Source: Myxococcales bacterium
GTDB lineage: Bacteria; Myxococcota_A; Polyangia; Polyangiales; Houyiibacteriaceae
Assembly (NCBI GenBank): GCA_019637115.1
Contig: JAHBWH010000015.1
Span: 1-64,000, forward strand
DNA length: 64,000 nt
Reading direction: 5' to 3'
In this document: piece after piece, positions 1 to 64,000 of the stretch
Position numbering within the stretch: position 1 is the first letter of the stretch
Layout of the letters: each line of letters opens with the position of its first letter
The notes under the pieces: generated by a model
Database searches by the model: none
What the model was told of the DNA's origin: nothing
The model's input: the letters and a program-made list of their open reading frames with translations, nothing else
Program-made: the position numbers and the translations under genes

Positions 1-768
1 ACCGCCGACCGCAAGGGCCTCTTCCGCGAGGCGCACGGCGGGACGCTCTTCATCGACGAGCTCGGCGAGCTGCCGATCGAGAGCCAGGCGAAGCTCCTGC
101 GGGCGATCGAGGTGCGGAAGATCCGCGCGGTCGGCGAAGGGCAGGAGGCTGACGTCGACGTGCGGATCGTCGCGGCCACGAACCGCGACCTCTGGGGCGA
201 GGTGCTCACGGGGCGCTTCCGCGAGGATCTCTACTTCCGTCTGCAGGTCTTCCCCGTGGTCCTCGCGCCCTTGCGTGAGCGCCGCGCGGACATCGCGCCT
301 CTGGCCGAGCACCTGCTCGGGAGGCTCGGGATGAGCCACGTACGAATCGACGAGTCCGCGCGCGTCGCCTTCGAGGGTTACGACTGGCCCGGCAACGTGC
401 GCGAGCTGCTCAACGTCCTGCGGCGCTCGGCGCTCTTCGCGCACGACGTGGGTGGGGCGGAGCCCGGAAAGGTCATCGACGGCGACCTCGCCCGGCGCAT
501 GATCGCCGCGAGCGTCTTCGGGCACGTCGGCCCGACGAGCGCGCGACGCGAGCCGCCCGGGCCCGCCGCTCCGCCCGCCGCGCCCGCCGCCGCGAGGCCG
601 ACGGATCCCGCGCTCACGACGAGCCTCGCCGAGGTCGAGCGCGCCCACATCGAGCGCGTGCTCGCGGCGCACGAGGGCAACATCACGAAGACGGCGATCG
701 CGCTCGGCATCGATCGGCGTACGCTCCAGCGCAAGCTCAAGGGCTACGGCTACGAGGAGAGCGGATGA
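1..768 (+). CDS. Sigma-54-dependent transcriptional activator, 3' part (5' end outside window)
   Basis: The reading frame is open from base 1, so the gene starts upstream of the window. The visible 255 residues begin inside the AAA+ domain: a Walker B region (GGTLFIDELGEL), the sensor I stretch VAATNRDL, then FREDLYFRL and the sensor II region WPGNVREL. A Pro/Ala-rich linker leads to a Fis-type helix-turn-helix ending RRTLQRKLKGYGYEESG. This is the NtrC-family layout, which activates RNA polymerase holding sigma-54 by hydrolysing ATP. Walker A and the GAFTGA loop lie outside, so the sensory domain is unknown. The stop TGA overlaps an ATG (ATGA) that begins the next reading frame. The last ~75 bp are duplicated at 2681-2757. 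Confidence 0.93.
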   Translation, partial: TADRKGLFREAHGGTLFIDELGELPIESQAKLLRAIEVRKIRAVGEGQEADVDVRIVAATNRDLWGEVLTGRFREDLYFRLQVFPVVLAPLRERRADIAPLAEHLLGRLGMSHVRIDESARVAFEGYDWPGNVRELLNVLRRSALFAHDVGGAEPGKVIDGDLARRMIAASVFGHVGPTSARREPPGPAAPPAAPAAARPTDPALTTSLAEVERAHIERVLAAHEGNITKTAIALGIDRRTLQRKLKGYGYEESG

Positions 769-925
769 CGCACCGAGCACCCCCAACGCGAACTCCGCTC
801 CCGGTATCCGCGGCCCTCGACGCAGATCTCGCTCGAGGACGTGCTCGAAGGCGCCCCTCGTCGGCGCCACGTCGTAGCCGCTTTGGTCGGCGTGGCGAGC
901 GCGGCGTGCGGCGGCGCGCCGCCGC
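691..925 (+). repeat. Direct repeat copy 1 (activator 3' end plus lipoprotein 5' end)
   Basis: This stretch matches 2681-2936 at an offset of 1990. Identity is perfect over about 108 bp (716-823 against 2706-2813) and imperfect with small deletions to about 925. The two copies flank the HEPN/MNT pair. Copy 1 keeps the intact activator end; copy 2 keeps the intact lipoprotein gene. Confidence 0.9.
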
Positions 926-1058
926 ACGTAAGGCCGTCTGTGCGCGAGGCCCGCGTCGACGTCGCTCCGGCAACCCAGCAGCTGCTCACGTACCACCGCG
1001 AAGGCGGCGACGAGACACGCCCGGTCAGGGCTGCCAGCGCGCGTCTCGCTGAGCGCCG
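765..1058 (+). pseudogene. Decayed 5' fragment of the lipoprotein gene
   Basis: The segment starts with the same ATG and codons as the gene at 2755. A deletion near 850 shifts the frame, so the lipoprotein signal (VVAALVGVASAACGG) now lies in another frame. Homology stops around 925, and the sequence to 1058 shows no recognisable coding pattern. It looks like the left half of a gene interrupted by insertion of the HEPN/MNT cassette, which then decayed. Confidence 0.7.
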
Positions 1059-1472
1059 CTAAACCAGGGCCCGCGCGCGCGCGGCGAGGTCGCGCAGTCG
1101 CGCAACGAACGCTCCGATCTGCTCCGCACCGGGTCCGGGCTTCCGTTTCCCGGTCGGCGTTGGATACCGATAGGTCGTCGCGTACTGCGTCAACACATCC
1201 AGCGACTTCAGCTCCGCACACAGGGGATGATCGGGCGGCAACGGCGGGAAGGCGCCGTCGCCTTCCAACAGGCGGCCGATGTCGTGTTGCTTCGTGGAGT
1301 CGAGCCCCACGGTCAGGCGCACGGCGCGGACGAGCTTCTCCGCGGCCTGCTGGAGGTGGAAGGCCGCGTGCCGGTTCTGTGTCTTCGCGCCGAACTCCGC
1401 CATGCGAAGGTCGTCTTCCGCATCCTCGAGGAGGGCAACGACCCGAGCGGGGTCGACGAACTCACCGCTCAT
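1059..1472 (-). CDS. HEPN domain protein (putative toxin of an MNT-HEPN pair)
   Basis: A 137-aa helical protein. Residues ~14-55 hold the HEPN signature (AAFHLQQAAEKLVRAVR) and residues ~95-108 the C-terminal TYRYP motif. An R-x4-H arrangement (RHAAFH) is present near residue 34, but in this subfamily the position is also a structural helix, so RNase activity cannot be asserted. The ATG at 1472 lies inside the 3' end of the nucleotidyltransferase gene (11-bp overlap), giving translational coupling. In studied pairs (HepT/MntA, type VII toxin-antitoxin) the HEPN protein is the toxin and the MNT protein AMPylates it. The order here is MNT first. Confidence 0.85.
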   Translation of the reverse strand: MSGEFVDPARVVALLEDAEDDLRMAEFGAKTQNRHAAFHLQQAAEKLVRAVRLTVGLDSTKQHDIGRLLEGDGAFPPLPPDHPLCAELKSLDVLTQYATTYRYPTPTGKRKPGPGAEQIGAFVARLRDLAARARALV

Positions 1473-2448
1473 CGACTCGATATCCCTGGGTGGTCGCGGC
1501 GTGAGAGAGCGTGCCGATGCTGAACCGCTCCTGCTCGAATTCCGACCGCGTAACAGGGAAGATCTCGACCTGCGCGCGTCGCAAGAGTGGCCAGTCTTCG
1601 TCGTCGAGCGTGGTGCCGTCCGGGACGACCACGAGCACGTCCCAGTCGCTGTTCGGGGCGTGGGTTCCACGTCCTCGGCTGCCGAAGAGCCAAACCTCTT
1701 CCGCGCGCAACCGCTCCTCCAGAAAGTCGAGCACGCCCGAAGGCAGCGCGGTGGCGCGAACGAATGGTTGCGGCGCTCGAGATCGCATTGGCCGGACCGC
1801 CGTGGGCACCGACAGCCCGAGGGCCCGAAGCGCATTGGCGGCCGCCTGCATCTCACTGCACGCCATGCGACTCCACTGCCCCAGTGTGGCGGGAAGTGGC
1901 CCTGCGCCGCTCGCGATCTCGATCGCGGCGGTGGTCAGCAGGACCCCTCGAACGAAGAAGCCGAGCTCTCCGCTGAGCGCGGCTCGGAGCTCATCGTCGG
2001 TCGGCGGTGGGCCGACACTCGCGTGGCCCAGGGCGAGCTCCGTGCGAAAATCGCGCACCAGCGCCGACAAGATCGCGCGCATCCAAGCGTCGGCTTCGAC
2101 GAGGTCGCCTTCGACGCTTGGCAGTTCGAGCAGCCGGGAGTGAAGGATCGCCCACAGCGACGACCTCGACGTCATCAGGTTCGGCGCCAGCGCCTCCGCG
2201 ACGACCGGGTCTGCGAACCATGTCGACGTTGCCTGTCCCAACCGGACAAACAAGCCGAGCGCAGGAACGCTAAGCTCATCGACCAGCGCAGGAAGCTCCG
2301 CGGCGGACGCTCGCGCCAGTGGCGCGATGAATCGCGTGCGGAACTCCATCGGGAACCACTCGAAGTCGGCGCGCGCACGCGCGGGTAAGCGAGCGATCAA
2401 CCCCTCGAACGTCGTGGGAGTCAGCTCCGACGGAAGCGGGTACGCCAC
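1462..2448 (-). CDS. MNT-family nucleotidyltransferase with a ~215-aa N-terminal extension
   Basis: A 328-aa protein with a GTG start. Residues ~230-320 form a minimal nucleotidyltransferase fold: VWLFGSRGRGTHAPNSDWD supplies the GS...DxD motif, followed by LVVV and a third acidic position in QVEIFPV (Glu). Stand-alone MNT antitoxins are about 100-150 aa, so the mostly helical N-terminal ~215 residues are an additional domain that I do not recognise. They contain RSSLWAILHSRL and WMRAILSALVRDF but no catalytic motif I can name. The gene overlaps the HEPN gene by 11 bp. By analogy with MntA it may AMPylate and neutralise the HEPN partner, but the extension could give it another role. Confidence 0.82.
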   Translation of the reverse strand: MAYPLPSELTPTTFEGLIARLPARARADFEWFPMEFRTRFIAPLARASAAELPALVDELSVPALGLFVRLGQATSTWFADPVVAEALAPNLMTSRSSLWAILHSRLLELPSVEGDLVEADAWMRAILSALVRDFRTELALGHASVGPPPTDDELRAALSGELGFFVRGVLLTTAAIEIASGAGPLPATLGQWSRMACSEMQAAANALRALGLSVPTAVRPMRSRAPQPFVRATALPSGVLDFLEERLRAEEVWLFGSRGRGTHAPNSDWDVLVVVPDGTTLDDEDWPLLRRAQVEIFPVTRSEFEQERFSIGTLSHAATTQGYRVDER

Positions 2449-2555
2449 GACCGAACCTTAGCAGCCCGCCCCCCTCGCCGTCACGATCGATCGCAAAGAC
2501 CGAGAAGCCATATGCTCGACGGTGAGCTGTCGGCAGGCGGCGAGTAGACAATCCA

Positions 2556-2568
2556 CATGCTGAGCATG
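2556..2568. promoter_or_regulatory. Palindrome upstream of the MNT-HEPN pair
   Basis: CATGCTGAGCATG is a perfect palindrome about a central G, roughly 110 bp upstream of the MNT start. Toxin-antitoxin pairs often autoregulate through such sites, so it is a possible operator. The rest of 2449-2680 shows no gene. Only the palindrome is observed; its role is a guess. Confidence 0.3.
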
Positions 2569-2680
2569 AGGGGACCCCGAGCGACGCCAGCGTGGGTGCA
2601 GCTCGACTCATCGCGACCCCCCCGCCATTCTGCACCTGGCCTTTGCCGTCGGCGTGCTCCGTCGAGCTCGATGAAGGGAA

Positions 2681-2936
2681 ACGGCGGTCGCGCTCGGCGT
2701 CGTTCGGCGTACGCTCCAGCGCAAGCTCAAGGGCTACGGCTACGAGGAGAGCGGATGACGCACCGAGCACCCCCAACGCGAACTCCGCTCCCGGTATCCG
2801 CGGCCCTCGACGCCGATCTCGCTCGGGGACGTGCTCGAACGGGCCTCGGCCCGTCCTTCGTCGGCGCCGCGCAGCTCGTCGTAGCCGCCTTGGTCGGCGT
2901 GGCGATCTCGGCGTGTGGCGGCGCGCCGCCGCGCGC
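2681..2936 (+). repeat. Direct repeat copy 2
   Basis: Partner of 691-925. It begins inside the Fis-domain codons of the activator, runs through the activator stop and continues into the intact lipoprotein gene. The left ~30 bp carry several mismatches to copy 1, while the centre is identical. The copies are therefore recent, with later mutation or a patchy conversion tract. Confidence 0.9.
2755..2884 (+). other. Candidate frameshifted leader ORF (copy 2)
   Basis: From the ATG at 2755 the frame reads seven codons to CCC CCA. In the +1 frame from that point, an open frame runs to TAG at 2882-2884 and encodes PQRELRSRYP...PSTPISLGDVLE. The diverged relative at 19730-19895 has the same CCCCCA, and its differences cluster at third positions of this +1 frame. 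Observed: the conservation pattern. Inferred: a translated leader. Confidence 0.35.
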
Positions 2937-3327
2937 GACGACGCCCGAGCCGACCGCGGACGACGACCGCCCCGGACCGGAGGTGGCGGTCGCGCTCCGG
3001 CTGGTCGAGACGGATCCGGAGCCCGAGCTCGACATGCCTCGATCGCGCGCCGAGCTCGTGCTCATCCACGTCGAGGGCGCGCGCGAGGTCACGGAGGTCG
3101 GCACGCTCGACGGCATCTGCCAGCCGACGCACGAGCCAGGCACCGTGGGGGGCGCGAGCTGCTGGTGGGCGGGCGCGGGCGTCATCCTGCGGGTCCGCCG
3201 CGACGGCGACACGCTGCGCGTCATCCGGATCCAGGACGACTCCGAGAGCGGCCAGGGGCCGGAGGAGGAGCTGCTCTCGGTGGATCTCCCGCGGCGCGCG
3301 CAGCTCCGTCCGCTCCTCGGGCATTGA
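2755..3327 (+). CDS. Putative lipoprotein of unknown function
   Basis: A 190-aa frame starting at the ATG that overlaps the activator-type stop (ATGA). A hydrophobic stretch with a lipobox-like Cys (LVGVAISAC) lies at residues ~45-54, unusually far from the ATG, so the true start may be a later non-ATG codon. The mature part (ATTPEP..., then VALRLVETDPEPELD and a region with LILIHVEG-like strands) has no family I recognise. The upstream 130 bp is the dispersed leader-like element described separately. The last codons are part of a 65-bp tandem repeat, so the C-terminus (SVDLPRRAQLRPLLGH) may be recent. Context suggests it was once directly downstream of the activator. Confidence 0.6.
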   Translation: MTHRAPPTRTPLPVSAALDADLARGRARTGLGPSFVGAAQLVVAALVGVAISACGGAPPRATTPEPTADDDRPGPEVAVALRLVETDPEPELDMPRSRAELVLIHVEGAREVTEVGTLDGICQPTHEPGTVGGASCWWAGAGVILRVRRDGDTLRVIRIQDDSESGQGPEEELLSVDLPRRAQLRPLLGH

Positions 3328-3462
3328 GCGCGCCGCGGCTGTCGGTGGATCTCCCGCGGCGCGCGCGGCTCCGTCCGCTCCTCGGGCATGGAGCGCGCCG
3401 CTGCTGTCGGTGGATCTCCCGCGGCGCGCGCGGCTCCGTCCGCTCCTCGGGCATGGAGCGCC
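3277..3462 (+). repeat. 65-bp tandem repeat, about 2.8 copies
   Basis: The unit begins at 3277, 3342 and 3407 (TCGGTGGATCTCCCGCGG...). The first unit is the 3' end of the lipoprotein gene including its stop. Because 65 is not a multiple of three, later units read in different frames. The rest of 3328-3548 has no gene. Confidence 0.9.
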
Positions 3463-3548
3463 GAGTCCGCCCGCGGGCGACGGTTGGCGCTGCGACTCCG
3501 GGCGCGAACGAGCTGGAAGCATCGCGACGATCACGCGGTGGGTCGCCC

Positions 3549-4502
3549 TCACAGCGCCATCGCGAGGCCGCCGCGCAAGGTCGGCAGCCACGCCTGGACG
3601 ATCTCACCGGAGGGTCCGCGCGCCCGGAAGAGCGGCAGGTCCACCTGCGTGAACAAGGTCAGGCGCATGCGCGCGCTTCGGAAGAGCTCGAGGCCGCCGC
3701 GCAGGCCGACCACGAGCCCCGTGCGGTGCGCCGAGGCTTGCCGCGTCTCGTCGTCGCCGACCGGGCCGCGGAGCCATTGGTGCTGTAGGCCGAGCGACGC
3801 GGCGAGCACACCGGCCACCTCCGCGCGGTCGCTCGTCGCCCAGCCGACCTCGAACGCGAGGTCGACGATCGCGACCAGCGCCAGCGTCGTGGGCAACGGC
3901 GAGGTCCGGCTCGTGAGCGAGCCTCGGACCCCGAGGAACGCCTGCGCGAGCTCGCGGCGATAGGCGACGCCTAGCCCCGGGGCGCCGAGCACCCGACGAT
4001 CGACGATCCCGACGCGCTGGAAGAGCTCGACGGACCACAGCGTCGCCCCCGAGAGCCGCAAGCGCCGAAGCGCCCCGCCGACGCCGCGTTCCTCCTCGGG
4101 GGCCGCCAAGCGCACCGGGTCGTTGTGCAAGAGCACGCGGAAGAGCGCCTCGAGCGCGGCCTCGACCCCCGCCGCGCGATCGCCGCCCTCGGGGCGCACG
4201 GCGACGCGGTGCGGCACCTGCCAATTGATGCGCCCCGTGAGCGTCCACCGCTCGTCGAACGCGACGAGCTCGATGGCCGCCGCGGACGCGCAAGGCGCGT
4301 CGACCGCGACGTGGGTCGGGTGCCGATCGAGCGCGGCGCGCGCGAGCCGCGTCAGCGCGTCGAGGTCCGGCGCGCCCCCGTCCGAGAAGCCCACGGCCTC
4401 CACCGCGACGCACGTGCGGATGCGCTGCGCCGCGGCGGGCGCGGCGAAGGAGGTGAGCGCGGCGATCGACGCCACGACGGCCGCGAGGAGCGACGCGCGC
4501 AT
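3549..4502 (-). CDS. Exported protein of unknown function, probable beta-barrel C-terminal half
   Basis: 317 aa with a clear Sec signal peptide (about residues 1-25, ending AAPAAAQ). The first half includes RIRTCVAVEAVGFSD and a region with ALDRHPTHVAVD that resembles small domains preceding barrels in other proteins of this window. From about residue 150 the sequence alternates short hydrophobic strands and turns (GLGVAYRREL, LALVAIVDLAFEVGW, LVVGLRGGLELF), suggesting an outer-membrane barrel. It lies 7 bp downstream of the neighbouring gene at 4510-5256 on the same strand, so they are probably cotranscribed. No named family is recognised. Confidence 0.75.
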   Translation of the reverse strand: MRASLLAAVVASIAALTSFAAPAAAQRIRTCVAVEAVGFSDGGAPDLDALTRLARAALDRHPTHVAVDAPCASAAAIELVAFDERWTLTGRINWQVPHRVAVRPEGGDRAAGVEAALEALFRVLLHNDPVRLAAPEEERGVGGALRRLRLSGATLWSVELFQRVGIVDRRVLGAPGLGVAYRRELAQAFLGVRGSLTSRTSPLPTTLALVAIVDLAFEVGWATSDRAEVAGVLAASLGLQHQWLRGPVGDDETRQASAHRTGLVVGLRGGLELFRSARMRLTLFTQVDLPLFRARGPSGEIVQAWLPTLRGGLAMAL

Positions 4503-4509
4503 CGCGGCC

Positions 4510-5256
4510 TCACCGGAGGAGCCCGATCTGCACGAGCAGACCAGGGAGGTAGGCCTCGAGGCGGCCGTTCACGTTCTGCGAGTCGAAGAGGTACGTAGGA
4601 ACGTGCGCGACGGCCTCGAGGAAGAAGCCGAGCGCGCTCGTCCGCATCAGCTCGACGCCGAGGACGAGATCGAGGTTCATGCCGCCACCGATCAGCCCCT
4701 GGTCGCGGCCCGTCGTGCCCGGCATGATCAGGTAGCGGTGGATCTGGAAGCTCGCGCCGCCGCCGCCGTAGAGCGAGCTCATCGCGTCTGGCCGCGCGTA
4801 GCGCAGGAAGCGGAGCGCGGCCGTGAAGCCGAAGGTGTAGTCCGCGTGCCCGCGGCCTGCGTGGACGGGGGACTGACGGCTGGTGCCGACGAGCAGGCTG
4901 CCTGCGGCGTCGAGCGCCCACGCGCGGAAGTGATTGCGTGCGCCGAAGCTGAGCACCAGCGGGGCGACGACGTGGAAGCGCCGCTCGACCTCGCCGCCGC
5001 GAGGGGCGCGCGGCATCTTCCCGGCGATGAGCTCGGTGCCGATCGCGAAGAGGAAGCGGCCGTCGCCGCGCACGCGGCGCATCGCGGCCTCCGAGTCGGC
5101 GCGGAGCACGGTGCGCCGCGTCAAGGTCTCCTCGAGCGTGCGATCGCCCAAGAGAGACGTCACCAGTCGCTCGGCGAGCGCCGCCAGCTCGTCGACCTGG
5201 ACCTCGTCGACCTCTCTTCGCGCGCCGAGCCGCTGTAGCGAGCGAAGACCGTCCAA
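4510..5256 (-). CDS. Envelope beta-barrel-like protein, apparently frameshifted near its 5' end
   Basis: The readable frame gives 248 aa from a TTG at 5256. The start is probably artificial. The other frame upstream encodes VLVVQLYPLPQGWTVFARYSG, which looks like real protein and flows into VDEVQVDELAALAERLV of this frame if one base is added near 5211 (GAGAGGTC to GAGAGGGTC). The C-terminal part alternates strands (VVAPLVLSFGARNHF, YTFGFTAALRFL, ASFQIHRYLIM) as in an outer-membrane barrel. The homologous N-terminal signal region is not visible, so the gene is either truncated or carries a second frame error near 5310. It forms a pair with the downstream exported protein. Confidence 0.65.
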   Translation of the reverse strand: MDGLRSLQRLGARREVDEVQVDELAALAERLVTSLLGDRTLEETLTRRTVLRADSEAAMRRVRGDGRFLFAIGTELIAGKMPRAPRGGEVERRFHVVAPLVLSFGARNHFRAWALDAAGSLLVGTSRQSPVHAGRGHADYTFGFTAALRFLRYARPDAMSSLYGGGGASFQIHRYLIMPGTTGRDQGLIGGGMNLDLVLGVELMRTSALGFFLEAVAHVPTYLFDSQNVNGRLEAYLPGLLVQIGLLR

Positions 5257-5330
5257 CCCTGCGGCAGCGGATAAAGCTGCACCACGAGGACTTCGACGCA
5301 GCCCTCGACCTCCTCATCCCTGACCGTTCG
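5211..5330 (-). pseudogene. Out-of-frame 5' coding segment of the gene at 4510-5256
   Basis: In the frame that ends in a stop at 5160, residues EEVEGCVEVLVV then QLYPLPQGWTVFARYSG have the composition of a genuine domain. No ATG, GTG or TTG lies near their upstream end. They belong with the following gene; a 1-base loss around 5211 separates the two. A sequencing or assembly error cannot be excluded. Confidence 0.5.
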
Positions 5331-5438
5331 TTGTCGAGCGCCCGCGCCTTGGGGTGCTCGAGTCCACGCCCGCCATCCATCGCAAGCACCGCGCCAGGTC
5401 GGGACGGCGGCGCAGACGCGCGATTTTCGGCCCCTCAG

Positions 5439-5468
5439 CCGGAAATACCCCCGAACGGGGTGTTCCGG
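5439..5468. other. Inverted repeat upstream of the cytochrome gene
   Basis: CCGGAAATACCCC and GGGGTGTTCCGG face each other around CGAAC. There is no T-tract, so it is not a typical terminator. It lies in the ~300-bp space between two divergent genes and could be a protein-binding site. Confidence 0.35.
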
Positions 5469-5625
5469 AGAATCACGCAGGTGTGCCGATGCGACGACGA
5501 CGTGGCCCAGAGGCACGCGGCCTCGTCGGCTCGTCGAGCCTCGGGTGATCTCGGGCTGCGACGTGGCCCTCGCAACGGCGGCCAGATCGCTTGCTCGTCG
5601 CGCCTGGTGGTGCCATCGAGCCCGC

Positions 5626-6552
5626 ATGAACCGCGTCGCGTGCCTCTTCGCCTCTGCCCTCCTCCTCGCCTGTGGTGAGCCGCGACCGAGCGCGACCGCT
5701 CCCGCGACGACCGAGGGCGCGGAGACGCCGCGTCGCGCCGACGACGCCCGCGGCGGGCGGCTCTTCGACTCGTGGCGGGCCGAGCTCGGGATCGAGGACT
5801 TCGTCCCAGACACCAAGGGCACCCCCGGGGTCGCCGACGGCCAAGGAGGACCGCACGGCGACGGCACCCTCGCGCTTGGTACTGGCGAGCCGCTCCTGAA
5901 CGACGGCCACGACTACCGCCTCAAGAACCTCTTCGGCTGGGACCTCCGGGGCGCCGAGGGGATCTACGGGCCCTCGCACATGAACAAGGGCTTCGTCCGC
6001 GCGCGCAGCCTGCTCTCGTGGTCGGGCGACGCGGCGACGATCGCGGCGCGCCTGGCCGAAGGGGACGACGAGACGCCCGCGTTCGGCGCGGTCTTGCCCG
6101 CCGACGCGCTCGACGATCTCGCCGCCTTCGTGGTCGGCGTCCGCGACGGCGCGCTCCCCCACCCCGACGCGATCTTCTCGCTCGCGGCGCCCGACGCGGG
6201 CCTCTACGCGCTGCGCGACGGCGGCGACGCCGAGCGGGGTCACGCCGTCTACGCGGCGCGCTGCGCCTCCTGCCACGGCGCAGACGGAACCGCCTTCCTC
6301 TTCGACGACGGCGCGTTCGCGCTCGGCCCGCACGCGCGCCAGAAGGCCTACGAGGACTGGCTGAAGATCCTCAACGGGCAGCCGGGGTCGTCGATGGGGC
6401 GGATGATCGAAGGAGAGAGCGGACCCGCGCTGGCGCAGACGATCCTCGATCTGCTCGCAGCGCTCTGCGACCGCGAGCGATACCCGAGCGGCGCCGGGAC
6501 GGCAGCGGATGTCGCCGACGGCGATCCGCGGTGCGGCGTGTATCTGCGCTGA
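5626..6552 (+). CDS. c-type cytochrome lipoprotein
   Basis: 308 aa. The ATG at 5626 is chosen because it begins a lipoprotein signal (hydrophobic stretch then LLLACGEP, Cys ~15), whereas upstream in-frame codons have no such signal. A haem-c motif CASCH lies near residue 210 in RGHAVYAARCASCHGADGT, the classic cytochrome-c region, and the distal Met may be in SSMGRMIEGE. The central ~110 residues before it (NLFGWDLRGAEGIYGPSHMNKGF) resemble cytochrome domains that have lost the haem motif. It is probably a periplasmic electron carrier anchored to a membrane by lipid. Partners are not encoded nearby. Confidence 0.85.
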   Translation: MNRVACLFASALLLACGEPRPSATAPATTEGAETPRRADDARGGRLFDSWRAELGIEDFVPDTKGTPGVADGQGGPHGDGTLALGTGEPLLNDGHDYRLKNLFGWDLRGAEGIYGPSHMNKGFVRARSLLSWSGDAATIAARLAEGDDETPAFGAVLPADALDDLAAFVVGVRDGALPHPDAIFSLAAPDAGLYALRDGGDAERGHAVYAARCASCHGADGTAFLFDDGAFALGPHARQKAYEDWLKILNGQPGSSMGRMIEGESGPALAQTILDLLAALCDRERYPSGAGTAADVADGDPRCGVYLR

Positions 6553-6603
6553 AATCGTCGCGCGTTCGCTTGGGTCGGGTGGCCGAGGCCGGCGTCGAGG
6601 CTG

Positions 6604-6766
6604 GGGCCAGGTCCGGTGGCCAGGTCCGATGGCCGGGTTCGATGGCCGGGTCCGATGGCCGGGGCCGATGGCCGGGGCCGATGGCCGGGTCCGATGGCCG
6701 GGTCCAATGGCCGGGGCCGATGGCCGGGTCCGATGGCCGGGTCCGATGGCCGGGTCCGATGGCCGG
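6604..6766 (+). repeat. 12-bp tandem array (GATGGCCGGGTC type), about 13 units
   Basis: Units GATGGCCGGGTC and GATGGCCGGGGC alternate with few substitutions. Related G-rich repeats (GGGCC, GGGCAG) continue to about 6900. The whole gap 6553-7223 has no gene I can support. Around 7065-7105 the DNA becomes AT-rich (AACAAAATACAAGT, ACAATTGT), which probably marks the promoter of the glycosyltransferase. Confidence 0.92.
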
Positions 6767-7223
6767 AGCTTCCCAGGGCCTGGGGGCTGGAGCCGGGTCG
6801 GGGGCCGGGCCGGGTCCGGAGCGGCGTCCGGTTACCGGGGCTAGGGCCGGCTCGGCCGTCAGGGGGCACGGGCAAGGGCAGGGGCAGGGGCAGGGGACTT
6901 CGGGTCTTCGAGACTACCGGCTACTGCGATGACCACTCACGCCGCAAACGCCGTGTTCAGACGGCGAAACGTGGTGGCTCTTGGAGCGGCCATCTGCTCG
7001 AAGCCCACGCGGCGCCGGCGGATTTCTCCATGATCTCGAAAACTTGACCCAACGAAACGCGACCCCGGGCGACAACAAAATACAAGTCGATGACAATTGT
7101 TGAGTCGCACCCTGGTTGGATTCGAATCACCGTTCCGTGACCGCGCGAAGGCGCACCACGCTGGGTCGTGACCGCTCGAGGGAGCCTCCGACCAAGCCCT
7201 CGCATCGAGCCGGGAGAAGTACC

Positions 7224-8672
<1,449 letters not shown>

Positions 8673-8691
8673 TCGCCGCGTGCGCTCGAAC

Positions 8692-8727
8692 GACCCCGCG
8701 GGCCGAGGCCTGCGGGGTCTTCGCGTT
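8692..8727 (+). terminator. Rho-independent-like terminator after the glycosyltransferase
   Basis: GACCCCGC and GCGGGGTC form an 8-bp stem around GGGCCGAGGCCT, which itself pairs partly, followed by TTCGCGTT. It sits 20 bp after the glycosyltransferase stop and before a gene on the other strand. Confidence 0.7.
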
Positions 8728-8764
8728 CCAGAGGATCACCAGGGGAGCGCGTGGGGCGGCGCTC

Positions 8765-9139
8765 TCAGCTCAGCTGCTCGAGCACGACGCGGACCGTCCA
8801 GTCAGGCGGCGGCGCGGCCAAGCCCGAGACGAGGCCACCCCCGTTCGCGTCCAGCACGACCACACCGCCGTCATGGCGCACGATGCGATAGCGAACCTTG
8901 TCGACCTCGAGCGCCTGCAGCCGCCCTAGCACAGGGTGCTTGAGCCCGAGCACACGGCAGCGCGTCTCGTAGCGCGGGCGATCGAGCCCCGCGGCGAGCA
9001 CGACGATGCCCATGCAGGGCACGGGCGAACGAAAGTGCAACGCGGACTCCTGCCCCGCGGCGAGGGATTGGTCGAGCCCGAACCAACGCGGAGCCCAGAG
9101 GGCCTCGAAGACCCGCTCGCCCGGCGCCCCCAACCTCAA
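8765..9139 (-). CDS. Hypothetical protein coupled to the helicase gene
   Basis: 124 aa from a TTG at 9139 that overlaps the helicase stop (TTGA), so translation is likely coupled. The protein is mixed alpha/beta with no signal peptide or membrane segment. Visible stretches include CMGIVVLAAGLDRPRYETRC and RYRIVRHDGGVVVLDANGG. I do not recognise the family. The alternative is that the true start is a few codons downstream. Its link with the helicase suggests cotranscription, not necessarily function in DNA repair. Confidence 0.6.
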   Translation of the reverse strand: MRLGAPGERVFEALWAPRWFGLDQSLAAGQESALHFRSPVPCMGIVVLAAGLDRPRYETRCRVLGLKHPVLGRLQALEVDKVRYRIVRHDGGVVVLDANGGGLVSGLAAPPPDWTVRVVLEQLS

Positions 9140-11169
9140 CCCCTCAGGCGGGCCAGGATCTGTCCCGCGAAGTCTGCCAACTCGTCAGCCCCCATCGGCT
9201 TCTCCCCGCTATGGGTATACGACTCCCAGGCATCATCGGGGAAGCCCTCCAAGAAGCGAGAGGGCACGCGAGGTACGACCTTTCCCCTCATCGTCCGCTG
9301 CGCAGGGCGGGTCAGATAGAGCAGCTCCTTCGCCCGCGTGACGCCGACGTAGAAGAGCCGGCGCTCCTCGTCGACGTCGGTCGGCGCGGCCTCGGTGATC
9401 TTCGGATCGATGGTCCGGCTGTGCGGCATCTGCCCTTCGACGCAGCCGACCAAGAAGACGACGTCGAACTCGAGCCCCTTGGCCGAATGCAGCGACGAGA
9501 GGGTGACGACGTTCTTCGCCTCCTCTTCCTCCTGCTCGGTGCGAAGCGTCAGGCGCGTGAGGAACTGACCGAGCGAGACGCCGCGATTCGACTCCTCGAA
9601 GCGCTGGAGGCTGCGCATGAAGAAGTGCACGTTCTCGCGACGACGCTGCCCATGCGCCGAGCTGTCCTCGGCGAGGTGCGCCTCGACCCCCGCGTCCCGC
9701 AAGAGCCGCTCGGTCGTCGTCACGACGGACGCCTTGCTCGCGAGCGCGCGACGCGCGCCGTCGATGGCCGCGAAGAGCTGCTGAACCCCGCGCCGCGCAC
9801 GCTCGGAGAGCTCCCCTTCGTCGGCCGCCTCCCGGAGCGCACGCTCGAGCGTGAGGCCGCGCAACGTCTTCATCGCCTCGACCTTCGCGAGCGTGCCCTC
9901 CCCCACGCCGCGTGGCGGCACGTCGAGGATGCGCCGGAGCGAGAGCTCGTCGCGCGGGTTCTCGACGACCCTCAAGAACGCGATGACGTCCTTGACCTCC
10001 TTGCGGTCGAAGAACTGCGTGCCGCCGAAGACCCGATAGGGCACGCCGCCGATCCGCAGCTCTTCCTCGAGGAGCTTCGCCGTCTGGTTCGAGCGGTAGA
10101 GGACCGCGATGTCCTTGTAGGGGAAGAGGCGCTCGCCGGGCGCGGCCTCGCCACCCCGCGCGAGCTCGCGGATCTCGCGGCAGACGAACTTCGCCTCCTC
10201 CCCCGAGTCGGCGAGGGCCACGACGCGGACCCGGCTGCCCTCGCCCTTCGCGCTCCGCAGCGTCTTGTCGTGGCGCTTGCCGCGGGACTGCGAGATCGCG
10301 GCGTTGGCGACGTCGAGGATCGGCTTGCGGCTGCGGTAGTTGAGCTCGAGCTTGACGACCTTGGTGCCGGGGAAGGTGCGCTCGAAGTCGAGGATGTTGC
10401 CCACCTCGGCCCCGCGCCACCCGTAGATCGACTGGTCGTCGTCGCCGACGACGCAGATGTTGTTGCGCTCGTTGGTCAGGAGCCGCACGAGCTCGAGCTG
10501 CGAGCGGTTGGTGTCCTGGAACTCGTCGACGAGGAGGAAGCCGAAGCGCGCGCGCCACTTCTCGCGCACGCTCGCGTGCTCGCGGAGGATCCGCACCGGC
10601 GCGACGACCAGATCGTCGAAGTCGACCGCGTGCATCGAGGCGAGCGTCGCCTGGTAGCGGGGGTAGACCTCGCGCGCGATCGCGTCGTACTCGAAGGTGC
10701 TCGGCGGCACGTCCTCGGGCATGAGGAAGGCGTTCTTCCACAGCGAGATGCGCGTGACGATCGAGGGGATGTCGAGCGCGCGATCACCACCGGCTTCTTT
10801 CACGAGATCGCGGACGAGCCCGTTCACGTCCCCTTGATCGAAGATGACGAAGCGGCCGTCGTAGCCGAGCTTGCGGTTCTCCTCGTGCAGGAAGCGCACG
10901 CCGAAGCTGTGGAAGGTGCTGAGCCAGAGCTTCTCGGTCGCCGCCGCGCCGACGAGCGGCAGCATTCGCTCGGCCATCTCCGCGGCGGCCTTGTTGGTGA
11001 AGGAGACGGCGAGGATGGTGTCCGGGCGGTGCCCGAGGCGCACGAGGCGGGCGATGCGGTGCGTGATGACGCGGGTCTTGCCGCTGCCCGCGCCCGCGAG
11101 GACGAGCAAGGGACCGTCGACGTGCTCCACCGCCGCCCGCTGGGCGGCATTCATTCCGGGATCGGTCAC
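9136..11169 (-). CDS. UvrD/Rep/PcrA-family 3'-5' DNA helicase
   Basis: 677 aa from a GTG at 11169, typical of Rep/PcrA (~670-720 aa). All superfamily 1A motifs are seen in order: Q-motif NAAQRAAV; Walker A AGAGSGKT (25-32); Ia AVSFTNKAA; Ib STFHSFGV; II VDEFQDTN; III GDDDQSIYGWRGAE; IV LNYRS; V LSSLHSAKGLEFDVVFLVG; VI RRLFYVGVTRAKE. It unwinds DNA with ATP and acts in replication restart, repair or removal of bound proteins. PcrA, Rep and UvrD cannot be separated confidently from this sequence. The short C-terminus after VPSRFLEGFP lacks the long PcrA tail and is nearer Rep. Confidence 0.95.
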   Translation of the reverse strand: MTDPGMNAAQRAAVEHVDGPLLVLAGAGSGKTRVITHRIARLVRLGHRPDTILAVSFTNKAAAEMAERMLPLVGAAATEKLWLSTFHSFGVRFLHEENRKLGYDGRFVIFDQGDVNGLVRDLVKEAGGDRALDIPSIVTRISLWKNAFLMPEDVPPSTFEYDAIAREVYPRYQATLASMHAVDFDDLVVAPVRILREHASVREKWRARFGFLLVDEFQDTNRSQLELVRLLTNERNNICVVGDDDQSIYGWRGAEVGNILDFERTFPGTKVVKLELNYRSRKPILDVANAAISQSRGKRHDKTLRSAKGEGSRVRVVALADSGEEAKFVCREIRELARGGEAAPGERLFPYKDIAVLYRSNQTAKLLEEELRIGGVPYRVFGGTQFFDRKEVKDVIAFLRVVENPRDELSLRRILDVPPRGVGEGTLAKVEAMKTLRGLTLERALREAADEGELSERARRGVQQLFAAIDGARRALASKASVVTTTERLLRDAGVEAHLAEDSSAHGQRRRENVHFFMRSLQRFEESNRGVSLGQFLTRLTLRTEQEEEEAKNVVTLSSLHSAKGLEFDVVFLVGCVEGQMPHSRTIDPKITEAAPTDVDEERRLFYVGVTRAKELLYLTRPAQRTMRGKVVPRVPSRFLEGFPDDAWESYTHSGEKPMGADELADFAGQILARLRG

Positions 11170-11280
11170 TCGGCACCCACCCTTCGCGCGGCGAGGTAGC
11201 GCGGCGCTCGGACGGCATCAAGCCCCCTCGGCGCGGAGAAACGCAAGGAGCGACGGAGGGACGATCTCGATGCAGGTGAC

Positions 11281-11330
11281 CGTCGAGCGACCTGCCGAGC
11301 AACCTGTCGAGCGACCTGTCGAGCCAGGAG
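11281..11330. repeat. Short tandem repeat (CGACCTGTCGAG type)
   Basis: About four imperfect 12-bp units in the 217-bp gap between the helicase start and the stop of the next gene. No gene is seen in 11170-11386. Confidence 0.7.
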
Positions 11331-11386
11331 GGCTGGCGCCACGGATCTGCGGCGACACCCAGGCACGTTCTTGCGGGGAGCCGCGC

Positions 11387-12094
11387 TCAGGTGGGGCCGC
11401 AGTCGTTGCAATCGCTGCCGAAAGCGCAGAGCGAGGTGTGGGAGCCGGGGCGGCCGTCATCGCACTCCCCGTCGTTCGCGTGCCGGCAGGTGTTCGTGCA
11501 CATGCCGCGCCCGCGCGCCTGAGGGTGGGCGGGCCCGCAGTCGTTGCAGTCGCTGCCGAGGGGGCAGAGCGAGGTGTGGGCGCCCGGGCGACCGTCGTCG
11601 CATTCGCCGTCGTTCGCGTGCCGGCAGGTGTTCGTGCACATGCCCCCGCCAGCCTGGACGCGCACATGCGGCTGGGCCTGCGCCTGACCGCCCGCGGGCG
11701 CCGGTCCGCAGTCGCCGCAGTCCGTGCCGTACGCGCAGACCGAGGTGTGCGCGCCAGGGCGACCGTCGTCGCACTCGCCGTCGTTGGCGTACCGGCAGGT
11801 GTTCGTGCAGAGCGACTGGCTGACCTGCACGACCTGCGGCTGCGGCTGGGGCCCGGAGACGATGCGCGGACCGGTCGGCGTCGGGGTCGTGTAGACGGGC
11901 TCGGCGCCCGGGGTGGCGAAGGGGTCGTTGGGATCGGCGACGACGACGGTCGGCGGCTGCTCCGCGTATTGCGGTTGCTGGTGGTCGACGACGACCTCCG
12001 TCGACATCGGCTCGTCGTCGTAATACGCGGCGCCGCACGCGGCGGCGGTCATCGCCAGCGCGGCGATGGTCGTGTGCGAGATCAGCGAGCGCAT
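11387..12094 (-). CDS. Lipoprotein with three cysteine-rich DGECDDG repeats
   Basis: 235 aa from the ATG at 12094, chosen because it opens a lipoprotein signal ending MTAAACGAA. A Pro/Gln/Val-rich linker (~residues 20-95) precedes three units of ~37-45 residues with the pattern CTNTCRxANDGECDDGRPG, then HTSxCxxGxDCxDCGP. Spacers are PAGGQAQAQPHVRVQ and HPQARGRG. Each unit has six or more Cys and a cluster of acidic residues, consistent with a disulfide-linked, possibly Ca-binding module broadly like LNR/LDL-A folds. Such repeats are common in myxobacterial exported proteins; ligand unknown. The gene is divergent from a membrane protein at 12408, with a hexamer array between them. Confidence 0.8.
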   Translation of the reverse strand: MRSLISHTTIAALAMTAAACGAAYYDDEPMSTEVVVDHQQPQYAEQPPTVVVADPNDPFATPGAEPVYTTPTPTGPRIVSGPQPQPQVVQVSQSLCTNTCRYANDGECDDGRPGAHTSVCAYGTDCGDCGPAPAGGQAQAQPHVRVQAGGGMCTNTCRHANDGECDDGRPGAHTSLCPLGSDCNDCGPAHPQARGRGMCTNTCRHANDGECDDGRPGSHTSLCAFGSDCNDCGPT

Positions 12095-12209
12095 CCAGAC
12101 CCTCCTCGCCCCGACGCCGGGGCAAGGGGAGGATAGCCAGCTGGAGACCCCTGGGCGAGGGCCGCATCCTGACATTGGCGTTCGGGTCCGCTTCTAAGGC
12201 TGGAGCGGT

Positions 12210-12290
12210 GTCCGTGTCCGTGTCCGCATCCGCGTCCGCATCCGCGTCCGCGTCCGCGTCCGTGTCCGCGTCCGCATCCGCGTCCGTGTC
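12210..12290. repeat. Hexamer tandem array (GTCCGY/ATCCGC), ~13 units
   Basis: GTCCGT, GTCCGC and ATCCGC follow one another without interruption between two divergently transcribed genes. It is one of the window-wide set of hexamer arrays. The rest of 12095-12407 shows no gene. Confidence 0.92.
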
Positions 12291-12407
12291 AGGGACATTC
12301 TCCAGTCCAGGGCTGCGTGCCCGGTCCACTGCGTCGGAGCAGCGTTCGGACGAGTGGCTCCGGTCGTGCGCTGGTGTCCGGTGGGGCTGCGCGGTATGTA
12401 GCCCGCC

Positions 12408-12977
12408 GTGGCGACGTTCCTCTTCGGCCTCGGCGGTCTCGCCGTCCTCGCGCTCCTCGCGATGGACATCGTCATCCTGCGTGGGCTCGAGCGCGCCGAT
12501 GAAGAGGCGCCGACGGAGCTCGCGCCAGAGCGCAGCAGCACGCACCGCGCGGGCGCGATCGCCGCGCTCGGCCTTGGCGTCCTCGGCTTCCCTGGCACGC
12601 TCGCGCCCGTCGTGCTGACGGTGCTGGCTTTTCAGGCTCACCCGATCACGACCGACGGCTGGGTTGCGCTGATTGCGGTCATCGTCGCCGGGCTCTCGAT
12701 GAGTGCAGCGGTCAAGAGCTTCCGGATCGCTCAGCTCCTGGGCCGCGTCTCCGGGGCGGCCACGCGTCTCGTGGGCGCGACGGTGGTCTACCTGCTCGTC
12801 TGGGCGGTCCTCATCGGCCTCCTTCTCCTGCTCGGCCGCGCCCCCGAAGGGCCGGTTCGCCTCGTCATCTGGGTCTACTCGGTGCTCCTGCTCGCGGGCA
12901 CGGCGGTCGTCGCAGCCACGGGACGCGACACGCTCCGTAAACTCCGCGCCGGGTCGGCCGCTCACCCGTCGCCCTGA
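12408..12977 (+). CDS. Integral membrane protein of unknown function
   Basis: 189 aa from a GTG at 12408. Five hydrophobic helices are visible: ~4-25, ~48-72, ~80-98, ~120-145 and ~150-172. A charged loop (ERADEEAPTELAPERS) follows helix 1. No catalytic motif or family is recognised. It is flanked by a hexamer array upstream and a convergent exported protein downstream. Confidence 0.72.
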   Translation: MATFLFGLGGLAVLALLAMDIVILRGLERADEEAPTELAPERSSTHRAGAIAALGLGVLGFPGTLAPVVLTVLAFQAHPITTDGWVALIAVIVAGLSMSAAVKSFRIAQLLGRVSGAATRLVGATVVYLLVWAVLIGLLLLLGRAPEGPVRLVIWVYSVLLLAGTAVVAATGRDTLRKLRAGSAAHPSP

Positions 12978-13010
12978 CCACGGAAGCGCGTCGCCTTCGG
13001 GAGCAGCGGG

Positions 13011-13481
13011 TCAGAGCGTCGGCGGGACGAACGGGATCGGCTCGGGTGCGCCGAGCTGCATCCGGGTCGGATCCTCGCGCGGCGTGTCCGGGGCGATCTC
13101 GGTGGTCACTACGGTGCGGTTTCGGACCGCCCCGCTCTCGCTCAAGTGAATCCCCACGCACGCGTAGAGCTGCCGGCGGAGGCCCTCCTGGCGCGCCACG
13201 AGGACGGCGTTCACTCCGCGCGGCGGGGAGGGGCGCTCGGCTTGGTACCAGGTCTGGCGGAGCAGCGCGTGAACCTCGGCGAGCCGCTGATCGAGACACT
13301 GGACCCGCGCCACGTCGCCGTCGCGCCGGGCCTCACCCAGCTGCCGAGCCGCCCATTGGGCCAGCCGCTCCACGCGAACCACGAGCTGCGTCAGCTCGAC
13401 GTCCCTCGGCCGGTCGTCGGCCCGGAGGGCGGGCGCGAGGGTCGTGACGAGCAGCAAGGCGGGGAGGACCAAACGGCGCAT
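13011..13481 (-). CDS. Small exported protein, unknown function
   Basis: 156 aa from the ATG at 13481, chosen because it starts a signal peptide (RRLVLPALLLVTTLAPALRA). The mature part has a helical region with LTQLVVRVERLAQWAARQL and QCLDQRLAEVHALLRQTW, suggesting a coiled coil, then a Pro-rich tail. An upstream in-frame ATG at 13520 adds 13 unhelpful residues. No family recognised. Confidence 0.65.
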   Translation of the reverse strand: MRRLVLPALLLVTTLAPALRADDRPRDVELTQLVVRVERLAQWAARQLGEARRDGDVARVQCLDQRLAEVHALLRQTWYQAERPSPPRGVNAVLVARQEGLRRQLYACVGIHLSESGAVRNRTVVTTEIAPDTPREDPTRMQLGAPEPIPFVPPTL

Positions 13482-13553
13482 TTCGGCGTGTGGGTTGTCA
13501 CGACGCCCCGCTCCGTTCAAGCCGCGCTGCGTCGGCCGCTCGGCCCCGAGGGG

Positions 13554-14321
<768 letters not shown>

Positions 14322-14385
14322 CGGCGGAGCGATAGCAGCGCACCGCCGGACACGCACCCGGCGGAGCCAAGGGCAACACCAGGTG

Positions 14386-14522
14386 AGGCCTGGGCCAGGG
14401 CCTGGGCAAGGGCCTGGGCTGCGCTGGGCTGGGCTGGGCTGGGCTGGGCTGAGCCTGGGCCTGGGCTGGTCTGGGGGCTACGCCTGGGCTGCGCTGAGCC
14501 AGGGCCTGGGCAACGCTGGGCA
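14386..14522. repeat. GGGCT/CTGGGC tandem repeats
   Basis: Pentamers GGGCT (five in a row near 14424-14453) and hexamers CTGGGC, CAGGGC fill the gap between divergent coaX and the PnbB-like gene. The array is less regular than the others in the window. Confidence 0.85.
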
Positions 14523-14577
14523 GGACCTGCGAACCCGCACGGCCCGCGCGCCCCGGGCGCTGCTACCCTCGCGCGCC

Positions 14578-15054
14578 ATGACGCCCCGCCTCGACGCCTT
14601 GCTCGGCCACCTCGACGAGATGCTCGCCCTCGTGAAGACGCTCGACCTGAGCCGGCCCGACGACGCGAAGGCCGCGCTCGACGCCGCTTTCCCGGTCGGC
14701 GGCCCCTCGTTCGAGGCGGTGCGCGCGCTCGTCCGCGAGGGCGTCGAGGCGCGATGGCTGGCCGACCGCGAGGCCGGCGGCGTGCGTTTCTCCCGTCCGC
14801 GGAAGGCCAGCGCCGAGGGCGAGCACTCCATCGACGTCGTCCACATGGATCGCCCTGGTCCGGGGCACACGCACCCGAACGGCGAGGTCGACCTCTGCTT
14901 CGCGGTCGAGGGCACGCCGCGCTTCGACGGCGCGCCCGAAGGTTGGACCGTCTACCCGCCGGGGAGCTGGCACGTGCCGACCGTCGAGGACGGCGTGATG
15001 GACATCGTCTACTTCCTCCCCGGCGGCGCGATCCGCTTCGAGCCGAAACCCTGA
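14578..15054 (+). CDS. DUF4863 / 4-hydroxylaminobenzoate lyase-like protein
   Basis: 158 aa from the ATG at 14578. The C-terminal cupin-like half has GPGHTHPNGEVDL, WTVYPPGSWHVPTV and IVYFLPGGAIRFEP, the conserved blocks of the PnbB family (PF16155, DUF4863). The N-terminal half has AAFPVGGPSFEAVRALV and GGVRFSRP, also typical. PnbB converts 4-hydroxylaminobenzoate to protocatechuate and ammonium. No nitroreductase (pnbA) is adjacent, so the substrate here is uncertain. Conserved His residues in the THPNGE and WHVPT blocks are present. Confidence 0.82.
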   Translation: MTPRLDALLGHLDEMLALVKTLDLSRPDDAKAALDAAFPVGGPSFEAVRALVREGVEARWLADREAGGVRFSRPRKASAEGEHSIDVVHMDRPGPGHTHPNGEVDLCFAVEGTPRFDGAPEGWTVYPPGSWHVPTVEDGVMDIVYFLPGGAIRFEPKP

Positions 15055-15278
15055 CCCCGATTCCGTCGGTCGACGGGCGAGCGCACGCGTCGCGCTCGCC
15101 CGCTCCCCCACTCGCTCGACGCCCCACCCACTCGCCAGCTCGATCGCCTCGGCGTCGACGTCGTGTCTCCAGGATCACCACGCGCGCACGTCCCGCGCGC
15201 ACGTCATGCGCGCACGTGGCGACCCGCCGACGCCCGGGTCGACCGCCGACCGCTCGCGGGTCGACGGCGACTCCGGGC

Positions 15279-15948
15279 TCAGCTCCGACCGAGCGCGTCG
15301 AGCAGAGGCGCGATCTGCGCGCGCTTGAGCTTGAGCCCGACGCGGTTCGCGACCACGACCGAGCTCACCTCGCAGATGTCCTCGTAGACGTCGAGTCCGT
15401 TCTGCCGGAGCGTCTCGCCCGTCTCGACGAGGTCGACGATCACGTCCGCCAGCCCGGTGAGCGGCGCGAGCTCCACGGAGCCCTGGACGAAGATCGTCTC
15501 CACGAGCTGCCCCTTCGCCTGGAAGTGACGCGTCGCGACGTGCGGGAACTTCGTCGCCACGCGCAGGACGGTGCCAGGCGTCGGCGGGTACGCCGCCCCG
15601 GTCGGACCGGCGACCGAGAGTCGGCAGCGCCCGATGCCGAGGTCCAGCGGCGCGTAGAGGTCGTATTCGCGCTCGAGCAGCACGTCTCGCCCGACGACGC
15701 CGAGGTCGGCGGCGCCGTACTCGACGTAGGTCGGGACGTCGTCGGGCTTGAGCAGGAGCCAGCTCACGCCGTGCTCTGCGTCCTCACGGATGAGCTGCCG
15801 GGTGCTGCGCGTCAGCGCGTCGGTGTCGAAGCCCGCCGCCTCGAGCCGGGGCACCAGCTGCTCGAGCACGCGGCCCTTCGGGACCGCCACCACCACTCGG
15901 CCGTTCGGGGCTACGGGTGCCGGCCGAGCGCGCTTCGTTCGGGTCGCC

Positions 15949-15956
<8 letters not shown>
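15279..15956 (-). CDS. hisG: ATP phosphoribosyltransferase, short form
   Basis: 225 aa, matching the short HisG form that lacks the C-terminal regulatory domain and works with HisZ. Seen: [12 protein letters not shown] at the start, [19 protein letters not shown], the PRPP loop area [19 protein letters not shown], and VANRVGLK at the end. It catalyses the first step of histidine synthesis from ATP and PRPP. It overlaps murA by 8 bp, a gene pair found in many bacteria. No hisZ lies in the window. The ~220 bp after its stop contain three GCGCGCACGT repeats and no gene. Confidence 0.96.
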
Positions 15957-17214
<1,258 letters not shown>

Positions 17215-17299
17215 CGCCGACTGATACGGCAGGGAGGGGCGGAGAGCAACGGAAGCCCCTCCACGGCACGGAGCATCGACGCGCCCCTCGGCCGGCTCC

Positions 17300-18229
17300 A
17301 TGCTCCGCGCCGTGACCGCCGTCAGCGTCGCCCCCTTGGTCGAAGTGCCCCGCGTGAAGGTCCACCTCGCGCTCGTCGCGGTCCAGGTGGCCTTCGGCGC
17401 CCTCCCCGTCGCCGGCAAGATCGCCATGGAGACCGTGGGCCCCTACGCGCTCTCGCTCTTCCGCGTGAGCGGCGCCGCGCTCTTCTTCGGCTTCCTCGCC
17501 CTACGGGGTCGGCATGCTTCCCCGATCCCGTGGCCCGACGTCCTCCGCATCGCGGGCTGCGGTTTGCTCGGCATGGCCGCGAACCAGGTGCTCTTCCTCG
17601 GCGGGCTCGAGCGCACCACGGCGACCAACGCCACGGTGCTGGTGACGACGATCCCGGTGTTCACCTTCCTCGTCGCGGTCGTCTCCCGCCACGAGCGCTT
17701 CGACCCCCGCGGCGCGCTCGGCCTGCTCGTCGCCTGCGCGGGCGTGCTCGCGATCGTCCACGTCGAGCGCTTCGCGCTCGCGAGCGACGGCCTATTGGGC
17801 GACCTGATGATCGTCGCGAACGCGCTCTGCTACGCCTGTTTCCTCGTCCTCGTCCGCCCGCTCGCCACCCGCTACGGCGCGATGCGCGTCGTCGCGATCT
17901 CCTTCGTCGCCTCGACGATCGCCGTCGCGCCCTTCGGCGTGCCGCAGCTCTCGGACGCCTTCGCCCGCGCCGACCTCCGCGCCTGGCTCACCGTGCTCTT
18001 CATCCTCGCGGTGCCGACGATCCTGACCTACCTGCTGAACACCTGGGCGCTCAAGCACGCGCGCTCGTCGACCGTCGCGGTCTTCATCTACCTGCAGCCC
18101 ATCGTCGGCCTCGCGCTCGCGGCGCTCGTCCTCGGCGAGACGCTCGGGCCGCGCGCGGTGGCGGGCACCCTCGCGGTCTTCGTCGGCGTCTGGCTCGTCA
18201 TCCGGCGCCCGGCCGTCGCAGCGACCTGA
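17300..18229 (+). CDS. DMT-superfamily exporter (two EamA domains)
   Basis: 309 aa with ten membrane helices in two five-helix EamA repeats: ~20-160 ([21 protein letters not shown]..., [22 protein letters not shown]) and ~168-305 ([21 protein letters not shown]..., [24 protein letters not shown]). It probably exports a small metabolite or amino acid. The substrate cannot be told from sequence. The start could be the GTG at 17345 or 17354, which would remove a non-membrane tail. It lies 86 bp from the divergent murA start and ends 10 bp from the convergent porin stop. Confidence 0.9.
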
Positions 18230-18239
18230 CGCTCCGGCC

Positions 18240-19733
18240 TCAGGGCAGGTTCACCTGCACCTGCACCCGCGTCACGTGGCCGCGCTGCTGATCGTAGGGG
18301 AAGCGATCCGAGGTGCGATCGACGAGGTCGTAGGCGAGCACGACCTCGAGGTGCCGGATGAGCTGCCACTCGATCCCGATCTCGAGCTCTCGCACCGTGT
18401 AATGCGGCGCGTTGACCATGAACTTCTTGCCGCCGTCGTAGTACGTGCCTCGCACGTAGGGGATGAGCGAGACCGTGCCGAGGATGCCGTCGAGCTTGAG
18501 CATGATCTGCGCGTAGGCGCCGAAGAGCGGCCGGCTGTCCACGACGGCGCGATCGTCGTTGCCGCGGCGACCCTGCTGTGGACCGACGCCCCACGTCGCC
18601 TCCGCCTGGAAGCCGAAGGGCTGCGGGTAGACGACGATGGTGCCGAAGACGCGCGCGTCGAGGAGCGAGAGGTTCCCGTCCGGGGTCCGGAACGACATGC
18701 CCTCCTCGTCGCGGAGGGTCACGCGATACTTGCCCACGTAGCCGCCGAAGCCGATCTCGACGAACTGGCTGCCGAACTGGAAGGGGTAGGCGAAGCGGCC
18801 GATGACGTGGAGATCGTCCGTGAGCGCCGGTTGGTTCGCGGTCTGGCCGTTGTAGATGCCGAGGCCGATGACGCCGTAGTCACCCGAGCCCTTCAGGCCG
18901 GACTGGACGAGGTGGCGGAAGCGCTGCTGGATCTCGACCGGGGTCCAATAGAAGAAGGCGCCGATGTCGCGCTCGTCGCGGACCGCGCTGTTGAGCGCGT
19001 CGTTCCGGTCGAGGGCGAGGCGGTTCTGGCTCGACTGGAGGTTCTCGAACCCATACGGCACCTTCGACTGCCCGAGGCGCAGGCGGAAGCGGTGCGCCTT
19101 GTCGAAGAAGACGTCGGCGTACCAGTCGCGCAGCACGAGCGCGTGCATCTGCGTGCCCGCGGTCGAGGCGAAGTCGGGCTGCAAATAGATCGAGAGGTGC
19201 TCGTGGAGATCACCGAAGATGATGAGCCGAGCGCGGCGGATGGCGAAGCCGTTGCCCTCGCCGATCGAGCGGTCGCCCTGCGTGTTGATGAGGTCGTCGT
19301 TCGAGTTGAGGCTCGGGAGGCGGTTGTAGCGGAGCTGGGTGTAGCCGCGGATGCTGATGCGCTCGTACCAGGCCAGCTCACGCGGCGGAGCGTCGGCATC
19401 CGGCTCGGGGCGGGCGGTCGGGGACGGCTCCGAGCGCGGTGGCTCGGATCGCACGGCCACCGCCGCGGGGCTCGTCTCGGCCTCGGCCACGCGCTCGGGG
19501 CTCGTCCCGCCCTCGGTCGTGCGCGTCGGCGCCGCTGGCTCGACCGGCGCGGTCGAGGGCGCGACCAGTTCGAGGGTCGGAGGCGGAGTTGCTGACGACG
19601 CGGCATGTCCGTCCCCCTCGGACCCGATCTCGGCCGCAGGGGCCTCCTCTCCACCCGCGTCCTGCGCGTGCGCGACGACGCTCGCGCCGAGCACCGCCAC
19701 GCAACCCAGCCATGCCCCAAACCCGACGCTCAT
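18240..19733 (-). CDS. OprO/OprP-family (phosphate-selective-type) porin
   Basis: 497 aa from the ATG at 19733, the first residue of a signal peptide ending ASVVAHAQ. A 120-residue low-complexity region (Pro/Ala/Glu/Arg/Ser) precedes the barrel. The barrel starts YERISIRGYTQLRYNRL and continues with FAIRRARLIIFGDLHEHLSIYLQPDFA, FRLRLGQSKVPYGFENLQSSQNRL and YGVIGLGIYNGQ, the standard OprO/P pattern, and ends in strands (VQVQVNLP). OprP-type trimeric porins pass phosphate or polyphosphate. Related proteins take other anions, so phosphate is only a family-level guess. The same frame is open further upstream (to 20018), but those codons overlap the leader-like element. Confidence 0.88.
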   Translation of the reverse strand: MSVGFGAWLGCVAVLGASVVAHAQDAGGEEAPAAEIGSEGDGHAASSATPPPTLELVAPSTAPVEPAAPTRTTEGGTSPERVAEAETSPAAVAVRSEPPRSEPSPTARPEPDADAPPRELAWYERISIRGYTQLRYNRLPSLNSNDDLINTQGDRSIGEGNGFAIRRARLIIFGDLHEHLSIYLQPDFASTAGTQMHALVLRDWYADVFFDKAHRFRLRLGQSKVPYGFENLQSSQNRLALDRNDALNSAVRDERDIGAFFYWTPVEIQQRFRHLVQSGLKGSGDYGVIGLGIYNGQTANQPALTDDLHVIGRFAYPFQFGSQFVEIGFGGYVGKYRVTLRDEEGMSFRTPDGNLSLLDARVFGTIVVYPQPFGFQAEATWGVGPQQGRRGNDDRAVVDSRPLFGAYAQIMLKLDGILGTVSLIPYVRGTYYDGGKKFMVNAPHYTVRELEIGIEWQLIRHLEVVLAYDLVDRTSDRFPYDQQRGHVTRVQVQVNLP

Positions 19734-19895
19734 TCGGGGTCCCGGTGGATGGTCGACGTGAAGGCCGCCCGCCACGACGACGACGGACGAACCGAAGCCC
19801 ACTCGACGAGGTCGGCGAGCGAGATCCGGGTCGAGGGTGGCGGATACCCCGAACGAACTTCGGGCTGGGGGCACTTGCCTCACGAGCTTCTTCAT
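19730..19895 (-). other. Candidate frameshifted leader ORF (copy 3) before the porin
   Basis: From an ATG at 19895 ten codons lead to CCC CCA. After a +1 shift, an open frame encodes PQPEVRSGYP...PSTRISLADLVE...RPSS and ends at TGA 19732-19730, overlapping the porin ATG (ATGA). It is homologous to 2755-2884. Substitutions between the two fall mostly on third positions of this frame (about 11 of 20). This supports past or present translation, but the shift itself is not demonstrated. Confidence 0.4.
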
Positions 19896-20308
19896 CGCCT
19901 CTGCTCCACCGACACCGAGACGACACCTCTCGGTCACGCGGCGAAACCTAGGTGGCGCGTTTGTCGCCAATGTGACGTGGCCGCAACACATGGCGACGAA
20001 CGCACACGCGCGCGTCACGCTCCCGTCACACGATCTGAGACGTCGGCACCCACGAGCCCCGTCATCACGAGGGAATTGGCGAGTACACGGTCTCGGGAGG
20101 GTCCGCGGGCTCCGTGACGCCCGTGACGAACGAAGCCTCGAAGCGACACCGTACCGGCGAGGATTTGGCGGCGCTCGGCGGTCCGAATCGACGAGGACAT
20201 GCAGAGCCTATTCGAGGAGATCGGCCGAAGCCGGTCGGGCCGCCGAGCGGCCCCGAGGACCGGCGCAAACGGATCGTCAAATCCGCCGAGCACCACTATT
20301 CTTCGGCC
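19896..20308. promoter_or_regulatory. Divergent intergenic region, porin and cysteine-rich lipoprotein
   Basis: About 410 bp without a gene. It is less GC-rich than its surroundings near 19960-20050 (TTTGTCGCCAATGTGACG, ACACATGG, GTCACACGAT), where the divergent promoters probably lie. No clear operator or terminator is seen. Confidence 0.4.
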
Positions 20309-21280
20309 GTGCGAACCCTCCTTCTTCTGGGCCTCAGCCTCTTGGTCGCGTGCGCCAGCGGCGAGAACGACCCCCGACGGCCTGACGGCGGCACGACGGA
20401 AGACGGCGGAATGACGGCGGATGCGGCGCCCGATGCGCCCCCCGGCGCCTGCACGGGGCAGCCGGACGGGACCCCCTGCGACGCGGACGGGGATGGGTGC
20501 ACGATGGATCTCTGCCGCGGGGGCCGCTGCGTGACCGAGGGCGTCGCGAGCTGTGACGACGGCCACGCCTGCACCCGCGACTCCTGCCGCTCGACGGGGC
20601 CCTCGACCTACACCTGCGACCGTCAGGTCACCGAGGGATGCTTCGTGGGCGACGCTTGCGTGGCCGAGGGTGTGACGAACCCGGTCGCGACCTGTCAGGT
20701 CTGTGACACGGCGGAGCCAACGCGGTGGACCGAGCGCACCGGGGCCTGCGACGACGGCGACGCCTGCACCGAGGGCGACACGTGCACCGGCGGCCACTGC
20801 GTCGGCACGCCGCGCGTCGACGACTACGAGCCGAACGACACCCGGTCGGCCGCGCGCTCGATCGGCAGCGTGAACGACAACGAGAGCTTCCCGAAGGGGA
20901 CCATCATCGGGACGCTCTTCCCGGCCGCCGACGTCGACTGGTACCGCTACCGCGACAACGACACCGCGCTCGGCGCGATCTTCCCGCGCGCGGAGCTGGT
21001 CGACATCCCGGAGGGCTCCAACTACGACCTCTGCGCCTACGCGATCTGCACCACGGGCGCGACGCCGACGGTCGCTTGCCGCACCGGCGCACCCTCGACG
21101 CTCGAGGGGCTACCCGGCTGCTGCAGCCGCAGCGCCGGCAACGCGAGCGAGACCGTCCGCCTCGACCCGAGCTGCCCGGGGACCAGCAACGACTCGGTTG
21201 ACGTCTTCGTCTTGGTCGAGAAGGCGGTCGGACCGACGTCGTGCGAGCTCTCCTACCGCCTCCGCTGGGGCGACGACTGA
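20309..21280 (+). CDS. Cysteine-rich lipoprotein with a PPC-like C-terminal domain
   Basis: 323 aa from the GTG at 20309, chosen for the lipoprotein signal (LLLLGLSLLVACASG). Residues ~20-50 are Asp/Gly/Ala-rich. Residues ~45-165 carry repeated Cys modules (CTGQPDGTPCDADGDGC, CDDGHACTRDSC, CDDGDACTEGDTCTGGHC) common in myxobacterial surface proteins. From ~170, DYEPNDTRSAARSIG followed by ADVDWYRYRDND resembles bacterial pre-peptidase C-terminal (PPC) domains. It is probably surface-exposed and its ligand is unknown. It is divergent from the porin. Confidence 0.75.
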   Translation: MRTLLLLGLSLLVACASGENDPRRPDGGTTEDGGMTADAAPDAPPGACTGQPDGTPCDADGDGCTMDLCRGGRCVTEGVASCDDGHACTRDSCRSTGPSTYTCDRQVTEGCFVGDACVAEGVTNPVATCQVCDTAEPTRWTERTGACDDGDACTEGDTCTGGHCVGTPRVDDYEPNDTRSAARSIGSVNDNESFPKGTIIGTLFPAADVDWYRYRDNDTALGAIFPRAELVDIPEGSNYDLCAYAICTTGATPTVACRTGAPSTLEGLPGCCSRSAGNASETVRLDPSCPGTSNDSVDVFVLVEKAVGPTSCELSYRLRWGDD

Positions 21281-21449
21281 GCACTGCCCTGGCGCCGCGC
21301 GTGGGCGCCGACCGCGACCCCAGTGACGACGCCGTGCCCCGCGCTCAACCGGCGCGCACCGCGACGTTGCAAGCGTCCGCGAGCGACCGCGAAGCGGGCG
21401 CGCGACCCCTCGCGCCCGGGTTGGTTCGGTGGCGCATCGCGAGGCGCCG

Positions 21450-22625
21450 TCACTCGAGGACACAGCGGACGCCGCCGAGATCCATCTCGGCGATGCACTC
21501 GTTGCAGGCGTTGCAACGCGTGCGCTCGAGCTCGCCTCGCGCCATCCGCGTGGGGAGGTCCGGATCGGCGAGGAGCGCGCGGCCGAGGACGACGAAGTCG
21601 AAGCCTTCCCGGCGCGCCGTCTCGATCGACGCGCGGGAGACGAGCCCGCCGAGGAGCGCGACCGGCATCGACACGGCCGCGCGGAGCTGCCGCGCGAGAG
21701 GCAGGAAGAACGCCTCCTCGAAGGGATAGGGGCGAAGGATGAGCTTGCCGAGGACGCGCATGCCGAGCCGCGAGAGCCGCTCTGGCTGTGCGGCCGCCAT
21801 CCGCGCGAGCGGGAGCCCGCCACGCAACAAGAAGAAGGGGGTGCGGCTCGTGAAGCCGCCGCTCGGCACCAGGAGATCGACGTGCCCGCTCGCCTCGAGC
21901 GCGCGCGCGATCTCGATCGCGCCCTCGATCTCGAGGCCTCCTGCGAACCCGTCGGCGAGGTTCGTCTTGGCAAGCACCGCGCGGTCGGGCCCGACCGCGC
22001 GCCGCACGCGCTCGAGCACCGCGAGCGGCAACGCGAGGCGGCGGTCGGGCGAGCCGCCCCAGCGGTCCTGGCGGCGGTTCGTGGCGGGAGAGAGGAATTG
22101 GCTGAGGAGATAGCCGTGGCCAAGGTGCACCTCGACGGCGTCGAAGCCGAGCTCGGCGGCCCGCGCCGCCGCGTCGCCGAAGGCCTCGATGACCGCCTCG
22201 ACGTCGGCGTCGCTCATCGCGCGCGCGAGGGGCACCCCGGAGGAGGCCCCGTAGGCGTTGAGCGCCCATGAAGGTCCGCGCGGACCGCGACCGTCGGGTC
22301 CGCGGAGCTTGCTGAAGAAGCCGGCGTGTCCGAGCTGGAGCGAGCAGAGCGCGCCTTCGTCGTGCACACGCGCCACGAGCTCGCGCAGCACGGGGCGCGA
22401 GCTGGGTCCGAGCTGGAGCTGGTCCCCGAACGTCCGACCGCCGGGGTGGACGGCGCAATAGGCGACCGTGGTCATCCCGACGCCGCCGCGCGCGAGGCCG
22501 ATGTGGTGCTCGACGAGCGCGGATGAGGCGACGCCGCCCGGGCTCATGCCCTCGTAGGTGGCGGCCTTGATCAGGCGGTTGCGAAGGCGAAGTGGGCCGA
22601 GCGCGGCGGGCTCGAAGGCGTCCAT
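21450..22625 (-). CDS. NADH:flavin oxidoreductase, Old Yellow Enzyme family
   Basis: 391 aa forming an FMN TIM barrel. Seen: [17 protein letters not shown] at the start, [27 protein letters not shown] with [10 protein letters not shown], and near the end [14 protein letters not shown] and [14 protein letters not shown]. The C-terminus has CNACNEC and a final Cys (GGVRC), the arrangement that binds a 4Fe-4S cluster in 2,4-dienoyl-CoA-reductase-type members. However, the usual extra FAD/NADH domains are missing, so the protein stops after the cluster motif. It reduces activated C=C bonds in family members; the true substrate is unknown. Confidence 0.92.
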
Positions 22626-22668
22626 GGCGCGATCGTATCGTATCCGTCATACCCGGGTGCCGCCGACG

Positions 22669-22804
<136 letters not shown>

Positions 22805-22859
22805 TGCTCGCCACGCGCGCTGGTAGACGTGGACGTGATCACATCTCCGCGTGGCTCAC

Positions 22860-22963
22860 GGCGGGGGACACGCCCCGCCACACCGGCGCGGCGCTGATGG
22901 GGCTGTAACTTCGTGACAGCCCCATCGGCCTTGACGGTGTGGCGAGGCGTGTCCTCCCCCGCC
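22860..22963. repeat. Large inverted repeat (~47-bp arms, 9-bp centre)
   Basis: The arm GGCGGGGG...ACACGCC-CGCCACACCG...GATGGGGCTGT at 22860-22906 pairs with 22916-22963 around AACTTCGTG. Mismatches and 1-3-bp indels are few. There is no ORF inside and no T-tract. Near it, CGTTCGATGGAC recurs directly at 22969 and 23117, and 23013-23042 holds a smaller inverted repeat (TCGTGGGAC/GTCCCACGA). It could be a MITE remnant, a cruciform or a structured RNA. Confidence 0.85.
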
Positions 22964-23348
22964 TATCCGTTCGATGGACCTTCGGGTCTCCCGGTGCCCT
23001 TCGCGGTCGTGGGACTCGCGTTGCTCCCGGTCCCACGAGGCGCGGACGACGGCTCTGCGCCCCCGGATTCGCACGAGCGACCTCCGACGATGAAGCGCGC
23101 CCGGTGCCTTCGGACGTTCGATGGACATCACGCCTAGAAATAGAAAGTAGGGTCGGAGGCGAGCGCCGTCGTGAGCTGCGCGCACGACAGCGCTCGCAGG
23201 GTTCGACCTGCGCGAGTTGGCAACGTCCCGTGTCGAGAGTGCGGCGGTCTCCCGGGCTGGAGCATGGGCTCGCCCGCTCCGCGCTGAGGCGCTGCGCTTT
23301 GCAGGTGGGTCGACACGCCGTCCGGTCGGCAGACACCACGCGGCGCAG

Positions 23349-23495
23349 ACACGCGGACGCGGACGCCGACACGGACGCCGACACGGACGCCGACGGACGC
23401 CGACACGGACGCCGACACGGACGCCGACACGGACGCCGACACGGACGCCGACACGGACGCCGACACGGACGCCGACACGGACGCCGACACGGACG
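23349..23495. repeat. 12-bp array (GGACGCCGACAC), ~12 units
   Basis: Very regular dodecamers with one deletion near 23392. It is part of a 1.1-kb gene-free block (22626-23920) between the divergent OYE and SDR genes. Confidence 0.95.
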
Positions 23496-23579
23496 AAGGC
23501 AGACTCGGTCCGTGTCCGGCTTCGGCTTCGGCTCCGTGTCCGACTCCGCAACGCTCCTGGTACACGTGCGTGCCCGTCC

Positions 23580-23667
23580 ACGTTCACGTTCACGTTCACG
23601 TTCACGTTCACGTTCACGTTCACGTGCGCGTGCCCGTGCGCGTGCCCGTGCGCGTGCCCGTGCGCGA
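23580..23667. repeat. Hexamer array (GTTCAC) grading into GCGCGTGCCCGT units
   Basis: About nine GTTCAC units, then a 12-bp GCGCGTGCCCGT unit four times. It lies in the same gene-free block as the arrays on either side but with a different unit. Confidence 0.93.
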
Positions 23668-23769
23668 CCAGAGACGTCCGTCGGGGTTCCGCGGGGGATA
23701 GAAAGCCAAGAACTCTGACCACAGCGAAGCGCGGCTTCTTCCCACGACTCCGACTCCGACCCGTAATCC

Positions 23770-23866
23770 GACACGGACGCGGACGCGGACACGGACGCGG
23801 ACACGGACGCGGACACGGACGCGGACACGGACGCGGACACGGACGCGGACACGGACGCGGACACGA
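23770..23866. repeat. 12-bp array (GGACGCGGACAC), ~8 units
   Basis: Unit GGACGCGGACAC differs by two bases from the array at 23349. It ends ~55 bp before the SDR start, so it sits within or next to that promoter. Confidence 0.94.
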
Positions 23867-23920
23867 ACGAGGACGCCCAATCCGCCGACGCGGCGCTCGG
23901 GTCCGTGTAGGCTCCCTCCC

Positions 23921-24742
23921 GTGAAGACGCTGAAGGACAAGGTCGTTGTGATCACAGGCGCGGGCGGCGGGATCGGCGCGGCGCTGGCGCGACGGATGCA
24001 CGCCGGCGGCGCGCGCGTCGTGCTCGTGGATCTGGAGCGCGGCGCGATCGACGCGCTCGCCGATGAGCTGCCCGGCGCGCAGGCGCGCGCGCTCGACGTC
24101 GCCGACGTCGATGGTTGGCGCGCGCTCGCGCTCGAGGTCGCGGACCTCGGAGGCGCGGACGTGCTCGTGAACAACGCGGGCATCACCATCCTCGGCGCGT
24201 TCGAGCAGCAGAGCCTCGAGGATCTCGACCGCATCGTCGGCGTGAATCTCCGCGGGGTCCTCTACGGCAGCCGCGTCTTCCTCACGCAGCTCGTCGAGCG
24301 CCGCGGCCAGCTCGTGAACGTCTCGAGCCTCGCGGGCCGCGTGGCGTTCCCCTACCAATCGTCCTACTGCGCGACGAAGTTCGCCGTCCGCGGCCTCGGC
24401 GCAGCGCTCCGGCTCGAGCTCGCGCCGCGCGGCGTCGGCGTCACCACGGTGTTGCCGGGGGCGGTCGCGACGCGCTTGCTCGAGCGCGCGCACAGCTACG
24501 ACGGCCGCGCCTCGCAGAAGATGGCCGAGCTGATGCTCGCGCACGGCACCCCGCCCGAACGCGTCGCGGCGCGGGTCGTGCGCGCGATCCTCCGCGACGA
24601 AGCGGAGGTGATCGTCGGCTGGGACGCCCACGTCGCGACCGCGCTCGCTTCGGTCGCCCCCGCGGCGCTCCGCTTCGCGCTGGGGTCGGGGTTTCGGGTC
24701 CGCTCCGGCCGCCGCCCCGCCCGCGTCGACGAAGCCCGCTGA
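23921..24742 (+). CDS. Short-chain dehydrogenase/reductase
   Basis: 273 aa from a GTG at 23921. Classical SDR hallmarks: cofactor motif TGAGGGIG (residues 12-19), NNAG (~87), active-site SS in VNVSSLAGR, and YCATK (the catalytic Tyr and Lys). Asp in VVLVDLERG at the end of strand 2 favours NAD over NADP. The C-terminal ~25 residues are Arg/Ala-rich. Substrate unknown. The upstream region is filled by arrays, leaving little room for ordinary regulation. Confidence 0.93.
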   Translation: MKTLKDKVVVITGAGGGIGAALARRMHAGGARVVLVDLERGAIDALADELPGAQARALDVADVDGWRALALEVADLGGADVLVNNAGITILGAFEQQSLEDLDRIVGVNLRGVLYGSRVFLTQLVERRGQLVNVSSLAGRVAFPYQSSYCATKFAVRGLGAALRLELAPRGVGVTTVLPGAVATRLLERAHSYDGRASQKMAELMLAHGTPPERVAARVVRAILRDEAEVIVGWDAHVATALASVAPAALRFALGSGFRVRSGRRPARVDEAR

Positions 24743-24874
24743 CATCCTCGCGGGGCCAGCTCGGAAGGGTGAGAGCCACGCCGTGGGTCGAAGGGTCCGG
24801 GGCGCAGCCTCGCGCGCCTCGCCTCGTCGGGCTCGACAGACTCGGCCAAGCACGCGACCTTCGCAGCGTCCGCG

Positions 24875-27800
24875 ATGCCCACCCCCCTCGAACGACTCGC
24901 CGAGCTTCCGCCGGAGGAACAACGACGTCGGGTCGCCGAAGAGCGTACGCTCCGAGGGCCGCTCGTGTCACTGCCCGACCTTCGCGCGCTCACGCCAGAG
25001 GTCGCGCACGCGCTCGGCATGATCGCGCTTGCGCGCGGCCTCGCCGTCGAACCTCGGGTCGCCGACCTCGATCCCGCGGTCCGAGCGCCGTGGGACTGCG
25101 CGTTGCTCGCGCTCGATCCGAGCGCCTCGATGAGCGACGAGGCGCTGGAGCGGGCGCTCGCGTCGTGGCCCCACGACGACGTCCCCATGCCCGCGAGGCT
25201 GATCGCGCGGTGCGCCGCCCACCCTGCGGAGCTCATCGCGCTCGCGGCGATCACCGGAGCCCGGGCGGCCGTACGCGCGTTCGCGCTCGCCCCCCGCGAC
25301 GCGATCGGGGTCGTCGAGCCGCTCGCGAAACATTCGAGCGCACGCTGCCGCTGGGCGCTCGCGCGCGCTCTCCGCGCTTGGCCGACGGCGGACCGGAGCC
25401 GAGTGGCAGCGACGCTCGCGGGCGACACCGACGCGGTCGTCGTCCGCGACACGTGCCCATCGCTTTTCGACCTCGACCTACTGCGCGGGATCGCGACGCG
25501 CTCCAGCCTCTCGAGCGAAGCACGAGCAGCCGCGTGGGCCCGCCTCGCCGCGCTCGGCGACCACGAGACGCTCGCCGCGCTCCTCGAGCTCCCCACTGAT
25601 GACCCGTGCGTGCGATGGGGCTGTGCCCGCGCTGCGCTCGTCGCGTTCCACCGCCGCGGCGTCTTCGTGCGCGAGACGCAGATCTCGGCCCTTCTGGCGT
25701 TCTTTGGCGCCGACCCAGGCTTCGAGCCCGAGACCCTCGTTCGCCTGATCTTCACGTGCCGCCACGCGTTCGTGCGGGCCTGCGCGGCGATCGACGCGAA
25801 CGACCCGCTCTGGGCTCGCCTCGCGCCTGCGGTCGCCGAGTGCGAGGGCGACGGCGCGACCGAGCTCGCGTGTGAGCGACTCGGCGAGACGAGCGACCCG
25901 GAGATCGTGGACGCGCTCTTGCGCGCGAGTCGGCGCGCGCGAGACATGCCCGAGCAGGTGCTGCTCGGCTTCCTCACGACCCACCCCGAGGCGGCCTTGG
26001 AGGCGCTCGCCCTGCACGGGACCGAGGCGACCGTCCGCGCGATCGTGCGCGAGCTCGCCGATCCGCTCGCGTTCGGCGCTGCCCGCGCCGCGGCCGTCCA
26101 CGCGGCGTGGCGCACGACTGACGATCGCGTTTTGCTGGCCGACCGGCTCGACCCACTCGATCTCGATCCCGAGTGGCTCCGCGCCGCGGTCGATCCTCGG
26201 CTCGTCGAGATCTTGCTCGCTCGCCTCGCGGACGCGCCCGCGCTCGTTCGCCTCGAAACGGTCGCCCGCGTCGCCGATCGTCGCCACGCGTCCGTGATCG
26301 AGGCGCTCTTTCGCGAGGCCCTTCAGGACGAGCTCCGCTTCGACCCACGAAGACGCCCCCGCGGGCACCTCACCCGCTGGGAAGCCGAGGAAGCGGCCGC
26401 AGCGTACGGTGCACACCTCGTGGCCCTCGGCCGACGCTTCTCCCCCTGGGCACCAGAGAGCGCGGACGAGCTACTCCGCGTGTTCGCGCTTCGCTGGCTG
26501 GACGAGGCGCCGAGCGAGGACGTCGAGGTCGCGTTGCTCGGGATCCTCCGACGCGCACGGGTGCTCGACGCGCACCTCCCGAAGCTGCATCGGAGGTGGC
26601 GGGATCGCCGCCCGACCACGCGGCGAGCCGCGATGGAGATGCTCCTGGACGGTGCCGACGCGGGCGGCCTCGAGCTCTCGCTGTGTCAGCTCGCCGCGAC
26701 CGCCGACGACGAGCCGACACTCCGACAAGCGCTTCGCGCGATCGGCGTGCTCGACGCGACGTGGGCAGAGCCCTTCGCGCGGGCTGCTCTGGAGCACCCG
26801 AACATGAACGTGAAGAAGACCGCCGCCGAGGCGCTCGCGGTGGTCGGCGACGCAGAGAGCGTCGAGGCGCTCATCGGTTGGCTCTCGCGCCACGACAACC
26901 CCGGACTTCGCGTGTCGCTGCTCGCGGCGCTCGATCGCGCCGCTGGCGACGCGGCGGACGCGACGCTCTTCGACGCATGGTGCTCGTCGCAGGGTCGTTC
27001 CCGAGAGCTCCTCACCCACGCGTTCGATCGACGCCTCGGCCTCGCAGACTTGCGCAGGCTCGTTCACCGCGACGAGGCGCGCGAGCTCGTGGACGCCGCG
27101 TTGGCGGGAGCCCTCACCCTCCACGACGCCACCGCCTCAGCGCTACGCGACGCGCTCGGACTCGATCAAGGGCCGCGGGAGCTCGAGGCGCGCGAGGCGC
27201 CGGCGCTCGACGCGCTCACTCGGCGCGGCTTCTCCCTCGCGCGCGCGCAGGAGGCGGTCGCCGAGGCCGAGGCGCGCGGAGACCACGCTGCGCTCGACGC
27301 GGCGATCCGCGGACGAGCCCCGGAGTGGATCACCGCCGCGCTCGACGTCTCGTCGAGTCCGACCGAAGCCCCCCTCGGAGCCGCCATGGGCGCAGCGGTG
27401 CTGCGCGCGCTGGAGGTCCCTACCCCTCACGACGCAGCGGTCGTCGAGCTCATCGCGCGCCACGGCGCGGCCGCTCCCAGCGCGTCGTTCCGACTCGCCT
27501 CGCGGGTCGACGTGGCGTTCCGCGAGGCGGCGATCGCGGGCGCGCGCGCGCTCCCGCCGACGCCGGCTGGGGGGCTCTCGCGGTGGAACGCCCTCGGCGC
27601 GCTGGGGGCCATCCGAACGCGCGACGACGTCGCGCGTTGCGTCGACGACGCGCGACTCGCGGGAGTGGAGCACGAGCTCGCGTTCCTGACGACAGCGCTC
27701 GGCCTGGACGCCTGCACCGCGGAGCGCGCCCGCGACGAGCTCTCGCGCTGGTGGGACGAGCGCCCTCGTCTCCAGGAGGCGCAGGAACCGGCTCGGGCGC

Positions 27801-28741
27801 CGAGCCCCGAACGGGTCGCGCGATGGCTGCGCGATCCGGTGCGCGCAGCCGAAGCAGCGCTCCAGGTGCTCGCTCGCGCCGACCTCCGCTCGCTGCTCCC
27901 CGAGGTCTTGTCCCTCCACCTCGACGGGGCGCTCGCCCTCCACACCCCCGAGAAGCTGGGCCCGATCCTGCGCGAGTGGCCGTCCGACGCCGAACGCGCT
28001 GCGCGCGCGGTCACGCTGCTCGCCAGCGTCCCCGCGCATCGCCGGCGTGCCTTCGCCCCGGGTTGGCTCGAGGCGTGGACGCGGGGTGAGGCTTGGGCCA
28101 GCGACGCGCTGGCGAGCCTCGCGGCGTCCGAGCGCGTCGCGCTGGTCGCGGATCGCGTCGCCCACGAGCCCGGTCTCGCCGACGTGTTGGCGCTCGGCGT
28201 CACGTCGAACGTCGATCGTCTCCGCCTCGCCTCCTTCCTCGGCGCGTCGAGCGCAGCCCACGCGGGGGACCAGGAGACAAAGCCCACCTCGGTCGAAGAG
28301 TGGCTGGACGAGGCGCGGCGCCGCCGCGGCCGCCACGCGGCGCGCGCGGTCCGCGCGCTCGCGGACGCGAAGGCCATCGACGCATTGGTCGAGCTGGCCT
28401 CGCACGCGGACGCGCACGTGCGACGAGCGGCGCTGCGTCACCTCCGAAAGCTCGCGCCCAAGGAGCGCTACTACGAGGTCGCGACGGCGACCTTGGAGGG
28501 GGAGCCACGCGCGGAGCTACGCCGGACGCTCGTGCGTTCACTCGGCCACGCACGGCACCGCGCCGCGCTGCCACGCATCGTCGAGCTCGTCCTCGACCCC
28601 GATGCGAGCGTCGCCCGCGCAGCGCGCGACGCGCTGATCGCGGTGGGGGAGCCGGCGCGCGCGCTGGTGATCAAGGCCCGCGCGCGCGCGCGCCCTGATC
28701 GCCGGGCCGCCTACGACGACCTCGTCGCGAAGCTCACTTGA
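24875..28741 (+). CDS. Very large HEAT-like repeat protein
   Basis: 1288 aa with no signal peptide or membrane segment. It is almost wholly helical and rich in Ala/Leu/Arg/Asp, with recurring helix pairs such as DEPTLRQALRAIGVLDATWAE, NMNVKKTAAEALAVVGDAES, NPGLRVSLLAALDRAAGD and, near the C-terminus, DAHVRRAALRHLRKLAPKE and DASVARAARDALIAVGEPA. These are HEAT/phycocyanin-lyase-type repeats. Such solenoids act as protein-binding scaffolds. No enzymatic motif is seen. It begins 132 bp after the SDR stop on the same strand. Function unknown. Confidence 0.8.
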   Translation: MPTPLERLAELPPEEQRRRVAEERTLRGPLVSLPDLRALTPEVAHALGMIALARGLAVEPRVADLDPAVRAPWDCALLALDPSASMSDEALERALASWPHDDVPMPARLIARCAAHPAELIALAAITGARAAVRAFALAPRDAIGVVEPLAKHSSARCRWALARALRAWPTADRSRVAATLAGDTDAVVVRDTCPSLFDLDLLRGIATRSSLSSEARAAAWARLAALGDHETLAALLELPTDDPCVRWGCARAALVAFHRRGVFVRETQISALLAFFGADPGFEPETLVRLIFTCRHAFVRACAAIDANDPLWARLAPAVAECEGDGATELACERLGETSDPEIVDALLRASRRARDMPEQVLLGFLTTHPEAALEALALHGTEATVRAIVRELADPLAFGAARAAAVHAAWRTTDDRVLLADRLDPLDLDPEWLRAAVDPRLVEILLARLADAPALVRLETVARVADRRHASVIEALFREALQDELRFDPRRRPRGHLTRWEAEEAAAAYGAHLVALGRRFSPWAPESADELLRVFALRWLDEAPSEDVEVALLGILRRARVLDAHLPKLHRRWRDRRPTTRRAAMEMLLDGADAGGLELSLCQLAATADDEPTLRQALRAIGVLDATWAEPFARAALEHPNMNVKKTAAEALAVVGDAESVEALIGWLSRHDNPGLRVSLLAALDRAAGDAADATLFDAWCSSQGRSRELLTHAFDRRLGLADLRRLVHRDEARELVDAALAGALTLHDATASALRDALGLDQGPRELEAREAPALDALTRRGFSLARAQEAVAEAEARGDHAALDAAIRGRAPEWITAALDVSSSPTEAPLGAAMGAAVLRALEVPTPHDAAVVELIARHGAAAPSASFRLASRVDVAFREAAIAGARALPPTPAGGLSRWNALGALGAIRTRDDVARCVDDARLAGVEHELAFLTTALGLDACTAERARDELSRWWDERPRLQEAQEPARAPSPERVARWLRDPVRAAEAALQVLARADLRSLLPEVLSLHLDGALALHTPEKLGPILREWPSDAERAARAVTLLASVPAHRRRAFAPGWLEAWTRGEAWASDALASLAASERVALVADRVAHEPGLADVLALGVTSNVDRLRLASFLGASSAAHAGDQETKPTSVEEWLDEARRRRGRHAARAVRALADAKAIDALVELASHADAHVRRAALRHLRKLAPKERYYEVATATLEGEPRAELRRTLVRSLGHARHRAALPRIVELVLDPDASVARAARDALIAVGEPARALVIKARARARPDRRAAYDDLVAKLT

Positions 28742-28930
28742 ATACCCCCGCGGACGATGTCTTCGACGTGGCGACGCCTCGGGCCAGGACGTCGAAGCCC
28801 TCGGAGTGCGAGATGTCCCCTGCCGGCGCCCTTTACTCCACCGACGAGCCGCCCCATGACCCTCGTATTCCTGACCAACGCGCATGCTCGCGCGTCGTCC
28901 TCGCGACCCCTCGCCACCGTCGGACTCCTC

Positions 28931-30196
28931 ATGACCCGCGTCGCCCTCCTGCTCGCCCTCGCGCTCCCGCTGACCGCCCCCCTTTCGGTGCTGGCGCAGC
29001 CACCCGCCGACCCCTCGGCCGCCAACCAAGCCTCGGACCCCAGCGCGCTCGGCGAAGGAAACGACGATGACGGAGCTCCTGCCGAGAGTGAGCGCGCCGA
29101 GGCCCCCACGCCCGCGGAGCCCGTCGCGCTCGACGAAGTGCCTCCGCCGCCCGGCCCCGAGACGCTCCCCTCGTCCCAGGGCTGGTCCATCGGGCGCTGG
29201 CTCGTTCGCTCTGGGGGCTACGAGGCGGCCGCTTTCGTGCTCGCCGATCCACGCGTGCTGGTCACCGCGGCCTCCGCGATCCGCAACGGTAGCCCGCTGC
29301 GCGCGCGCAACCCGGAGACGGGGGTCGAGGTCTCGGCCGAGCTGATCGCCCTGGACCTCGAGGCCGGGCTGGCGCTCGTCCGGGCCGATGCCGAGCTCGA
29401 GGCGCCGCGCCCGACCGGGCCAACACCGCGGCTCGGCGACCGCGTCGTCCACCAGGGGACGGCGCCCACCTCGAGCGGTCGAGGCGGCGGGGAGCGTTGG
29501 AGCCTCGTGCTCGCCGCGCGCGGCCCCTACCTCGCGCTCGCGCCCATCTGCCAGACCGCCACGCCGGTCTTCGACGTCGAAGGTCGCGTCGTCGCGATCT
29601 GCACGGGCAACGATCGCGCGCTCGCGGCCTCCGCGCTCGTCGAGCGCGCGAGCCCGGACGCCGAGCCGATCGCGCGCAGCGCGTGGCGCGGTCGCTTCGG
29701 CTTCGACCTCCGCTACCGCGTGCAGCCCGACTACGAGGGTGTGCTCAACGGCGAGCTCGGCTTCGGCCTCGTGGGCTGGGACCGCCTCGGCTTCGCGCTC
29801 CGCGCTGGCGTCGCGGGCGGCGCCGAGGAGCGGGGGAACACGGGCGTCCGCCTCCGCGCGCGCCTCGAGATCACCGGTGAGGTGCAGCTCCACCACGCAT
29901 TCCGCGCCTTCAACATCCCGATGCGCTTCGTCCTCGGCGCGGGCGCCGTCTTCCGCGCGCAGGAGCGGCGCGTGACGGAGACGTTCGCGCAGCTGGAGCC
30001 GGGGTGCGACGCGACGATGGAGTCGTGCGCCATCGACATCGTCGAGCAGACGACGACGACCCACCGCTACCGCGTGTTGCCGAGCGCCCGCGTCGAGCTG
30101 AACCTCGGGGGCCTCGCGCTCTCCTACACCGTCGCGCTCGACTACGACGAGTGGCGCGCCTCGACCCACTCGCTCGGCGTCGGCTTCATCTTCTGA
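28931..30196 (+). CDS. Exported pseudoprotease domain fused to a beta-barrel
   Basis: 421 aa from the ATG at 28931, which begins a signal peptide ending PLSVLAQ. After an acidic, Pro/Ala-rich linker (~25-80), residues ~85-230 resemble a trypsin/HtrA-like fold, but all three catalytic sites look replaced: VTAASAI where VTNAHVI is expected, EAGLALV for the D-x-A-L strand, and TATPVFDVEGRVVAI in place of GNSGGPLF. From ~235, alternating strands (FGFDLRYRVQPDYEG, LGFALRAGVAGGAEE, VGFIF at the end) suggest an outer-membrane barrel with a terminal aromatic Phe. It may be a surface receptor or scaffold. An alternative ATG upstream (28757) lacks a signal peptide. Confidence 0.72.
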   Translation: MTRVALLLALALPLTAPLSVLAQPPADPSAANQASDPSALGEGNDDDGAPAESERAEAPTPAEPVALDEVPPPPGPETLPSSQGWSIGRWLVRSGGYEAAAFVLADPRVLVTAASAIRNGSPLRARNPETGVEVSAELIALDLEAGLALVRADAELEAPRPTGPTPRLGDRVVHQGTAPTSSGRGGGERWSLVLAARGPYLALAPICQTATPVFDVEGRVVAICTGNDRALAASALVERASPDAEPIARSAWRGRFGFDLRYRVQPDYEGVLNGELGFGLVGWDRLGFALRAGVAGGAEERGNTGVRLRARLEITGEVQLHHAFRAFNIPMRFVLGAGAVFRAQERRVTETFAQLEPGCDATMESCAIDIVEQTTTTHRYRVLPSARVELNLGGLALSYTVALDYDEWRASTHSLGVGFIF

Positions 30197-30343
30197 CGAG
30201 CCCGCAACGGGCGCCTCGCGGATTCGTGGAGCTTCGCGGAGTTCGTGCGCTCCGCGTCGCACGACTCCGCTTCGAGCCATGCCCCGTGGGAGACTGGCGA
30301 CCCGACGACTGCCCCTCATCGGAAGCCGAGGAGAGCCTTCGAC

Positions 30344-31747
30344 TCAGCCCTCGTCGCGTAGCCCGAGCTCTTTCATCTTCGTCTGCAGGCTCTTGCGGCT
30401 GATCTTCAGCACCTTCGCCGCGTGCGTGACGTTCCAGCCGGTCTGCTCCAGCGCGCGGACGATGAGCTCTCGCTCGAGCTTCGCGGTCGCCTCGCGTACC
30501 GCCTCCTTCAAGCCCGCGCCGTCGCTCACGATCGGCAGCTCGAGGGGGGCGACGAGACCGTCCGGGGTCGCGAGGCCGTTCTCGGCGCCGCGGCGCAGCT
30601 CGGCCGGCAGGTGAGGGACCTCGATGTGCTCGCCGTCGCAGAAGAGCATGCAGCGCTCGACGACGTTCTCGAGCTCCCGAATGTTGCCGCGCCACGGGTG
30701 GCGCAAGAGGAGCACGCGCGCCTCGTCGGAGAAGCCGCGCACCTCCCGCTTGAGCTTCGCCGAGAACTTGGCGACGAAGTGCTCGAGCAAGAGCGGGATG
30801 TCGCTCGTCCGATCACGGAGCGGCGGCAGGTGCACGTTGACGACGTTGAGCCGGTAGTAGAGGTCCTCTCGGAAGCGACCGCTCGCGATCTCTTGCTCGA
30901 GGTCCCGGTTGGTCGCCGCGACGAGGCGGACGTCGACCTGCAAGGTCTTGATGCCACCGACGCGCTCGAACTCCTGCTCCTGCAGGGCGCGCAGCAGCTT
31001 CACCTGCATGCTCGGCGGGATCTCACCGATCTCGTCGAGGAAGAGCGTGCCGCGGTGCGCGAGCTCGAAGCGCCCCGGCTTGCTCGTCACCGCGCCGGTG
31101 AAGGCGCCCTTCTCGTAGCCGAAGAGCTCGCTCTCGAGCAGATCGGGGGGGATCGCCGCGCAGTTGACGCGGATGAAGGGCTCGGCGCGGCGGCCGCTCT
31201 GCTCGTGCAGCGCGCGCGCGATGAGCTCCTTGCCCGTCCCGCTCTCGCCCGTGATGAGCACCGTGCTCGGCGTGTCCGCCACGCGCTCGATGACCTCGTA
31301 GATCTCGAGCATCGGCCGGCTCTGGCCGATGAGCTGGTAGCGCCCTCGCACCTCGACGCGCGCGTCGCGCTGGCTGAGCTCGCGGGTGCGCGCGGCCTTG
31401 TCGACCGCGTGCTTGAGCTCCTCGCGGTCGAAGGGCTTGGTGACGTAGTCGAACGCGCCGAGCTTCAGCGCCTCGACCGCGGTGTCGACGGTGCCGTGCG
31501 CGGTGATCATGATCACTGGCACGTCGGGGTGATGCGTCGCGACGTGCGCGAGGAGTTGCATTCCGTCGACCTTCGGCATGCGCAGGTCCGTGATCACGAC
31601 ATCGACGTGGTGCTCCTCGAGCGCCTCGAGCGCCTCGGCTCCGTCCGCCACCGCGTGCACCTCGTAGCCGTCGCGCGCGAGCTGGGCCGCCAGCACGCGG
31701 CGGAGGTTCGGCTCGTCGTCGGCGACCAGGATCTGCTTCATGCGCAT
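30344..31747 (-). CDS. NtrC-family sigma-54 response regulator
   Basis: 467 aa. A receiver domain (residues ~1-120) has phospho-acceptor D54 (VITDLRMPK), acidic D10/D11 and conserved K in YVTKPF. The AAA+ domain has [16 protein letters not shown] (the sigma-54-contacting loop), [11 protein letters not shown] and VAATNRDL. The Fis-type HTH ends [21 protein letters not shown]. The ATG overlaps the upstream stop (TGATG) at 31747, so it is translated with the FG-GAP lipoprotein. No histidine kinase is adjacent, which makes it an orphan within the window. Its target promoters are unknown, as no clear -24/-12 box was found here. Confidence 0.95.
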
Positions 31748-33186
31748 CAGGGCTGGCAGCGATCGTCGAGGCCGGCGTCGCCCACGGCGTCGCCGGCCAG
31801 GCCGGTGCAGAGGAAGACGTAGACACGGTCCGCGCCGGGCGCCGACGCCACCGGCTCGCTGCGGCGGCCGCCGCCCGGCGTCGCCGCCCCCGTGAAGAAC
31901 GCGACCTCCTCGCCGATCAGCGCGCCGTCGGTCGCGCTCGAGGGCACGAGGGCTCGCGCTGTTGCGACGTCCAGGCCAGCCGCCGCGCCCGGCAAGACGT
32001 AGGCGGCGCCGGTCTCGCCCTCGGACGTCCGGCTGGTCGGCGCCCCGACGAGCAGGTCGCCGACCCCGTCGCCGTTCGCGTCCCCGACCGCGAGCGCCGC
32101 GCCGAAGCCGCCGCAGGTGACGCCCTCGACGCTCGGGCAGGCGATCGCGGTCGACGGCGGGTCGTCGCTCGTATCCGAGGCGCCGCAGCCGACGCCGCCG
32201 CTGACGTCGCCGAGGCGCACCATCCGCACGCCGCTGCCGTCCGTGCCGACGAAGATCTCGGGTACACCGTCGCCCGTCACGTCGCCCGCCGCGAGGCCCG
32301 CCAGCCCGTCCATCAGCGTGGCGGAAGGGGCCCGCGTGCGGATGCCGTCCACGCAGCCGAGCAGCACGAGGCGCAGGCCAGGGCCGTCCATCGGGTCGTC
32401 GAAGGTCCCGCCCGCGAGCACGACCACTCGAGAGGCCCCGGGCGCCCCTGCGAGGATGAGCGAGGCCCCGGACGTGAGGCCCACCGACGCGGCGTCGGCG
32501 ATGGGCGCCGTCGCGAGCGCGACGCCGAGGCGCGCGTTCGAAGGGAGGTCGAGGTCGTCGGGGAGCGCGATGGGCGCGGCCGCGGTCGCGTCCTGGGCGA
32601 CGCGGTAGAGCCCCCCGCCGCCAGGCACGCCAGGCGCGCCGACGAGCGCGACGCCGAGCGCGCTGCCTGGCGCGAGCGCCGCGAGGGAGGTGCCGAGCTC
32701 GACGTCGGGGACACGCGTGAGCCGGAAGGACGCCCGCGGCAACGACTCGCAGCGCACGCGCAAGAAGCCCTCGTCGGTGCTCGCGCCGAGGCCGACGCGC
32801 AGCGAGCTGCTCATCACGCAGTCGCGCTCGTCGCCCCAAGACGCGATGCCAGCGAGCGCGGCGCTCGCGCCCCGCTCGCAGTTGGCGTTGTCGCCGGTGA
32901 CACGCGAGCAACCCTCGTAGAGCAGCTCGAAGGAGCCGATCGAGCCCGTGGCCCCGCCGTTCCACCCGTCGAAGCCGCGGAAGGGAGAGCCGGTGCCCGC
33001 GCTGGCCGCGATCCGCGACGCGCCCGTCGGCCCTTCGAGCGTGGTCAGCACGTTGCCGAAGCTGCTGACGGGATAGTCGACGGCGCGGAGCGCGACGATG
33101 GGCGCGCGATCCTCGAGGTCCCCGTAGGGCGCGAGGCGGCACCCGGCGAGGGCGAGGAGCGTGGTGATGAAGGCGATCGAGCGCAT
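31747..33186 (-). CDS. FG-GAP (integrin-alpha-like) repeat lipoprotein
   Basis: 479 aa from the ATG at 33186, opening a lipoprotein signal ([12 protein letters not shown]). The mature protein is beta-rich with FG-GAP-type repeats and Ca-binding loops: [17 protein letters not shown] and [17 protein letters not shown], plus less regular copies ([29 protein letters not shown]). A seven-bladed propeller is likely. It is coupled by TGATG to the PEGA gene upstream and to the response regulator downstream, so all three probably work together in the envelope. Confidence 0.85.
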
Positions 33187-34700
33187 CAGAAGCTCCACCG
33201 GAATTCTGCGCCGCCCGCGCGCTGGAGCAGGTCGAAGTGAGGGACGAGCGTCCAATCGCGCGGCTCGAGCGCGGTGCCCTCGGAGTCGGGCAGCGGGTCC
33301 CGGACGAAGTAGTAGATGGAGAGGATGCCGAGCAAACCGGCCAAGCCGAAGGCCGCGTTCGCGCCGATCGAGAGGATGCGCCCGCGCAAGAAGCGCGAGT
33401 CGTCCGTGGCCAGGATGCCTTGACGGCGATCCGCGTCGAGGTCGCGCCGCGTTCCGTCCGCGAGGATCGCGAGCGCCGCGCCACCGCCCGCCGTCAGCAC
33501 GCCGAGCGTGAGCATCGCCCACGCGCCGCTGCGCGAGACCGAGGGCCGGAGACGGACGCGGAGCGGCGTGAGCTGTCCGCGCTGCAGGTCCACCTCTTCG
33601 ACGTAGTCCTTCATCCCCCGGTGCCGCACCACGACGCGGCGAACGCCCGCGTCGTGGTCCCCCTCGTAGGGCACGGTCCCGACCTCTCGGCCGTCGACGA
33701 GGACCGTCGCGCCGGGGACGTTCGCGACGACCCTCAGCCGACCGTAGGTGACCCGCTCGAGGCTGAACTCGGTGCGCAGGTCGTCGCCAAGCCCGACCTC
33801 GACCTCGCGCTCCTGCGGCTCGTAGCCCGGTCGGTCGACCCAGATCCGGTGCGTGCCGCTGACGACGACGTTCTGGTAGGGCGTGTCGCCGACCGAGCCC
33901 GCCTCGCGATCGTCGAGGTAGACCCGGGCACCCGGCGGATCGCTGACGACCCGTAGGTAGCCGAGGAACTCGCCCTGGCTCATCTCGAGGATGGCGACGT
34001 AGACCCGGCCGGCGCGGATGCGCATGGACCGCGTGATGGTCTGGTAGTCCCCGTGCTCGACGCTGATCTCATACTCCCCCTCGTCGAGCGTCTCGGCGAA
34101 GGGGGAGGGCCCCGTCGCGACGACGCGCCCACCCTGACGGACGCTGATGCGCGCGTCGGCGGGGTTCGTCTCGACGGAGAGGAGCGACTTCATGACCTGC
34201 GGCGGCTCGTCCACGACGACGGCGGGCGGGCGCGTCGTGGGCTCCGCGCCCGGATCGGGCTCGGTCCCCGGATCCGGGTCCGTCCCCGGATCGGGCTCAG
34301 CCGCCCCAAGGGCCGCGCGCAGGCGCTCGATGCGCGCGCGCACCTCGTCGACGTCGCTTGCGTCCGGCTCCGCCTCGACGTAGCGCTCGTATTGTTGGAC
34401 GGCATCGCGGAGCGAGCCTTGTCGCTCGAGCGCGATGCCCGCGTTGTAGAGGAAGGCGCTGAAGGGGCGCGCCCGATAGGCAGCGAGGAAAGCGTCCGCG
34501 GCTTCAGGCCAGCGCTCCGCGACGTAGGCCTCCTGGCCGCGCTCCATGGCCTCGCGCGCCTGCTGCAGGAGCTCTCGCTCGGTCTGCGCGGTCGCGGGCG
34601 CGGTCCCCACGAGGAGGGTCACGAGGGCGGCGGCGCCCGTGACCCAGCTCCATCGGCATCGTTCGTGTCGCACCCTCGGCCTCCGGACCCACCAAGCCAT
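33186..34700 (-). CDS. TPR and PEGA-domain exported protein
   Basis: 504 aa from the ATG at 34700, at which a long signal peptide (…[19 protein letters not shown]) begins; the ~180 in-frame codons upstream lie under other genes. Residues ~45-130 form a TPR-like helical region ([30 protein letters not shown]). A D/P/G-rich linker (~155-180) is followed by three PEGA domains, each starting with a [21 protein letters not shown] motif. Two hydrophobic helices (~395-415 and ~445-470) come near the C-terminus. The ring of genes suggests an envelope sensor or assembly factor. It is the first gene of the operon. Confidence 0.85.
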
Positions 34701-34887
34701 CTTCGAGGCAGGGGATACGCCTGCCCGCCCCCCCTCGCAACCGCCCCATGCTACACGGGTTTTGGGCGTTGACCAGGAGCGCTCGACGCGCGCGCTCGCC
34801 CGCGCAACGCTACCACGAGGGCGCCGCGACCGCCGCGCCTCTCCCCTGGCCCTCCCCCCGCCGGCCCCCTCCCACGACGACCCCTCG

Positions 34888-35412
34888 ATGAGCCGACTCC
34901 GCCCCCTGATCCGCGCCGCCCTCCCCTGGATCCTCATCGGAGCCGGCGTCGTCTGGCTCCTCGGCACCTGGGGACGCGGCGGCGAGCGGCGGGTGATGCC
35001 CGACGGCGAGCCCGCGCCCCCCGTGCACGTCACGTTGCGGGGGGGTGGGGAGCTCGATCTCGAGGCCGCGCGGGGCGAGGTGGTCGTGTTGAACTTCTGG
35101 GCGTCGTGGTGCCCGCCGTGCCGCGCGGAGGCGCCCGTGCTCGCCCGCGCCCACGAGCGGCTGACCCGGGAGGGCGGCGGCCGGCTCGTCGGCCTCGCGA
35201 TGGACGCGCGCTCGCTCCCCTTCGCCGAGCGGCTCGGCATGACCTACCCGCAGGCGCTGGTCACCCGCGAGATCGCGGAGGCCTACCGGGTGGAGTCGCT
35301 CCCGACCACGGTGATCGTGGGCCGCGACGGCCGGGTCGCTTGGAGCTACGTCGGCGAGCTCGGCGAGGCGCAGCTCGCCCGCGCCTTGGACGACGCGCTC
35401 GCGGCGCGCTGA
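34888..35412 (+). CDS. TlpA-like membrane-anchored thioredoxin
   Basis: 174 aa from the ATG at 34888. One N-terminal membrane helix (~12-28) anchors a periplasmic thioredoxin fold with W74-C75-P-P-C78 (VLNFWASWCPPC), then AVLARAHERL and the cis-Pro region VESLPTTVIV. Such proteins reduce apocytochrome-c or other periplasmic disulfides. Several exported c-haem-like proteins are encoded in the window, which would be suitable substrates, but none is adjacent. Confidence 0.9.
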   Translation: MSRLRPLIRAALPWILIGAGVVWLLGTWGRGGERRVMPDGEPAPPVHVTLRGGGELDLEAARGEVVVLNFWASWCPPCRAEAPVLARAHERLTREGGGRLVGLAMDARSLPFAERLGMTYPQALVTREIAEAYRVESLPTTVIVGRDGRVAWSYVGELGEAQLARALDDALAAR

Positions 35413-35519
35413 TGCCAGCGCCCCCCGGCGCGGAATTTCCGGGAGCGGGCCTTCCGGGCTCGGGCATACCCGCGCACGCCCCGGCGCGGCTGGCTCTCGC
35501 GAGCATTCTTCCGAATGCC

Positions 35520-36101
35520 TCAGGCCTTCGGGAAGCGCGCCTTCGTGTGGCGCTCGACCTGCGCCTCGATCGCGCCGGCGGTCGGGAACCGTATCGCGAG
35601 CAGGAGCGCGCCGACGGCGACGAAGGAGAGCGCGATCTCGAAGGACGCGGCGCCCGTCGCGGCGACCACGATCCCAAAGACCGCGACCGCCTCGCTGAGC
35701 GCGCACGAGAGGATGAAGGGCGTGAAGTACACGGTCATGATCCGCGCGCGGGCCGCTACCGGATCGGCGATCTCGAGCCGCTTCGGCGCCGCGTCTCGGA
35801 ACATCACCGCGGCGTCGGGATCGGCGACCTCGCGCGTCTCGAGCGCGAGCTGCGACACCCCCCGCGCGAGCATCCGCGCGGGCAGGACGAAGCTCGCGAC
35901 CGCGACGCCGACCGAGGCGCCAGCGAGCGCCATCACGAGCGGAGGGTCGACGAGCGCCGCCTCGGCGGGCGGGAAGATGCCCGCCACGATGAGCCCACCG
36001 TAGATGACACAGCTCCAGAGCAGAGCGCCCCAGAGGATGCGCGGCACGCGCAGCGCGTTCGCCCAAGAGGACCCATCAGTCATCGGCGTGTTGCGGCTCA
36101 T
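35520..36101 (-). CDS. Four-helix membrane protein of unknown function
   Basis: 193 aa with a strong ribosome site (GGAGGAGG) upstream of the ATG at 36101. Helices are seen at ~22-42, ~50-72, ~118-145 and ~150-170; loops are charged. The C-terminus is basic (ERHTKARFPKA). No family recognised. It is convergent with the TlpA-like gene; the gap holds G/C-rich repeats and no clear terminator. Confidence 0.68.
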   Translation of the reverse strand: MSRNTPMTDGSSWANALRVPRILWGALLWSCVIYGGLIVAGIFPPAEAALVDPPLVMALAGASVGVAVASFVLPARMLARGVSQLALETREVADPDAAVMFRDAAPKRLEIADPVAARARIMTVYFTPFILSCALSEAVAVFGIVVAATGAASFEIALSFVAVGALLLAIRFPTAGAIEAQVERHTKARFPKA

Positions 36102-36143
36102 CGTCGTCCTCCTCCGTCGAAGGGCTCGTGATCGCGCGACCGA

Positions 36144-37559
<1,416 letters not shown>

Positions 37560-37623
37560 AAGACACCTCCCGTGCGCCGGGTGGGGCCCGGTCGCGGGGA
37601 GAGGCTACGCGATGCGGCCGGAC

Positions 37624-37700
37624 CCCGCAGCCCTCACGTCGAACGGCGCCCGTCGTCCGTCACCTGGCCCCGCAGCCCCCACGTCGAACGCCGCCCGCGA
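37624..37700. repeat. 45-bp direct repeat, ~1.7 copies
   Basis: CCCCGCAGCCCTCACGTCG recurs 45 bp on with two changes, upstream of the isoamylase. No gene lies in 37560-37786; the region near 37770 (GTTGTAGAGTTACGCA) is less GC-rich and probably the promoter. Confidence 0.75.
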
Positions 37701-37786
37701 GTCGATCGCCGTCCGCGAAGGAGCCTCACCCGCCCGCGCACCGCCGTGGGTCGCGGGCCGGACGAAACTCGTTGTAGAGTTACGCA

Positions 37787-40159
37787 ATGCGCCGGACCCT
37801 CGTGCTCGTTCAGATCGCCTCCGCGCTCGGCTGCGGCGGCTCGGGGTTGGCTCCCGAGGACGCGGCGCGCGAGGCGGGGGCGGACGCGACGATCGAGGAC
37901 GCAACGATCGAGGACGCGGCGGCGCGCGACACGGACGTGGCGGATGCGGGCTTGGACGCTGCGGTGGCCGACCCCTGGTCGAGCGGACCGCCCCTCGGCG
38001 CGCGACGCCGCGACGATGGCGACGTCGAGCTCCGCGTCCGCGCGCCGCGCGCGACGCGGATCGAGGTCGCGTTCTTCGCCGCGGCGTGGGGGGAGAGCGA
38101 GCGCCTGCGGGTACCGATGGTCCCCGATCCCGACGGCGAGACCTTCGCGCTCGAGGTCGAGGGCGCGGCGCTCCGGGCCGCGGGCGTCGACGCCACCGTC
38201 TACTACGGCCTGCGCGTGTGGGGGCCGAACTGGCCCTACGACCCCGCGTGGACGCCAGGCTCCGAGCTCGGGCGGCTCGCCGACGTCGACGACGACGGTA
38301 ACCGCATGAACCCGAACAAGCTCCTCCTCGATCCCTACGCGCTCGAGGTGAGCCACGATCCCATCACACCCGAGGTGCGCGACTTCGGCGTCTACCGCAC
38401 CGACGCCACCAACCGCTCGCGCGACTCGGGGCCGTGGGCTCCCAAGGGGGTGATCATCCCCCTCGCCGCGCGCGCCGCGCCGGGCCCCGGCCGCCCCGCG
38501 CGCGATCAGGTCGTCTACGAGGTCCACGTCCGCGGCCTGACGATGCAGGACCCCACCGTCCCCGAGGCGCTCCGCGGGACCTACGCGGGCGCCGCGCATC
38601 GCGCGCGTTACCTCCGCGAGCTCGGCGTCACCGCCATCGAGCTCTTGCCCTTGCACGAGACCCCCAACGACCAGAACGACCTGACGCCCGACGCGAGCGG
38701 AGACAACTACTGGGGGTACTCGTCGCTCAGCTACTTCGCGCCCGACCGCCGCTACGCGGCCGACCGCAGCCCAGGTGGCCCGACGCGCGAGCTCCGCGCG
38801 ATGGTCGAGGCGTTCCACGCGGAGGGCATCGAGGTCTACGTCGACGTCGTCTACAACCACACGACCGAGGGCGGCGCGACGGGCGACGCCGCGACCCTCC
38901 TGAGCTGGCGAGGGCTCGACAACGCGACGTTCTATCAGCTCGCCGACGACCCCCGCCGCTACGTGAACGGCAACGGCGTCGGCCCGAACGTCAACGTCGC
39001 CAACGCCGTGACGGCCGACCTCGTCGTCGACTCGCTCCGCTATTGGCACGAGGTGATCGGCGTCGACGGATTCCGGTTCGATCTGATGCCCATCTCGTCG
39101 AACGGCTGCACGCGCAGCTGCTTCGTCTTCGCGCCGCACGAGCTGCCCGCGCGCATCGCGCGAGCGCTCGCCCGCCCCGCGGACGGCGGCCCTGGCGCCC
39201 TGCTCATCGCCGAGCCGTGGGGCCTCGCGGCCGGCAGCTACCAGCTCGGCAACTTCCCCGAAGGGTGGCTCGAGTGGAACGATCGCTATCGCGACACCCT
39301 CCGGCGCGACCTGAACCATCTCGGCCGCCAAGAGGTCACGCCGCGGCAGCTCGCGCGCGCGCTCGAGGGCTCCCCCGACCTCTTCGGCGGCGCCAACCGC
39401 GCGTCGCTGAACTTCGTCGTCGCGCACGACGGCTTCACCCTGGCCGACCTCTTCCGCTACGACGTCAAACAGAACGATCAGCCTTGGCCCTACGGCCCCT
39501 CCGACGGCGGCAGCGACCAGAACTGGTCGTCGAGCCACGGCGGCCACGTGCCCACGCAGCGGACGGCGACGCGCACCGCGCTGGCCCTGCTCGCGCTCTC
39601 GGCGGGTGTGCCCATGATCACCGGCGGCGACGAGATGCTCCGCACCCAGCGCGGCAACAACAACGCCTACAACCTCGACTCGCCGGGCAACTGGCTCGAC
39701 TGGTCGCGGCTCGACGCCGAGGCCGCGTTCCACCGCTTCACGCGCCAGCTCTTCGCGTTCCGCCACGCGCACGCCGCGCTCCGACCGCGCACGCCCTGGC
39801 AAACGGGCGCCGACCTCGACGGGGACGGGATGCCGCAGATCACGTGGCTGACCGACTGGGGCGCGCCCGCCGGCGCGTCGTATATCGATGACCCTGGCCG
39901 TCACTTCCTCGGCTTCATGCTCGACGCCGACGAGCTCGGGGACGACGTCGCCGCGATCCTCGTGCTCTACAACGGCTGGGACCAACCGCTGAACGTGACC
40001 CTCCCCGCGGCGCCCCCCGGCACGCGCTGGCGCTCCGCCGCCGACACCACGCCGCTCGGTGACGCGTTCGGGCACTTTCACGAAGCGCCCGTGCCGACCG
40101 GCAACCCCTACGCGCTCGGCCCGAGGGGCCTCGCCCTCTTGGTGTCGGCGGACGAGTGA
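37787..40159 (+). CDS. Secreted isoamylase (glycogen/starch debranching, GH13)
   Basis: 790 aa. A lipoprotein signal (IASALGCGG, Cys ~16) is followed by an Ala/Asp-rich linker (~30-62) and a CBM48-type domain (LRVRAPRATRIEVAFFA). The GH13 barrel has NKLLLDPYALEV, YWGYSSLSYFAPDRRY, YVDVVYNHT, GVDGFRFDL (nucleophile Asp ~431), LLIAEPWG (acid/base Glu ~475) and VVAHDGFTL (Asp ~547), with the isoamylase marker WPYGPSDGG. Isoamylase cuts alpha-1,6 branches in glycogen or amylopectin outside the cell. Known isoamylases of this branch are free secreted enzymes; the lipobox here suggests surface anchoring. Confidence 0.93.
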   Translation: MRRTLVLVQIASALGCGGSGLAPEDAAREAGADATIEDATIEDAAARDTDVADAGLDAAVADPWSSGPPLGARRRDDGDVELRVRAPRATRIEVAFFAAAWGESERLRVPMVPDPDGETFALEVEGAALRAAGVDATVYYGLRVWGPNWPYDPAWTPGSELGRLADVDDDGNRMNPNKLLLDPYALEVSHDPITPEVRDFGVYRTDATNRSRDSGPWAPKGVIIPLAARAAPGPGRPARDQVVYEVHVRGLTMQDPTVPEALRGTYAGAAHRARYLRELGVTAIELLPLHETPNDQNDLTPDASGDNYWGYSSLSYFAPDRRYAADRSPGGPTRELRAMVEAFHAEGIEVYVDVVYNHTTEGGATGDAATLLSWRGLDNATFYQLADDPRRYVNGNGVGPNVNVANAVTADLVVDSLRYWHEVIGVDGFRFDLMPISSNGCTRSCFVFAPHELPARIARALARPADGGPGALLIAEPWGLAAGSYQLGNFPEGWLEWNDRYRDTLRRDLNHLGRQEVTPRQLARALEGSPDLFGGANRASLNFVVAHDGFTLADLFRYDVKQNDQPWPYGPSDGGSDQNWSSSHGGHVPTQRTATRTALALLALSAGVPMITGGDEMLRTQRGNNNAYNLDSPGNWLDWSRLDAEAAFHRFTRQLFAFRHAHAALRPRTPWQTGADLDGDGMPQITWLTDWGAPAGASYIDDPGRHFLGFMLDADELGDDVAAILVLYNGWDQPLNVTLPAAPPGTRWRSAADTTPLGDAFGHFHEAPVPTGNPYALGPRGLALLVSADE

Positions 40160-40175
40160 TGGCGCACGGAGCCGC

Positions 40176-40607
40176 TCATCGGAGGGGCACGCCGCTGACG
40201 AAGACGTTCGATACGTAAAAGTTGTCGCCCGACTTCATGATGAGCATCCGGATCTGCATCGGCCCCGTCGGGGTCTCGAGCGTGCCGGTGAGGTCGTGCG
40301 TGGCGTTGTTCACGTTGATGCTCGTGAAGGTCGCGTCGGTGCTCGTCGTGAGACCCGGCACGGCCTGCACGCGCGCTTGGAACGCGGCGACGTCGTTGGT
40401 CGCTTGGTAGCTGCCCTCCATGCGCTGGTAGGCGCTCTGGAAGTCGCCGCTGCGCAGCTCGCCGAGGAAGGCGTGCGCGTGTGGCTTGGCCTCCATGATC
40501 TTCTGCGCGCACATGAAGATGCCGAAGCCGCAGAGCAGGCCGATGAGGGCCAGGATCCCGCACCCGATGCCCGCGACCTTCAACCAGTTCGTCTGCCCTT
40601 GCGCCAT
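40176..40607 (-). CDS. Single-helix membrane protein with a DUF4878-like domain
   Basis: 143 aa from the ATG at 40607, which has a strong GGAGGGG site. One helix (~12-36, CGILALIGLLCGFGIFMCA) is followed by a NTF2-like domain: AHAFLGELRSGDFQSAYQRM, then FQARVQAVPGL and FYVSNVFVSGVPL. This resembles small lumazine/NTF2-like periplasmic domains (DUF4878 type). Function unknown. Confidence 0.72.
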   Translation of the reverse strand: MAQGQTNWLKVAGIGCGILALIGLLCGFGIFMCAQKIMEAKPHAHAFLGELRSGDFQSAYQRMEGSYQATNDVAAFQARVQAVPGLTTSTDATFTSINVNNATHDLTGTLETPTGPMQIRMLIMKSGDNFYVSNVFVSGVPLR

Positions 40608-40697
40608 CGCCCCTCCGTCGCGGCGAGCGTAGCAGGGCGCCGAGTCGATCGAAGCGCTTTCCCACGTCGTGGGGGTCGTTGGCGTCGCGGCGGCCAA

Positions 40698-40872
40698 ATC
40701 CGAGCCCGAGTCCGAGCCCGAGCCCGAGTCCGAGTCCGAGTCCGAGTCCGAGTCCGAGTCCGAGTCCGAGTCCGAGTCCGAATTCGTGACCGAGTCCGAA
40801 TTCGTGACCGAGTCCGAGTTCGTGACCGAGTCCGAGTTCGTGACCGAGTCCGAGTTCGTGACCGAGTCCGGT
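40698..40872. repeat. Hexamer array (GAGTCC) grading into an 18-bp unit
   Basis: GAGCCC/GAGTCC hexamers (~16) turn into the repeated 18-bp unit GAGTTCGTGACCGAGTCC. It ends ~15 bp from the stop of the next gene. The gap otherwise contains no gene. Confidence 0.94.
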
Positions 40873-40886
40873 CCGACGAGCGCGTG

Positions 40887-41837
40887 TCAGCAGGTGCGCT
40901 GGCAGGTGCCACTGCAGCACATCCGCGCGGGGTTGCGGCAGACGTTGCCGCACGTCCCGCAGTGGTTCGTGCTCAGGTCGGTGTTCGTCTCGCACCCGTT
41001 CGACGCGTCGCGGTCGCAGTCGTCCCAGGGCTCGTCGCACGAGGTGATCGTGCAGACCCCGGCGTTGCAGAGGCCATCGCCGTTTCGGAAGACGCAGCGC
41101 CGTCCGCACGCGCCGCAGTGATCGAGGTCGCTCTGTAGGTCGAAGTCCTCGTCGATCGCGCCGTCGCAGTCGTCGTCGCGACCGTTGCACTCCTCCGGGC
41201 GCAGTGTGCATCCGGCGTCGACGCCGGCGTCGAGACCCGCGTCGCTCCCCGCGTCACGGCCGGCGTCCTGCCCGCCCGCGTCCTCGCGCGGCAACGGGCC
41301 GCCGTCCAGGCCGCCATCGTCCGCGCCGCCGTCGTCCGGGCCGCCGTCGTCCGCGCCCGCATCCCGGCGCCCTGGTCTCCCCTCGCCGAGGCGCGGCGGC
41401 GCGCCCATCCAGCGCCCGAGCTCGCCGCGCTCGATCGGCTCACACCCGTCTTCGCCGCACGTGCCGGGGCGGCAGTCGCGATCGATGCAAGCCTCGACGA
41501 GGTTCATCGTCAGCACGCGCGAGCTCCCAGGGACGAAGTCGAAACGCGCCCGGCGCTCGAGCACCTCGGCGCGCCCTCGGAGCCCCCGCGCGCGTACCTC
41601 GAAGGGACCGAGCACACCGCCGTCATGCACCAACGTGAGCGTCCGCGGCAGCGGGGCTTCACCCTCTCCCAACGTCGCCGTCGCCTCTTCCCGTCGGCCG
41701 TCTGGCCCCGTCACCTCGAGCTGCAGCCGGTCGAGCCGCCCAGGCACCTGCAGATCCGTGTCGATGACGACGACCACCTCGGTCACCGCGCTCTGGCAAC
41801 CCAGGAGCGCCCACGCGACGAGGAGAACCTTCGACAC
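40887..41837 (-). CDS. MopE-like cysteine-rich lipoprotein
   Basis: 316 aa from the GTG at 41837, which starts a lipoprotein signal (LLVAWALLGCQS). Residues ~20-115 form a beta domain (VVVVIDTDLQVPGRLDRLQLEV). A long Asp/Gly/Ala-rich linker (~165-215, DDGGPDDGGADDGG) leads to a MopE-type metal-binding motif (EECNGRDDDCDGAIDEDFD) and repeated Cys modules (CGACGRRCVFRNGDGLC, CGTCGNVCRNPARMCC). MopE of methanotrophs binds copper; here only the motif resembles it. The start is not certain, as another GTG lies four codons upstream. Confidence 0.78.
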   Translation of the reverse strand: MSKVLLVAWALLGCQSAVTEVVVVIDTDLQVPGRLDRLQLEVTGPDGRREEATATLGEGEAPLPRTLTLVHDGGVLGPFEVRARGLRGRAEVLERRARFDFVPGSSRVLTMNLVEACIDRDCRPGTCGEDGCEPIERGELGRWMGAPPRLGEGRPGRRDAGADDGGPDDGGADDGGLDGGPLPREDAGGQDAGRDAGSDAGLDAGVDAGCTLRPEECNGRDDDCDGAIDEDFDLQSDLDHCGACGRRCVFRNGDGLCNAGVCTITSCDEPWDDCDRDASNGCETNTDLSTNHCGTCGNVCRNPARMCCSGTCQRTC

Positions 41838-42028
41838 CCCGGCGCCCACGCGCGCAGAGCCCGACACCGCACCACGGCATCCACGTTCCACCTCCCCATG
41901 ATTCGGGGTGGCGACCCGAGGGCGCAAGTCTTCGAGCTCGAATCCCACAAAAACGAACCACGCTCGCAAACCATCGCAGTTCCCCAACCGTATCGGCGTC
42001 GGTCCTGGCCAACGTGTCGAAACCGGAT

Positions 42029-42156
<128 letters not shown>

Positions 42157-42170
42157 TCGGACGCGCCCGC

Positions 42171-43568
42171 CTACCCGCCGAGCGGCGCCGTCGACTCCAA
42201 GATCGCCCGAAGCCCACGCGGCTCGCCCGCCTCGAAGCGGAGCGTCCACCCGTGTCGCTCGGCGACCTCTCTCGCGATGGCCAACCCGAGCCCGGTCCCG
42301 CTAGGCTGTCGCGTCCGCGCGTCGGCGCTCCGGAACCGGCGCTCGCCGAGGCGCGGCAGATCCTCCGCGCTCACCCCCGGGCCGTCGTCGAGGACCTCGA
42401 GCGTGAAGCCACCGTCGTCGCGCGGCTCGAGCACCACGGCGACGTGACCTCCCGCCTCGCCGTATCGGATCGCGTTGTGCACGAGGTTCGAGAGCGCGCG
42501 CTCGACCAGCGTCAGGTCCGCCTCGATCATCAGGCGCTCGGGCGTCGCGTGCTCGATCGCGATGCCCTTCTGCTTGGCGAGCGTGCGGTGGCGCGTCGCG
42601 ACGCGCCCGACCAAGTCGGCCAAGTCGAACTCGATACGCTCGATGCCCATCCCCTCCGCGCCGGGCGCGGCGTCTAGCTTCGCCGCCGCGCTGAGGTTCT
42701 GCAGCAACGAGCCGAGGTAGTGCGCTTCGCTCAGCGCGTGCGACGCGAGCTCTTCTTCCGTGCTGCCGTCGGGGCTCCGCTGCCGGATCGAGAGCAGGTG
42801 GTTCTGCAGCACCGTCAGCGGGATCATCACGTCGTGCGTGGTGTTCGCGACGAAGGTCGTGAGCGCCTCGTCGCGCCGCTTCAGCTCCGCGACCTTGCCG
42901 GCCAGCGCCGCGCGATCCTCCGCGAGCGCACGCGCGAGCGCCGTGAGCTCGTCGCGCCCCTCGATGGGGATCACGACGTCTTCCCCCTCGCGCGCGCGAC
43001 CGACGGCCGCGGTCAGGCGACGCACCCGGCGCACGAGCGGTCCCGCCGCGAAGACGACGAGCAGCACGGCGAAGAGCGAGACGGCGAGCGCTGGCAAGAG
43101 CGTGAGCCAGAGCGCGCGCTCCTCGTTCGGCACCAGCGCGACCACGACCGCGCAGCGCCCCTCGTCGGCCACGCGCCGCGCGACCAAGAGGTGCGGCCGC
43201 GGGCCGTGCTCGACCGAGCTCCATGCGAGCTCTTCGCCCGCGGCGAGGGCGTCGCGGACGCTCGGTGGGAGCGGCGGCGCGTCGGGGCGCGCGGCGCGCA
43301 GCGACGCGTCGAAGGCGAAGAGGGGCGGCGTCCGCGGAGGTCCTCGCCGCGGCGCGCGCCGGCGGCGGAAGCGGTCGCCCATCGGCCAATCTTCGGGCGC
43401 GGCCTCGCAGCGCTCGTGGGCGACTCCGTCGAGCCGCGCGGCGATCGCGTCGCCGGTGGCGCGCGCCGCGCTCTGCCGGAGGAAGGCGCCCTGCAGGGTC
43501 GCGAGCGCGAACGCGAAGGGGACGACCGCGACGACGAGCAACACCGCGAGCCGCAGCCGCAGGCCCAC
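42171..43568 (-). CDS. Membrane sensor histidine kinase
   Basis: 465 aa from a GTG at 43568 preceded by GAGGGGAG. Two membrane helices (~8-28 and ~165-190) enclose a ~135-residue periplasmic sensor, and a HAMP-like linker follows (VRRVRRLTAAVGRAREGED). The DHp helix carries the phospho-acceptor His in FVANTTHDVMIPLTVLQNHL (usual HE is HD here). ATPase boxes N (LSNLVHNAIRYG), G1 (DDGPGV) and G2 (GTGLGLAI) are intact. It starts 2 bp after the stop of the response-regulator gene and pairs with it. Confidence 0.94.
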   Translation of the reverse strand: MGLRLRLAVLLVVAVVPFAFALATLQGAFLRQSAARATGDAIAARLDGVAHERCEAAPEDWPMGDRFRRRRAPRRGPPRTPPLFAFDASLRAARPDAPPLPPSVRDALAAGEELAWSSVEHGPRPHLLVARRVADEGRCAVVVALVPNEERALWLTLLPALAVSLFAVLLVVFAAGPLVRRVRRLTAAVGRAREGEDVVIPIEGRDELTALARALAEDRAALAGKVAELKRRDEALTTFVANTTHDVMIPLTVLQNHLLSIRQRSPDGSTEEELASHALSEAHYLGSLLQNLSAAAKLDAAPGAEGMGIERIEFDLADLVGRVATRHRTLAKQKGIAIEHATPERLMIEADLTLVERALSNLVHNAIRYGEAGGHVAVVLEPRDDGGFTLEVLDDGPGVSAEDLPRLGERRFRSADARTRQPSGTGLGLAIAREVAERHGWTLRFEAGEPRGLRAILESTAPLGG

Positions 43569-43570
43569 GC

Positions 43571-44260
43571 TCAGCTCCCCTCGGCGAGTTCCGCCACGAG
43601 CTTGTAGCCGATGCCCCAGACGGTCTGCACGAGCGCGCCCGCGTCGCCGAGCTTCTTGCGGAGCCGCGAGACGTGCACGTCGAGGGTGCGCTCGGTGCCC
43701 ATCTTCCCCGGATCGAGGCAGCTCTCGACGAGCGCGCGGCGCGAGAAGGCCGACCCGGGCCGCTTGGCGAGCGCGGCGAGGATGTCGAGCTCGACCTTCG
43801 TCAGCTCGGGCACCTCGACGCCGTCGACCCGCACGACGCGGCCCTCGACGTCGACCTCGAGCGGGCCCACGCGCAGGGCGCCGTCCCCGCGTCGAATGTC
43901 GGGTCGACGCAGCCGCGCGACGACACGCGCCACGAGCTCGTCGGGATAGAAGGGCTTGGTGACGTAGTCGTCCGCGCCGAGCTTGAGGGCGCGCACCTTG
44001 TCGCTCGTGTCCTGCCGCGCGCTGAGAACGAGCACGGGCACCTCGGTCCCCTTGGCCCGCCAGCGCTTGAGCAGATCGAGGCCGTAGGTGCCGGGCAGCA
44101 TGAGATCGAGCACGACGAGCGAGAACGGGGCGAGGTCGACGCGCGACGCCTCGTCGCCGTCCTTCAGCCAGGTCACGCCGAACCCCTCGCGCGCGAGGAT
44201 CTCCGCGACTTGCTTGCCGAGGGCGGCGTCGTCTTCGACGAGGAGGATGCGGTCGGACAT
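43571..44260 (-). CDS. OmpR-family response regulator
   Basis: 229 aa. A receiver domain with acidic D10/D11, phospho-acceptor D52 (LVVLDLMLPG), T/S switch and K in DDYVTKPF. A winged-helix DNA-binding domain follows (ELTKVELDILAALAKRPG, TLDVHVSRLRKKLGD, WGIGYKLV). It is the first gene of a two-gene operon with the kinase. Three strong hairpins lie 23-130 bp upstream of the ATG. The signal is unknown; the flavodoxin-membrane gene is divergent from it and could be a target. Confidence 0.95.
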   Translation of the reverse strand: MSDRILLVEDDAALGKQVAEILAREGFGVTWLKDGDEASRVDLAPFSLVVLDLMLPGTYGLDLLKRWRAKGTEVPVLVLSARQDTSDKVRALKLGADDYVTKPFYPDELVARVVARLRRPDIRRGDGALRVGPLEVDVEGRVVRVDGVEVPELTKVELDILAALAKRPGSAFSRRALVESCLDPGKMGTERTLDVHVSRLRKKLGDAGALVQTVWGIGYKLVAELAEGS

Positions 44261-44282
44261 GGGGGGAGTCTTGGCGGGAAGT

Positions 44283-44390
44283 GGGCCGCCCGTCGAGAAC
44301 CTCTCGACGGGCGGCCCGGAGCGCTCGACGGCGTCGAGTCGCGAAGAGATCCGGGCCGCCCCCGAGGAGGGAGGACAGGGGGCGGCCCGG
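44283..44390. promoter_or_regulatory. Three consecutive hairpins in the response-regulator leader
   Basis: Hairpin 1: 16-bp perfect stem, GGGCCGCCCGTCGAGA (44283-44298) with 44302-44317 around ACC. Hairpin 2: CTCGAC/GTCGAG around GGC (44324-44338). Hairpin 3: 13-bp stem, 44351-44363 with 44378-44390. Arms 1 and 3 share GGGCCGCC/GGCGGCCC, so they could exchange partners. No T-tract. The rest of 44391-44733 shows no gene. Confidence 0.6.
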
Positions 44391-44733
44391 TGGGAGGAGA
44401 GACACGTCGAGAGAGGAGGGAGCGGCGCGGGCTCTCGCCCGTCCCGCCCTCATGAGAACGCACGAGCTCTGAAGGAGGTCTGAAGCACACTCCGAAAAAG
44501 ACGGTCCAGCCGAGCTCGGGAGCCGCAGCCCATACCGAGCATGGCGAACGGTTCGAGGCGGCCTCGCCGAAGCAGAGCCGCCGCGTCCGGCACGCTCCTC
44601 GCAACTCCCCGAGGCGGGCCACGAGACGGCCCCACTTCCGTCGCAGAACGGCTCAGACGGAGATCACCCCCGCGAAAAGGCTGCGCTCGCGCGCAGCCCC
44701 TGCGTCAGCCCACGAGTCCAAAGGAACCTCGAC

Positions 44734-45660
44734 ATGCGCATCCTCATCACCTGGGGCTCTCCCCACGGCGGCACCGAAGGCATCGCCCGCATCCTCGGCG
44801 AGGCGCTGGACGCCGCCGGCTTCGACGTCACGCTCCGCTCCGCAGAGCAGGGACGCGGCATCGACGGATTCGACGCGGTCCTCGTCGGCGGCGCCCTCTA
44901 CGCCGGGCGGTGGCCCGCGAACGTCCGCCGCTTCGTCCGTCGGAATGTGGCGGCCCTCCGACGGGTCCCCGTCTACTTCTTCTCCAGCGGGCCGCTGGAC
45001 GACTCCGCATCTCGGAGCGACATCGCGCCGACCACCCAGGTCGCGGTGCTGATGGAGCGCGTCGGCGCGCGCGCCCACCACACCTTCGGTGGACGCCTCG
45101 ATCCCAACGCGAAGAGCTTCCCCGCCCGCGAGATGGCGAAGACGATGGCCGGCGATTGGCGAGATCCGGCGCACATCCGGGCGTGGGCGGCGGACCTCGC
45201 GGTCGAGCTGCCGGAGGCGAAGCCCGGCGTCGCGGTCGATCACCCCGCGCGGAGCCTCCGGCGCCTGCTCGGCTACGCGGTGGTGGGCTGGGCGCTCCAC
45301 GCCGCGCTGCTCCTCGGTCTACAGAGCGTCGCGCCGCGCGGCGTCGCGCTGGTAGCGCACTCGGTGCTCGTCACGCTCGCCTTCGTCGCCCTCTCGTGGC
45401 GCTACTTCCACGCGCGCGGGGCGCGCGATCCGCTTCCCACCGCGCTCACCTTCGTCGGCGTCGTCGCGGCGCTCGACGCGCTCGTGCTCGCCGGGGTCGT
45501 GTATCGAAGCGCCGACATCTTCGCGAGCGTCGCCACGACCTGGCTCCCCTTCGCGCTCCTCTTCGCGGCCACCGCCGCGACGGGGGGCGTCGTCTCGACG
45601 CTCCCCTGGCCCAAGCCGGAGGAGCGCCATCACGGAGACGACGCGCACGCGCACCCCTGA
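44734..45660 (+). CDS. Flavodoxin-domain protein fused to a four-helix membrane domain
   Basis: 308 aa with AAAGGA upstream of the ATG. The first ~165 residues are a flavodoxin-type domain: ILITWGSPHGGTEGIARIL (FMN phosphate loop), DAVLVGGALYAGRW and YFFSSGPLDDSASR. This resembles the Flavodoxin_5/HemG-type family that includes protoporphyrinogen oxidase. The C-terminal ~140 residues form four membrane helices (~178-198, ~205-223, ~232-255, ~262-282) and a His-rich tail. HemG lacks these helices, so the fusion is unusual. It may pass electrons to quinones at the membrane. Confidence 0.82.
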   Translation: MRILITWGSPHGGTEGIARILGEALDAAGFDVTLRSAEQGRGIDGFDAVLVGGALYAGRWPANVRRFVRRNVAALRRVPVYFFSSGPLDDSASRSDIAPTTQVAVLMERVGARAHHTFGGRLDPNAKSFPAREMAKTMAGDWRDPAHIRAWAADLAVELPEAKPGVAVDHPARSLRRLLGYAVVGWALHAALLLGLQSVAPRGVALVAHSVLVTLAFVALSWRYFHARGARDPLPTALTFVGVVAALDALVLAGVVYRSADIFASVATTWLPFALLFAATAATGGVVSTLPWPKPEERHHGDDAHAHP

Positions 45661-45672
45661 GTACACCGAAGG

Positions 45673-46323
45673 TCAGCCGCCCTTTTGCACCGCGACGTTG
45701 AACCGGTCGGTGCCCATCAGCCCGTAGAGGCTGACCCAGAGCGGGAGGTAGCCCTCCGTACAGCGCGCCATCGCGAGCGGCCCGAGGTCGTGGATGACCC
45801 GCCACCCGAAGTCCTCGCGCAGGAGCGAGAGCACCCTCGCCTTCGCATCGGCGTCGTCGCCGCAGACGAAGAGCCCGTGGTCGCCCGGGACGGACGCCGG
45901 ATCGATCATCACATTGCAGCTCACGGTGTTGAGCGCCTTGACGACCCGCGCCTCGGGCGCCGCCGCCTGCACCCGCTTGCCGAGCGAGTCGCTGCCGCTC
46001 GTGAAGAGCTTGGGCGGCATCCCCTCGGAGAAGTCGAGCGGGTTGGTCAGGTCGACGAGGATCTTCCCCGCGAGCCCCTCGCGCGCCGCCTCGACGACCT
46101 TCGTCGCGACCTCCCCGAGCACGCAGAGGAAGACCACCTCTCCGAACGCGCTCGCGTCCGCGAACGTGCCCGTGGAGGCGCGCGATCCTGCCGACGCTGC
46201 CCACGCGGCGGCGGCCTCGTTCGCCGCGTCTCTCGCCCCCATCCGGACCTCGTGCCCGCACGCCACGAGCTTCGTCCCGAGCGTCTTGCCGACCATGCCC
46301 GTCCCCAAGATTGCGATCTTCAT
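45673..46323 (-). CDS. NADPH-dependent F420-reductase-like oxidoreductase
   Basis: 216 aa from the ATG at 46323, where the Rossmann motif begins (KIAILGTGMVGKTLGTKL). Also EVVFLCVLGEV, LVDLTNPLD and VVKALNTVSCNVM, the typical blocks of NAD-binding F420-oxidoreductase-family proteins (PF03807). No F420 genes are seen here, and many members use other acceptors. It is convergent with the flavodoxin-membrane gene (12 bp between stops) and divergent from the LysR remnant. Confidence 0.88.
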   Translation of the reverse strand: MKIAILGTGMVGKTLGTKLVACGHEVRMGARDAANEAAAAWAASAGSRASTGTFADASAFGEVVFLCVLGEVATKVVEAAREGLAGKILVDLTNPLDFSEGMPPKLFTSGSDSLGKRVQAAAPEARVVKALNTVSCNVMIDPASVPGDHGLFVCGDDADAKARVLSLLREDFGWRVIHDLGPLAMARCTEGYLPLWVSLYGLMGTDRFNVAVQKGG

Positions 46324-46462
46324 CTCGACCTCCCTGTCGACGCCCTCGCGTCGCGACCGTGCGTGTCCCGCGCGTGAGCGCACCGAACGAAGCGAGTCTA
46401 CGTCGCGCCCCCTGCGCAACAATACGCCCTCTCATTGAAAGAGTTTCAACTCAGGGTCATGA

Positions 46463-46790
46463 ATGCACCTGGGCGGCCTCCTCCACGAGCTCCCGGTCTT
46501 CGTCGCGGTCGCGGATGGGGGCGGGTTCACCGACGCCGCCCACGCGCTGCAGCTGACCCCCGCGGGCGTGAGCCGCGCCATCGCCCGCTTGGAAGAGGAG
46601 GTCGGCGTGACCCTCTTCGCGCGCACGACTCGACGCGTCACGCTCACGGAAGAGGGCGAGCGCTTCCTCGCGCACGCACGTGAAGCGCTCCGACAGATCG
46701 AGGTCGGGCGCGTGCCTCCCCGGCCGGCGACGCCTGCCGCGCGTCCGCGCCTTCACCGCCGCCCTCTCGACCCTCCGCGACTGGTCCTGA
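46463..46790 (+). pseudogene. LysR-family regulator with internal deletion
   Basis: Residues 1-~75 form an intact LysR DNA-binding domain (ELPVFVAVADGGGFTDAAHAL, PAGVSRAIARLEEEVGVTLF, RRVTLTEEGERFL). At ~46710 the family pattern stops. In another frame, RLPRVRAFTAALSTL then RDWS and TGA at 46788-46790 is a typical LysR C-terminal end. The ~200-codon effector domain is missing and the frame is broken at the join. It is divergent from the F420-reductase-like gene, which it probably once controlled. Confidence 0.72.
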
Positions 46791-46791
46791 A

Positions 46792-46822
46792 GGCCCCGGG
46801 CGCTGCCGCACCTTCCGGGGCC
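46792..46822 (+). terminator. Hairpin just after the LysR remnant
   Basis: GGCCCCGG and CCGGGGCC form an 8-bp stem 1 bp after the old stop. No T-tract. It is a likely remaining terminator of the original regulator gene. Confidence 0.45.
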
Positions 46823-46972
46823 GGGGCCGCGCTCGAGTCCCGACGCCGTCAGTCGGCGGGCGAGCAGTGATGGCTGCGCTCTCGTCTCGCTGCGCGGTGT
46901 GGCGCTGCACGAGTAGAACGTCCACCACCCGGCGACGCCGCGCGAGCCGTCAGTCCAGCCCCGCACGAGCCA

Positions 46973-47446
46973 TCAGTCGCCGTCGAAGCAGCTACCGAAC
47001 TGCACGCTCCCAGTCACGCGCGGACAATCGAGATCGACGCTGCCCTCCATGCCCCAGACCGAGAAGATCGCCTCCCCGGTCTCGCGAAGCTGGAGGTCGT
47101 AGCGTCCACACGCGGCCCGATCGGCGCGCTCGGGGTCGCCTCCCGCGGGCACGATCAGCACCACGCGCCCTTGGGCGGGGTCGTTCATCAGCCGGACGAC
47201 CAGCCCAGACGCCGCCAGCAGGTCGACGCCGTCGAAGCGGAGTCGATCGCTCGAGCGCGTGTCGCGGCCTTTGCCCGAGCGGCATCGCGTCGGCGAAAAC
47301 GGCGCGCCGTCGATCGTCAAGGTCCCGCTGACCCGGCTCTTCGACGCCGTGTGCAGGTGCACCGCGATCGCGACGCCGATCCCCGCGATGACGGCCACGA
47401 CGGCCAACCCGACGAGGGGGCTCGTCCCCTTCTTCTGCGTGCTCAT
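46973..47446 (-). CDS. Membrane-anchored protein of unknown function
   Basis: 157 aa. One N-terminal helix (~11-32, LVGLAVVAVIAGIGVAIAV) anchors a periplasmic beta-rich domain with five Cys (GTLTIDGAPFSPTRC, RAACGRYDLQL, VDLDCPRV, FGSCFDG). No family recognised. It lies between the LysR remnant and the 47.5-kb operon and is not closely linked to either. Confidence 0.68.
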   Translation of the reverse strand: MSTQKKGTSPLVGLAVVAVIAGIGVAIAVHLHTASKSRVSGTLTIDGAPFSPTRCRSGKGRDTRSSDRLRFDGVDLLAASGLVVRLMNDPAQGRVVLIVPAGGDPERADRAACGRYDLQLRETGEAIFSVWGMEGSVDLDCPRVTGSVQFGSCFDGD

Positions 47447-47554
47447 GGCGGAACACTACGCGAAGAGACGCCGACCCGGCGTCCTGGCGAGCGCAGCCCC
47501 GACGACGCCCACGGGCGGCGCCGTAGAGGCGGGCGTCGGCGGCGGTCCTGCGCC

Positions 47555-49045
47555 TCAGATCGTCGGGTTGGTCACGACGCCCGTGAGCGCCTGGCCACGG
47601 TAGAAGTCCTGCACGCGGCGGAGGTCGCCCTTCGCGACCGCGTAGAGGACCGAGGCCGCCGCCGCGCTCGAGGTGCTCGCGCTGTTGCGGTCGCCGCGGT
47701 CTTCACCGCTCGTCGGGTCCCAGCCCCGCACGCTGCCGTCGCGCTGCACGCCGCCGAACCACCCGGACTTGAGCAGGCCGGCCGAGAGCACGTAGACCCA
47801 GTTGGAGTTGCCCGGCGTTCCGTCCGGCCAGTTCGCGCGGTTGAGCGGCGTCTTCGGCGTGTCGCCGTGGATCGAGAGCACCGTGTTGTCGGCGAGCGTG
47901 CCGCTGCAGCTCGGATCGGGCGAGCCGCTCAGATCCTCGAGGAAGGCCTCGAGGCTCCGTCCGAGCTCCGCCGTCGTGCGGCGGAGGCGGCCCATGTCGT
48001 TGAACGCGCCGTGGGGGTCGTCGTTCATCGCGGGGAAGATGACGCTGTTGGTCAGACCGAGGCGGAACGCCTTCGCCGTCACGATGAGCGCGCGCGCGAA
48101 CTCGACGTTCTGCGTGCGCGAGGTCCCGCTCACGCCGTAGTGCGCCAGGTCGGCGTCCGTGATGCGCAGCGCGTCCGCCAGGTTCGTCCCGAGCAGGCGC
48201 GCGGACGTCGTCCCCGCCGCCATCCCGCTCCGCCAGGTCGGTGAGCCGGCCGCGCTCCGGAGCGAGAGCCACGCCGAGTAGTGCGCCTGGAAGAGGTCGG
48301 CGTTGCGCTCGGTCGCGAGCAGCCCGCCCGCGCGCGACGCTGCGCTGTTGAAGAGGGCCACGATGTCATTGGCGCTCCCGACCCGCGCGATCCGCGGCGC
48401 GCCCGGCGCGTTGCGGTAGGGCGCGTCGCCGATGCCGATGACCGGCGTGAGCGTCGGGCTCGCGGTCTGGATCGAGGCGCAAGCCGCGAAGAGGTCGGTG
48501 TTCATCGCGACGCTCACGTTCGAGTCCGGCGTGCGCGTATGGGTCTGGTTCGTGCCGCCGAGGAGCGCCGTGACCTGCCGCGCGCCGGGGAGGTGCTGCC
48601 AAGGCGTCTCCGGTCCGAAGGTGAGCGGGCGGTGGGTCCCTTCGGCGAGGCGCGCCGCGCCCGGCGCGTGCCAACCGAAGCTGTCGTTGCCCGCCGCCGC
48701 CACGTCGTTGTGCGGCCAGAGCAGCTGGAACCAGGCGAAGCCGCCGTTGCCCGCGATGATGTGCACCGAGCGGTTGCACGGCACGCACGCCGCGTCGTCG
48801 GCGAGCGCGCGGCCCGCGGTGGCCTCGAGGACCTCGAAGACCTTCCAGCGCGGCAGCCCGAGCGCCGCGCCGGTGGCGAGCGTCCACTGGACGAGGGCGC
48901 GCCGGCCGAGGCGTCGCTCACGCTCGCGCGTGGCCTGTGGGGTGCGAGGCGCGCCGTGGCCCTCGCCGTGGAGGTCCTCGTCGTGGAGAATGGGGTCGAG
49001 CTCGATGCCGAAGTCGCGGGAGGCGGAGTCGTCGTGGTCGGTCAT
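47555..49045 (-). CDS. Exported DUF1501-like protein with twin-arginine-type N-terminus
   Basis: 496 aa from the ATG at 49045 (GAGGAG upstream). Residues ~40-68 hold RRLGRRALVQWTLATGAALG, a Tat-like signal placed unusually far from the start. The mature part includes VHIIAGNGGFAWFQLLWPHND, NTDLFAACASIQ, NSVIFPAMNDDPHGAF and GDTPKTPLNRANW, similar in layout to DUF1501/alkaline-phosphatase-like proteins that accompany exported cytochromes. It is the last of four tightly spaced genes. Function unknown. Confidence 0.7.
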   Translation of the reverse strand: MTDHDDSASRDFGIELDPILHDEDLHGEGHGAPRTPQATRERERRLGRRALVQWTLATGAALGLPRWKVFEVLEATAGRALADDAACVPCNRSVHIIAGNGGFAWFQLLWPHNDVAAAGNDSFGWHAPGAARLAEGTHRPLTFGPETPWQHLPGARQVTALLGGTNQTHTRTPDSNVSVAMNTDLFAACASIQTASPTLTPVIGIGDAPYRNAPGAPRIARVGSANDIVALFNSAASRAGGLLATERNADLFQAHYSAWLSLRSAAGSPTWRSGMAAGTTSARLLGTNLADALRITDADLAHYGVSGTSRTQNVEFARALIVTAKAFRLGLTNSVIFPAMNDDPHGAFNDMGRLRRTTAELGRSLEAFLEDLSGSPDPSCSGTLADNTVLSIHGDTPKTPLNRANWPDGTPGNSNWVYVLSAGLLKSGWFGGVQRDGSVRGWDPTSGEDRGDRNSASTSSAAAASVLYAVAKGDLRRVQDFYRGQALTGVVTNPTI

Positions 49046-49059
49046 GGTGCTCCTCGATC

Positions 49060-49782
49060 TCATTCGCAGGTGAGCTCGGCGGCGAGCAGGGAGGCGATGG
49101 CGAGCCGCTGGCCCTCTTCGGGCGTCGCGGCGCGAGCGACGGTGTCGTCACAGAGGCCGACGTGCGCGGCCGTCGCCGGCACGCCGAGCAAGCAGGTCAG
49201 CCCGTCCGCGTTGCAGCGGCCGCGCTCGTCGAAGAGTACCGTGGGCGTCTCGCCCAGGCGGCACTCTTCCCGCTCCGGCATGCGCGCGATGATCTCGGGC
49301 GCCGCCTGGACGAGGATGTCGAAGAGGCGCGACGCGCTCGCGACGGTGAGCGTCGTCGTCTCGGGGATGCGGGCGGCGTAGTTCGGCGCGCCGAGGGCCT
49401 GGTCGCTGGTGCGGTACATGCGACCCGCGCTGGTGTCGCCGTCCGCGTCGAGGTTGACCCCGCGCGAGGCGAGCACGCGCCCGATCGTTCGGAAGCGCGC
49501 CTTGCGGCAGCCGTGGACTCGCGACGCGAACGCCGGCGGCCCCTGCTCCTGCATGCGCTCGAGCGCCTCGCGCGGCGAGGTGACGACCGGCCCGAGCCCG
49601 GCGGGGTGCGAGAACGTCGTGTCCTCGTCGCCCGCGGTCCCCGGCGTCGGGACGAAGTCGCCGTCCGTCGGCGGGGTGTAGGGGGGCGGCGCGGTGTCGT
49701 CACCGGGCAGGATGACGTCCATGCCGACGTCGGCGCAGCCGAGGAGCGTGAGGAGGATGATCGCGATGGGTGTGCGGCGCAT
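49060..49782 (-). CDS. Lipoprotein of the 47.5-52 kb operon
   Basis: 240 aa with a lipoprotein signal (IAIILLTLLGCADVG, Cys ~16), then a Pro/Asp/Thr-rich linker. The mature region has HGCRKARFRTIGRVLASRG and, near the end, CNADGLTCLLGVPATAAHVGLC. There is no CxxCH motif, so it is probably not a cytochrome, unlike its upstream neighbours. It begins 3 bp after the stop of the preceding gene. Function unknown. Confidence 0.68.
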   Translation of the reverse strand: MRRTPIAIILLTLLGCADVGMDVILPGDDTAPPPYTPPTDGDFVPTPGTAGDEDTTFSHPAGLGPVVTSPREALERMQEQGPPAFASRVHGCRKARFRTIGRVLASRGVNLDADGDTSAGRMYRTSDQALGAPNYAARIPETTTLTVASASRLFDILVQAAPEIIARMPEREECRLGETPTVLFDERGRCNADGLTCLLGVPATAAHVGLCDDTVARAATPEEGQRLAIASLLAAELTCE

Positions 49783-49785
49783 GGC

Positions 49786-51018
49786 TCAGAACCTCACGAA
49801 GTCGTCGCTGGTGTAGGCGTCGAAGATGACGGCGCGGAGCTCGTAGCCGCTCGCGCGCAGGGTGGCGGTGAGTCGCTCGGTGACGGCCGCGGGCACGATG
49901 GAGAGCTGGTCGACGACGTCCCCGTGGCCCATCGCCCAGTTGTGCACGCGGGCGGCGAGGCAGCGGTGCACCTCGGGGTCGGCCGCCATCGCCGCGCCGA
50001 GCGCGGGCAGGTCGGCGGCCGGGACGCCGAAGCGCCAGCCCGTGCCCTCGCCATCCGGGAGCCAGTCGCCCCGCACCGCGGCGGGCGCGCCCTCGAGCGG
50101 GAGCGGCACCGCGATGTCGTTGCTCCACATGCCGTCCTCGCGGAAGTTCGCGAAGAGCGGGGCGATGTGGTTCATCGTCGCGTGGCAGTTCGCGCAGATG
50201 ACCGATGACGTGTCGTGGAAGTCGACACGGCCACCGTTGAGCGCGCCCGCGATGCTCTCGAAGGGCCACGGCGCCAGGTAGGGCGAGGGGCCGCCGACAT
50301 CCGTCGCCTCGCCGATCTCCGCCGGGTACGCCCGGCACGCGAAGGTCTCCTGGACCCAGCGCGCGCGGCGGAAGGCGAGGTTCGAGAAGAAGTGCCGCAT
50401 CACCGCCGGATCGGTCAGCACGCCCGCTTGGGCCGGCGCGTTGCTCGCGCAGTCGGCGGGCTGGAACTCACCGTCGCCGAAGGTCGGGCAGTTGCCGCTC
50501 GTCGCGGTGAAGAGCTGCGTGATGGGGCGGCCCTCGACGACGAGCTGGGTCGCGAAGTTCGGCGCCGTGTCGAGCGCGCCGCCGCCCGTCTTCATCGTGT
50601 CGCGGAAGAAGAGGCGGAGCTGGGCGATGAAGCGAGGGTCGTCGAGGAAGTCGTCGATCATCGCCGCGTATGCCGCCCGCTTGTCGGGCGCACCTTCGAG
50701 GAAGCGCACCTCGAGGAGCGTCGGCAGGTCGCCGCGGAGCCGAAGCGACGCCGTGCGGAGCGCCGTGGCGTAGTCCACCTCGCGGGCCTCGAGCCGCGCG
50801 CGCCACATGTCCGAGAGCGTGCCCTCGTCCGGCGTCGGGGCGTAGCCCGGGATGTCGGGCGTCTCGCCGGGGGTGGACGGAGCGCCGTCGAGGGTGGTGA
50901 CGGGCGCCGGCAGCTCGAGGTTGGGCTCGAGCGTCGGCACGACGCCACCGCTCGACACCGCCACGCCGTCGCATCCGAGCGCGAGCAGCAGGATGATCGC
51001 GGCCTTTTGGGTGCGCAT
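49786..51018 (-). CDS. c-haem lipoprotein with DUF1549-like region
   Basis: 410 aa from the ATG at 51018 that starts a lipoprotein signal (AAIILLLALGCDG). The segment LRTASLRLRGDLPTLLEVRFLEG with MIDDFLDDPRFIAQLRLFFRD recalls the DUF1549-type helical module of planctomycete-like exported proteins. One haem-c motif, CANCH, lies near residue 275 in DTSSVICANCHATMNHIAPLF. It starts 4 bp after the upstream cytochrome gene and is surely cotranscribed. Probably a periplasmic redox component; substrate unknown. Confidence 0.75.
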   Translation of the reverse strand: MRTQKAAIILLLALGCDGVAVSSGGVVPTLEPNLELPAPVTTLDGAPSTPGETPDIPGYAPTPDEGTLSDMWRARLEAREVDYATALRTASLRLRGDLPTLLEVRFLEGAPDKRAAYAAMIDDFLDDPRFIAQLRLFFRDTMKTGGGALDTAPNFATQLVVEGRPITQLFTATSGNCPTFGDGEFQPADCASNAPAQAGVLTDPAVMRHFFSNLAFRRARWVQETFACRAYPAEIGEATDVGGPSPYLAPWPFESIAGALNGGRVDFHDTSSVICANCHATMNHIAPLFANFREDGMWSNDIAVPLPLEGAPAAVRGDWLPDGEGTGWRFGVPAADLPALGAAMAADPEVHRCLAARVHNWAMGHGDVVDQLSIVPAAVTERLTATLRASGYELRAVIFDAYTSDDFVRF

Positions 51019-51022
51019 CACG

Positions 51023-52252
51023 TCAATCCTCCATCGAGAGCCAGCGCGAGAGCGCCGCCCGGAAATCGTCGAGCTGGGTGGTGGTGGGGAACTTGAAGTC
51101 GTGGCCCGTGAGGTCGGACGAGCGGTCGGGCGCGCGCCAGACCGAGCTCGCCGAGGGGTTCGCGGGGTTGATGACGCCGAGCACCTGGCCACAGGCGCGG
51201 CGCTGGGCGTCCGCGTTGCCCGCGTTGCCGACCCCCGTCATGTCGAGGGCCGAGGTCGCCGTCGCGTTGCCGCCCGAGTGGCAGCTCGCGCAGAAGGCCG
51301 AGAGCTGGGGCTGAGCCTGCGCCGTGAACGCGGCGACCGCGCGGCAGCCGTCCACGGGCACCTCGGGATCCTCGGGGTCCTCGGGATCGCCGCCCCCGCC
51401 GCTCCGCCCGATCGAGCCGAAGAGGAAGCCGAGCTGGGCGTCGTCGGGGAAGGCGACCAGCGAGACGCTGCCGCTCCCGATGGGCGCGCTCTCGTACGCG
51501 CCGACGCTCACCTCGATGCCGTTGAAGCGATCGACCGGGTCCGGCTCGGGCAGGCCACCGCGGTAGGTCACCAGCACCGGGTGGCGGAGCCGGACGCCGC
51601 CCTCGCCCGCGTAGACCTTGAGCTCAGCGAGGAAGACCCCAGCCGCCGTGCGCGTCGCGACGAAGGTCAGGCGCGCGCCCTCGAGCTCGGGGGCGGCCTC
51701 GGAGAGCTCGACGACGTTCAGGCCCGGCACGATGTCGCGCGGCTCGGTGGCGCCATCCGCGACGTCCTCCTCCTCGTCCCCGCCGCCCATCCGGCGCGCG
51801 GCCTCCATGCGGATCCACTCGCGGACCCGCTCCGCCTCGGACGCGGGCCAGGCGGGGCCGGCGTGAGCGCCCTTCGTCAGCAGCCGGCTCGAGGTCGGGT
51901 CGCGGAGATCGATGATCGCCGGGTAGCCGAACAAAGTCTCATAAGAGGGCGACGCGAGGAACGCAGGCCCGGTACGATCCGCGTCGTGGCAAGCCCCACA
52001 GCGGTTGTCGAGGAGCGGTTCGATGGTCGAGCGGTAGATGGCCGCAGGGTCGACCTCTTCCTCCTCCGGCGCGGCGTCCCCCGTGACCAGGCCCGCGTCG
52101 TAGGTCGACCCCGGCTGCATCTCCAGCGTGGCGGCGTTGCAGCCACCGAGGAGCGCGAGCGCGACCAGGCCGACGAGGGGAGTCGGGGCCCCGACCAAGA
52201 GGGCCGAGGGGTGCTGCGTGACGGGGTCGGTAGGGGCGTCGTGGGTACGCAT
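51023..52252 (-). CDS. Di-haem cytochrome-like lipoprotein
   Basis: 409 aa. A lipoprotein signal ends LLGGCNAA (Cys ~38; the long N-region suggests the true start could be later). Two CxxCH motifs are seen: CGACH in IEPLLDNRCGACHDADRTG (~residue 85) and CASCH in LSAFCASCHSGGNAT (~residue 320). Between them is a beta-rich domain (LTFVATRTAAGVFLAELKVY). The pattern matches planctomycete-type cytochrome modules. First gene of the operon, with a 133-bp divergent promoter region shared with the DUF4266 gene. Confidence 0.82.
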   Translation of the reverse strand: MRTHDAPTDPVTQHPSALLVGAPTPLVGLVALALLGGCNAATLEMQPGSTYDAGLVTGDAAPEEEEVDPAAIYRSTIEPLLDNRCGACHDADRTGPAFLASPSYETLFGYPAIIDLRDPTSSRLLTKGAHAGPAWPASEAERVREWIRMEAARRMGGGDEEEDVADGATEPRDIVPGLNVVELSEAAPELEGARLTFVATRTAAGVFLAELKVYAGEGGVRLRHPVLVTYRGGLPEPDPVDRFNGIEVSVGAYESAPIGSGSVSLVAFPDDAQLGFLFGSIGRSGGGGDPEDPEDPEVPVDGCRAVAAFTAQAQPQLSAFCASCHSGGNATATSALDMTGVGNAGNADAQRRACGQVLGVINPANPSASSVWRAPDRSSDLTGHDFKFPTTTQLDDFRAALSRWLSMED

Positions 52253-52385
52253 CGTCTGGTGCGTTTGATGCTGTGCAATCTCCGAACCACCCTCTCCATT
52301 CGGCTAACCTCTTGGAATCACGTCGGTCAGCGCTGGTGCCCACGGACCCCCCGGGGACGACGCACCCCCCAAAAGGGCTGAATTC
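52253..52385. promoter_or_regulatory. Shared promoter region of two divergent envelope operons
   Basis: 133 bp between the cytochrome gene and the DUF4266 gene. It is less GC-rich than the flanks near 52255-52325 (TTTGATGCTGTGCAATC, CTAACCTCTTGGAATC). No clear operator is seen. Four-gene operons leave it in each direction, which suggests joint control. Confidence 0.5.
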
Positions 52386-52598
52386 ATGGTGACTCGAATC
52401 CCCACCCGCCTCCTCCTCGGCCTGACGCTCGCCAGTTGCGCGACCGTCGCACCTTACGAGCGCGAGATCCTCTCGCGGCCCGACATGGAGCTCGACCGCG
52501 ACGAAGCGCTCGGGCGCGCCGAGTCGCACGCGACCGAGGTCAGAGAGGGGGCGAGCGGTGGCTTCGGCGGCGGCGGCGGAGGGTGCGGGTGCAACTGA
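52386..52598 (+). CDS. DUF4266 small lipoprotein
   Basis: 70 aa. The lipoprotein signal ends LTLASCATV. The mature peptide has VAPYEREILSRPDMELD and ends GGFGGGGGGCGCN, the unmistakable pattern of DUF4266 proteins. In other bacteria the family travels with a DUF3570 barrel, and often with a TlpA-type protein and ApbE. Here the DUF3570 gene lies two genes on. Its role is unknown; the Cys-Gly-Cys tail suggests attachment or metal binding. First gene of the plus-strand operon. Confidence 0.93.
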   Translation: MVTRIPTRLLLGLTLASCATVAPYEREILSRPDMELDRDEALGRAESHATEVREGASGGFGGGGGGCGCN

Positions 52599-53092
52599 AG
52601 GCCGTCCCCTCCTCCTCGAGCGTTTGGGTCTCGCTGAGCGTGCTGGCGCTCGTCGTCGTCACGGGCTGCAGCGCCGACGTGATCTCACCCGTCCCCGTCG
52701 CGCCCGACCGCTGCGCCTTCGAGGAGGAGGTCTACCCCATCCTCGCCCGCGACTGCGGCTTCCCCTACTGCCATGGCACCTCGGACCGGTTCTTCCAGGT
52801 CTGGGCGCCGGGGCGCGCGCGGCTCGACGCCGAGGCGACGGGCATCCTCGCGCCGCCGACCCGCGCGGAGCTCGAACGCAGCTATGATCGCGCGCGCTCG
52901 ATGCTGCGTGGCTACGACCCGGAGGGCACCCCCGACGACGCGCTGCTCCTGCGCAAGCCGCTCGAGGTCAGCGCGGGGGGCGCCGGTCACGCGGGCCGGG
53001 ACGCGCTCGGCCGGAACGTCTACGCCTCGCAGGAGGACCCACGGTGGCAGACGCTGCACCAATGGGCGCATGGAGAGCTCCGATGTCCGTGA
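52589..53092 (+). CDS. Lipoprotein with an atypical haem-like C-x4-CH motif
   Basis: 167 aa from the GTG at 52589 with GGAGGG upstream; it overlaps the DUF4266 stop by 10 bp. A signal ends VLALVVVTGCSA. The mature part begins RCAFEEEVYPILARDCGFPYCHG: the position of a cytochrome CxxCH motif is held by C-G-F-P-Y-C-H (C-x4-CH), which ordinary haem lyases would not recognise. WQTLHQWAHGEL closes it. It may bind haem in a special way or be a relative that has lost it. Confidence 0.75.
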   Translation: MQLKAVPSSSSVWVSLSVLALVVVTGCSADVISPVPVAPDRCAFEEEVYPILARDCGFPYCHGTSDRFFQVWAPGRARLDAEATGILAPPTRAELERSYDRARSMLRGYDPEGTPDDALLLRKPLEVSAGGAGHAGRDALGRNVYASQEDPRWQTLHQWAHGELRCP

Positions 53093-55416
53093 GCATCGTC
53101 GCTCGGCTGTTGGGGGTGGTCCTCTGCTTCGTCGGCGCGAGCGAGGCGCGGGCGTTCTCGTCGTCCACGCGCTTCGCCGCGCCCTTCAGCGGCGCCGAGA
53201 CTGGCGCGTGGGGCGGCGCCGGGGGCCGCTGGTTCACCGGCAGCCCCGGTGACGGCTACACGTGCGCGGTCTGCCACGGGGAGGAGCCTGCGCCGATCGA
53301 GATCTCCGGCATCCCCGAGCGCTTCGAGCCGGGCGCCACCTACACGATCGACGTCTCGTGGCCCGCGGAGGACATCGGCGCGTTCGTGCTCGAGCTGGTC
53401 GACGACGACGGACGCCCAGCCGGGAGCCTGAACGTGGTGGACGACGCCGAGGAGACGCGCTGCCCCACGGACGCTCCCGCGACGCAGGTCTGGCCGGTGG
53501 GCGAGCGCGAGGTCCTGCTGACGGAGGCTTGCGGCGCGCGGCGCACGCGGCTCGAGTGGACGGCGCCGACCACGGGCGTCGGCGCGCGCCTCTTCTTCGC
53601 GGGTGTGGTCGGCAACCGCAGCGGGGATCCCACTGGCGACGCGACGCGGGTCGAGAGCTGGGGCATCGCGCGGGTGGGCGCGCCCGCGGTCGAGGCGGGG
53701 AGCGTCGGCTGCGCCGCGGGGGGCCGGCCGGGGACGGCGCTGTGGTTGGTGGTCGGGCTCTTGGGGTGGCGGCGTCGGATCGTTTTTGGGGCCGGGTCTG
53801 GGTCTGGGTCCGGGTCTGGGTCCGGGTCTGGGTCTGGGTCTGGGTCGGCTTCCGGGTCCGGGTCCGTTTCCGGGTCCGTTTCCGGGTCGGTTTCCGGGTC
53901 CGTTTCCGGGTCCGTTTCCGGGTCCGGGTCCGGCTTTGGCTATTGCCTGGGTTTGGACGGCTCTGGGGACGTGCACGCGCACGCGCACGCGCACGCGCAC
54001 GTGGACGTGGACGTGCACGTGCACGCGCACGTGGACGCGCACGTGGACGCGCACGTGGACGTGGACGTGGACGTGGACGTGGACGTGGACGTGCACGTGG
54101 ACGTGGACGTGGACGTGGACGTGGACGTGGACGTGGACGTGGACGCGGACGTGGACGCGCGCGCGCACGTGGACGTGGACGCGCACGCGCACGTGGACGT
54201 GGACGTGGACGCGCACGCGCACGTGGACGTGGACGTGGACGTGGACGCGCACGTGGACGTGGACGTGGACGTGCACGCGCACGTGGACGTGGACGCGGAC
54301 GCTCGCGTCGGCGTGCGCTGCGGTCGCGCGCTCGCGGTCGTGCTTCTGGTCGGCGTTTGGCCGGGGGTCGTGCTTGCCGAGGACACGATCTCGGCGACGT
54401 TCTTCGTCCGTGCGGACACCGACCAGACGACCGTGGTCTCGCCCGAGCTTGCCGCGAGCCTCCGGGTCGGCGACCGGACGACCGTGCGGGCCGGGTACAC
54501 CGTCGACATCTGGACGAGCGCCTCGATCGACGTTCGAACCGCGGCGACGCGCGCCATCCGCGAGCAGCGCGACGAGATCAACGCGGGCGTCGCCCACGAG
54601 CTCGACGACGTGACGCTCGGCGTCGACTACCGCTTCAGCCACGAGCCCGACTACGTCGCGCACGGGGGCGGGCTCTTCGCGAGCTACCGCTTCGCGGACG
54701 GCAACGCGACGCTCTCCGCGCGCCTCGCCTTCGCGCAGGACATCGTGAGCCGCAGCGGCGACGACGCCTTCGAGCGCCGGCTCGGCACCTTCGGCGGCCT
54801 GCTGACCTTCACCCAGAACATCGACCCGCGGACGCTCGTCCAGCTCGCGTACGAGCTCGTGCGGCGCGAGGGTTATCAATCGAGCCCCTACCGCTTCGTC
54901 GGCATCGGCGCCGATGGGCGCTGCAACATGGCCGCCGCCCTCTGCGTCCCGGAGACGCACCCCACGCAGCGCACCCGCAACGCCTTCGTGCTCCGCGCGA
55001 AGCGCGCCTTCGGCGAGCATTGGAGCTTCGGCCTCGACTACCGCTTCTACATCGACGACTGGGCGCTCCGCGGCAACACCCTGCTCGGCACACTGGGTCT
55101 GATCCCCAAGGAGCGCTCGCTCGTGACGCTGCGCTACCGCTTCCACCACCAGACCGGCGCCAGCTTCTACTCGCCCGCGTATGGAGGAGACCTGAGCACC
55201 ATCCCTCGCTTCGTCACGCGCGACCGCGAGCTCTCGCCGCTCCACTCGCACCGCCTCGCGATCGCGTGGGAGCAGGGCATCGACCTCTCCGACGCGGGGC
55301 CCGAGCTGCGCATCACGCTCGCGCTCGGCGGCTCGACCTTCCGCTATTTCGACTTCGTCGGGCTCGAGCGCGTCTTCGCGCTCGACGTCACCCTCGCCGC
55401 CGTGGTGGTGCTCTGA
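53083..55416 (+). CDS. Haem-motif/MYXO-CTERM-like protein fused through repeats to a DUF3570 barrel
   Basis: 777 aa in one open frame from the ATG at 53083. Residues 1-~25 are a signal peptide. Residues ~26-210 have CAVCH (~57) and a Reeler-like beta domain (GATYTIDVSWPAEDIGAFVLEL), then a MYXO-CTERM-like tail: GCAAGG, a helix, and GWRRR at ~240. Instead of stopping, the frame crosses two tandem arrays giving (GS)n/(VS)n and (VD)n/(HA)n. From ~411 a second signal-like helix (ALAVVLLVGVWPGVVLA) leads into a complete DUF3570 barrel (TISATFFVRADTDQTTVVSPELA..., DYRFSHEPDYVAHGGGLFASY). A separate GTG start at 54313 is possible but has no ribosome site. Confidence 0.82.
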   Translation: MSVSIVARLLGVVLCFVGASEARAFSSSTRFAAPFSGAETGAWGGAGGRWFTGSPGDGYTCAVCHGEEPAPIEISGIPERFEPGATYTIDVSWPAEDIGAFVLELVDDDGRPAGSLNVVDDAEETRCPTDAPATQVWPVGEREVLLTEACGARRTRLEWTAPTTGVGARLFFAGVVGNRSGDPTGDATRVESWGIARVGAPAVEAGSVGCAAGGRPGTALWLVVGLLGWRRRIVFGAGSGSGSGSGSGSGSGSGSASGSGSVSGSVSGSVSGSVSGSVSGSGSGFGYCLGLDGSGDVHAHAHAHAHVDVDVHVHAHVDAHVDAHVDVDVDVDVDVDVHVDVDVDVDVDVDVDVDADVDARAHVDVDAHAHVDVDVDAHAHVDVDVDVDAHVDVDVDVHAHVDVDADARVGVRCGRALAVVLLVGVWPGVVLAEDTISATFFVRADTDQTTVVSPELAASLRVGDRTTVRAGYTVDIWTSASIDVRTAATRAIREQRDEINAGVAHELDDVTLGVDYRFSHEPDYVAHGGGLFASYRFADGNATLSARLAFAQDIVSRSGDDAFERRLGTFGGLLTFTQNIDPRTLVQLAYELVRREGYQSSPYRFVGIGADGRCNMAAALCVPETHPTQRTRNAFVLRAKRAFGEHWSFGLDYRFYIDDWALRGNTLLGTLGLIPKERSLVTLRYRFHHQTGASFYSPAYGGDLSTIPRFVTRDRELSPLHSHRLAIAWEQGIDLSDAGPELRITLALGGSTFRYFDFVGLERVFALDVTLAAVVVL
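53788..53936 (+). repeat. In-frame hexamer array (GGGTCT/GGGTCC, then TCCGTTTCCGGG)
   Basis: Codes for Gly-Ser and Val-Ser-Gly-Ser runs inside the 777-aa frame. It replaces the point where a MYXO-CTERM protein should end. Confidence 0.95.
53970..54301 (+). repeat. In-frame hexamer array (GTGGAC with GCGCAC)
   Basis: About 55 hexamers, coding for Val-Asp and His-Ala dipeptides. It is the longest array in the window. Because units are six bases, changes in copy number keep the downstream frame. Confidence 0.95.
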
Positions 55417-56894
55417 TGGACGACAAACCGATGCCTCCGATGAGCCGCTTGGATCGTCTGGCCGCCCGAGCGAGCGCGCGCGTGCGCCCGCTCGCCCTGC
55501 GTTCGGACGCGCGTGAGCCTCGAACCTCCGCGCTGGCCCCGCGATCGAGCGCGCGTCTGCCTCGGCTCACCGCGCTCGCCCCGCGATCGAGCGCGCGCGC
55601 CCTCTGGCTCGCCGCCCTCCTCGCCGCGTCGACCTCACCCGTGCTCGCCCAAGACGACGAGCCGACCGAGACCTTCGACGAGAGCGATCCGGGCGACAGC
55701 GGCGAGGACATCGACGTCAGCGACTGGGCCCTCCCCCGCGTCCTCGTGGTCGTCGGCCCGCGCTTGCATCAAGCGGTCGCGAGCCAGGTCAACGACGTGC
55801 TCCGGGGCGTCGCAGAGATCGTCGACGGGCGCTCCTACGTGCGCCGCGCTCAGCGTGAGGGGCTGCGCCCGACCAGCGACACCGCGTACGAGCAGCTGCT
55901 CGCGGAAGAAGACGTCGCGCTCGTCATCGAGCTCCAGCCTGGGCGGCTCCGCTTCATCCCCACCGTGCGCACGATCTACCGAGAGGGTCGCAACGGCTTC
56001 GTCCTGCTCGAAGAGCAGCACCCGCTCTCGGGGCTGCGCTTGCTCGGCGCCGAGCGGCGGCGCATCGCCGACGAGGTCCGGCTCGCGCTCGCGGTCACGA
56101 CGCGCCCCTCGGGTGGACCGCCGGGGCCGGGGGAGTCCTCGCTCCCGCGCGAGCTTCGGCGCCCCGCGGACGAGGAGCGCCCCCGCGACGAGGCGACCCC
56201 CGGCCGCGTGATCGAGGTCGAGCTCGCGGTGGGCGGCGGCATCGGCACGAGGAGCTTCTCGCTGCCCACCCAGGCCGGCCAGCTGCGCCTCGGCACCACG
56301 CCCTTCCCTGCCGCGCGCCTCGACGCGGGGCTGCACATCCGCCCGAGCGCCGCGAGCCGCCTGCGCGCGGGCTTCTCGCTGAGCTACTCGACGAGCGTCG
56401 GCCTGCGCACGACCGACTACCGCATCGACGGCTCCGAGCGGGAGACCGCATCGCGCTCGCAGCGACTCGACGCCGCCGTCGAGCTCGACGTGCGCCTGGG
56501 GCGCGAGCGAGGGAGCGCGGCGCTCGCCGTCGCGCTCGGGTGGAGCCTGCGACGCTTCTCGAGCGAGGCGCCCGTGACGCTGCCGGACTTCGGCCTCGGT
56601 GGCCCTCGGCTCGCGCTCGGCGTCGTGGTGCCGCTCTTCGACGGCCGCCTACGCGTCGGCCTCGTCCCCGACCTCCAGCTCCTCGTGCGCGTCTCCGATC
56701 CACTCCAGGCCGAGGGCATCCGCACGCCCGGCGTGGCGGTCGGCGGCGAGGCGACCGTCGCCGTCGCCCTCACGGACGCCTTCCTCGTGCGCCTCGCCTA
56801 CCGCGAGTCGCACGCGCTCCTCTCGAGCGAGCGCGCCGAGGGGAGCCGAGACATCGAGCGCTACCTCGCGCTCCAGCTCGTGTACGCCCCCTGA
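55416..56894 (+). CDS. Exported barrel-like protein, last gene of the DUF4266/DUF3570 operon
   Basis: 492 aa; the ATG overlaps the DUF3570 stop (TGATG). The N-terminus is unusually long and basic, with three imperfect copies of ALAPRSSAR/ALRSDAR before a helix ending STSPVLAQ, so the signal peptide starts ~50 residues in. Residues ~100-215 form an alpha/beta domain (LPRVLVVVGPRLHQAVASQVND, YVRRAQREGLRPTSD, LVIELQPGRLRFIP) similar to the exported domain of 4510-5256. Residues ~260-492 alternate strands as in an outer-membrane barrel (VELAVGGGIGTRSF..., ending LALQLVYAP). Function unknown. Confidence 0.78.
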   Translation: MDDKPMPPMSRLDRLAARASARVRPLALRSDAREPRTSALAPRSSARLPRLTALAPRSSARALWLAALLAASTSPVLAQDDEPTETFDESDPGDSGEDIDVSDWALPRVLVVVGPRLHQAVASQVNDVLRGVAEIVDGRSYVRRAQREGLRPTSDTAYEQLLAEEDVALVIELQPGRLRFIPTVRTIYREGRNGFVLLEEQHPLSGLRLLGAERRRIADEVRLALAVTTRPSGGPPGPGESSLPRELRRPADEERPRDEATPGRVIEVELAVGGGIGTRSFSLPTQAGQLRLGTTPFPAARLDAGLHIRPSAASRLRAGFSLSYSTSVGLRTTDYRIDGSERETASRSQRLDAAVELDVRLGRERGSAALAVALGWSLRRFSSEAPVTLPDFGLGGPRLALGVVVPLFDGRLRVGLVPDLQLLVRVSDPLQAEGIRTPGVAVGGEATVAVALTDAFLVRLAYRESHALLSSERAEGSRDIERYLALQLVYAP

Positions 56895-56914
56895 CGGTCG
56901 AGGTCAGCTTCTTT

Positions 56915-57057
56915 GAGGGGCTGTCGCCAGGTCGCCAGCCCCTCCCCCACGGGGCATGAAGCCCCGCGGGGCCCCCTCCCACGAGCCTACGCTCGCTGCG
57001 CTCGCTGCGCGCCGTCCGGTAGGGCGGCTTGCGATAACGGCTGAGCTTCTTCTCAGC
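56915..57057. terminator. Cluster of hairpins between convergent operons
   Basis: GAGGGGCTG (56915) pairs with CAGCCCCTC (56936); CGGGGC with GCCCCG (56950/56961); GCTGAG with CTCAGC (57040/57052). They probably end transcription from both sides. No gene lies in 56895-57052. Confidence 0.65.
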
Positions 57058-58846
57058 TCGCGGCGAGCCCCAAGACGGATCGCGCGAGCGCGCGCGCGTC
57101 CTCGCGGAGCAGCGGCAGCGCGTCGCCGTAGTCGGCTTGGCGGTCGACGCGGTACTCGCCGGGAGGCGCGAGGTCGGGGACCCAGCACGTGTGCAGCGAG
57201 AACCCGACGTCGAGCTGCGGGTGCCGCAGCCGCGCGAGCGGGCCGCGGCTCAGATCACCCGCGTCGAGGATCCAGAGCTCGTCGCCCTCGGGCCCGAGCA
57301 TGATCGTGACGAGGTAGCCTTCGCCCGGTCCGCCGTTCCGACGTGGCGCGAAGGTCGGTGACATCGGGAGCCAGCCGAAGGGCAGCTCGAGCGCGTCGAG
57401 GATCGCGAGCGAGGAGTGGTCTACCCGGAGAAACTGTCCGGGGAGCGCGACCTGCGGGAGCTCGTCGAGCGGCAAGATGCGGCTCGCTTGGTCGCGGTAG
57501 ACATCGGTGATGCGGGTCGTGAGCAGCTCGGGGTCGTAGCCGAGCGTGACCCAGTGGGACTGCCCGAGCGGTCGCGCCGGGTCGCGCTCGTCTCGCGACC
57601 AGAGCGTGACGCCGAAGAGCCGCTCGTCGTCGAGGAGCTGGCTCTCGAGCACCGCGCCCGTGCGAGCGTCGACGACGTAGCGACCATGGGGCGTGATGTC
57701 GGCGGGCATCACCATCATGCCGACGTTGCGCGGATCGACGGTCGCGCCCGAGTGGTGGACGACGTCGTGCGCGCGGATCCACTCGCTCGGATCGGCCGAG
57801 TTCTGGTGCATCAGCGCGACGACGAGGCGGTCCCCCGCGTCCCCCCGCTCGACGAGGAAGTGCGCGCTCTCGTAGGGGATCTCGACGCGCGTCGCGGTCG
57901 CCGTCGCGCCGCCCAACGACGCCTTGGGCACGACCCAGAGCACCGTCGTCGGACGCTGCGCCCGCGTGACGTCGCCGCCCGCCATCTGCTCCGCCTCGAC
58001 CATGAACGCGCCGTCGTTGAGGATGAGGTAGCGATCGGTCGTCTGGATCTGGTGGAGCGACTGCTCGATGATCACGGGCGCGCCGCTCGCGTCGATCAGC
58101 TCGGTGACCACGGGCTCGGTGCGTCCGTCCCAGACGAGCACGCGGGCGAAGGGCTCGAGCGACAGCCCGTCGATCGGCGCGGCCCAGTTCACGGTGTAGA
58201 CGCGGTCGTCGATCGGATCCCAGACCGGGTGCGCCGACGACATGTGCACCGGCAAGAGCGCGAGACCGGGCACGATGCCCTCGAGCATCGGACGCCAGGT
58301 CGAGAGCTGCCCGACGGGCGACACGACGTCGAGCGTCTCGGGGTCGATCTCCCACGGCCGCCCTGCGTCGTAGGTCGCGAGGATGCGACCGCTCGGCGAG
58401 GGCACGAGCGCAGTGTTCGCGAAGTTCCGCGCGCCGAGCTGCGGCGACATGCGCAGCTGGCCGTTGCTCCGAAACGCGAGGTCGCCCGTGGCGACCTCGT
58501 CGAGGCGAAAGCAGTCGGTGCGCAAGAGCTTGGTCTTCGCCCGGGCGCGGCCGCCCTCGAAGCGAAAGCGCATGACCATTCCGTCCCCCGTGAAGAGCGG
58601 GGTGCCGTCGCCATAGGGGACGCCGCCGACCACGAAGACGAAGCCGAGGATGTCGCTGGGCACACGACCGGCGACGAGCTCGAGCTCCTCATCGTCGATC
58701 TCGGCCCGCGTGCCGTGGAGGATGGAGTCGTGCGCGGGGCCGTCCGGCGGGAGGATGTCGACCCACGGGTCGTCCGAGCCGCATCCGATGAGCCCCCCAG
58801 CCCCCGTGAGGGCCGAGAAGCGAAGCCAATCTCGTCGTGTGAGCAC
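57053..58846 (-). CDS. Exported carotenoid oxygenase-family protein
   Basis: 597 aa from the GTG at 58846 (a TTG at 58873 and a GTG at 58855 are alternatives). The start reads LTRRDWLRFSALTGAGGLIGCG: a twin-arginine-like motif and a lipobox, so it is exported and lipid-anchored. The seven-bladed propeller shows FTGDGMVMRFRFEGG, four iron-ligand His candidates (SSAHPVWDP; SLHQIQTTDRYLILND; ESAHFLVE; GFSLHTCWVPDL), and a C-terminal dyad-like end. Relatives cleave carotenoids or related alkenes with O2. Most are cytosolic; export is unusual. Confidence 0.85.
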   Translation of the reverse strand: MLTRRDWLRFSALTGAGGLIGCGSDDPWVDILPPDGPAHDSILHGTRAEIDDEELELVAGRVPSDILGFVFVVGGVPYGDGTPLFTGDGMVMRFRFEGGRARAKTKLLRTDCFRLDEVATGDLAFRSNGQLRMSPQLGARNFANTALVPSPSGRILATYDAGRPWEIDPETLDVVSPVGQLSTWRPMLEGIVPGLALLPVHMSSAHPVWDPIDDRVYTVNWAAPIDGLSLEPFARVLVWDGRTEPVVTELIDASGAPVIIEQSLHQIQTTDRYLILNDGAFMVEAEQMAGGDVTRAQRPTTVLWVVPKASLGGATATATRVEIPYESAHFLVERGDAGDRLVVALMHQNSADPSEWIRAHDVVHHSGATVDPRNVGMMVMPADITPHGRYVVDARTGAVLESQLLDDERLFGVTLWSRDERDPARPLGQSHWVTLGYDPELLTTRITDVYRDQASRILPLDELPQVALPGQFLRVDHSSLAILDALELPFGWLPMSPTFAPRRNGGPGEGYLVTIMLGPEGDELWILDAGDLSRGPLARLRHPQLDVGFSLHTCWVPDLAPPGEYRVDRQADYGDALPLLREDARALARSVLGLAAS

Positions 58847-59009
58847 GACGAGCACCCTACCCGGGACACGCAAAAAGTCGACAGTAGAACTTCCAACAAC
58901 CTGCGTCTACTCACGGTCGCCGCGTTTCAGACGTCCCCTCGTCCGGCCACGCAGTGGCCGACGCCGAGTCATCCAGAGCGCGACCGACCTCAGGGGCTCG
59001 CCGGACGAG

Positions 59010-59030
59010 GAGCTGTACTCAGTACAGCTC
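59010..59030. promoter_or_regulatory. 21-bp perfect palindrome
   Basis: Arms GAGCTGTACT and AGTACAGCTC about a central C. It coincides with the left end of the long inverted repeat that follows. A dimeric regulator could bind it. About 165 bp upstream of the carotenoid-oxygenase start. Confidence 0.45.
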
Positions 59031-59180
59031 CCCGGGAGTTCGTGACCAGGTGCGGCAGATCCATCCCGTCCAGCGGCGTTGCTCCTCAGTCACGGGCCAA
59101 CAGCCCGTTCCCTCGTCGCGCCTTGCTGGACGGGCGCCTCTTTGCACCTGGTCACGAACTTCCGGTTCGCTGTACTCAGT
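59018..59180. repeat. Nested long inverted repeat (~163 bp)
   Basis: Outer arms 59018-59052 and 59145-59180 match at about 30 of 36 positions, with AGTTCGTGACCAGGTG perfect. Inside, CCCGTCCAGC (59065) pairs with GCTGGACGGG (59125), and ACGGGC (59092) with GCCCGT (59103). All stems are co-nested, so the strand could fold as one long hairpin. The right end covers the stop codon of the next gene. It could be a small mobile element (MITE) or a structured RNA. Confidence 0.8.
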
Positions 59181-59613
59181 GCCAGTAGACGACTTCGTGC
59201 AAGAGCGCGACGAGCAGGGTCGACTCGCCCACGAGCGGCGCGGCGTCGAGCGCCGCCTCGGCCTCCGCGAGCGAGAGGAAACCGAAGGCGCCCGCGCGAT
59301 CATTCGAGCGCAGGTGGACCGCCCCGCGCAGCCCGAGGATCACGTAGCCCGCCGCGCGCCGGGGGAGCTCGCTGGGCGGCGCGACGTTCGCTCGTGAGGT
59401 CCGGCTCCGAACGCGGAGCAAGAAGCGCTCGAGCAGCCAGAGGTCGGTCTGGCCTGGCGGGAAGATCCGCTCGAGGGCCGCGAGGTCGTCGGGCAGCGTC
59501 GGCGCGAGCCCGCTGCACGCGCCATCGCGCGTGCGCCGCACGAAGAAGCGTGCGTCACTCGGCCCGAACGGGTGAGCGGCGCCGGGCGGCCAGTCGACGA
59601 CCGTGACGCTCAC
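59176..59613 (-). CDS. Hypothetical protein
   Basis: 145 aa from a GTG at 59613, with stop TGA inside the long inverted repeat. Seen: WPPGAAHPFGPSDARFFVRR, LWLLERFLLRVRSR, VILGLRGAVHLRSNDR and LLVALLHEVVYWH. No signal peptide or membrane helix. No family recognised. It lies 25 bp from the epimerase stop on the same strand. Confidence 0.6.
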   Translation of the reverse strand: MSVTVVDWPPGAAHPFGPSDARFFVRRTRDGACSGLAPTLPDDLAALERIFPPGQTDLWLLERFLLRVRSRTSRANVAPPSELPRRAAGYVILGLRGAVHLRSNDRAGAFGFLSLAEAEAALDAAPLVGESTLLVALLHEVVYWH

Positions 59614-59638
59614 GCGCTGCCGCCAAGCGCCGCGGACG

Positions 59639-60565
59639 TCACTGGCTCGCGAACCATGCGGCCGTCTTCGCGATGCCCTCGTCGAAGGATGTCCACTCGC
59701 CGAAGACGGTGGCCGGCTCGAGCACCGAGCGCTCGAGGTCGCCCGCGCGGCGCGGGCCGAAGCCGATCTCGGGCCCCTCGACGCCGAGCGAGCGCGCGAG
59801 CGCCTCGGCGACCTGACGCGTCGTGGTCGCGCTCCCGGTCGCGACGTTGAAGGTGCCCTCGACCTCGCCCGTCAGCGCGGCGAGGTTCGCGCGCACGACG
59901 TCGCCGACGTAGACGTAGTCGCGGACGCAGCCGTCGTCACCGACCTCTTGCTTCGCGTTGATCTGGATGGGCTGCCCAGCGCGCAGGCGCTGCGCGAAGA
60001 TCGCGACGACGCCCGCCTCGCCGTGCGGGTCCTGGCGCGGCCCGTAGACGTTGGCGTAGCGGAGCACGCTCGAGCGCAGGCCGTGCTCGTTGCGGTAGAA
60101 GTCGAGGTAACGCTCGACCGAGAGCTTGGCGCAGGCGTAGGGGCTGAGCGGGCGCTCGGCCCAGCCGACCTCGGCGCGCTTCGGCTCGACGACCTCGCCG
60201 TAGATGGCGCCGCCGGTCGACGCGAAGACCACCCGGCCGACGCCATGCTTCACGCAGGCCTCGAGCAGGTGGATGCTGCCGATGACGTTGGCCTCCGCGT
60301 CTCGGATGGGCTCGCGGACGCTCACCGCGACGCTGGTCTGCGCGCCCTGGTGACAGACCGCTTCGGGGCGGAAGTCCGCCACGACCCGCTCGACCGCCGC
60401 GCCGTCGCGGAGGTCGACGACCTCGAGCTTCGCGCGCGCGTCGACGTTCTCCTTCCGGCCGGTCGAGAGGTCGTCGAGCACCCGCACCTCGTGGCCCGCC
60501 GCGAGCAAGGCGTCGACCACGTGACTTCCGATGAAACCGGCGCCGCCGGTGACGAGGATCCGCAT
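59639..60565 (-). CDS. NAD-dependent nucleotide-sugar epimerase (UDP-glucose 4-epimerase type)
   Basis: 308 aa from the ATG at 60565. Extended-SDR features: GGAGFIGSHVVDALLAAGH (NAD loop), LDDLSTGRKENV, STGGAIYG, and the catalytic Y-x3-K in SPYACAKLSVERYL. Also RYANVYGPRQDPHGEAG. The closest groups are GalE-like UDP-glucose/UDP-N-acetylglucosamine 4-epimerases, but the sugar cannot be fixed. Together with the rml genes upstream it suggests O-antigen or exopolysaccharide precursor supply. Confidence 0.9.
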   Translation of the reverse strand: MRILVTGGAGFIGSHVVDALLAAGHEVRVLDDLSTGRKENVDARAKLEVVDLRDGAAVERVVADFRPEAVCHQGAQTSVAVSVREPIRDAEANVIGSIHLLEACVKHGVGRVVFASTGGAIYGEVVEPKRAEVGWAERPLSPYACAKLSVERYLDFYRNEHGLRSSVLRYANVYGPRQDPHGEAGVVAIFAQRLRAGQPIQINAKQEVGDDGCVRDYVYVGDVVRANLAALTGEVEGTFNVATGSATTTRQVAEALARSLGVEGPEIGFGPRRAGDLERSVLEPATVFGEWTSFDEGIAKTAAWFASQ

Positions 60566-60706
60566 GGAGCGGACATACCTCAACCCAAGCGCGAATGCGA
60601 CGCCTTCGGAGCAGGTCCCCTCGGCGGCTGGTGACCTGGTGGCTGGCGCGCGTAGCCACCGCGGGTGGGCGAGCTCGACGGTGAGCGTCAGGCCCTGGCC
60701 GGGCGG

Positions 60707-61558
60707 TCAGGACAGCTTCGCGAGGACGGCGTCGACCTGCTCGCGCCAGTCGGGCAGCGGGCCGATGAGGGCCTCGGTCGGGCCGAGGTCGAGGACGCTG
60801 TAGCGGGGGCGCTTCGCGGGGCGCGGGTACTCGTCGCTCGAGCACGGCTGGACGGCGCAGCCCGGCGCGACGCGCGACGCGATGTGCGCGGCGAGCTCGA
60901 ACCAGGTGCACTCGCCGCCATCGGTCGCGTGCAGCGTGCCGCGCGCGCCAGCCTCGACGAGCGCGAGCGTGGTGCGGGCCAGGCCCTCGGCGCTCGTCGG
61001 GCGGCCCCGCTGATCGTCGACCACCTTCAGCGCGTCGCGCTCGCGCGCGAGCTTCGCGATGGTGAGCACGAAGTTCTTGCCCCACGGCGCGTAGAGCCAG
61101 CTCGTGCGCAGGTAGAGGTGCGGCGCGCCGACCTCCGCGAGCGCGCGCTCGCCCGCGGCCTTCGAGCGGCCGTAGGCGTTGAGCGGCGCGAGCGGCGCGT
61201 CGACCGGGTAGGGGGCCTCCCCCTCGCCGTCGAAGACGTAGTCCGTGCCGAAGTGCACGAGCAGGGCGCCGACGTCGCGGCAGCGCTCCGCGAGGGCGCG
61301 CACCGCGTCGCCGTTGAGCCGGGTCGCGTCCGCTTCGTGCGTCTCCGCGCCGTCGACGTCCGTCCACGCGGCGCAGTTGATGACGACGTCGACGTCGTCG
61401 ATGGCGGCGAGCGTCGTCGGCGCGAGCAGGTCGACCTCGAGGTCCGCGCCCTGGCGCCCCGCCGTCCGCAGCGGCAACCCGCGCGCGGCGCCGAGCTCGA
61501 CGAAGGCGCGCCCCAGCATGCCCGTCGGAGCGACGACGACGAACCGGCGCTCAGCCAT
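60707..61558 (-). CDS. rfbD: dTDP-4-dehydrorhamnose reductase
   Basis: 283 aa. Reductive last step of dTDP-L-rhamnose synthesis. Seen: VVVAPTGMLGRAFVEL (dinucleotide loop, with APTG replacing GxxG), VVINCAAWTDVDGAE, HFGTDYVFDG, and Y-x3-K in NAYGRSKAAGE. Also RTSWLYAPWGKNF and the C-terminal PRPAKRPRYSVLDLG block typical of RmlD. It overlaps rfbC by 8 bp. Confidence 0.96.
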   Translation of the reverse strand: MAERRFVVVAPTGMLGRAFVELGAARGLPLRTAGRQGADLEVDLLAPTTLAAIDDVDVVINCAAWTDVDGAETHEADATRLNGDAVRALAERCRDVGALLVHFGTDYVFDGEGEAPYPVDAPLAPLNAYGRSKAAGERALAEVGAPHLYLRTSWLYAPWGKNFVLTIAKLARERDALKVVDDQRGRPTSAEGLARTTLALVEAGARGTLHATDGGECTWFELAAHIASRVAPGCAVQPCSSDEYPRPAKRPRYSVLDLGPTEALIGPLPDWREQVDAVLAKLS

Positions 61559-62129
61559 CGACGCCGTACCTCGGCAGCCGGACCTCGGGCGGGAGCGACG
61601 CCAGGGCAGGCGCCGCTTCGTCCTTCGCGCTGAGCTTCGGCGGCCCCTCGAGCGGCCACTCGACGCCGAAGGCCGGCTCGTCGTAGCGGAGCGAGAGCTC
61701 CGTCGAAGGGTCGTAGAACGCTGTGCATTTGTAGCTGAATGTTGCGTGCTCGCTCAGCACGAGGAAGCCGTGGGCGAAGCCCGGCGGGATCCAGAGCTGG
61801 TGGTGACGCTCGGCGTCGAGCACCTCGCCCACCCACTTGCCGAAGGTCGGCGAGCCGAAGCGCACGTCCACCGCGACGTCGTACACCGCGCCCTCGGTGA
61901 CCTGCACGAGCTTGCCCTGCCCGTTCGGGTGCTGCAGGTGCAGGCCGCGCAGGATGCCCTTCGGCGAGCGGCTGACGTTGTCCTGTACGAAGCGCATGCC
62001 CTCGAGCGGGATGCCGTGCTCGGCGTAGCGCTCGACGTGGAAGGACTCGAGGAAGTACCCCCGCGCGTCGCCGAAGACGCGAGGCTTCACGAGGAGCACG
62101 TCGGGGATGGAGAGCGGGACGACCTCCAT
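61551..62129 (-). CDS. rfbC: dTDP-4-dehydrorhamnose 3,5-epimerase
   Basis: 192 aa from the ATG at 62129, overlapping the rfbA stop (TGATG). Cupin fold with RmlC motifs: FGDARGYFLESF, FVQDNVSRSPKGILRGLHLQ (catalytic His in RGLHLQ), VYDVAVDVRFGSPTFGKW, LWIPPGFAHGFLVLSE and YKCTAFYDP. It inverts C3 and C5 of the 4-keto sugar. Upstream in-frame codons to 62345 belong to rfbA sequence in another frame. Confidence 0.96.
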   Translation of the reverse strand: MEVVPLSIPDVLLVKPRVFGDARGYFLESFHVERYAEHGIPLEGMRFVQDNVSRSPKGILRGLHLQHPNGQGKLVQVTEGAVYDVAVDVRFGSPTFGKWVGEVLDAERHHQLWIPPGFAHGFLVLSEHATFSYKCTAFYDPSTELSLRYDEPAFGVEWPLEGPPKLSAKDEAAPALASLPPEVRLPRYGVDG

Positions 62130-63010
62130 CACTCGATCTTCCCATCGGCGAGGTCGAGGAGGTACTGGCCGTAGGCGGTCTTGGAGAGCGCCGCGCCGCT
62201 CTCGCGGAGCTTGTCCGCGTCGATCCACGACTTGCGGAAGGCGATCTCCTCCGGGCAGGAGACCATCAGCCCCTGCCGAGACTGCACCGTCTGGATGAAG
62301 TGCGCGGCCTCGAGCAGCGCCTCGGGCGTCCCAGTGTCGAGCCACGCGACGCCGCGGCCGAGCTTCTCGAGCCGCAGCTGCTGCTTGTCGAGGTAGAGCC
62401 GGTTGAGGTCGGTGATCTCGAGCTCGCCGCGCGCCGAGGGCTTCAGCTGCTTGGCCAGCTCGACGACCTGCGCGTCGTAGAAGTAGAGGCCCGCGACCGC
62501 GTAGTTCGACTTCGGCTGCTTGGGCTTCTCTTCGAGGCCGATGACGCGGCCGGTCGCGTCGAACTCCGCGACGCCGTACGCGGTGGCGTCCTTGACGTAG
62601 TAGCCGAAGACGGTCGCGCCCGTGGACTGCGTCGCCGCCTCGACGAGCAGGCCTTGGAGACCGTGCCCGTAGAAGATGTTGTCGCCGAGCACGAGCGCGC
62701 AGGGGTCCCCGTCGATGAACTGCTCACCGATCAGGAAGGCCTGCGCGAGCCCGTCGGGGCTCGGCTGGACGGCGTACTCGATGCGCATCCCCCACTGCGA
62801 TCCGTCGCCGAGGAGGTTCTGGAAGAGCGCCGACTCGTGCGGCGTATTGATCACGAGCACGTGCCGAATCCCCGCCAGCATGAGGGTGCTGAGCGGGTAA
62901 TAGACCATCGGCTTGTCGTAGATCGCCATGAGCTGCTTGCTCACGGACTTCGTCAGCGGGTGCAGCCGGGTGCCCGAGCCCCCAGCGAGGATGATGCCCT
63001 TCTCGATCAT
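62129..63010 (-). CDS. rfbA: Glucose-1-phosphate thymidylyltransferase
   Basis: 293 aa, the usual RmlA length. Begins [19 protein letters not shown] (nucleotide loop), then [32 protein letters not shown] (metal Asp) and FVDGD-like FIDGDP. Also [20 protein letters not shown]. It makes dTDP-glucose from dTTP and glucose-1-phosphate, the first step of the pathway. It starts 30 bp after the rfbB stop. Confidence 0.97.
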
Positions 63011-63040
63011 GCGCGACCCAGCCCTCTTTCCTCGCGGCGC

Positions 63041-64000
63041 TCAGCGCTCGCCGTAGTTCTTCTCGATCCAGTCGCGATACGCGCCGCTGCGCACGTCGCG
63101 CACCCACGCCTCGTTGTCGAGGTACCACCGGACCGTCTTGCGCAGACCGGTCTCGAAGGTCTCCTTCGGCGTCCACCCGCACTCCCGCTCGATCTTGCTC
63201 GCGTCGATGGCGTAGCGGAGGTCGTGTCCGGGCCGATCGGTGACGTAGGTCTTGAGCGCGTCGAGCTCCGCCGCGTCCGCGCCGGTCTCGTCGGCCACGA
63301 GGCGGATGAGCGCGTCGATGACCTCCATGTTCTGCAGCTCGTTGTGCCCGCCGACGTTGTAGGTCTCGCCTACCGCGCCCTTCTCGATGACGGTCCAGAT
63401 CGCCTCGCAATGATCGGTGACGTAGAGCCAGTCGCGCACGTTCACGCCCTTGCCGTAGATGGGCAGGGGCTTTCGGTCGACGAGGTTCAAGATCATCAGC
63501 GGGATGAGCTTCTCGGGGAACTGCAGCGGGCCGTAGTTGTTGCTGCAGTTCGTGATCTTCACGGGCATGCCGTAGGTCCGGTGCCACGCGCGCACGAGGT
63601 GGTCGCTCGACGCCTTGCTCGAGCTGTAGGGGCTCGAGGGGTCGTAGCGCGTCTCCTCGGTGAAGAGGCCCGTCTCGCCGAGCGAGCCGTAGACCTCGTC
63701 GGTGCTGACGTGGTGGAAGAGACCTTCGCCCCTCTTCCAGCGCTTTCGGCAGGCCTCGAGGAGGTTGAACGTGCCTTCGACGTTCGTGCGCAGGAACTGC
63801 TTGGGGCCGAGGATGCTGCGGTCGACGTGGCTCTCGGCCGCGAAGTGGACGACGAGCTCGGGCGCGTGCCGCTCGAAGCAGGCATCGACGGCGTCCGCGT
63901 CGGTGATGTCGACGCGCTCGAAGGCGTAGTTGGAGGCCCCCTCGATGTCCGTGAGGCTCTTGGGGTTGGCCGCGTAGGTCAGCGCGTCGAGGTTGACGAA
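63041..64000 (-). CDS. rfbB: dTDP-glucose 4,6-dehydratase (5' end outside window)
   Basis: The frame is open to base 64000, so ~30 N-terminal residues with the NAD loop are missing; 319 residues are visible. Seen: [44 protein letters not shown] (catalytic Thr-Asp-Glu), Y-x3-K in [14 protein letters not shown], and [20 protein letters not shown]. It converts dTDP-glucose to the 4-keto-6-deoxy sugar. First of the four rml genes in the order B-A-C-D. Confidence 0.97.

Follow-up and report, generated by a model that had tools for sequence, protein, structure and literature searches.

A probable polyprotein of two exported halves

The 64,000-nucleotide stretch of Myxococcales DNA analysed here (the window) holds a gene that, judged from its sequence and from its relatives, probably encodes a polyprotein: a mono-haem choice-of-anchor-V protein of the cell surface, joined through a predicted membrane hairpin to a DUF3570 barrel of the outer membrane. 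One continuous frame runs from ATG 53083 to the stop codon at 55414-55416 (777 aa, 82 kDa by the window ORF reading); GGAG lies 7 bases upstream of the ATG, and from stop to stop the frame is open from 52888. The first-pass annotation, which had described a single frame at 53083-55416 joining a CAVCH haem protein to a DUF3570 barrel, was right in both coordinates and description. By their predicted signals, the fused halves are exported proteins, which most relatives encode separately. The features of the gene and its cluster are as follows.

52386-52598, + strand: DUF4266 lipoprotein gene of the same cluster (Pfam PF14086, 68 bits)
52583-53092, + strand: lipoprotein with a CGFPYCHG motif, its end overlapping the start of the fusion (ORF; co-conserved)
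53083-55416, + strand: fusion gene, comprising choice-of-anchor-V CXXCH domain, MYXO-CTERM-like tail, array linker, signal peptide and DUF3570 barrel
53083-53154, + strand: N-terminal signal peptide MSVSIVARLLGVVLCFVGASEARA, predicted cut after ARA (sequence, hydropathy)
53155-53712, + strand: mature choice-of-anchor-V domain with CAVCH, about 19 kDa, up to the tail Cys (NF041895; conserved CXXCH)
53710-53712, + strand: Cys210 of the tail, where myxosortase is presumed to cut (invariant in all 15 rows of alignment A3)
53737-53778, + strand: MYXO-CTERM-like hydrophobic segment ALWLVVGLLGW, then RRR (stand-alone homologues stop just beyond RRR)
53788-53933, + strand: period-6 array GGGTCC, (Gly-Ser/Val-Ser)n, 24 copies (Tandem Repeats Finder)
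53967-54301, + strand: period-6 array GGACGT, (Val-Asp/His-Ala)n, 56 copies (Tandem Repeats Finder)
54307-54378, + strand: signal peptide of the barrel, internal to the frame, with cleavage predicted between VLA and EDT (sequence)
54379-55416, + strand: mature DUF3570 beta-barrel, about 38 kDa (Pfam PF12094; model of the G006 fusion)
55416-56894, + strand: 492-aa protein with no family assigned, its start overlapping the fusion stop; it travels with the barrel (ORF; relatives)

Residues 1-232 of the fusion run from a signal peptide through the choice-of-anchor-V domain and an invariant Cys to a short hydrophobic segment followed by RRR, with CAVCH at residues 61-65. The NCBIfam model choice_anch_V (NF041895, cut-off 42 bits) scores 45.4 bits against residues 41-190 and 41.9 bits against the whole 790-aa frame. 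CXXCH is kept in all the complete N-half homologues aligned, and by this conserved motif the N half is predicted to bind haem as a c-type protein. The C half matches the Pfam DUF3570 model (PF12094) with 115 bits, against a cut-off of 25, and is preceded by a second signal peptide, RCGRALAVVLLVGVWPGVVLA, directly followed by EDT.

The tail of the haem half reads GC(210)AAGGRPGTALWLVVGLLGW-RRR and has the tripartite MYXO-CTERM layout of Cys, hydrophobic helix and Arg cluster (GCAAGGRPGTALWLVVGLLGWRRR), with a hydrophobic segment of only about 11-13 residues. The MYXO-CTERM model TIGR03901 (cut-off 20) gave no match to the window tail; on the tails of homologues it scored 22.5 (G068), 15.9 (G007) and 13.8 (G034) bits. 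Nor does the tag lie at the C-terminus in the window protein, where the frame continues for 545 aa past RRR, while stand-alone haem homologues terminate as C-helix-RRR-stop. Position, invariant Cys, Arg cluster and homologues nevertheless point to a MYXO-CTERM-like tail.

An open frame alone is weak evidence of fusion in such GC-rich DNA, as a different reading frame of the window is also open for 1210 aa over the same stretch. With frames past the tail also open into antisense DNA in three relatives, we rejected the open frame as sole proof.

Three further observations concern the surroundings of the cluster. A 42-bp repeat occupies 55489-55619, close to where the 492-aa gene begins, either within its signal region or ahead of it. 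A carotenoid-oxygenase-type protein (RPE65, Pfam 120.7 bits; 57056-58873, - strand) adjoins the cluster, and at 49789-52252 (- strand) lies a divergent pair encoding cytochrome-like and PSCyt-type proteins, which is kept by the cluster in several relatives.

The same join in relatives

Of the 183 genomes examined from the order, 24 have a close barrel (E up to 1e-30), and the haem-barrel fusion was seen in only 3, which belong to two genera. A first scan of the genome contigs with a single protein query gave no match. In G001 (same genus; MAG Prado145, JALOQC010000118.1), the halves are fused via an 18-bp repeat linker, (PSRSPT)n, that is unrelated to the window hexamers, and in G006 (another genus; Sandaracinus sp. 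NAT131 MAG, PABA01000035.1) the fusion has no array (...GAGALALLLLALLALRRRPTIAALLALVGVALFSPRVARADEVAAGLY...), a few residues only lying between tail and signal core. Whatever the length of the linker (a few, 55 or 175 aa), all three fusions join at one point, behind the tail RRR and ahead of the barrel signal peptide. In the trees, the three fused barrels form one clade (support 100/99) and the N halves group with 80/76. The stop that the first-pass annotation had proposed to look for between the halves of orthologues is thus absent from G001 and G006, which are fused in frame; in the other genomes haem and barrel genes are separate, often within one cluster of variable gene order that also contains DUF4266, a CxxxCH lipoprotein and the 492-aa protein.

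The relatives also bear on whether the window encodes two proteins after all, namely a haem protein with a useless read-through tail and a barrel that starts at GTG 54313 or at another GTG of the array. Initiation at GTG 54313 would yield MRCGRALAVVLLVGVWPGVVLA, a good signal peptide, and about 45 NTG codons lie in frame between the window tail Cys and the barrel, GTG being the Val codon of the array and recurring there every six bases. Stop-less tails that read into antisense DNA do occur in relatives. The window alone thus permits internal initiation, but there is no Shine-Dalgarno-like sequence upstream of GTG 54313 (GGACGCTCGCGTCGGC), as had been noted at first pass. In G006, moreover, no start codon precedes the signal core, the only NTG codon between tail helix and barrel being a TTG inside that core; G001 has a single ATG between tail and barrel, without a ribosome-binding site; and the analogous DUF4266 fusions of G291 and G293, described below, are without any start codon. 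Given the situation in G006 and G001, internal initiation in the window is unlikely. The earlier suggestion that the barrel may be made only as a fusion, or cut at the MYXO-CTERM cysteine, is supported by these observations: the fused chain is probably the only source of the barrel, and cleavage is to be expected at the MYXO-CTERM. We infer that the haem-barrel gene is likely translated as one chain.

The repeat arrays and the age of the fusion

The two arrays of the window, separated by 33 bases, are of a kind ordinary for this genome. In 438 kb we found 60 microsatellite-like arrays (13.7 per 100 kb, about one every 7 kb), 29 of them of period 6 and others with periods that include some not divisible by three; by a rough coding score, the majority are not within one coding frame, and they lie mostly outside genes. 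Further short-period arrays (6, 12 and 13 bases) are found in the window at 6605-6766, 12210-12290, 22671-22804, 23351-23874, 40699-40876 and 42029-42153, and hexamers of the GGACGT/ACGTGG type also occur on other contigs of this genome. A weak Pfam match to Vitellinogen and matches to MSCRAMM proteins were rejected, as both fall on the arrays and are compositional.

The first-pass annotation had read the arrays as a repeat-driven gene fusion in progress, in which hexamer expansion removed a stop codon and is now fusing two genes. The arrays do sit exactly between the halves of the window gene, and a different array occupies this place in G001. However, G006 is fused with no array (a loss of the array there being possible), the fused barrels form one clade over two genera, and this genome has many arrays, most of them between genes, so that we consider fusion by hexamer expansion highly improbable. 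As G001 has an unrelated repeat, G006 has none and the three barrels are one clade, the fusion probably predates its arrays, which were gained inside, or tolerated in, a pre-existing linker.

Other partners behind the same tail

With the N-half alignment as query, we searched 317 genomes from the class and examined 41 readable tails of the haem family. Fourteen of these tails are fused in frame to an exported partner, or 13 of 40 without G236, the inclusion of which is biased because it was found via a junction profile (see below). The partner is DUF3570 in 3 cases and DUF4266 in eight genomes of family f29, among them G296 (matching Plesiocystis pacifica SIR-1) and G297 (matching Enhygromyxa salina SWB005), and in G236 of family f22. 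In G040 it is a DUF2271 protein (L063, G040:C57, 3191-4813; Pfam 33.6 bits, cut-off 27.3) with a lipoprotein-like signal of its own, and in G273 another lipoprotein. That the same tail joins other partners with no array also speaks against a fusion driven by repeats.

The junction of the f29 fusions is compact (...GAPPWWALLLLT-RRRRR-AAALLGLLSLGTGC-ARVQPYERGRLAQPDM). In G291 and G293 there is not one ATG, GTG or TTG from the tail Cys to the lipobox Cys; barring initiation at a rarer start codon, a DUF4266 protein with a functional signal could therefore come only from the fused chain. The codons for RRRRR differ by silent changes only across six g137 genomes, and each of these genomes has one additional DUF4266 copy. 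As a control from the same clusters, all 25 barrel C-termini end within two residues of the homologous residue and none is fused. The difference between tails and barrel C-termini gives p = 0.0005 (Fisher test) when counted by genomes, which are not independent as six are congeners, and p = 0.054 when counted by five fusion events.

A separate observation is that the haem frame remains open for hundreds of codons beyond the tail, antisense to a convergent gene, in L059 (G040:C154, second copy), L228 (G235) and L230 (G232).

Probable processing of the chain and the predicted structure of its parts

It is rather likely that the chain is resolved into two proteins by signal peptidase and myxosortase. 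The first signal peptide would export the haem domain, until the tail helix halts transfer and leaves RRR in the cytoplasm, where the linker (of whichever length) would form a loop. The second hydrophobic segment would then resume export, and signal peptidase I would release the barrel, which would reach the outer membrane via BAM. Myxosortase would cleave behind the tail Cys, and the haem protein, once lipidated, would be carried to the surface through the type II pathway. The expected products are proteins of about 19 kDa and about 38 kDa, plus a 22-kDa hairpin remainder. This hairpin, array included, would be a by-product of processing, which would explain why arrays of any sequence are tolerated provided that they keep the frame.

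Modelled with AlphaFold2 (mean pLDDT 79.5), the G006 fusion has a beta-sandwich as its N part, with a Foldseek match to the F-spondin reeler domain 2zot (1.9e-5). The predicted junction consists of two adjacent short helices, at 235-245 and 251-263, of low confidence, and is followed by a barrel at residues 272-614 with pLDDT mostly over 90. The top Foldseek match of the barrel is 6r2q chain B, of the Mtr complex. We do not claim an MtrB-type conduit, as VIA-align ranks many unrelated barrels equally high, and for the same reason no function was read from the barrel model.

One might also envisage that the chain stays uncut, as a barrel with a surface haem domain tethered by a long flexible linker, the whole acting as one electron-transfer unit. 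The single open frame, the redox associations of both parts (CXXCH in one; the DUF3570 family in the other, PMC8238504) and the first-ranked Mtr barrel are consistent with such a unit. Between the parts, however, lie two membrane segments, the second ending in a signal-peptidase-like site; the G006 junction is too short to contain a linker; the stand-alone versions are separate proteins; and many other barrels match just as well. We hold the uncut chain to be very unlikely, and processing into two proteins remains our preferred reading.

DUF3570 and DUF2271 proteins have been described as substrates of ApbE flavinylation (PMC8238504). The window barrel contains one [S/T]GA[S/T] site, TGAS, and the motif is kept at that place in 1 of the 21 rows of alignment A2, so that flavinylation of this barrel subfamily was rejected. 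We identified no ApbE, thioredoxin or DsbD genes beside the window cluster, and the one ApbE of the genome is on another contig. The CXXCH motifs and the family associations suggest a redox role for the cluster.

Similar joins and possible polyproteins across the class

A junction profile (A4) built from the fusions was searched in the class. The compact fusions already known were recovered with E values of up to 8e-15, and long, stop-free junctions were also matched in unrelated families, including protease-like, esterase-like, glucoamylase-like and other exported proteins, in which a Cys-helix-RRR tail is immediately followed by a lipoprotein signal; the family names were assigned by reading, not by profile scan. 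Not all matches are such joins: G098 looks like a polytopic membrane protein, and in G298 the tail is followed by a stop. Internal starts are possible in some, such as G312 (ATGATG after RRRGRS) and G236 (GTG before RRRR). As the profile was made from fusions, its matches give no rate. In one locus, L280 (G295:C309), a glucoamylase-like and an amylase-like part, so named by reading, are joined via a MYXO-CTERM-like tail and a lipoprotein signal in a 1498-aa frame.

It is conceivable, at somewhat less than even chances, that polyproteins have formed repeatedly at MYXO-CTERM tails in the class, giving rise to widespread polyproteins that are resolved by myxosortase and by signal peptidase I or II. 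Adjacent exported genes could fuse without loss of function because the tail would be removed in the membrane, and its Arg cluster could at the same time begin the signal peptide that follows.

Relation to known systems

In TraA-type MYXO-CTERM surface proteins, the substrates of the myxosortase MrtX, the invariant Cys, hydrophobic segment and Arg cluster are as in the window tail, but the tag ends the protein, whereas in the window a second exported protein follows in frame. In the fbcH cytochrome b/c1 polyprotein of Bradyrhizobium, two redox proteins are made as one chain and separated at an internal signal sequence; no sorting tag or sortase-type cut is known at the end of the first protein, unlike the tail and the predicted cut of the window fusion. 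The window gene shares the internal signal peptide, present by sequence, and its cut in vivo is predicted.

Internal MYXO-CTERM motifs occur in rare cases, and internal sorting tags have been reported to be functional (Guo, Haft and Wall 2025, PMC11980579). The same study shows that M. xanthus MrtX is functional in E. coli. MXAN_5598 of Myxococcus xanthus combines an adhesin part with an outer-membrane barrel, a MYXO-CTERM standing between them; it was proposed that two genes have fused here and that the N part is processed (PMC11980579). Following the definition of this type in that study, the window gene has an exported domain, a MYXO-CTERM-like tail and a barrel in one frame, and it resembles MXAN_5598 in that the internal tag stands behind the exported N part and ahead of the outer-membrane barrel. 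The N part of MXAN_5598, however, is a large adhesin, and OmpA domains follow its barrel, while the window gene combines a mono-haem choice-of-anchor-V domain and a DUF3570 barrel through an array linker. One protein with an internal MYXO-CTERM and a barrel is thus already in print, and the window adds a further case with a different domain pair. The join in MXAN_5598 was described as rare, whereas joins of its kind turn up repeatedly in our survey, with several different partners. This recurrence behind the tail of one family, the junctions devoid of start codons and the matches in further families appear to go beyond prior work.

The flavinylation clusters already reported (PMC8238504) are similar in placing a DUF3570 barrel beside DUF4266, and a DUF2271 protein is present in some relatives; they differ in that cytochrome-like proteins are found here instead and that the present subfamily does not conserve the flavinylation motif.

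If our reading is true, two envelope proteins would be supplied in equal amounts from one chain, in which a sorting tag stands directly before a signal peptide, and the junction of about 35 residues could act as a self-resolving linker. Gene callers and annotation would hide the second protein behind an "internal" MYXO-CTERM. Processing of this sort would also offer a testable reason for the survival of low-complexity arrays within a coding frame.

Follow-up and report, generated by a model that had tools for sequence, protein, structure and literature searches.

Why does one of the strongest hairpins in the window, the 64,000-nt stretch of DNA analysed here, end exactly where a gene ends? A minus-strand open reading frame of 145 aa without a Pfam match (59176-59613) terminates inside the right end of a nested inverted repeat, and the first-pass annotation had offered two readings of that repeat, a MITE or an RNA lying between two genes on the same strand. 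The fold itself is real. The region 58990-59200 folds at -117.1 kcal/mol, compared with -80.8 +/- 4.6 kcal/mol for 200 dinucleotide shuffles, none of which was as good (z = -7.95). Two arms of 37 nt (59017-59053 and 59144-59180), 86% complementary and 90 nt apart, enclose the middle and inner stems that had been noticed, a 10-bp stem pairing 59065-59074 with 59125-59134 and a 6-bp stem pairing 59092-59097 with 59103-59108. The palindrome that had been counted as a further part of the structure (given as 21 bp) does not belong to the element proper. Its 14-nt halves (59006-59019 and 59021-59034, 93%) form a junction in which a flanking AGCTGTA (59011-59017 as read on the plus strand, annotated on the minus strand) mirrors the element's left end. 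The junction recurs in one other copy (L020), and the flanking heptamer is probably the leftover end of another copy.

Copies, target duplication and the neighbouring stop codon

A similarity search of the 8.88-Mb assembly (G000, 434 contigs) with the element returned 69 matching pieces at 40 separate places, the window copy included; the remaining 29 pieces are opposite-strand matches to arms of these copies. The copies lie on both strands, and most are near 162 bp and 85-97% identical. Alignment of the other 39, with their flanks, to the window copy gives common boundaries, which place the whole element with both target copies at 59018-59179 (162 bp, plus strand). It consists of a left target copy CTCAG (59018-59022), a left terminal inverted repeat arm beginning TACAGCTCCCC (59023-59053, plus strand), a right arm beginning TACAGCGAACC on the minus strand (59144-59174) and a right target copy CTCAG (59175-59179). 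Both ends are present in 27 of the aligned copies, and 20 of these have CTNAG at each end. The N pairs in the 20 are 13 G/G, 5 C/C, 1 A/A and 1 C/G, so that 19 of 20 agree when read in direct orientation (100,000 permutations, p = 1e-5); the remaining seven depart from CTNAG at one or both ends, and N agrees in five of them. Pairing between the ends would predict complementary N, whereas the agreement is direct, and thus the target is duplicated, over a length of 3 to 5 bp (TNA to CTNAG). The element is short, multicopy, dispersed and without coding capacity, and its terminal inverted repeats are conserved in the aligned copies. It is a MITE, a non-autonomous DNA transposon, as one of the two original readings held, and with some 40 copies and an inner core kept in many bacterial groups it is neither single nor unconserved. 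Plasmid records held no match for the window element.

The stop codon was correctly placed at the right end of the structure: it is the TGA at 59178-59176, within the right CTCAG. Because this TGA is inside the duplicated target, the stop should predate the insertion. We therefore think that the insertion most likely re-made an existing stop and did not supply a new one, as had been suggested. No empty site for the window copy was found; the oxygenase gene is retained in two genomes (G001 and G006), but the 145-aa gene was not found in the stretches examined from them. This oxygenase, of the RPE65 carotenoid type (57053-58855, minus strand), adjoins the element, and an epimerase lies at 59639-60583. 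Farther away, at 53044-55416, the window contains a long frame with a run of Val-Asp/His dipeptides, a low-complexity repeat that is open on both strands.

Could the element recognize translation stop codons as such? At first sight the copies point that way. On 29 sides the target copy can be read as a stop, and in 23 of these the frame with the strongest third-position GC signal terminates precisely at it, as it does in all 15 of the strong ones; on the 35 sides that do not read as a stop, the frames are spread 12/7/16, as by chance. The available sites argue otherwise. When a simple codon-based gene caller was applied to the fetched stretches, they contained 169 CTNAG sites that are not interior to a gene, 80 of them in-frame stops; of the two-ended elements, 13 of 27 lie on called stops (p = 0.54), so there is no enrichment. 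In a GC-rich genome, the target sequence together with the loss of harmful insertions accounts for the abutment of stop codons, and we regard targeting of stops as such as highly improbable.

A conserved core that folds on one strand

The inner 72 nt of the element (59064-59135, minus strand) recurs in hairpin elements with unrelated ends. A similarity search of 57 genomes gave matches in eight, its own genome included, and in the more distant families (G014, G034, G041, G043, G048 and G055) it is mainly the inner part that matches, within differently armed hairpins. A loose pattern, GCGTTGC-22..50-GCGCCTTGC, matched 133 of 192 genomes of the class, several with 15-31 matches, compared with mostly 0-2 in reversed controls; some of the single matches to this pattern are ordinary coding sequence, and single matches do not count as evidence. 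A tighter pattern, applied to species-representative genomes, returned at least 115 stretches. The isolates among them include Massilia, Ottowia, Variovorax, Denitromonas, Ramlibacter, Herbaspirillum, Sphingomonas and Alloalcanivorax, and the core-bearing MAGs are labelled, with labels that can be wrong, as Acidobacteria, Verrucomicrobiota, Elusimicrobia, Omnitrophota, Nitrospinota, Planctomycetota, Deltaproteobacteria/Myxococcota and Chitinophagales. The core thus recurs in Myxococcota, Acidobacteria, Proteobacteria, Verrucomicrobia, Elusimicrobia and others. One viral-labelled contig carries two copies of it (L144 and L145), and phage records gave no match for the Ottowia element.

Pairing in the core is maintained by double changes. 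We aligned 68 non-redundant cores (from 95), read on the minus strand, as set A1. A structure of 23 pairs has 84.9% of its cells paired, compared with 63.3% after shuffling and at most 39.8% when slid, and a covariation score of 0.517, compared with 0.166 +/- 0.010 shuffled and at most 0.133 slid. The single pair between two GA mismatch motifs is GC in 35 of the 68 cores, CG in 30, AU in one, UG in one and unpaired in one. Since the tighter pattern had fixed the motif letters, their invariance in A1 is circular; a covariance model, R1, was therefore built and conservation re-examined on its hits. In the window R1 finds this element alone, at 81.2 bits (E 8.7e-22), with the next match at 18.3 bits, and in 282 genomes of the phylum it matches at E <= 1e-4 in 82 (about 17 candidates scored per genome). 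The hits used (n = 39, 37 distinct), a set that leans towards the model and overlaps A1 in a few loci, show 90.8% pairing and a covariation score of 0.691, compared with 0.165 shuffled and at most 0.095 slid.

These pairs surround conserved loops and mismatches. An AAG loop (59122-59124, minus strand) is kept in 39 of 39 hits, and an AAC loop (59078-59080, minus strand) in 38 of 39, the one departure being in its first A. Between the loops, a GA-N-GA mismatch motif has its 5' side at 59113-59117 and its 3' side at 59083-59087 (both minus strand); the middle bases of the two sides pair and covary, and the GA letters are kept in 34-39 of the 39 hits. The motif is absent in the elements of G041 and partial in G055.

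Isolated mismatches in otherwise paired arms indicate which strand folds. Counted on the plus strand of 68 elements, there are 120 A-C and 37 G-T mismatches (p = 2e-11); by element, 49 favor A-C and 13 favor G-T, with 6 ties (p = 4.8e-6). The same polarity appears in 27 model hits chosen as new (46 A-C and 14 G-T; 19:2 by element, with 6 ties). The apical stem, with 1 versus 2 mismatch cells, has too few for a strand reading. Because an A-C mismatch on the plus strand is a G-U or G-T on the minus strand, it is the minus strand that folds, which is compatible with RNA or single-stranded DNA alike. The core therefore behaves as a strand-specific folded domain, and in the window the strand that folds is also the one that codes for the neighboring gene.

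The core does not correspond to a catalogued RNA. No Rfam family matched at the cores in 13 loci, and at the window element Rfam 15 gave no match at gathering score, the only hit being a chance-like MIR918 at 27 bits (gathering score 268). Near a core in an Elusimicrobia MAG (L168, 4109-4180, minus strand) there is a match to the 2dG-II purine riboswitch. Among 3129 open reading frames near cores, there was no recurrent neighbor gene besides frames internal to the elements and one broad cluster. We found no description of the core in the literature searched, where 19 papers contain a string of the core and none of these looked relevant; most subscription papers were outside our reach, and we do not claim that it is absent from print. 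The interest of this MITE lies in its inner domain, which covaries, is strand-specific, is common to mobile hairpins with unrelated ends and is not in Rfam; what the domain may do is considered below.

Readings of the conserved core

We consider it likely that the element is a non-autonomous MITE, mobilized in trans by a DDE transposase into CTNAG, and that its inner folded domain is selected for a step common to its carriers. A transposase supplied in trans would recognize the terminal inverted repeats, and insertion into CTNAG would duplicate the target, such that a stop codon used as target would be re-made and the gene would survive. The inner hairpin domain of about 72 nt would fold on the minus strand, presenting its AAG and AAC loops and the GA mismatch pairs that stand between covarying base pairs. 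Elements of many phyla whose ends are unrelated have this domain in common, and selection therefore probably acts on it through a step that all of them share. Most likely, the transposase or a host factor would recognize the single strand in its folded form, and the strand recognized could be DNA, during replication or transposition, or RNA. A more specific form of this proposal, that the core is a portable folded module of single-stranded DNA or RNA, present in at least nine phyla by label and read by a shared protein through its loops and GA mismatches, is one that we put forward only tentatively. If true, the portable core would be either a new principle by which bacterial MITEs are recognized or a new class of structured RNAs carried by transposons.

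One observation weighs against selection of the fold: the symmetry of the arms can arise from template switching too. Hairpin repair is well known, and in subfamilies A and B both arms change together. An ordinary MITE with copies, ends and a target duplication like those described above might then carry a functionless core, kept by common descent and horizontal spread while template switching holds the arms in register. We think this unlikely, since mismatches in the core persist where copying of one arm from the other would erase them, pairs next to them change on both sides, two sets show the polarity of the folded strand, and the loops stay while the arms diverge beyond recognition. Arm-copying repair by itself cannot explain the conserved mismatches or the strand polarity. 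Somewhat less probable again is that the core is a transcribed structured RNA, a stabilizer or processing site in 3' UTRs that acts on neighboring genes and has spread as MITE cargo. The wobbles of G-U type on the folding minus strand would suit such an RNA, as would the frequent abutment of gene ends and, in the window, the position of the folding strand downstream of the 145-aa gene on the same strand. However, the copies that abut stops are mixed in orientation, the plus strand running parallel to the gene in 11 of 16 and opposite in 5 of 16, and most messages would therefore carry the strand that does not fold. In addition, no promoter-like site was found at the element, no intrinsic terminator (a GC stem followed by a T run) occurs within 58700-59700, and the Rfam search described above gave no family.

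REP and REPIN sequences are high-copy extragenic hairpins with conserved mismatches that are thought to be mobilized in trans by RAYT, and the window family is likewise a high-copy extragenic hairpin with conserved mismatches. REP elements are palindromes of 20-40 bp with a GTAG or CGTC tag at their base (PMC3733652). The present element has no such tag (its ends are CTNAG-TACAG), is far longer at 162 bp and has a target duplication, and the RAYT domain PF01797 (Y1_Tnp) had no match in five core-rich genomes (G000, G046, G097, G073 and G059). Mobilization as a REP or REPIN by a Y1 transposase is thus largely refuted, and its probability seems to us close to negligible. The preferred reading remains a MITE mobilized by a DDE transposase, with an inner domain under selection.

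Bacterial MITEs are usually viewed as deletion leftovers, with unimportant interiors and with families confined to close relatives. The Correia/NEMIS, RUP and ERIC elements are MITEs of 100-200 bp with terminal inverted repeats, a target duplication and a long stem-loop, lie near genes and are described per genus or family (PMC2229807). The window element resembles them in size, inverted repeats, target duplication, stem-loop and proximity to genes, and differs from them in an inner domain that is common across phyla while the ends differ, that covaries and that has strand polarity. A covarying, strand-specific domain that is kept across phyla while the ends change suggests that the interior of a MITE can be the selected part. 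A covariance model of the core would permit annotation of many unrecognized elements, and the core makes the old question of how such elements are mobilized testable in culturable hosts (Massilia, Ottowia, Variovorax and Sphingomonas).

Element ends and candidate transposases

The ends vary among the families that carry the core. Other core-bearing families have CTAG-like end motifs with different arms. In three genomes (G073, G372 and G395) the two target copies match partly or poorly, which suggests that the length of the duplication, and perhaps the transposase, differ between families. In Burkholderiales and neighbors, 16 elements, 233-249 bp long, are bounded by CCTAGAAACGGCAGTTG (with at most 4 substitutions), and their 5-bp flanking repeats are mostly nTNAn (8 exact, 6 at 4/5 and 2 at 3/5). 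A Polaromonas plasmid carries such an element about 360 bp away from an insertion sequence that has a TTTAA/TTTAA duplication, whose left end differs from that of the element in 1 of 17 bases and whose right end differs in a 4-bp stretch. The 510-aa transposase of this insertion sequence matches PF13701; its nearest family is IS1380 (E = 1.6e-45), at 155.5 bits, which is below the cut-off of 180, and tblastn linked it to transposases annotated as IS1380 and ISEcp1. Comparison on this one plasmid shows that the Burkholderiales elements and an IS1380-like insertion sequence have terminal repeats in common. A Methylibium plasmid carries a truncated relative of this transposase.

An IS1380-like enzyme might also mobilize the window family, although the direct link is with the Burkholderiales elements only. 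The CTNAG of the window family fits nTNAn, but no IS1380 with that family's ends was found among the insertion sequences examined. A true IS1380 (277 bits), bounded by CTAG, is present in one core-rich genome (G034), and its repeats are unlike the MITE arms of that genome. None of the IS1380-like elements examined was found to contain the core. As a known system, the IS1380 family (ISEcp1 and relatives, with their non-autonomous derivatives) is close in that an IS1380-like insertion sequence has the ends and a 5-bp nTNAn duplication in common with the Burkholderiales elements; it differs in that the ends of the window family match no insertion sequence found.

Other transposase families were considered as partners. 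IS5-family MITEs use TNA or CTAG targets, and a TNA lies within CTNAG; a TNA target alone is not decisive. PF13586, searched in nine genomes as the mark of an IS5/IS427 partner, had no match in the element's own genome, and that candidate was rejected. PF01797 and PF01609 are each absent from some core-rich genomes and were rejected as obligate partners; the PF01609 matches in the element's own genome belong to two IS4 and one IS701 with other ends. We saw no transposase with the element's ends in that genome, a weak absence in an assembly of 434 contigs.

The ends themselves are abundant there, a terminal-repeat pattern giving 83 matches compared with none for its reversed control. A search of this genome and 20 fetched stretches for an autonomous insertion sequence with the same ends found solo ends and mini-palindromes only, and in four Massilia genomes there was no end pair of insertion-sequence length among the matches listed. 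In six genomes of one family the end spacings among the matches listed are about 165, 95 and 43 bp, with single pairs at 333 and 426 bp. The mini-palindromes are 35-43 bp, are made of the two terminal tips alone (for example, L078 2463-2497 and L084 2559-2593), are many in G157 and look as if the interior of the hairpin had been lost. A related but distinct end motif, CNTAGTACACCCGCCCGGAAGTTC, occurs in the element's own genome (C17, C24:21015, C201:40069, C368:2595 and C381:21943) and perhaps marks a sister family. The same genome has a second dispersed repeat (for example, L406-L435), with about 44 matching places and a fixed end, GGAAGCTGA. In at least five copies the MITE begins exactly at this GGAAGCTGA end, and other copies carry its first bases only.
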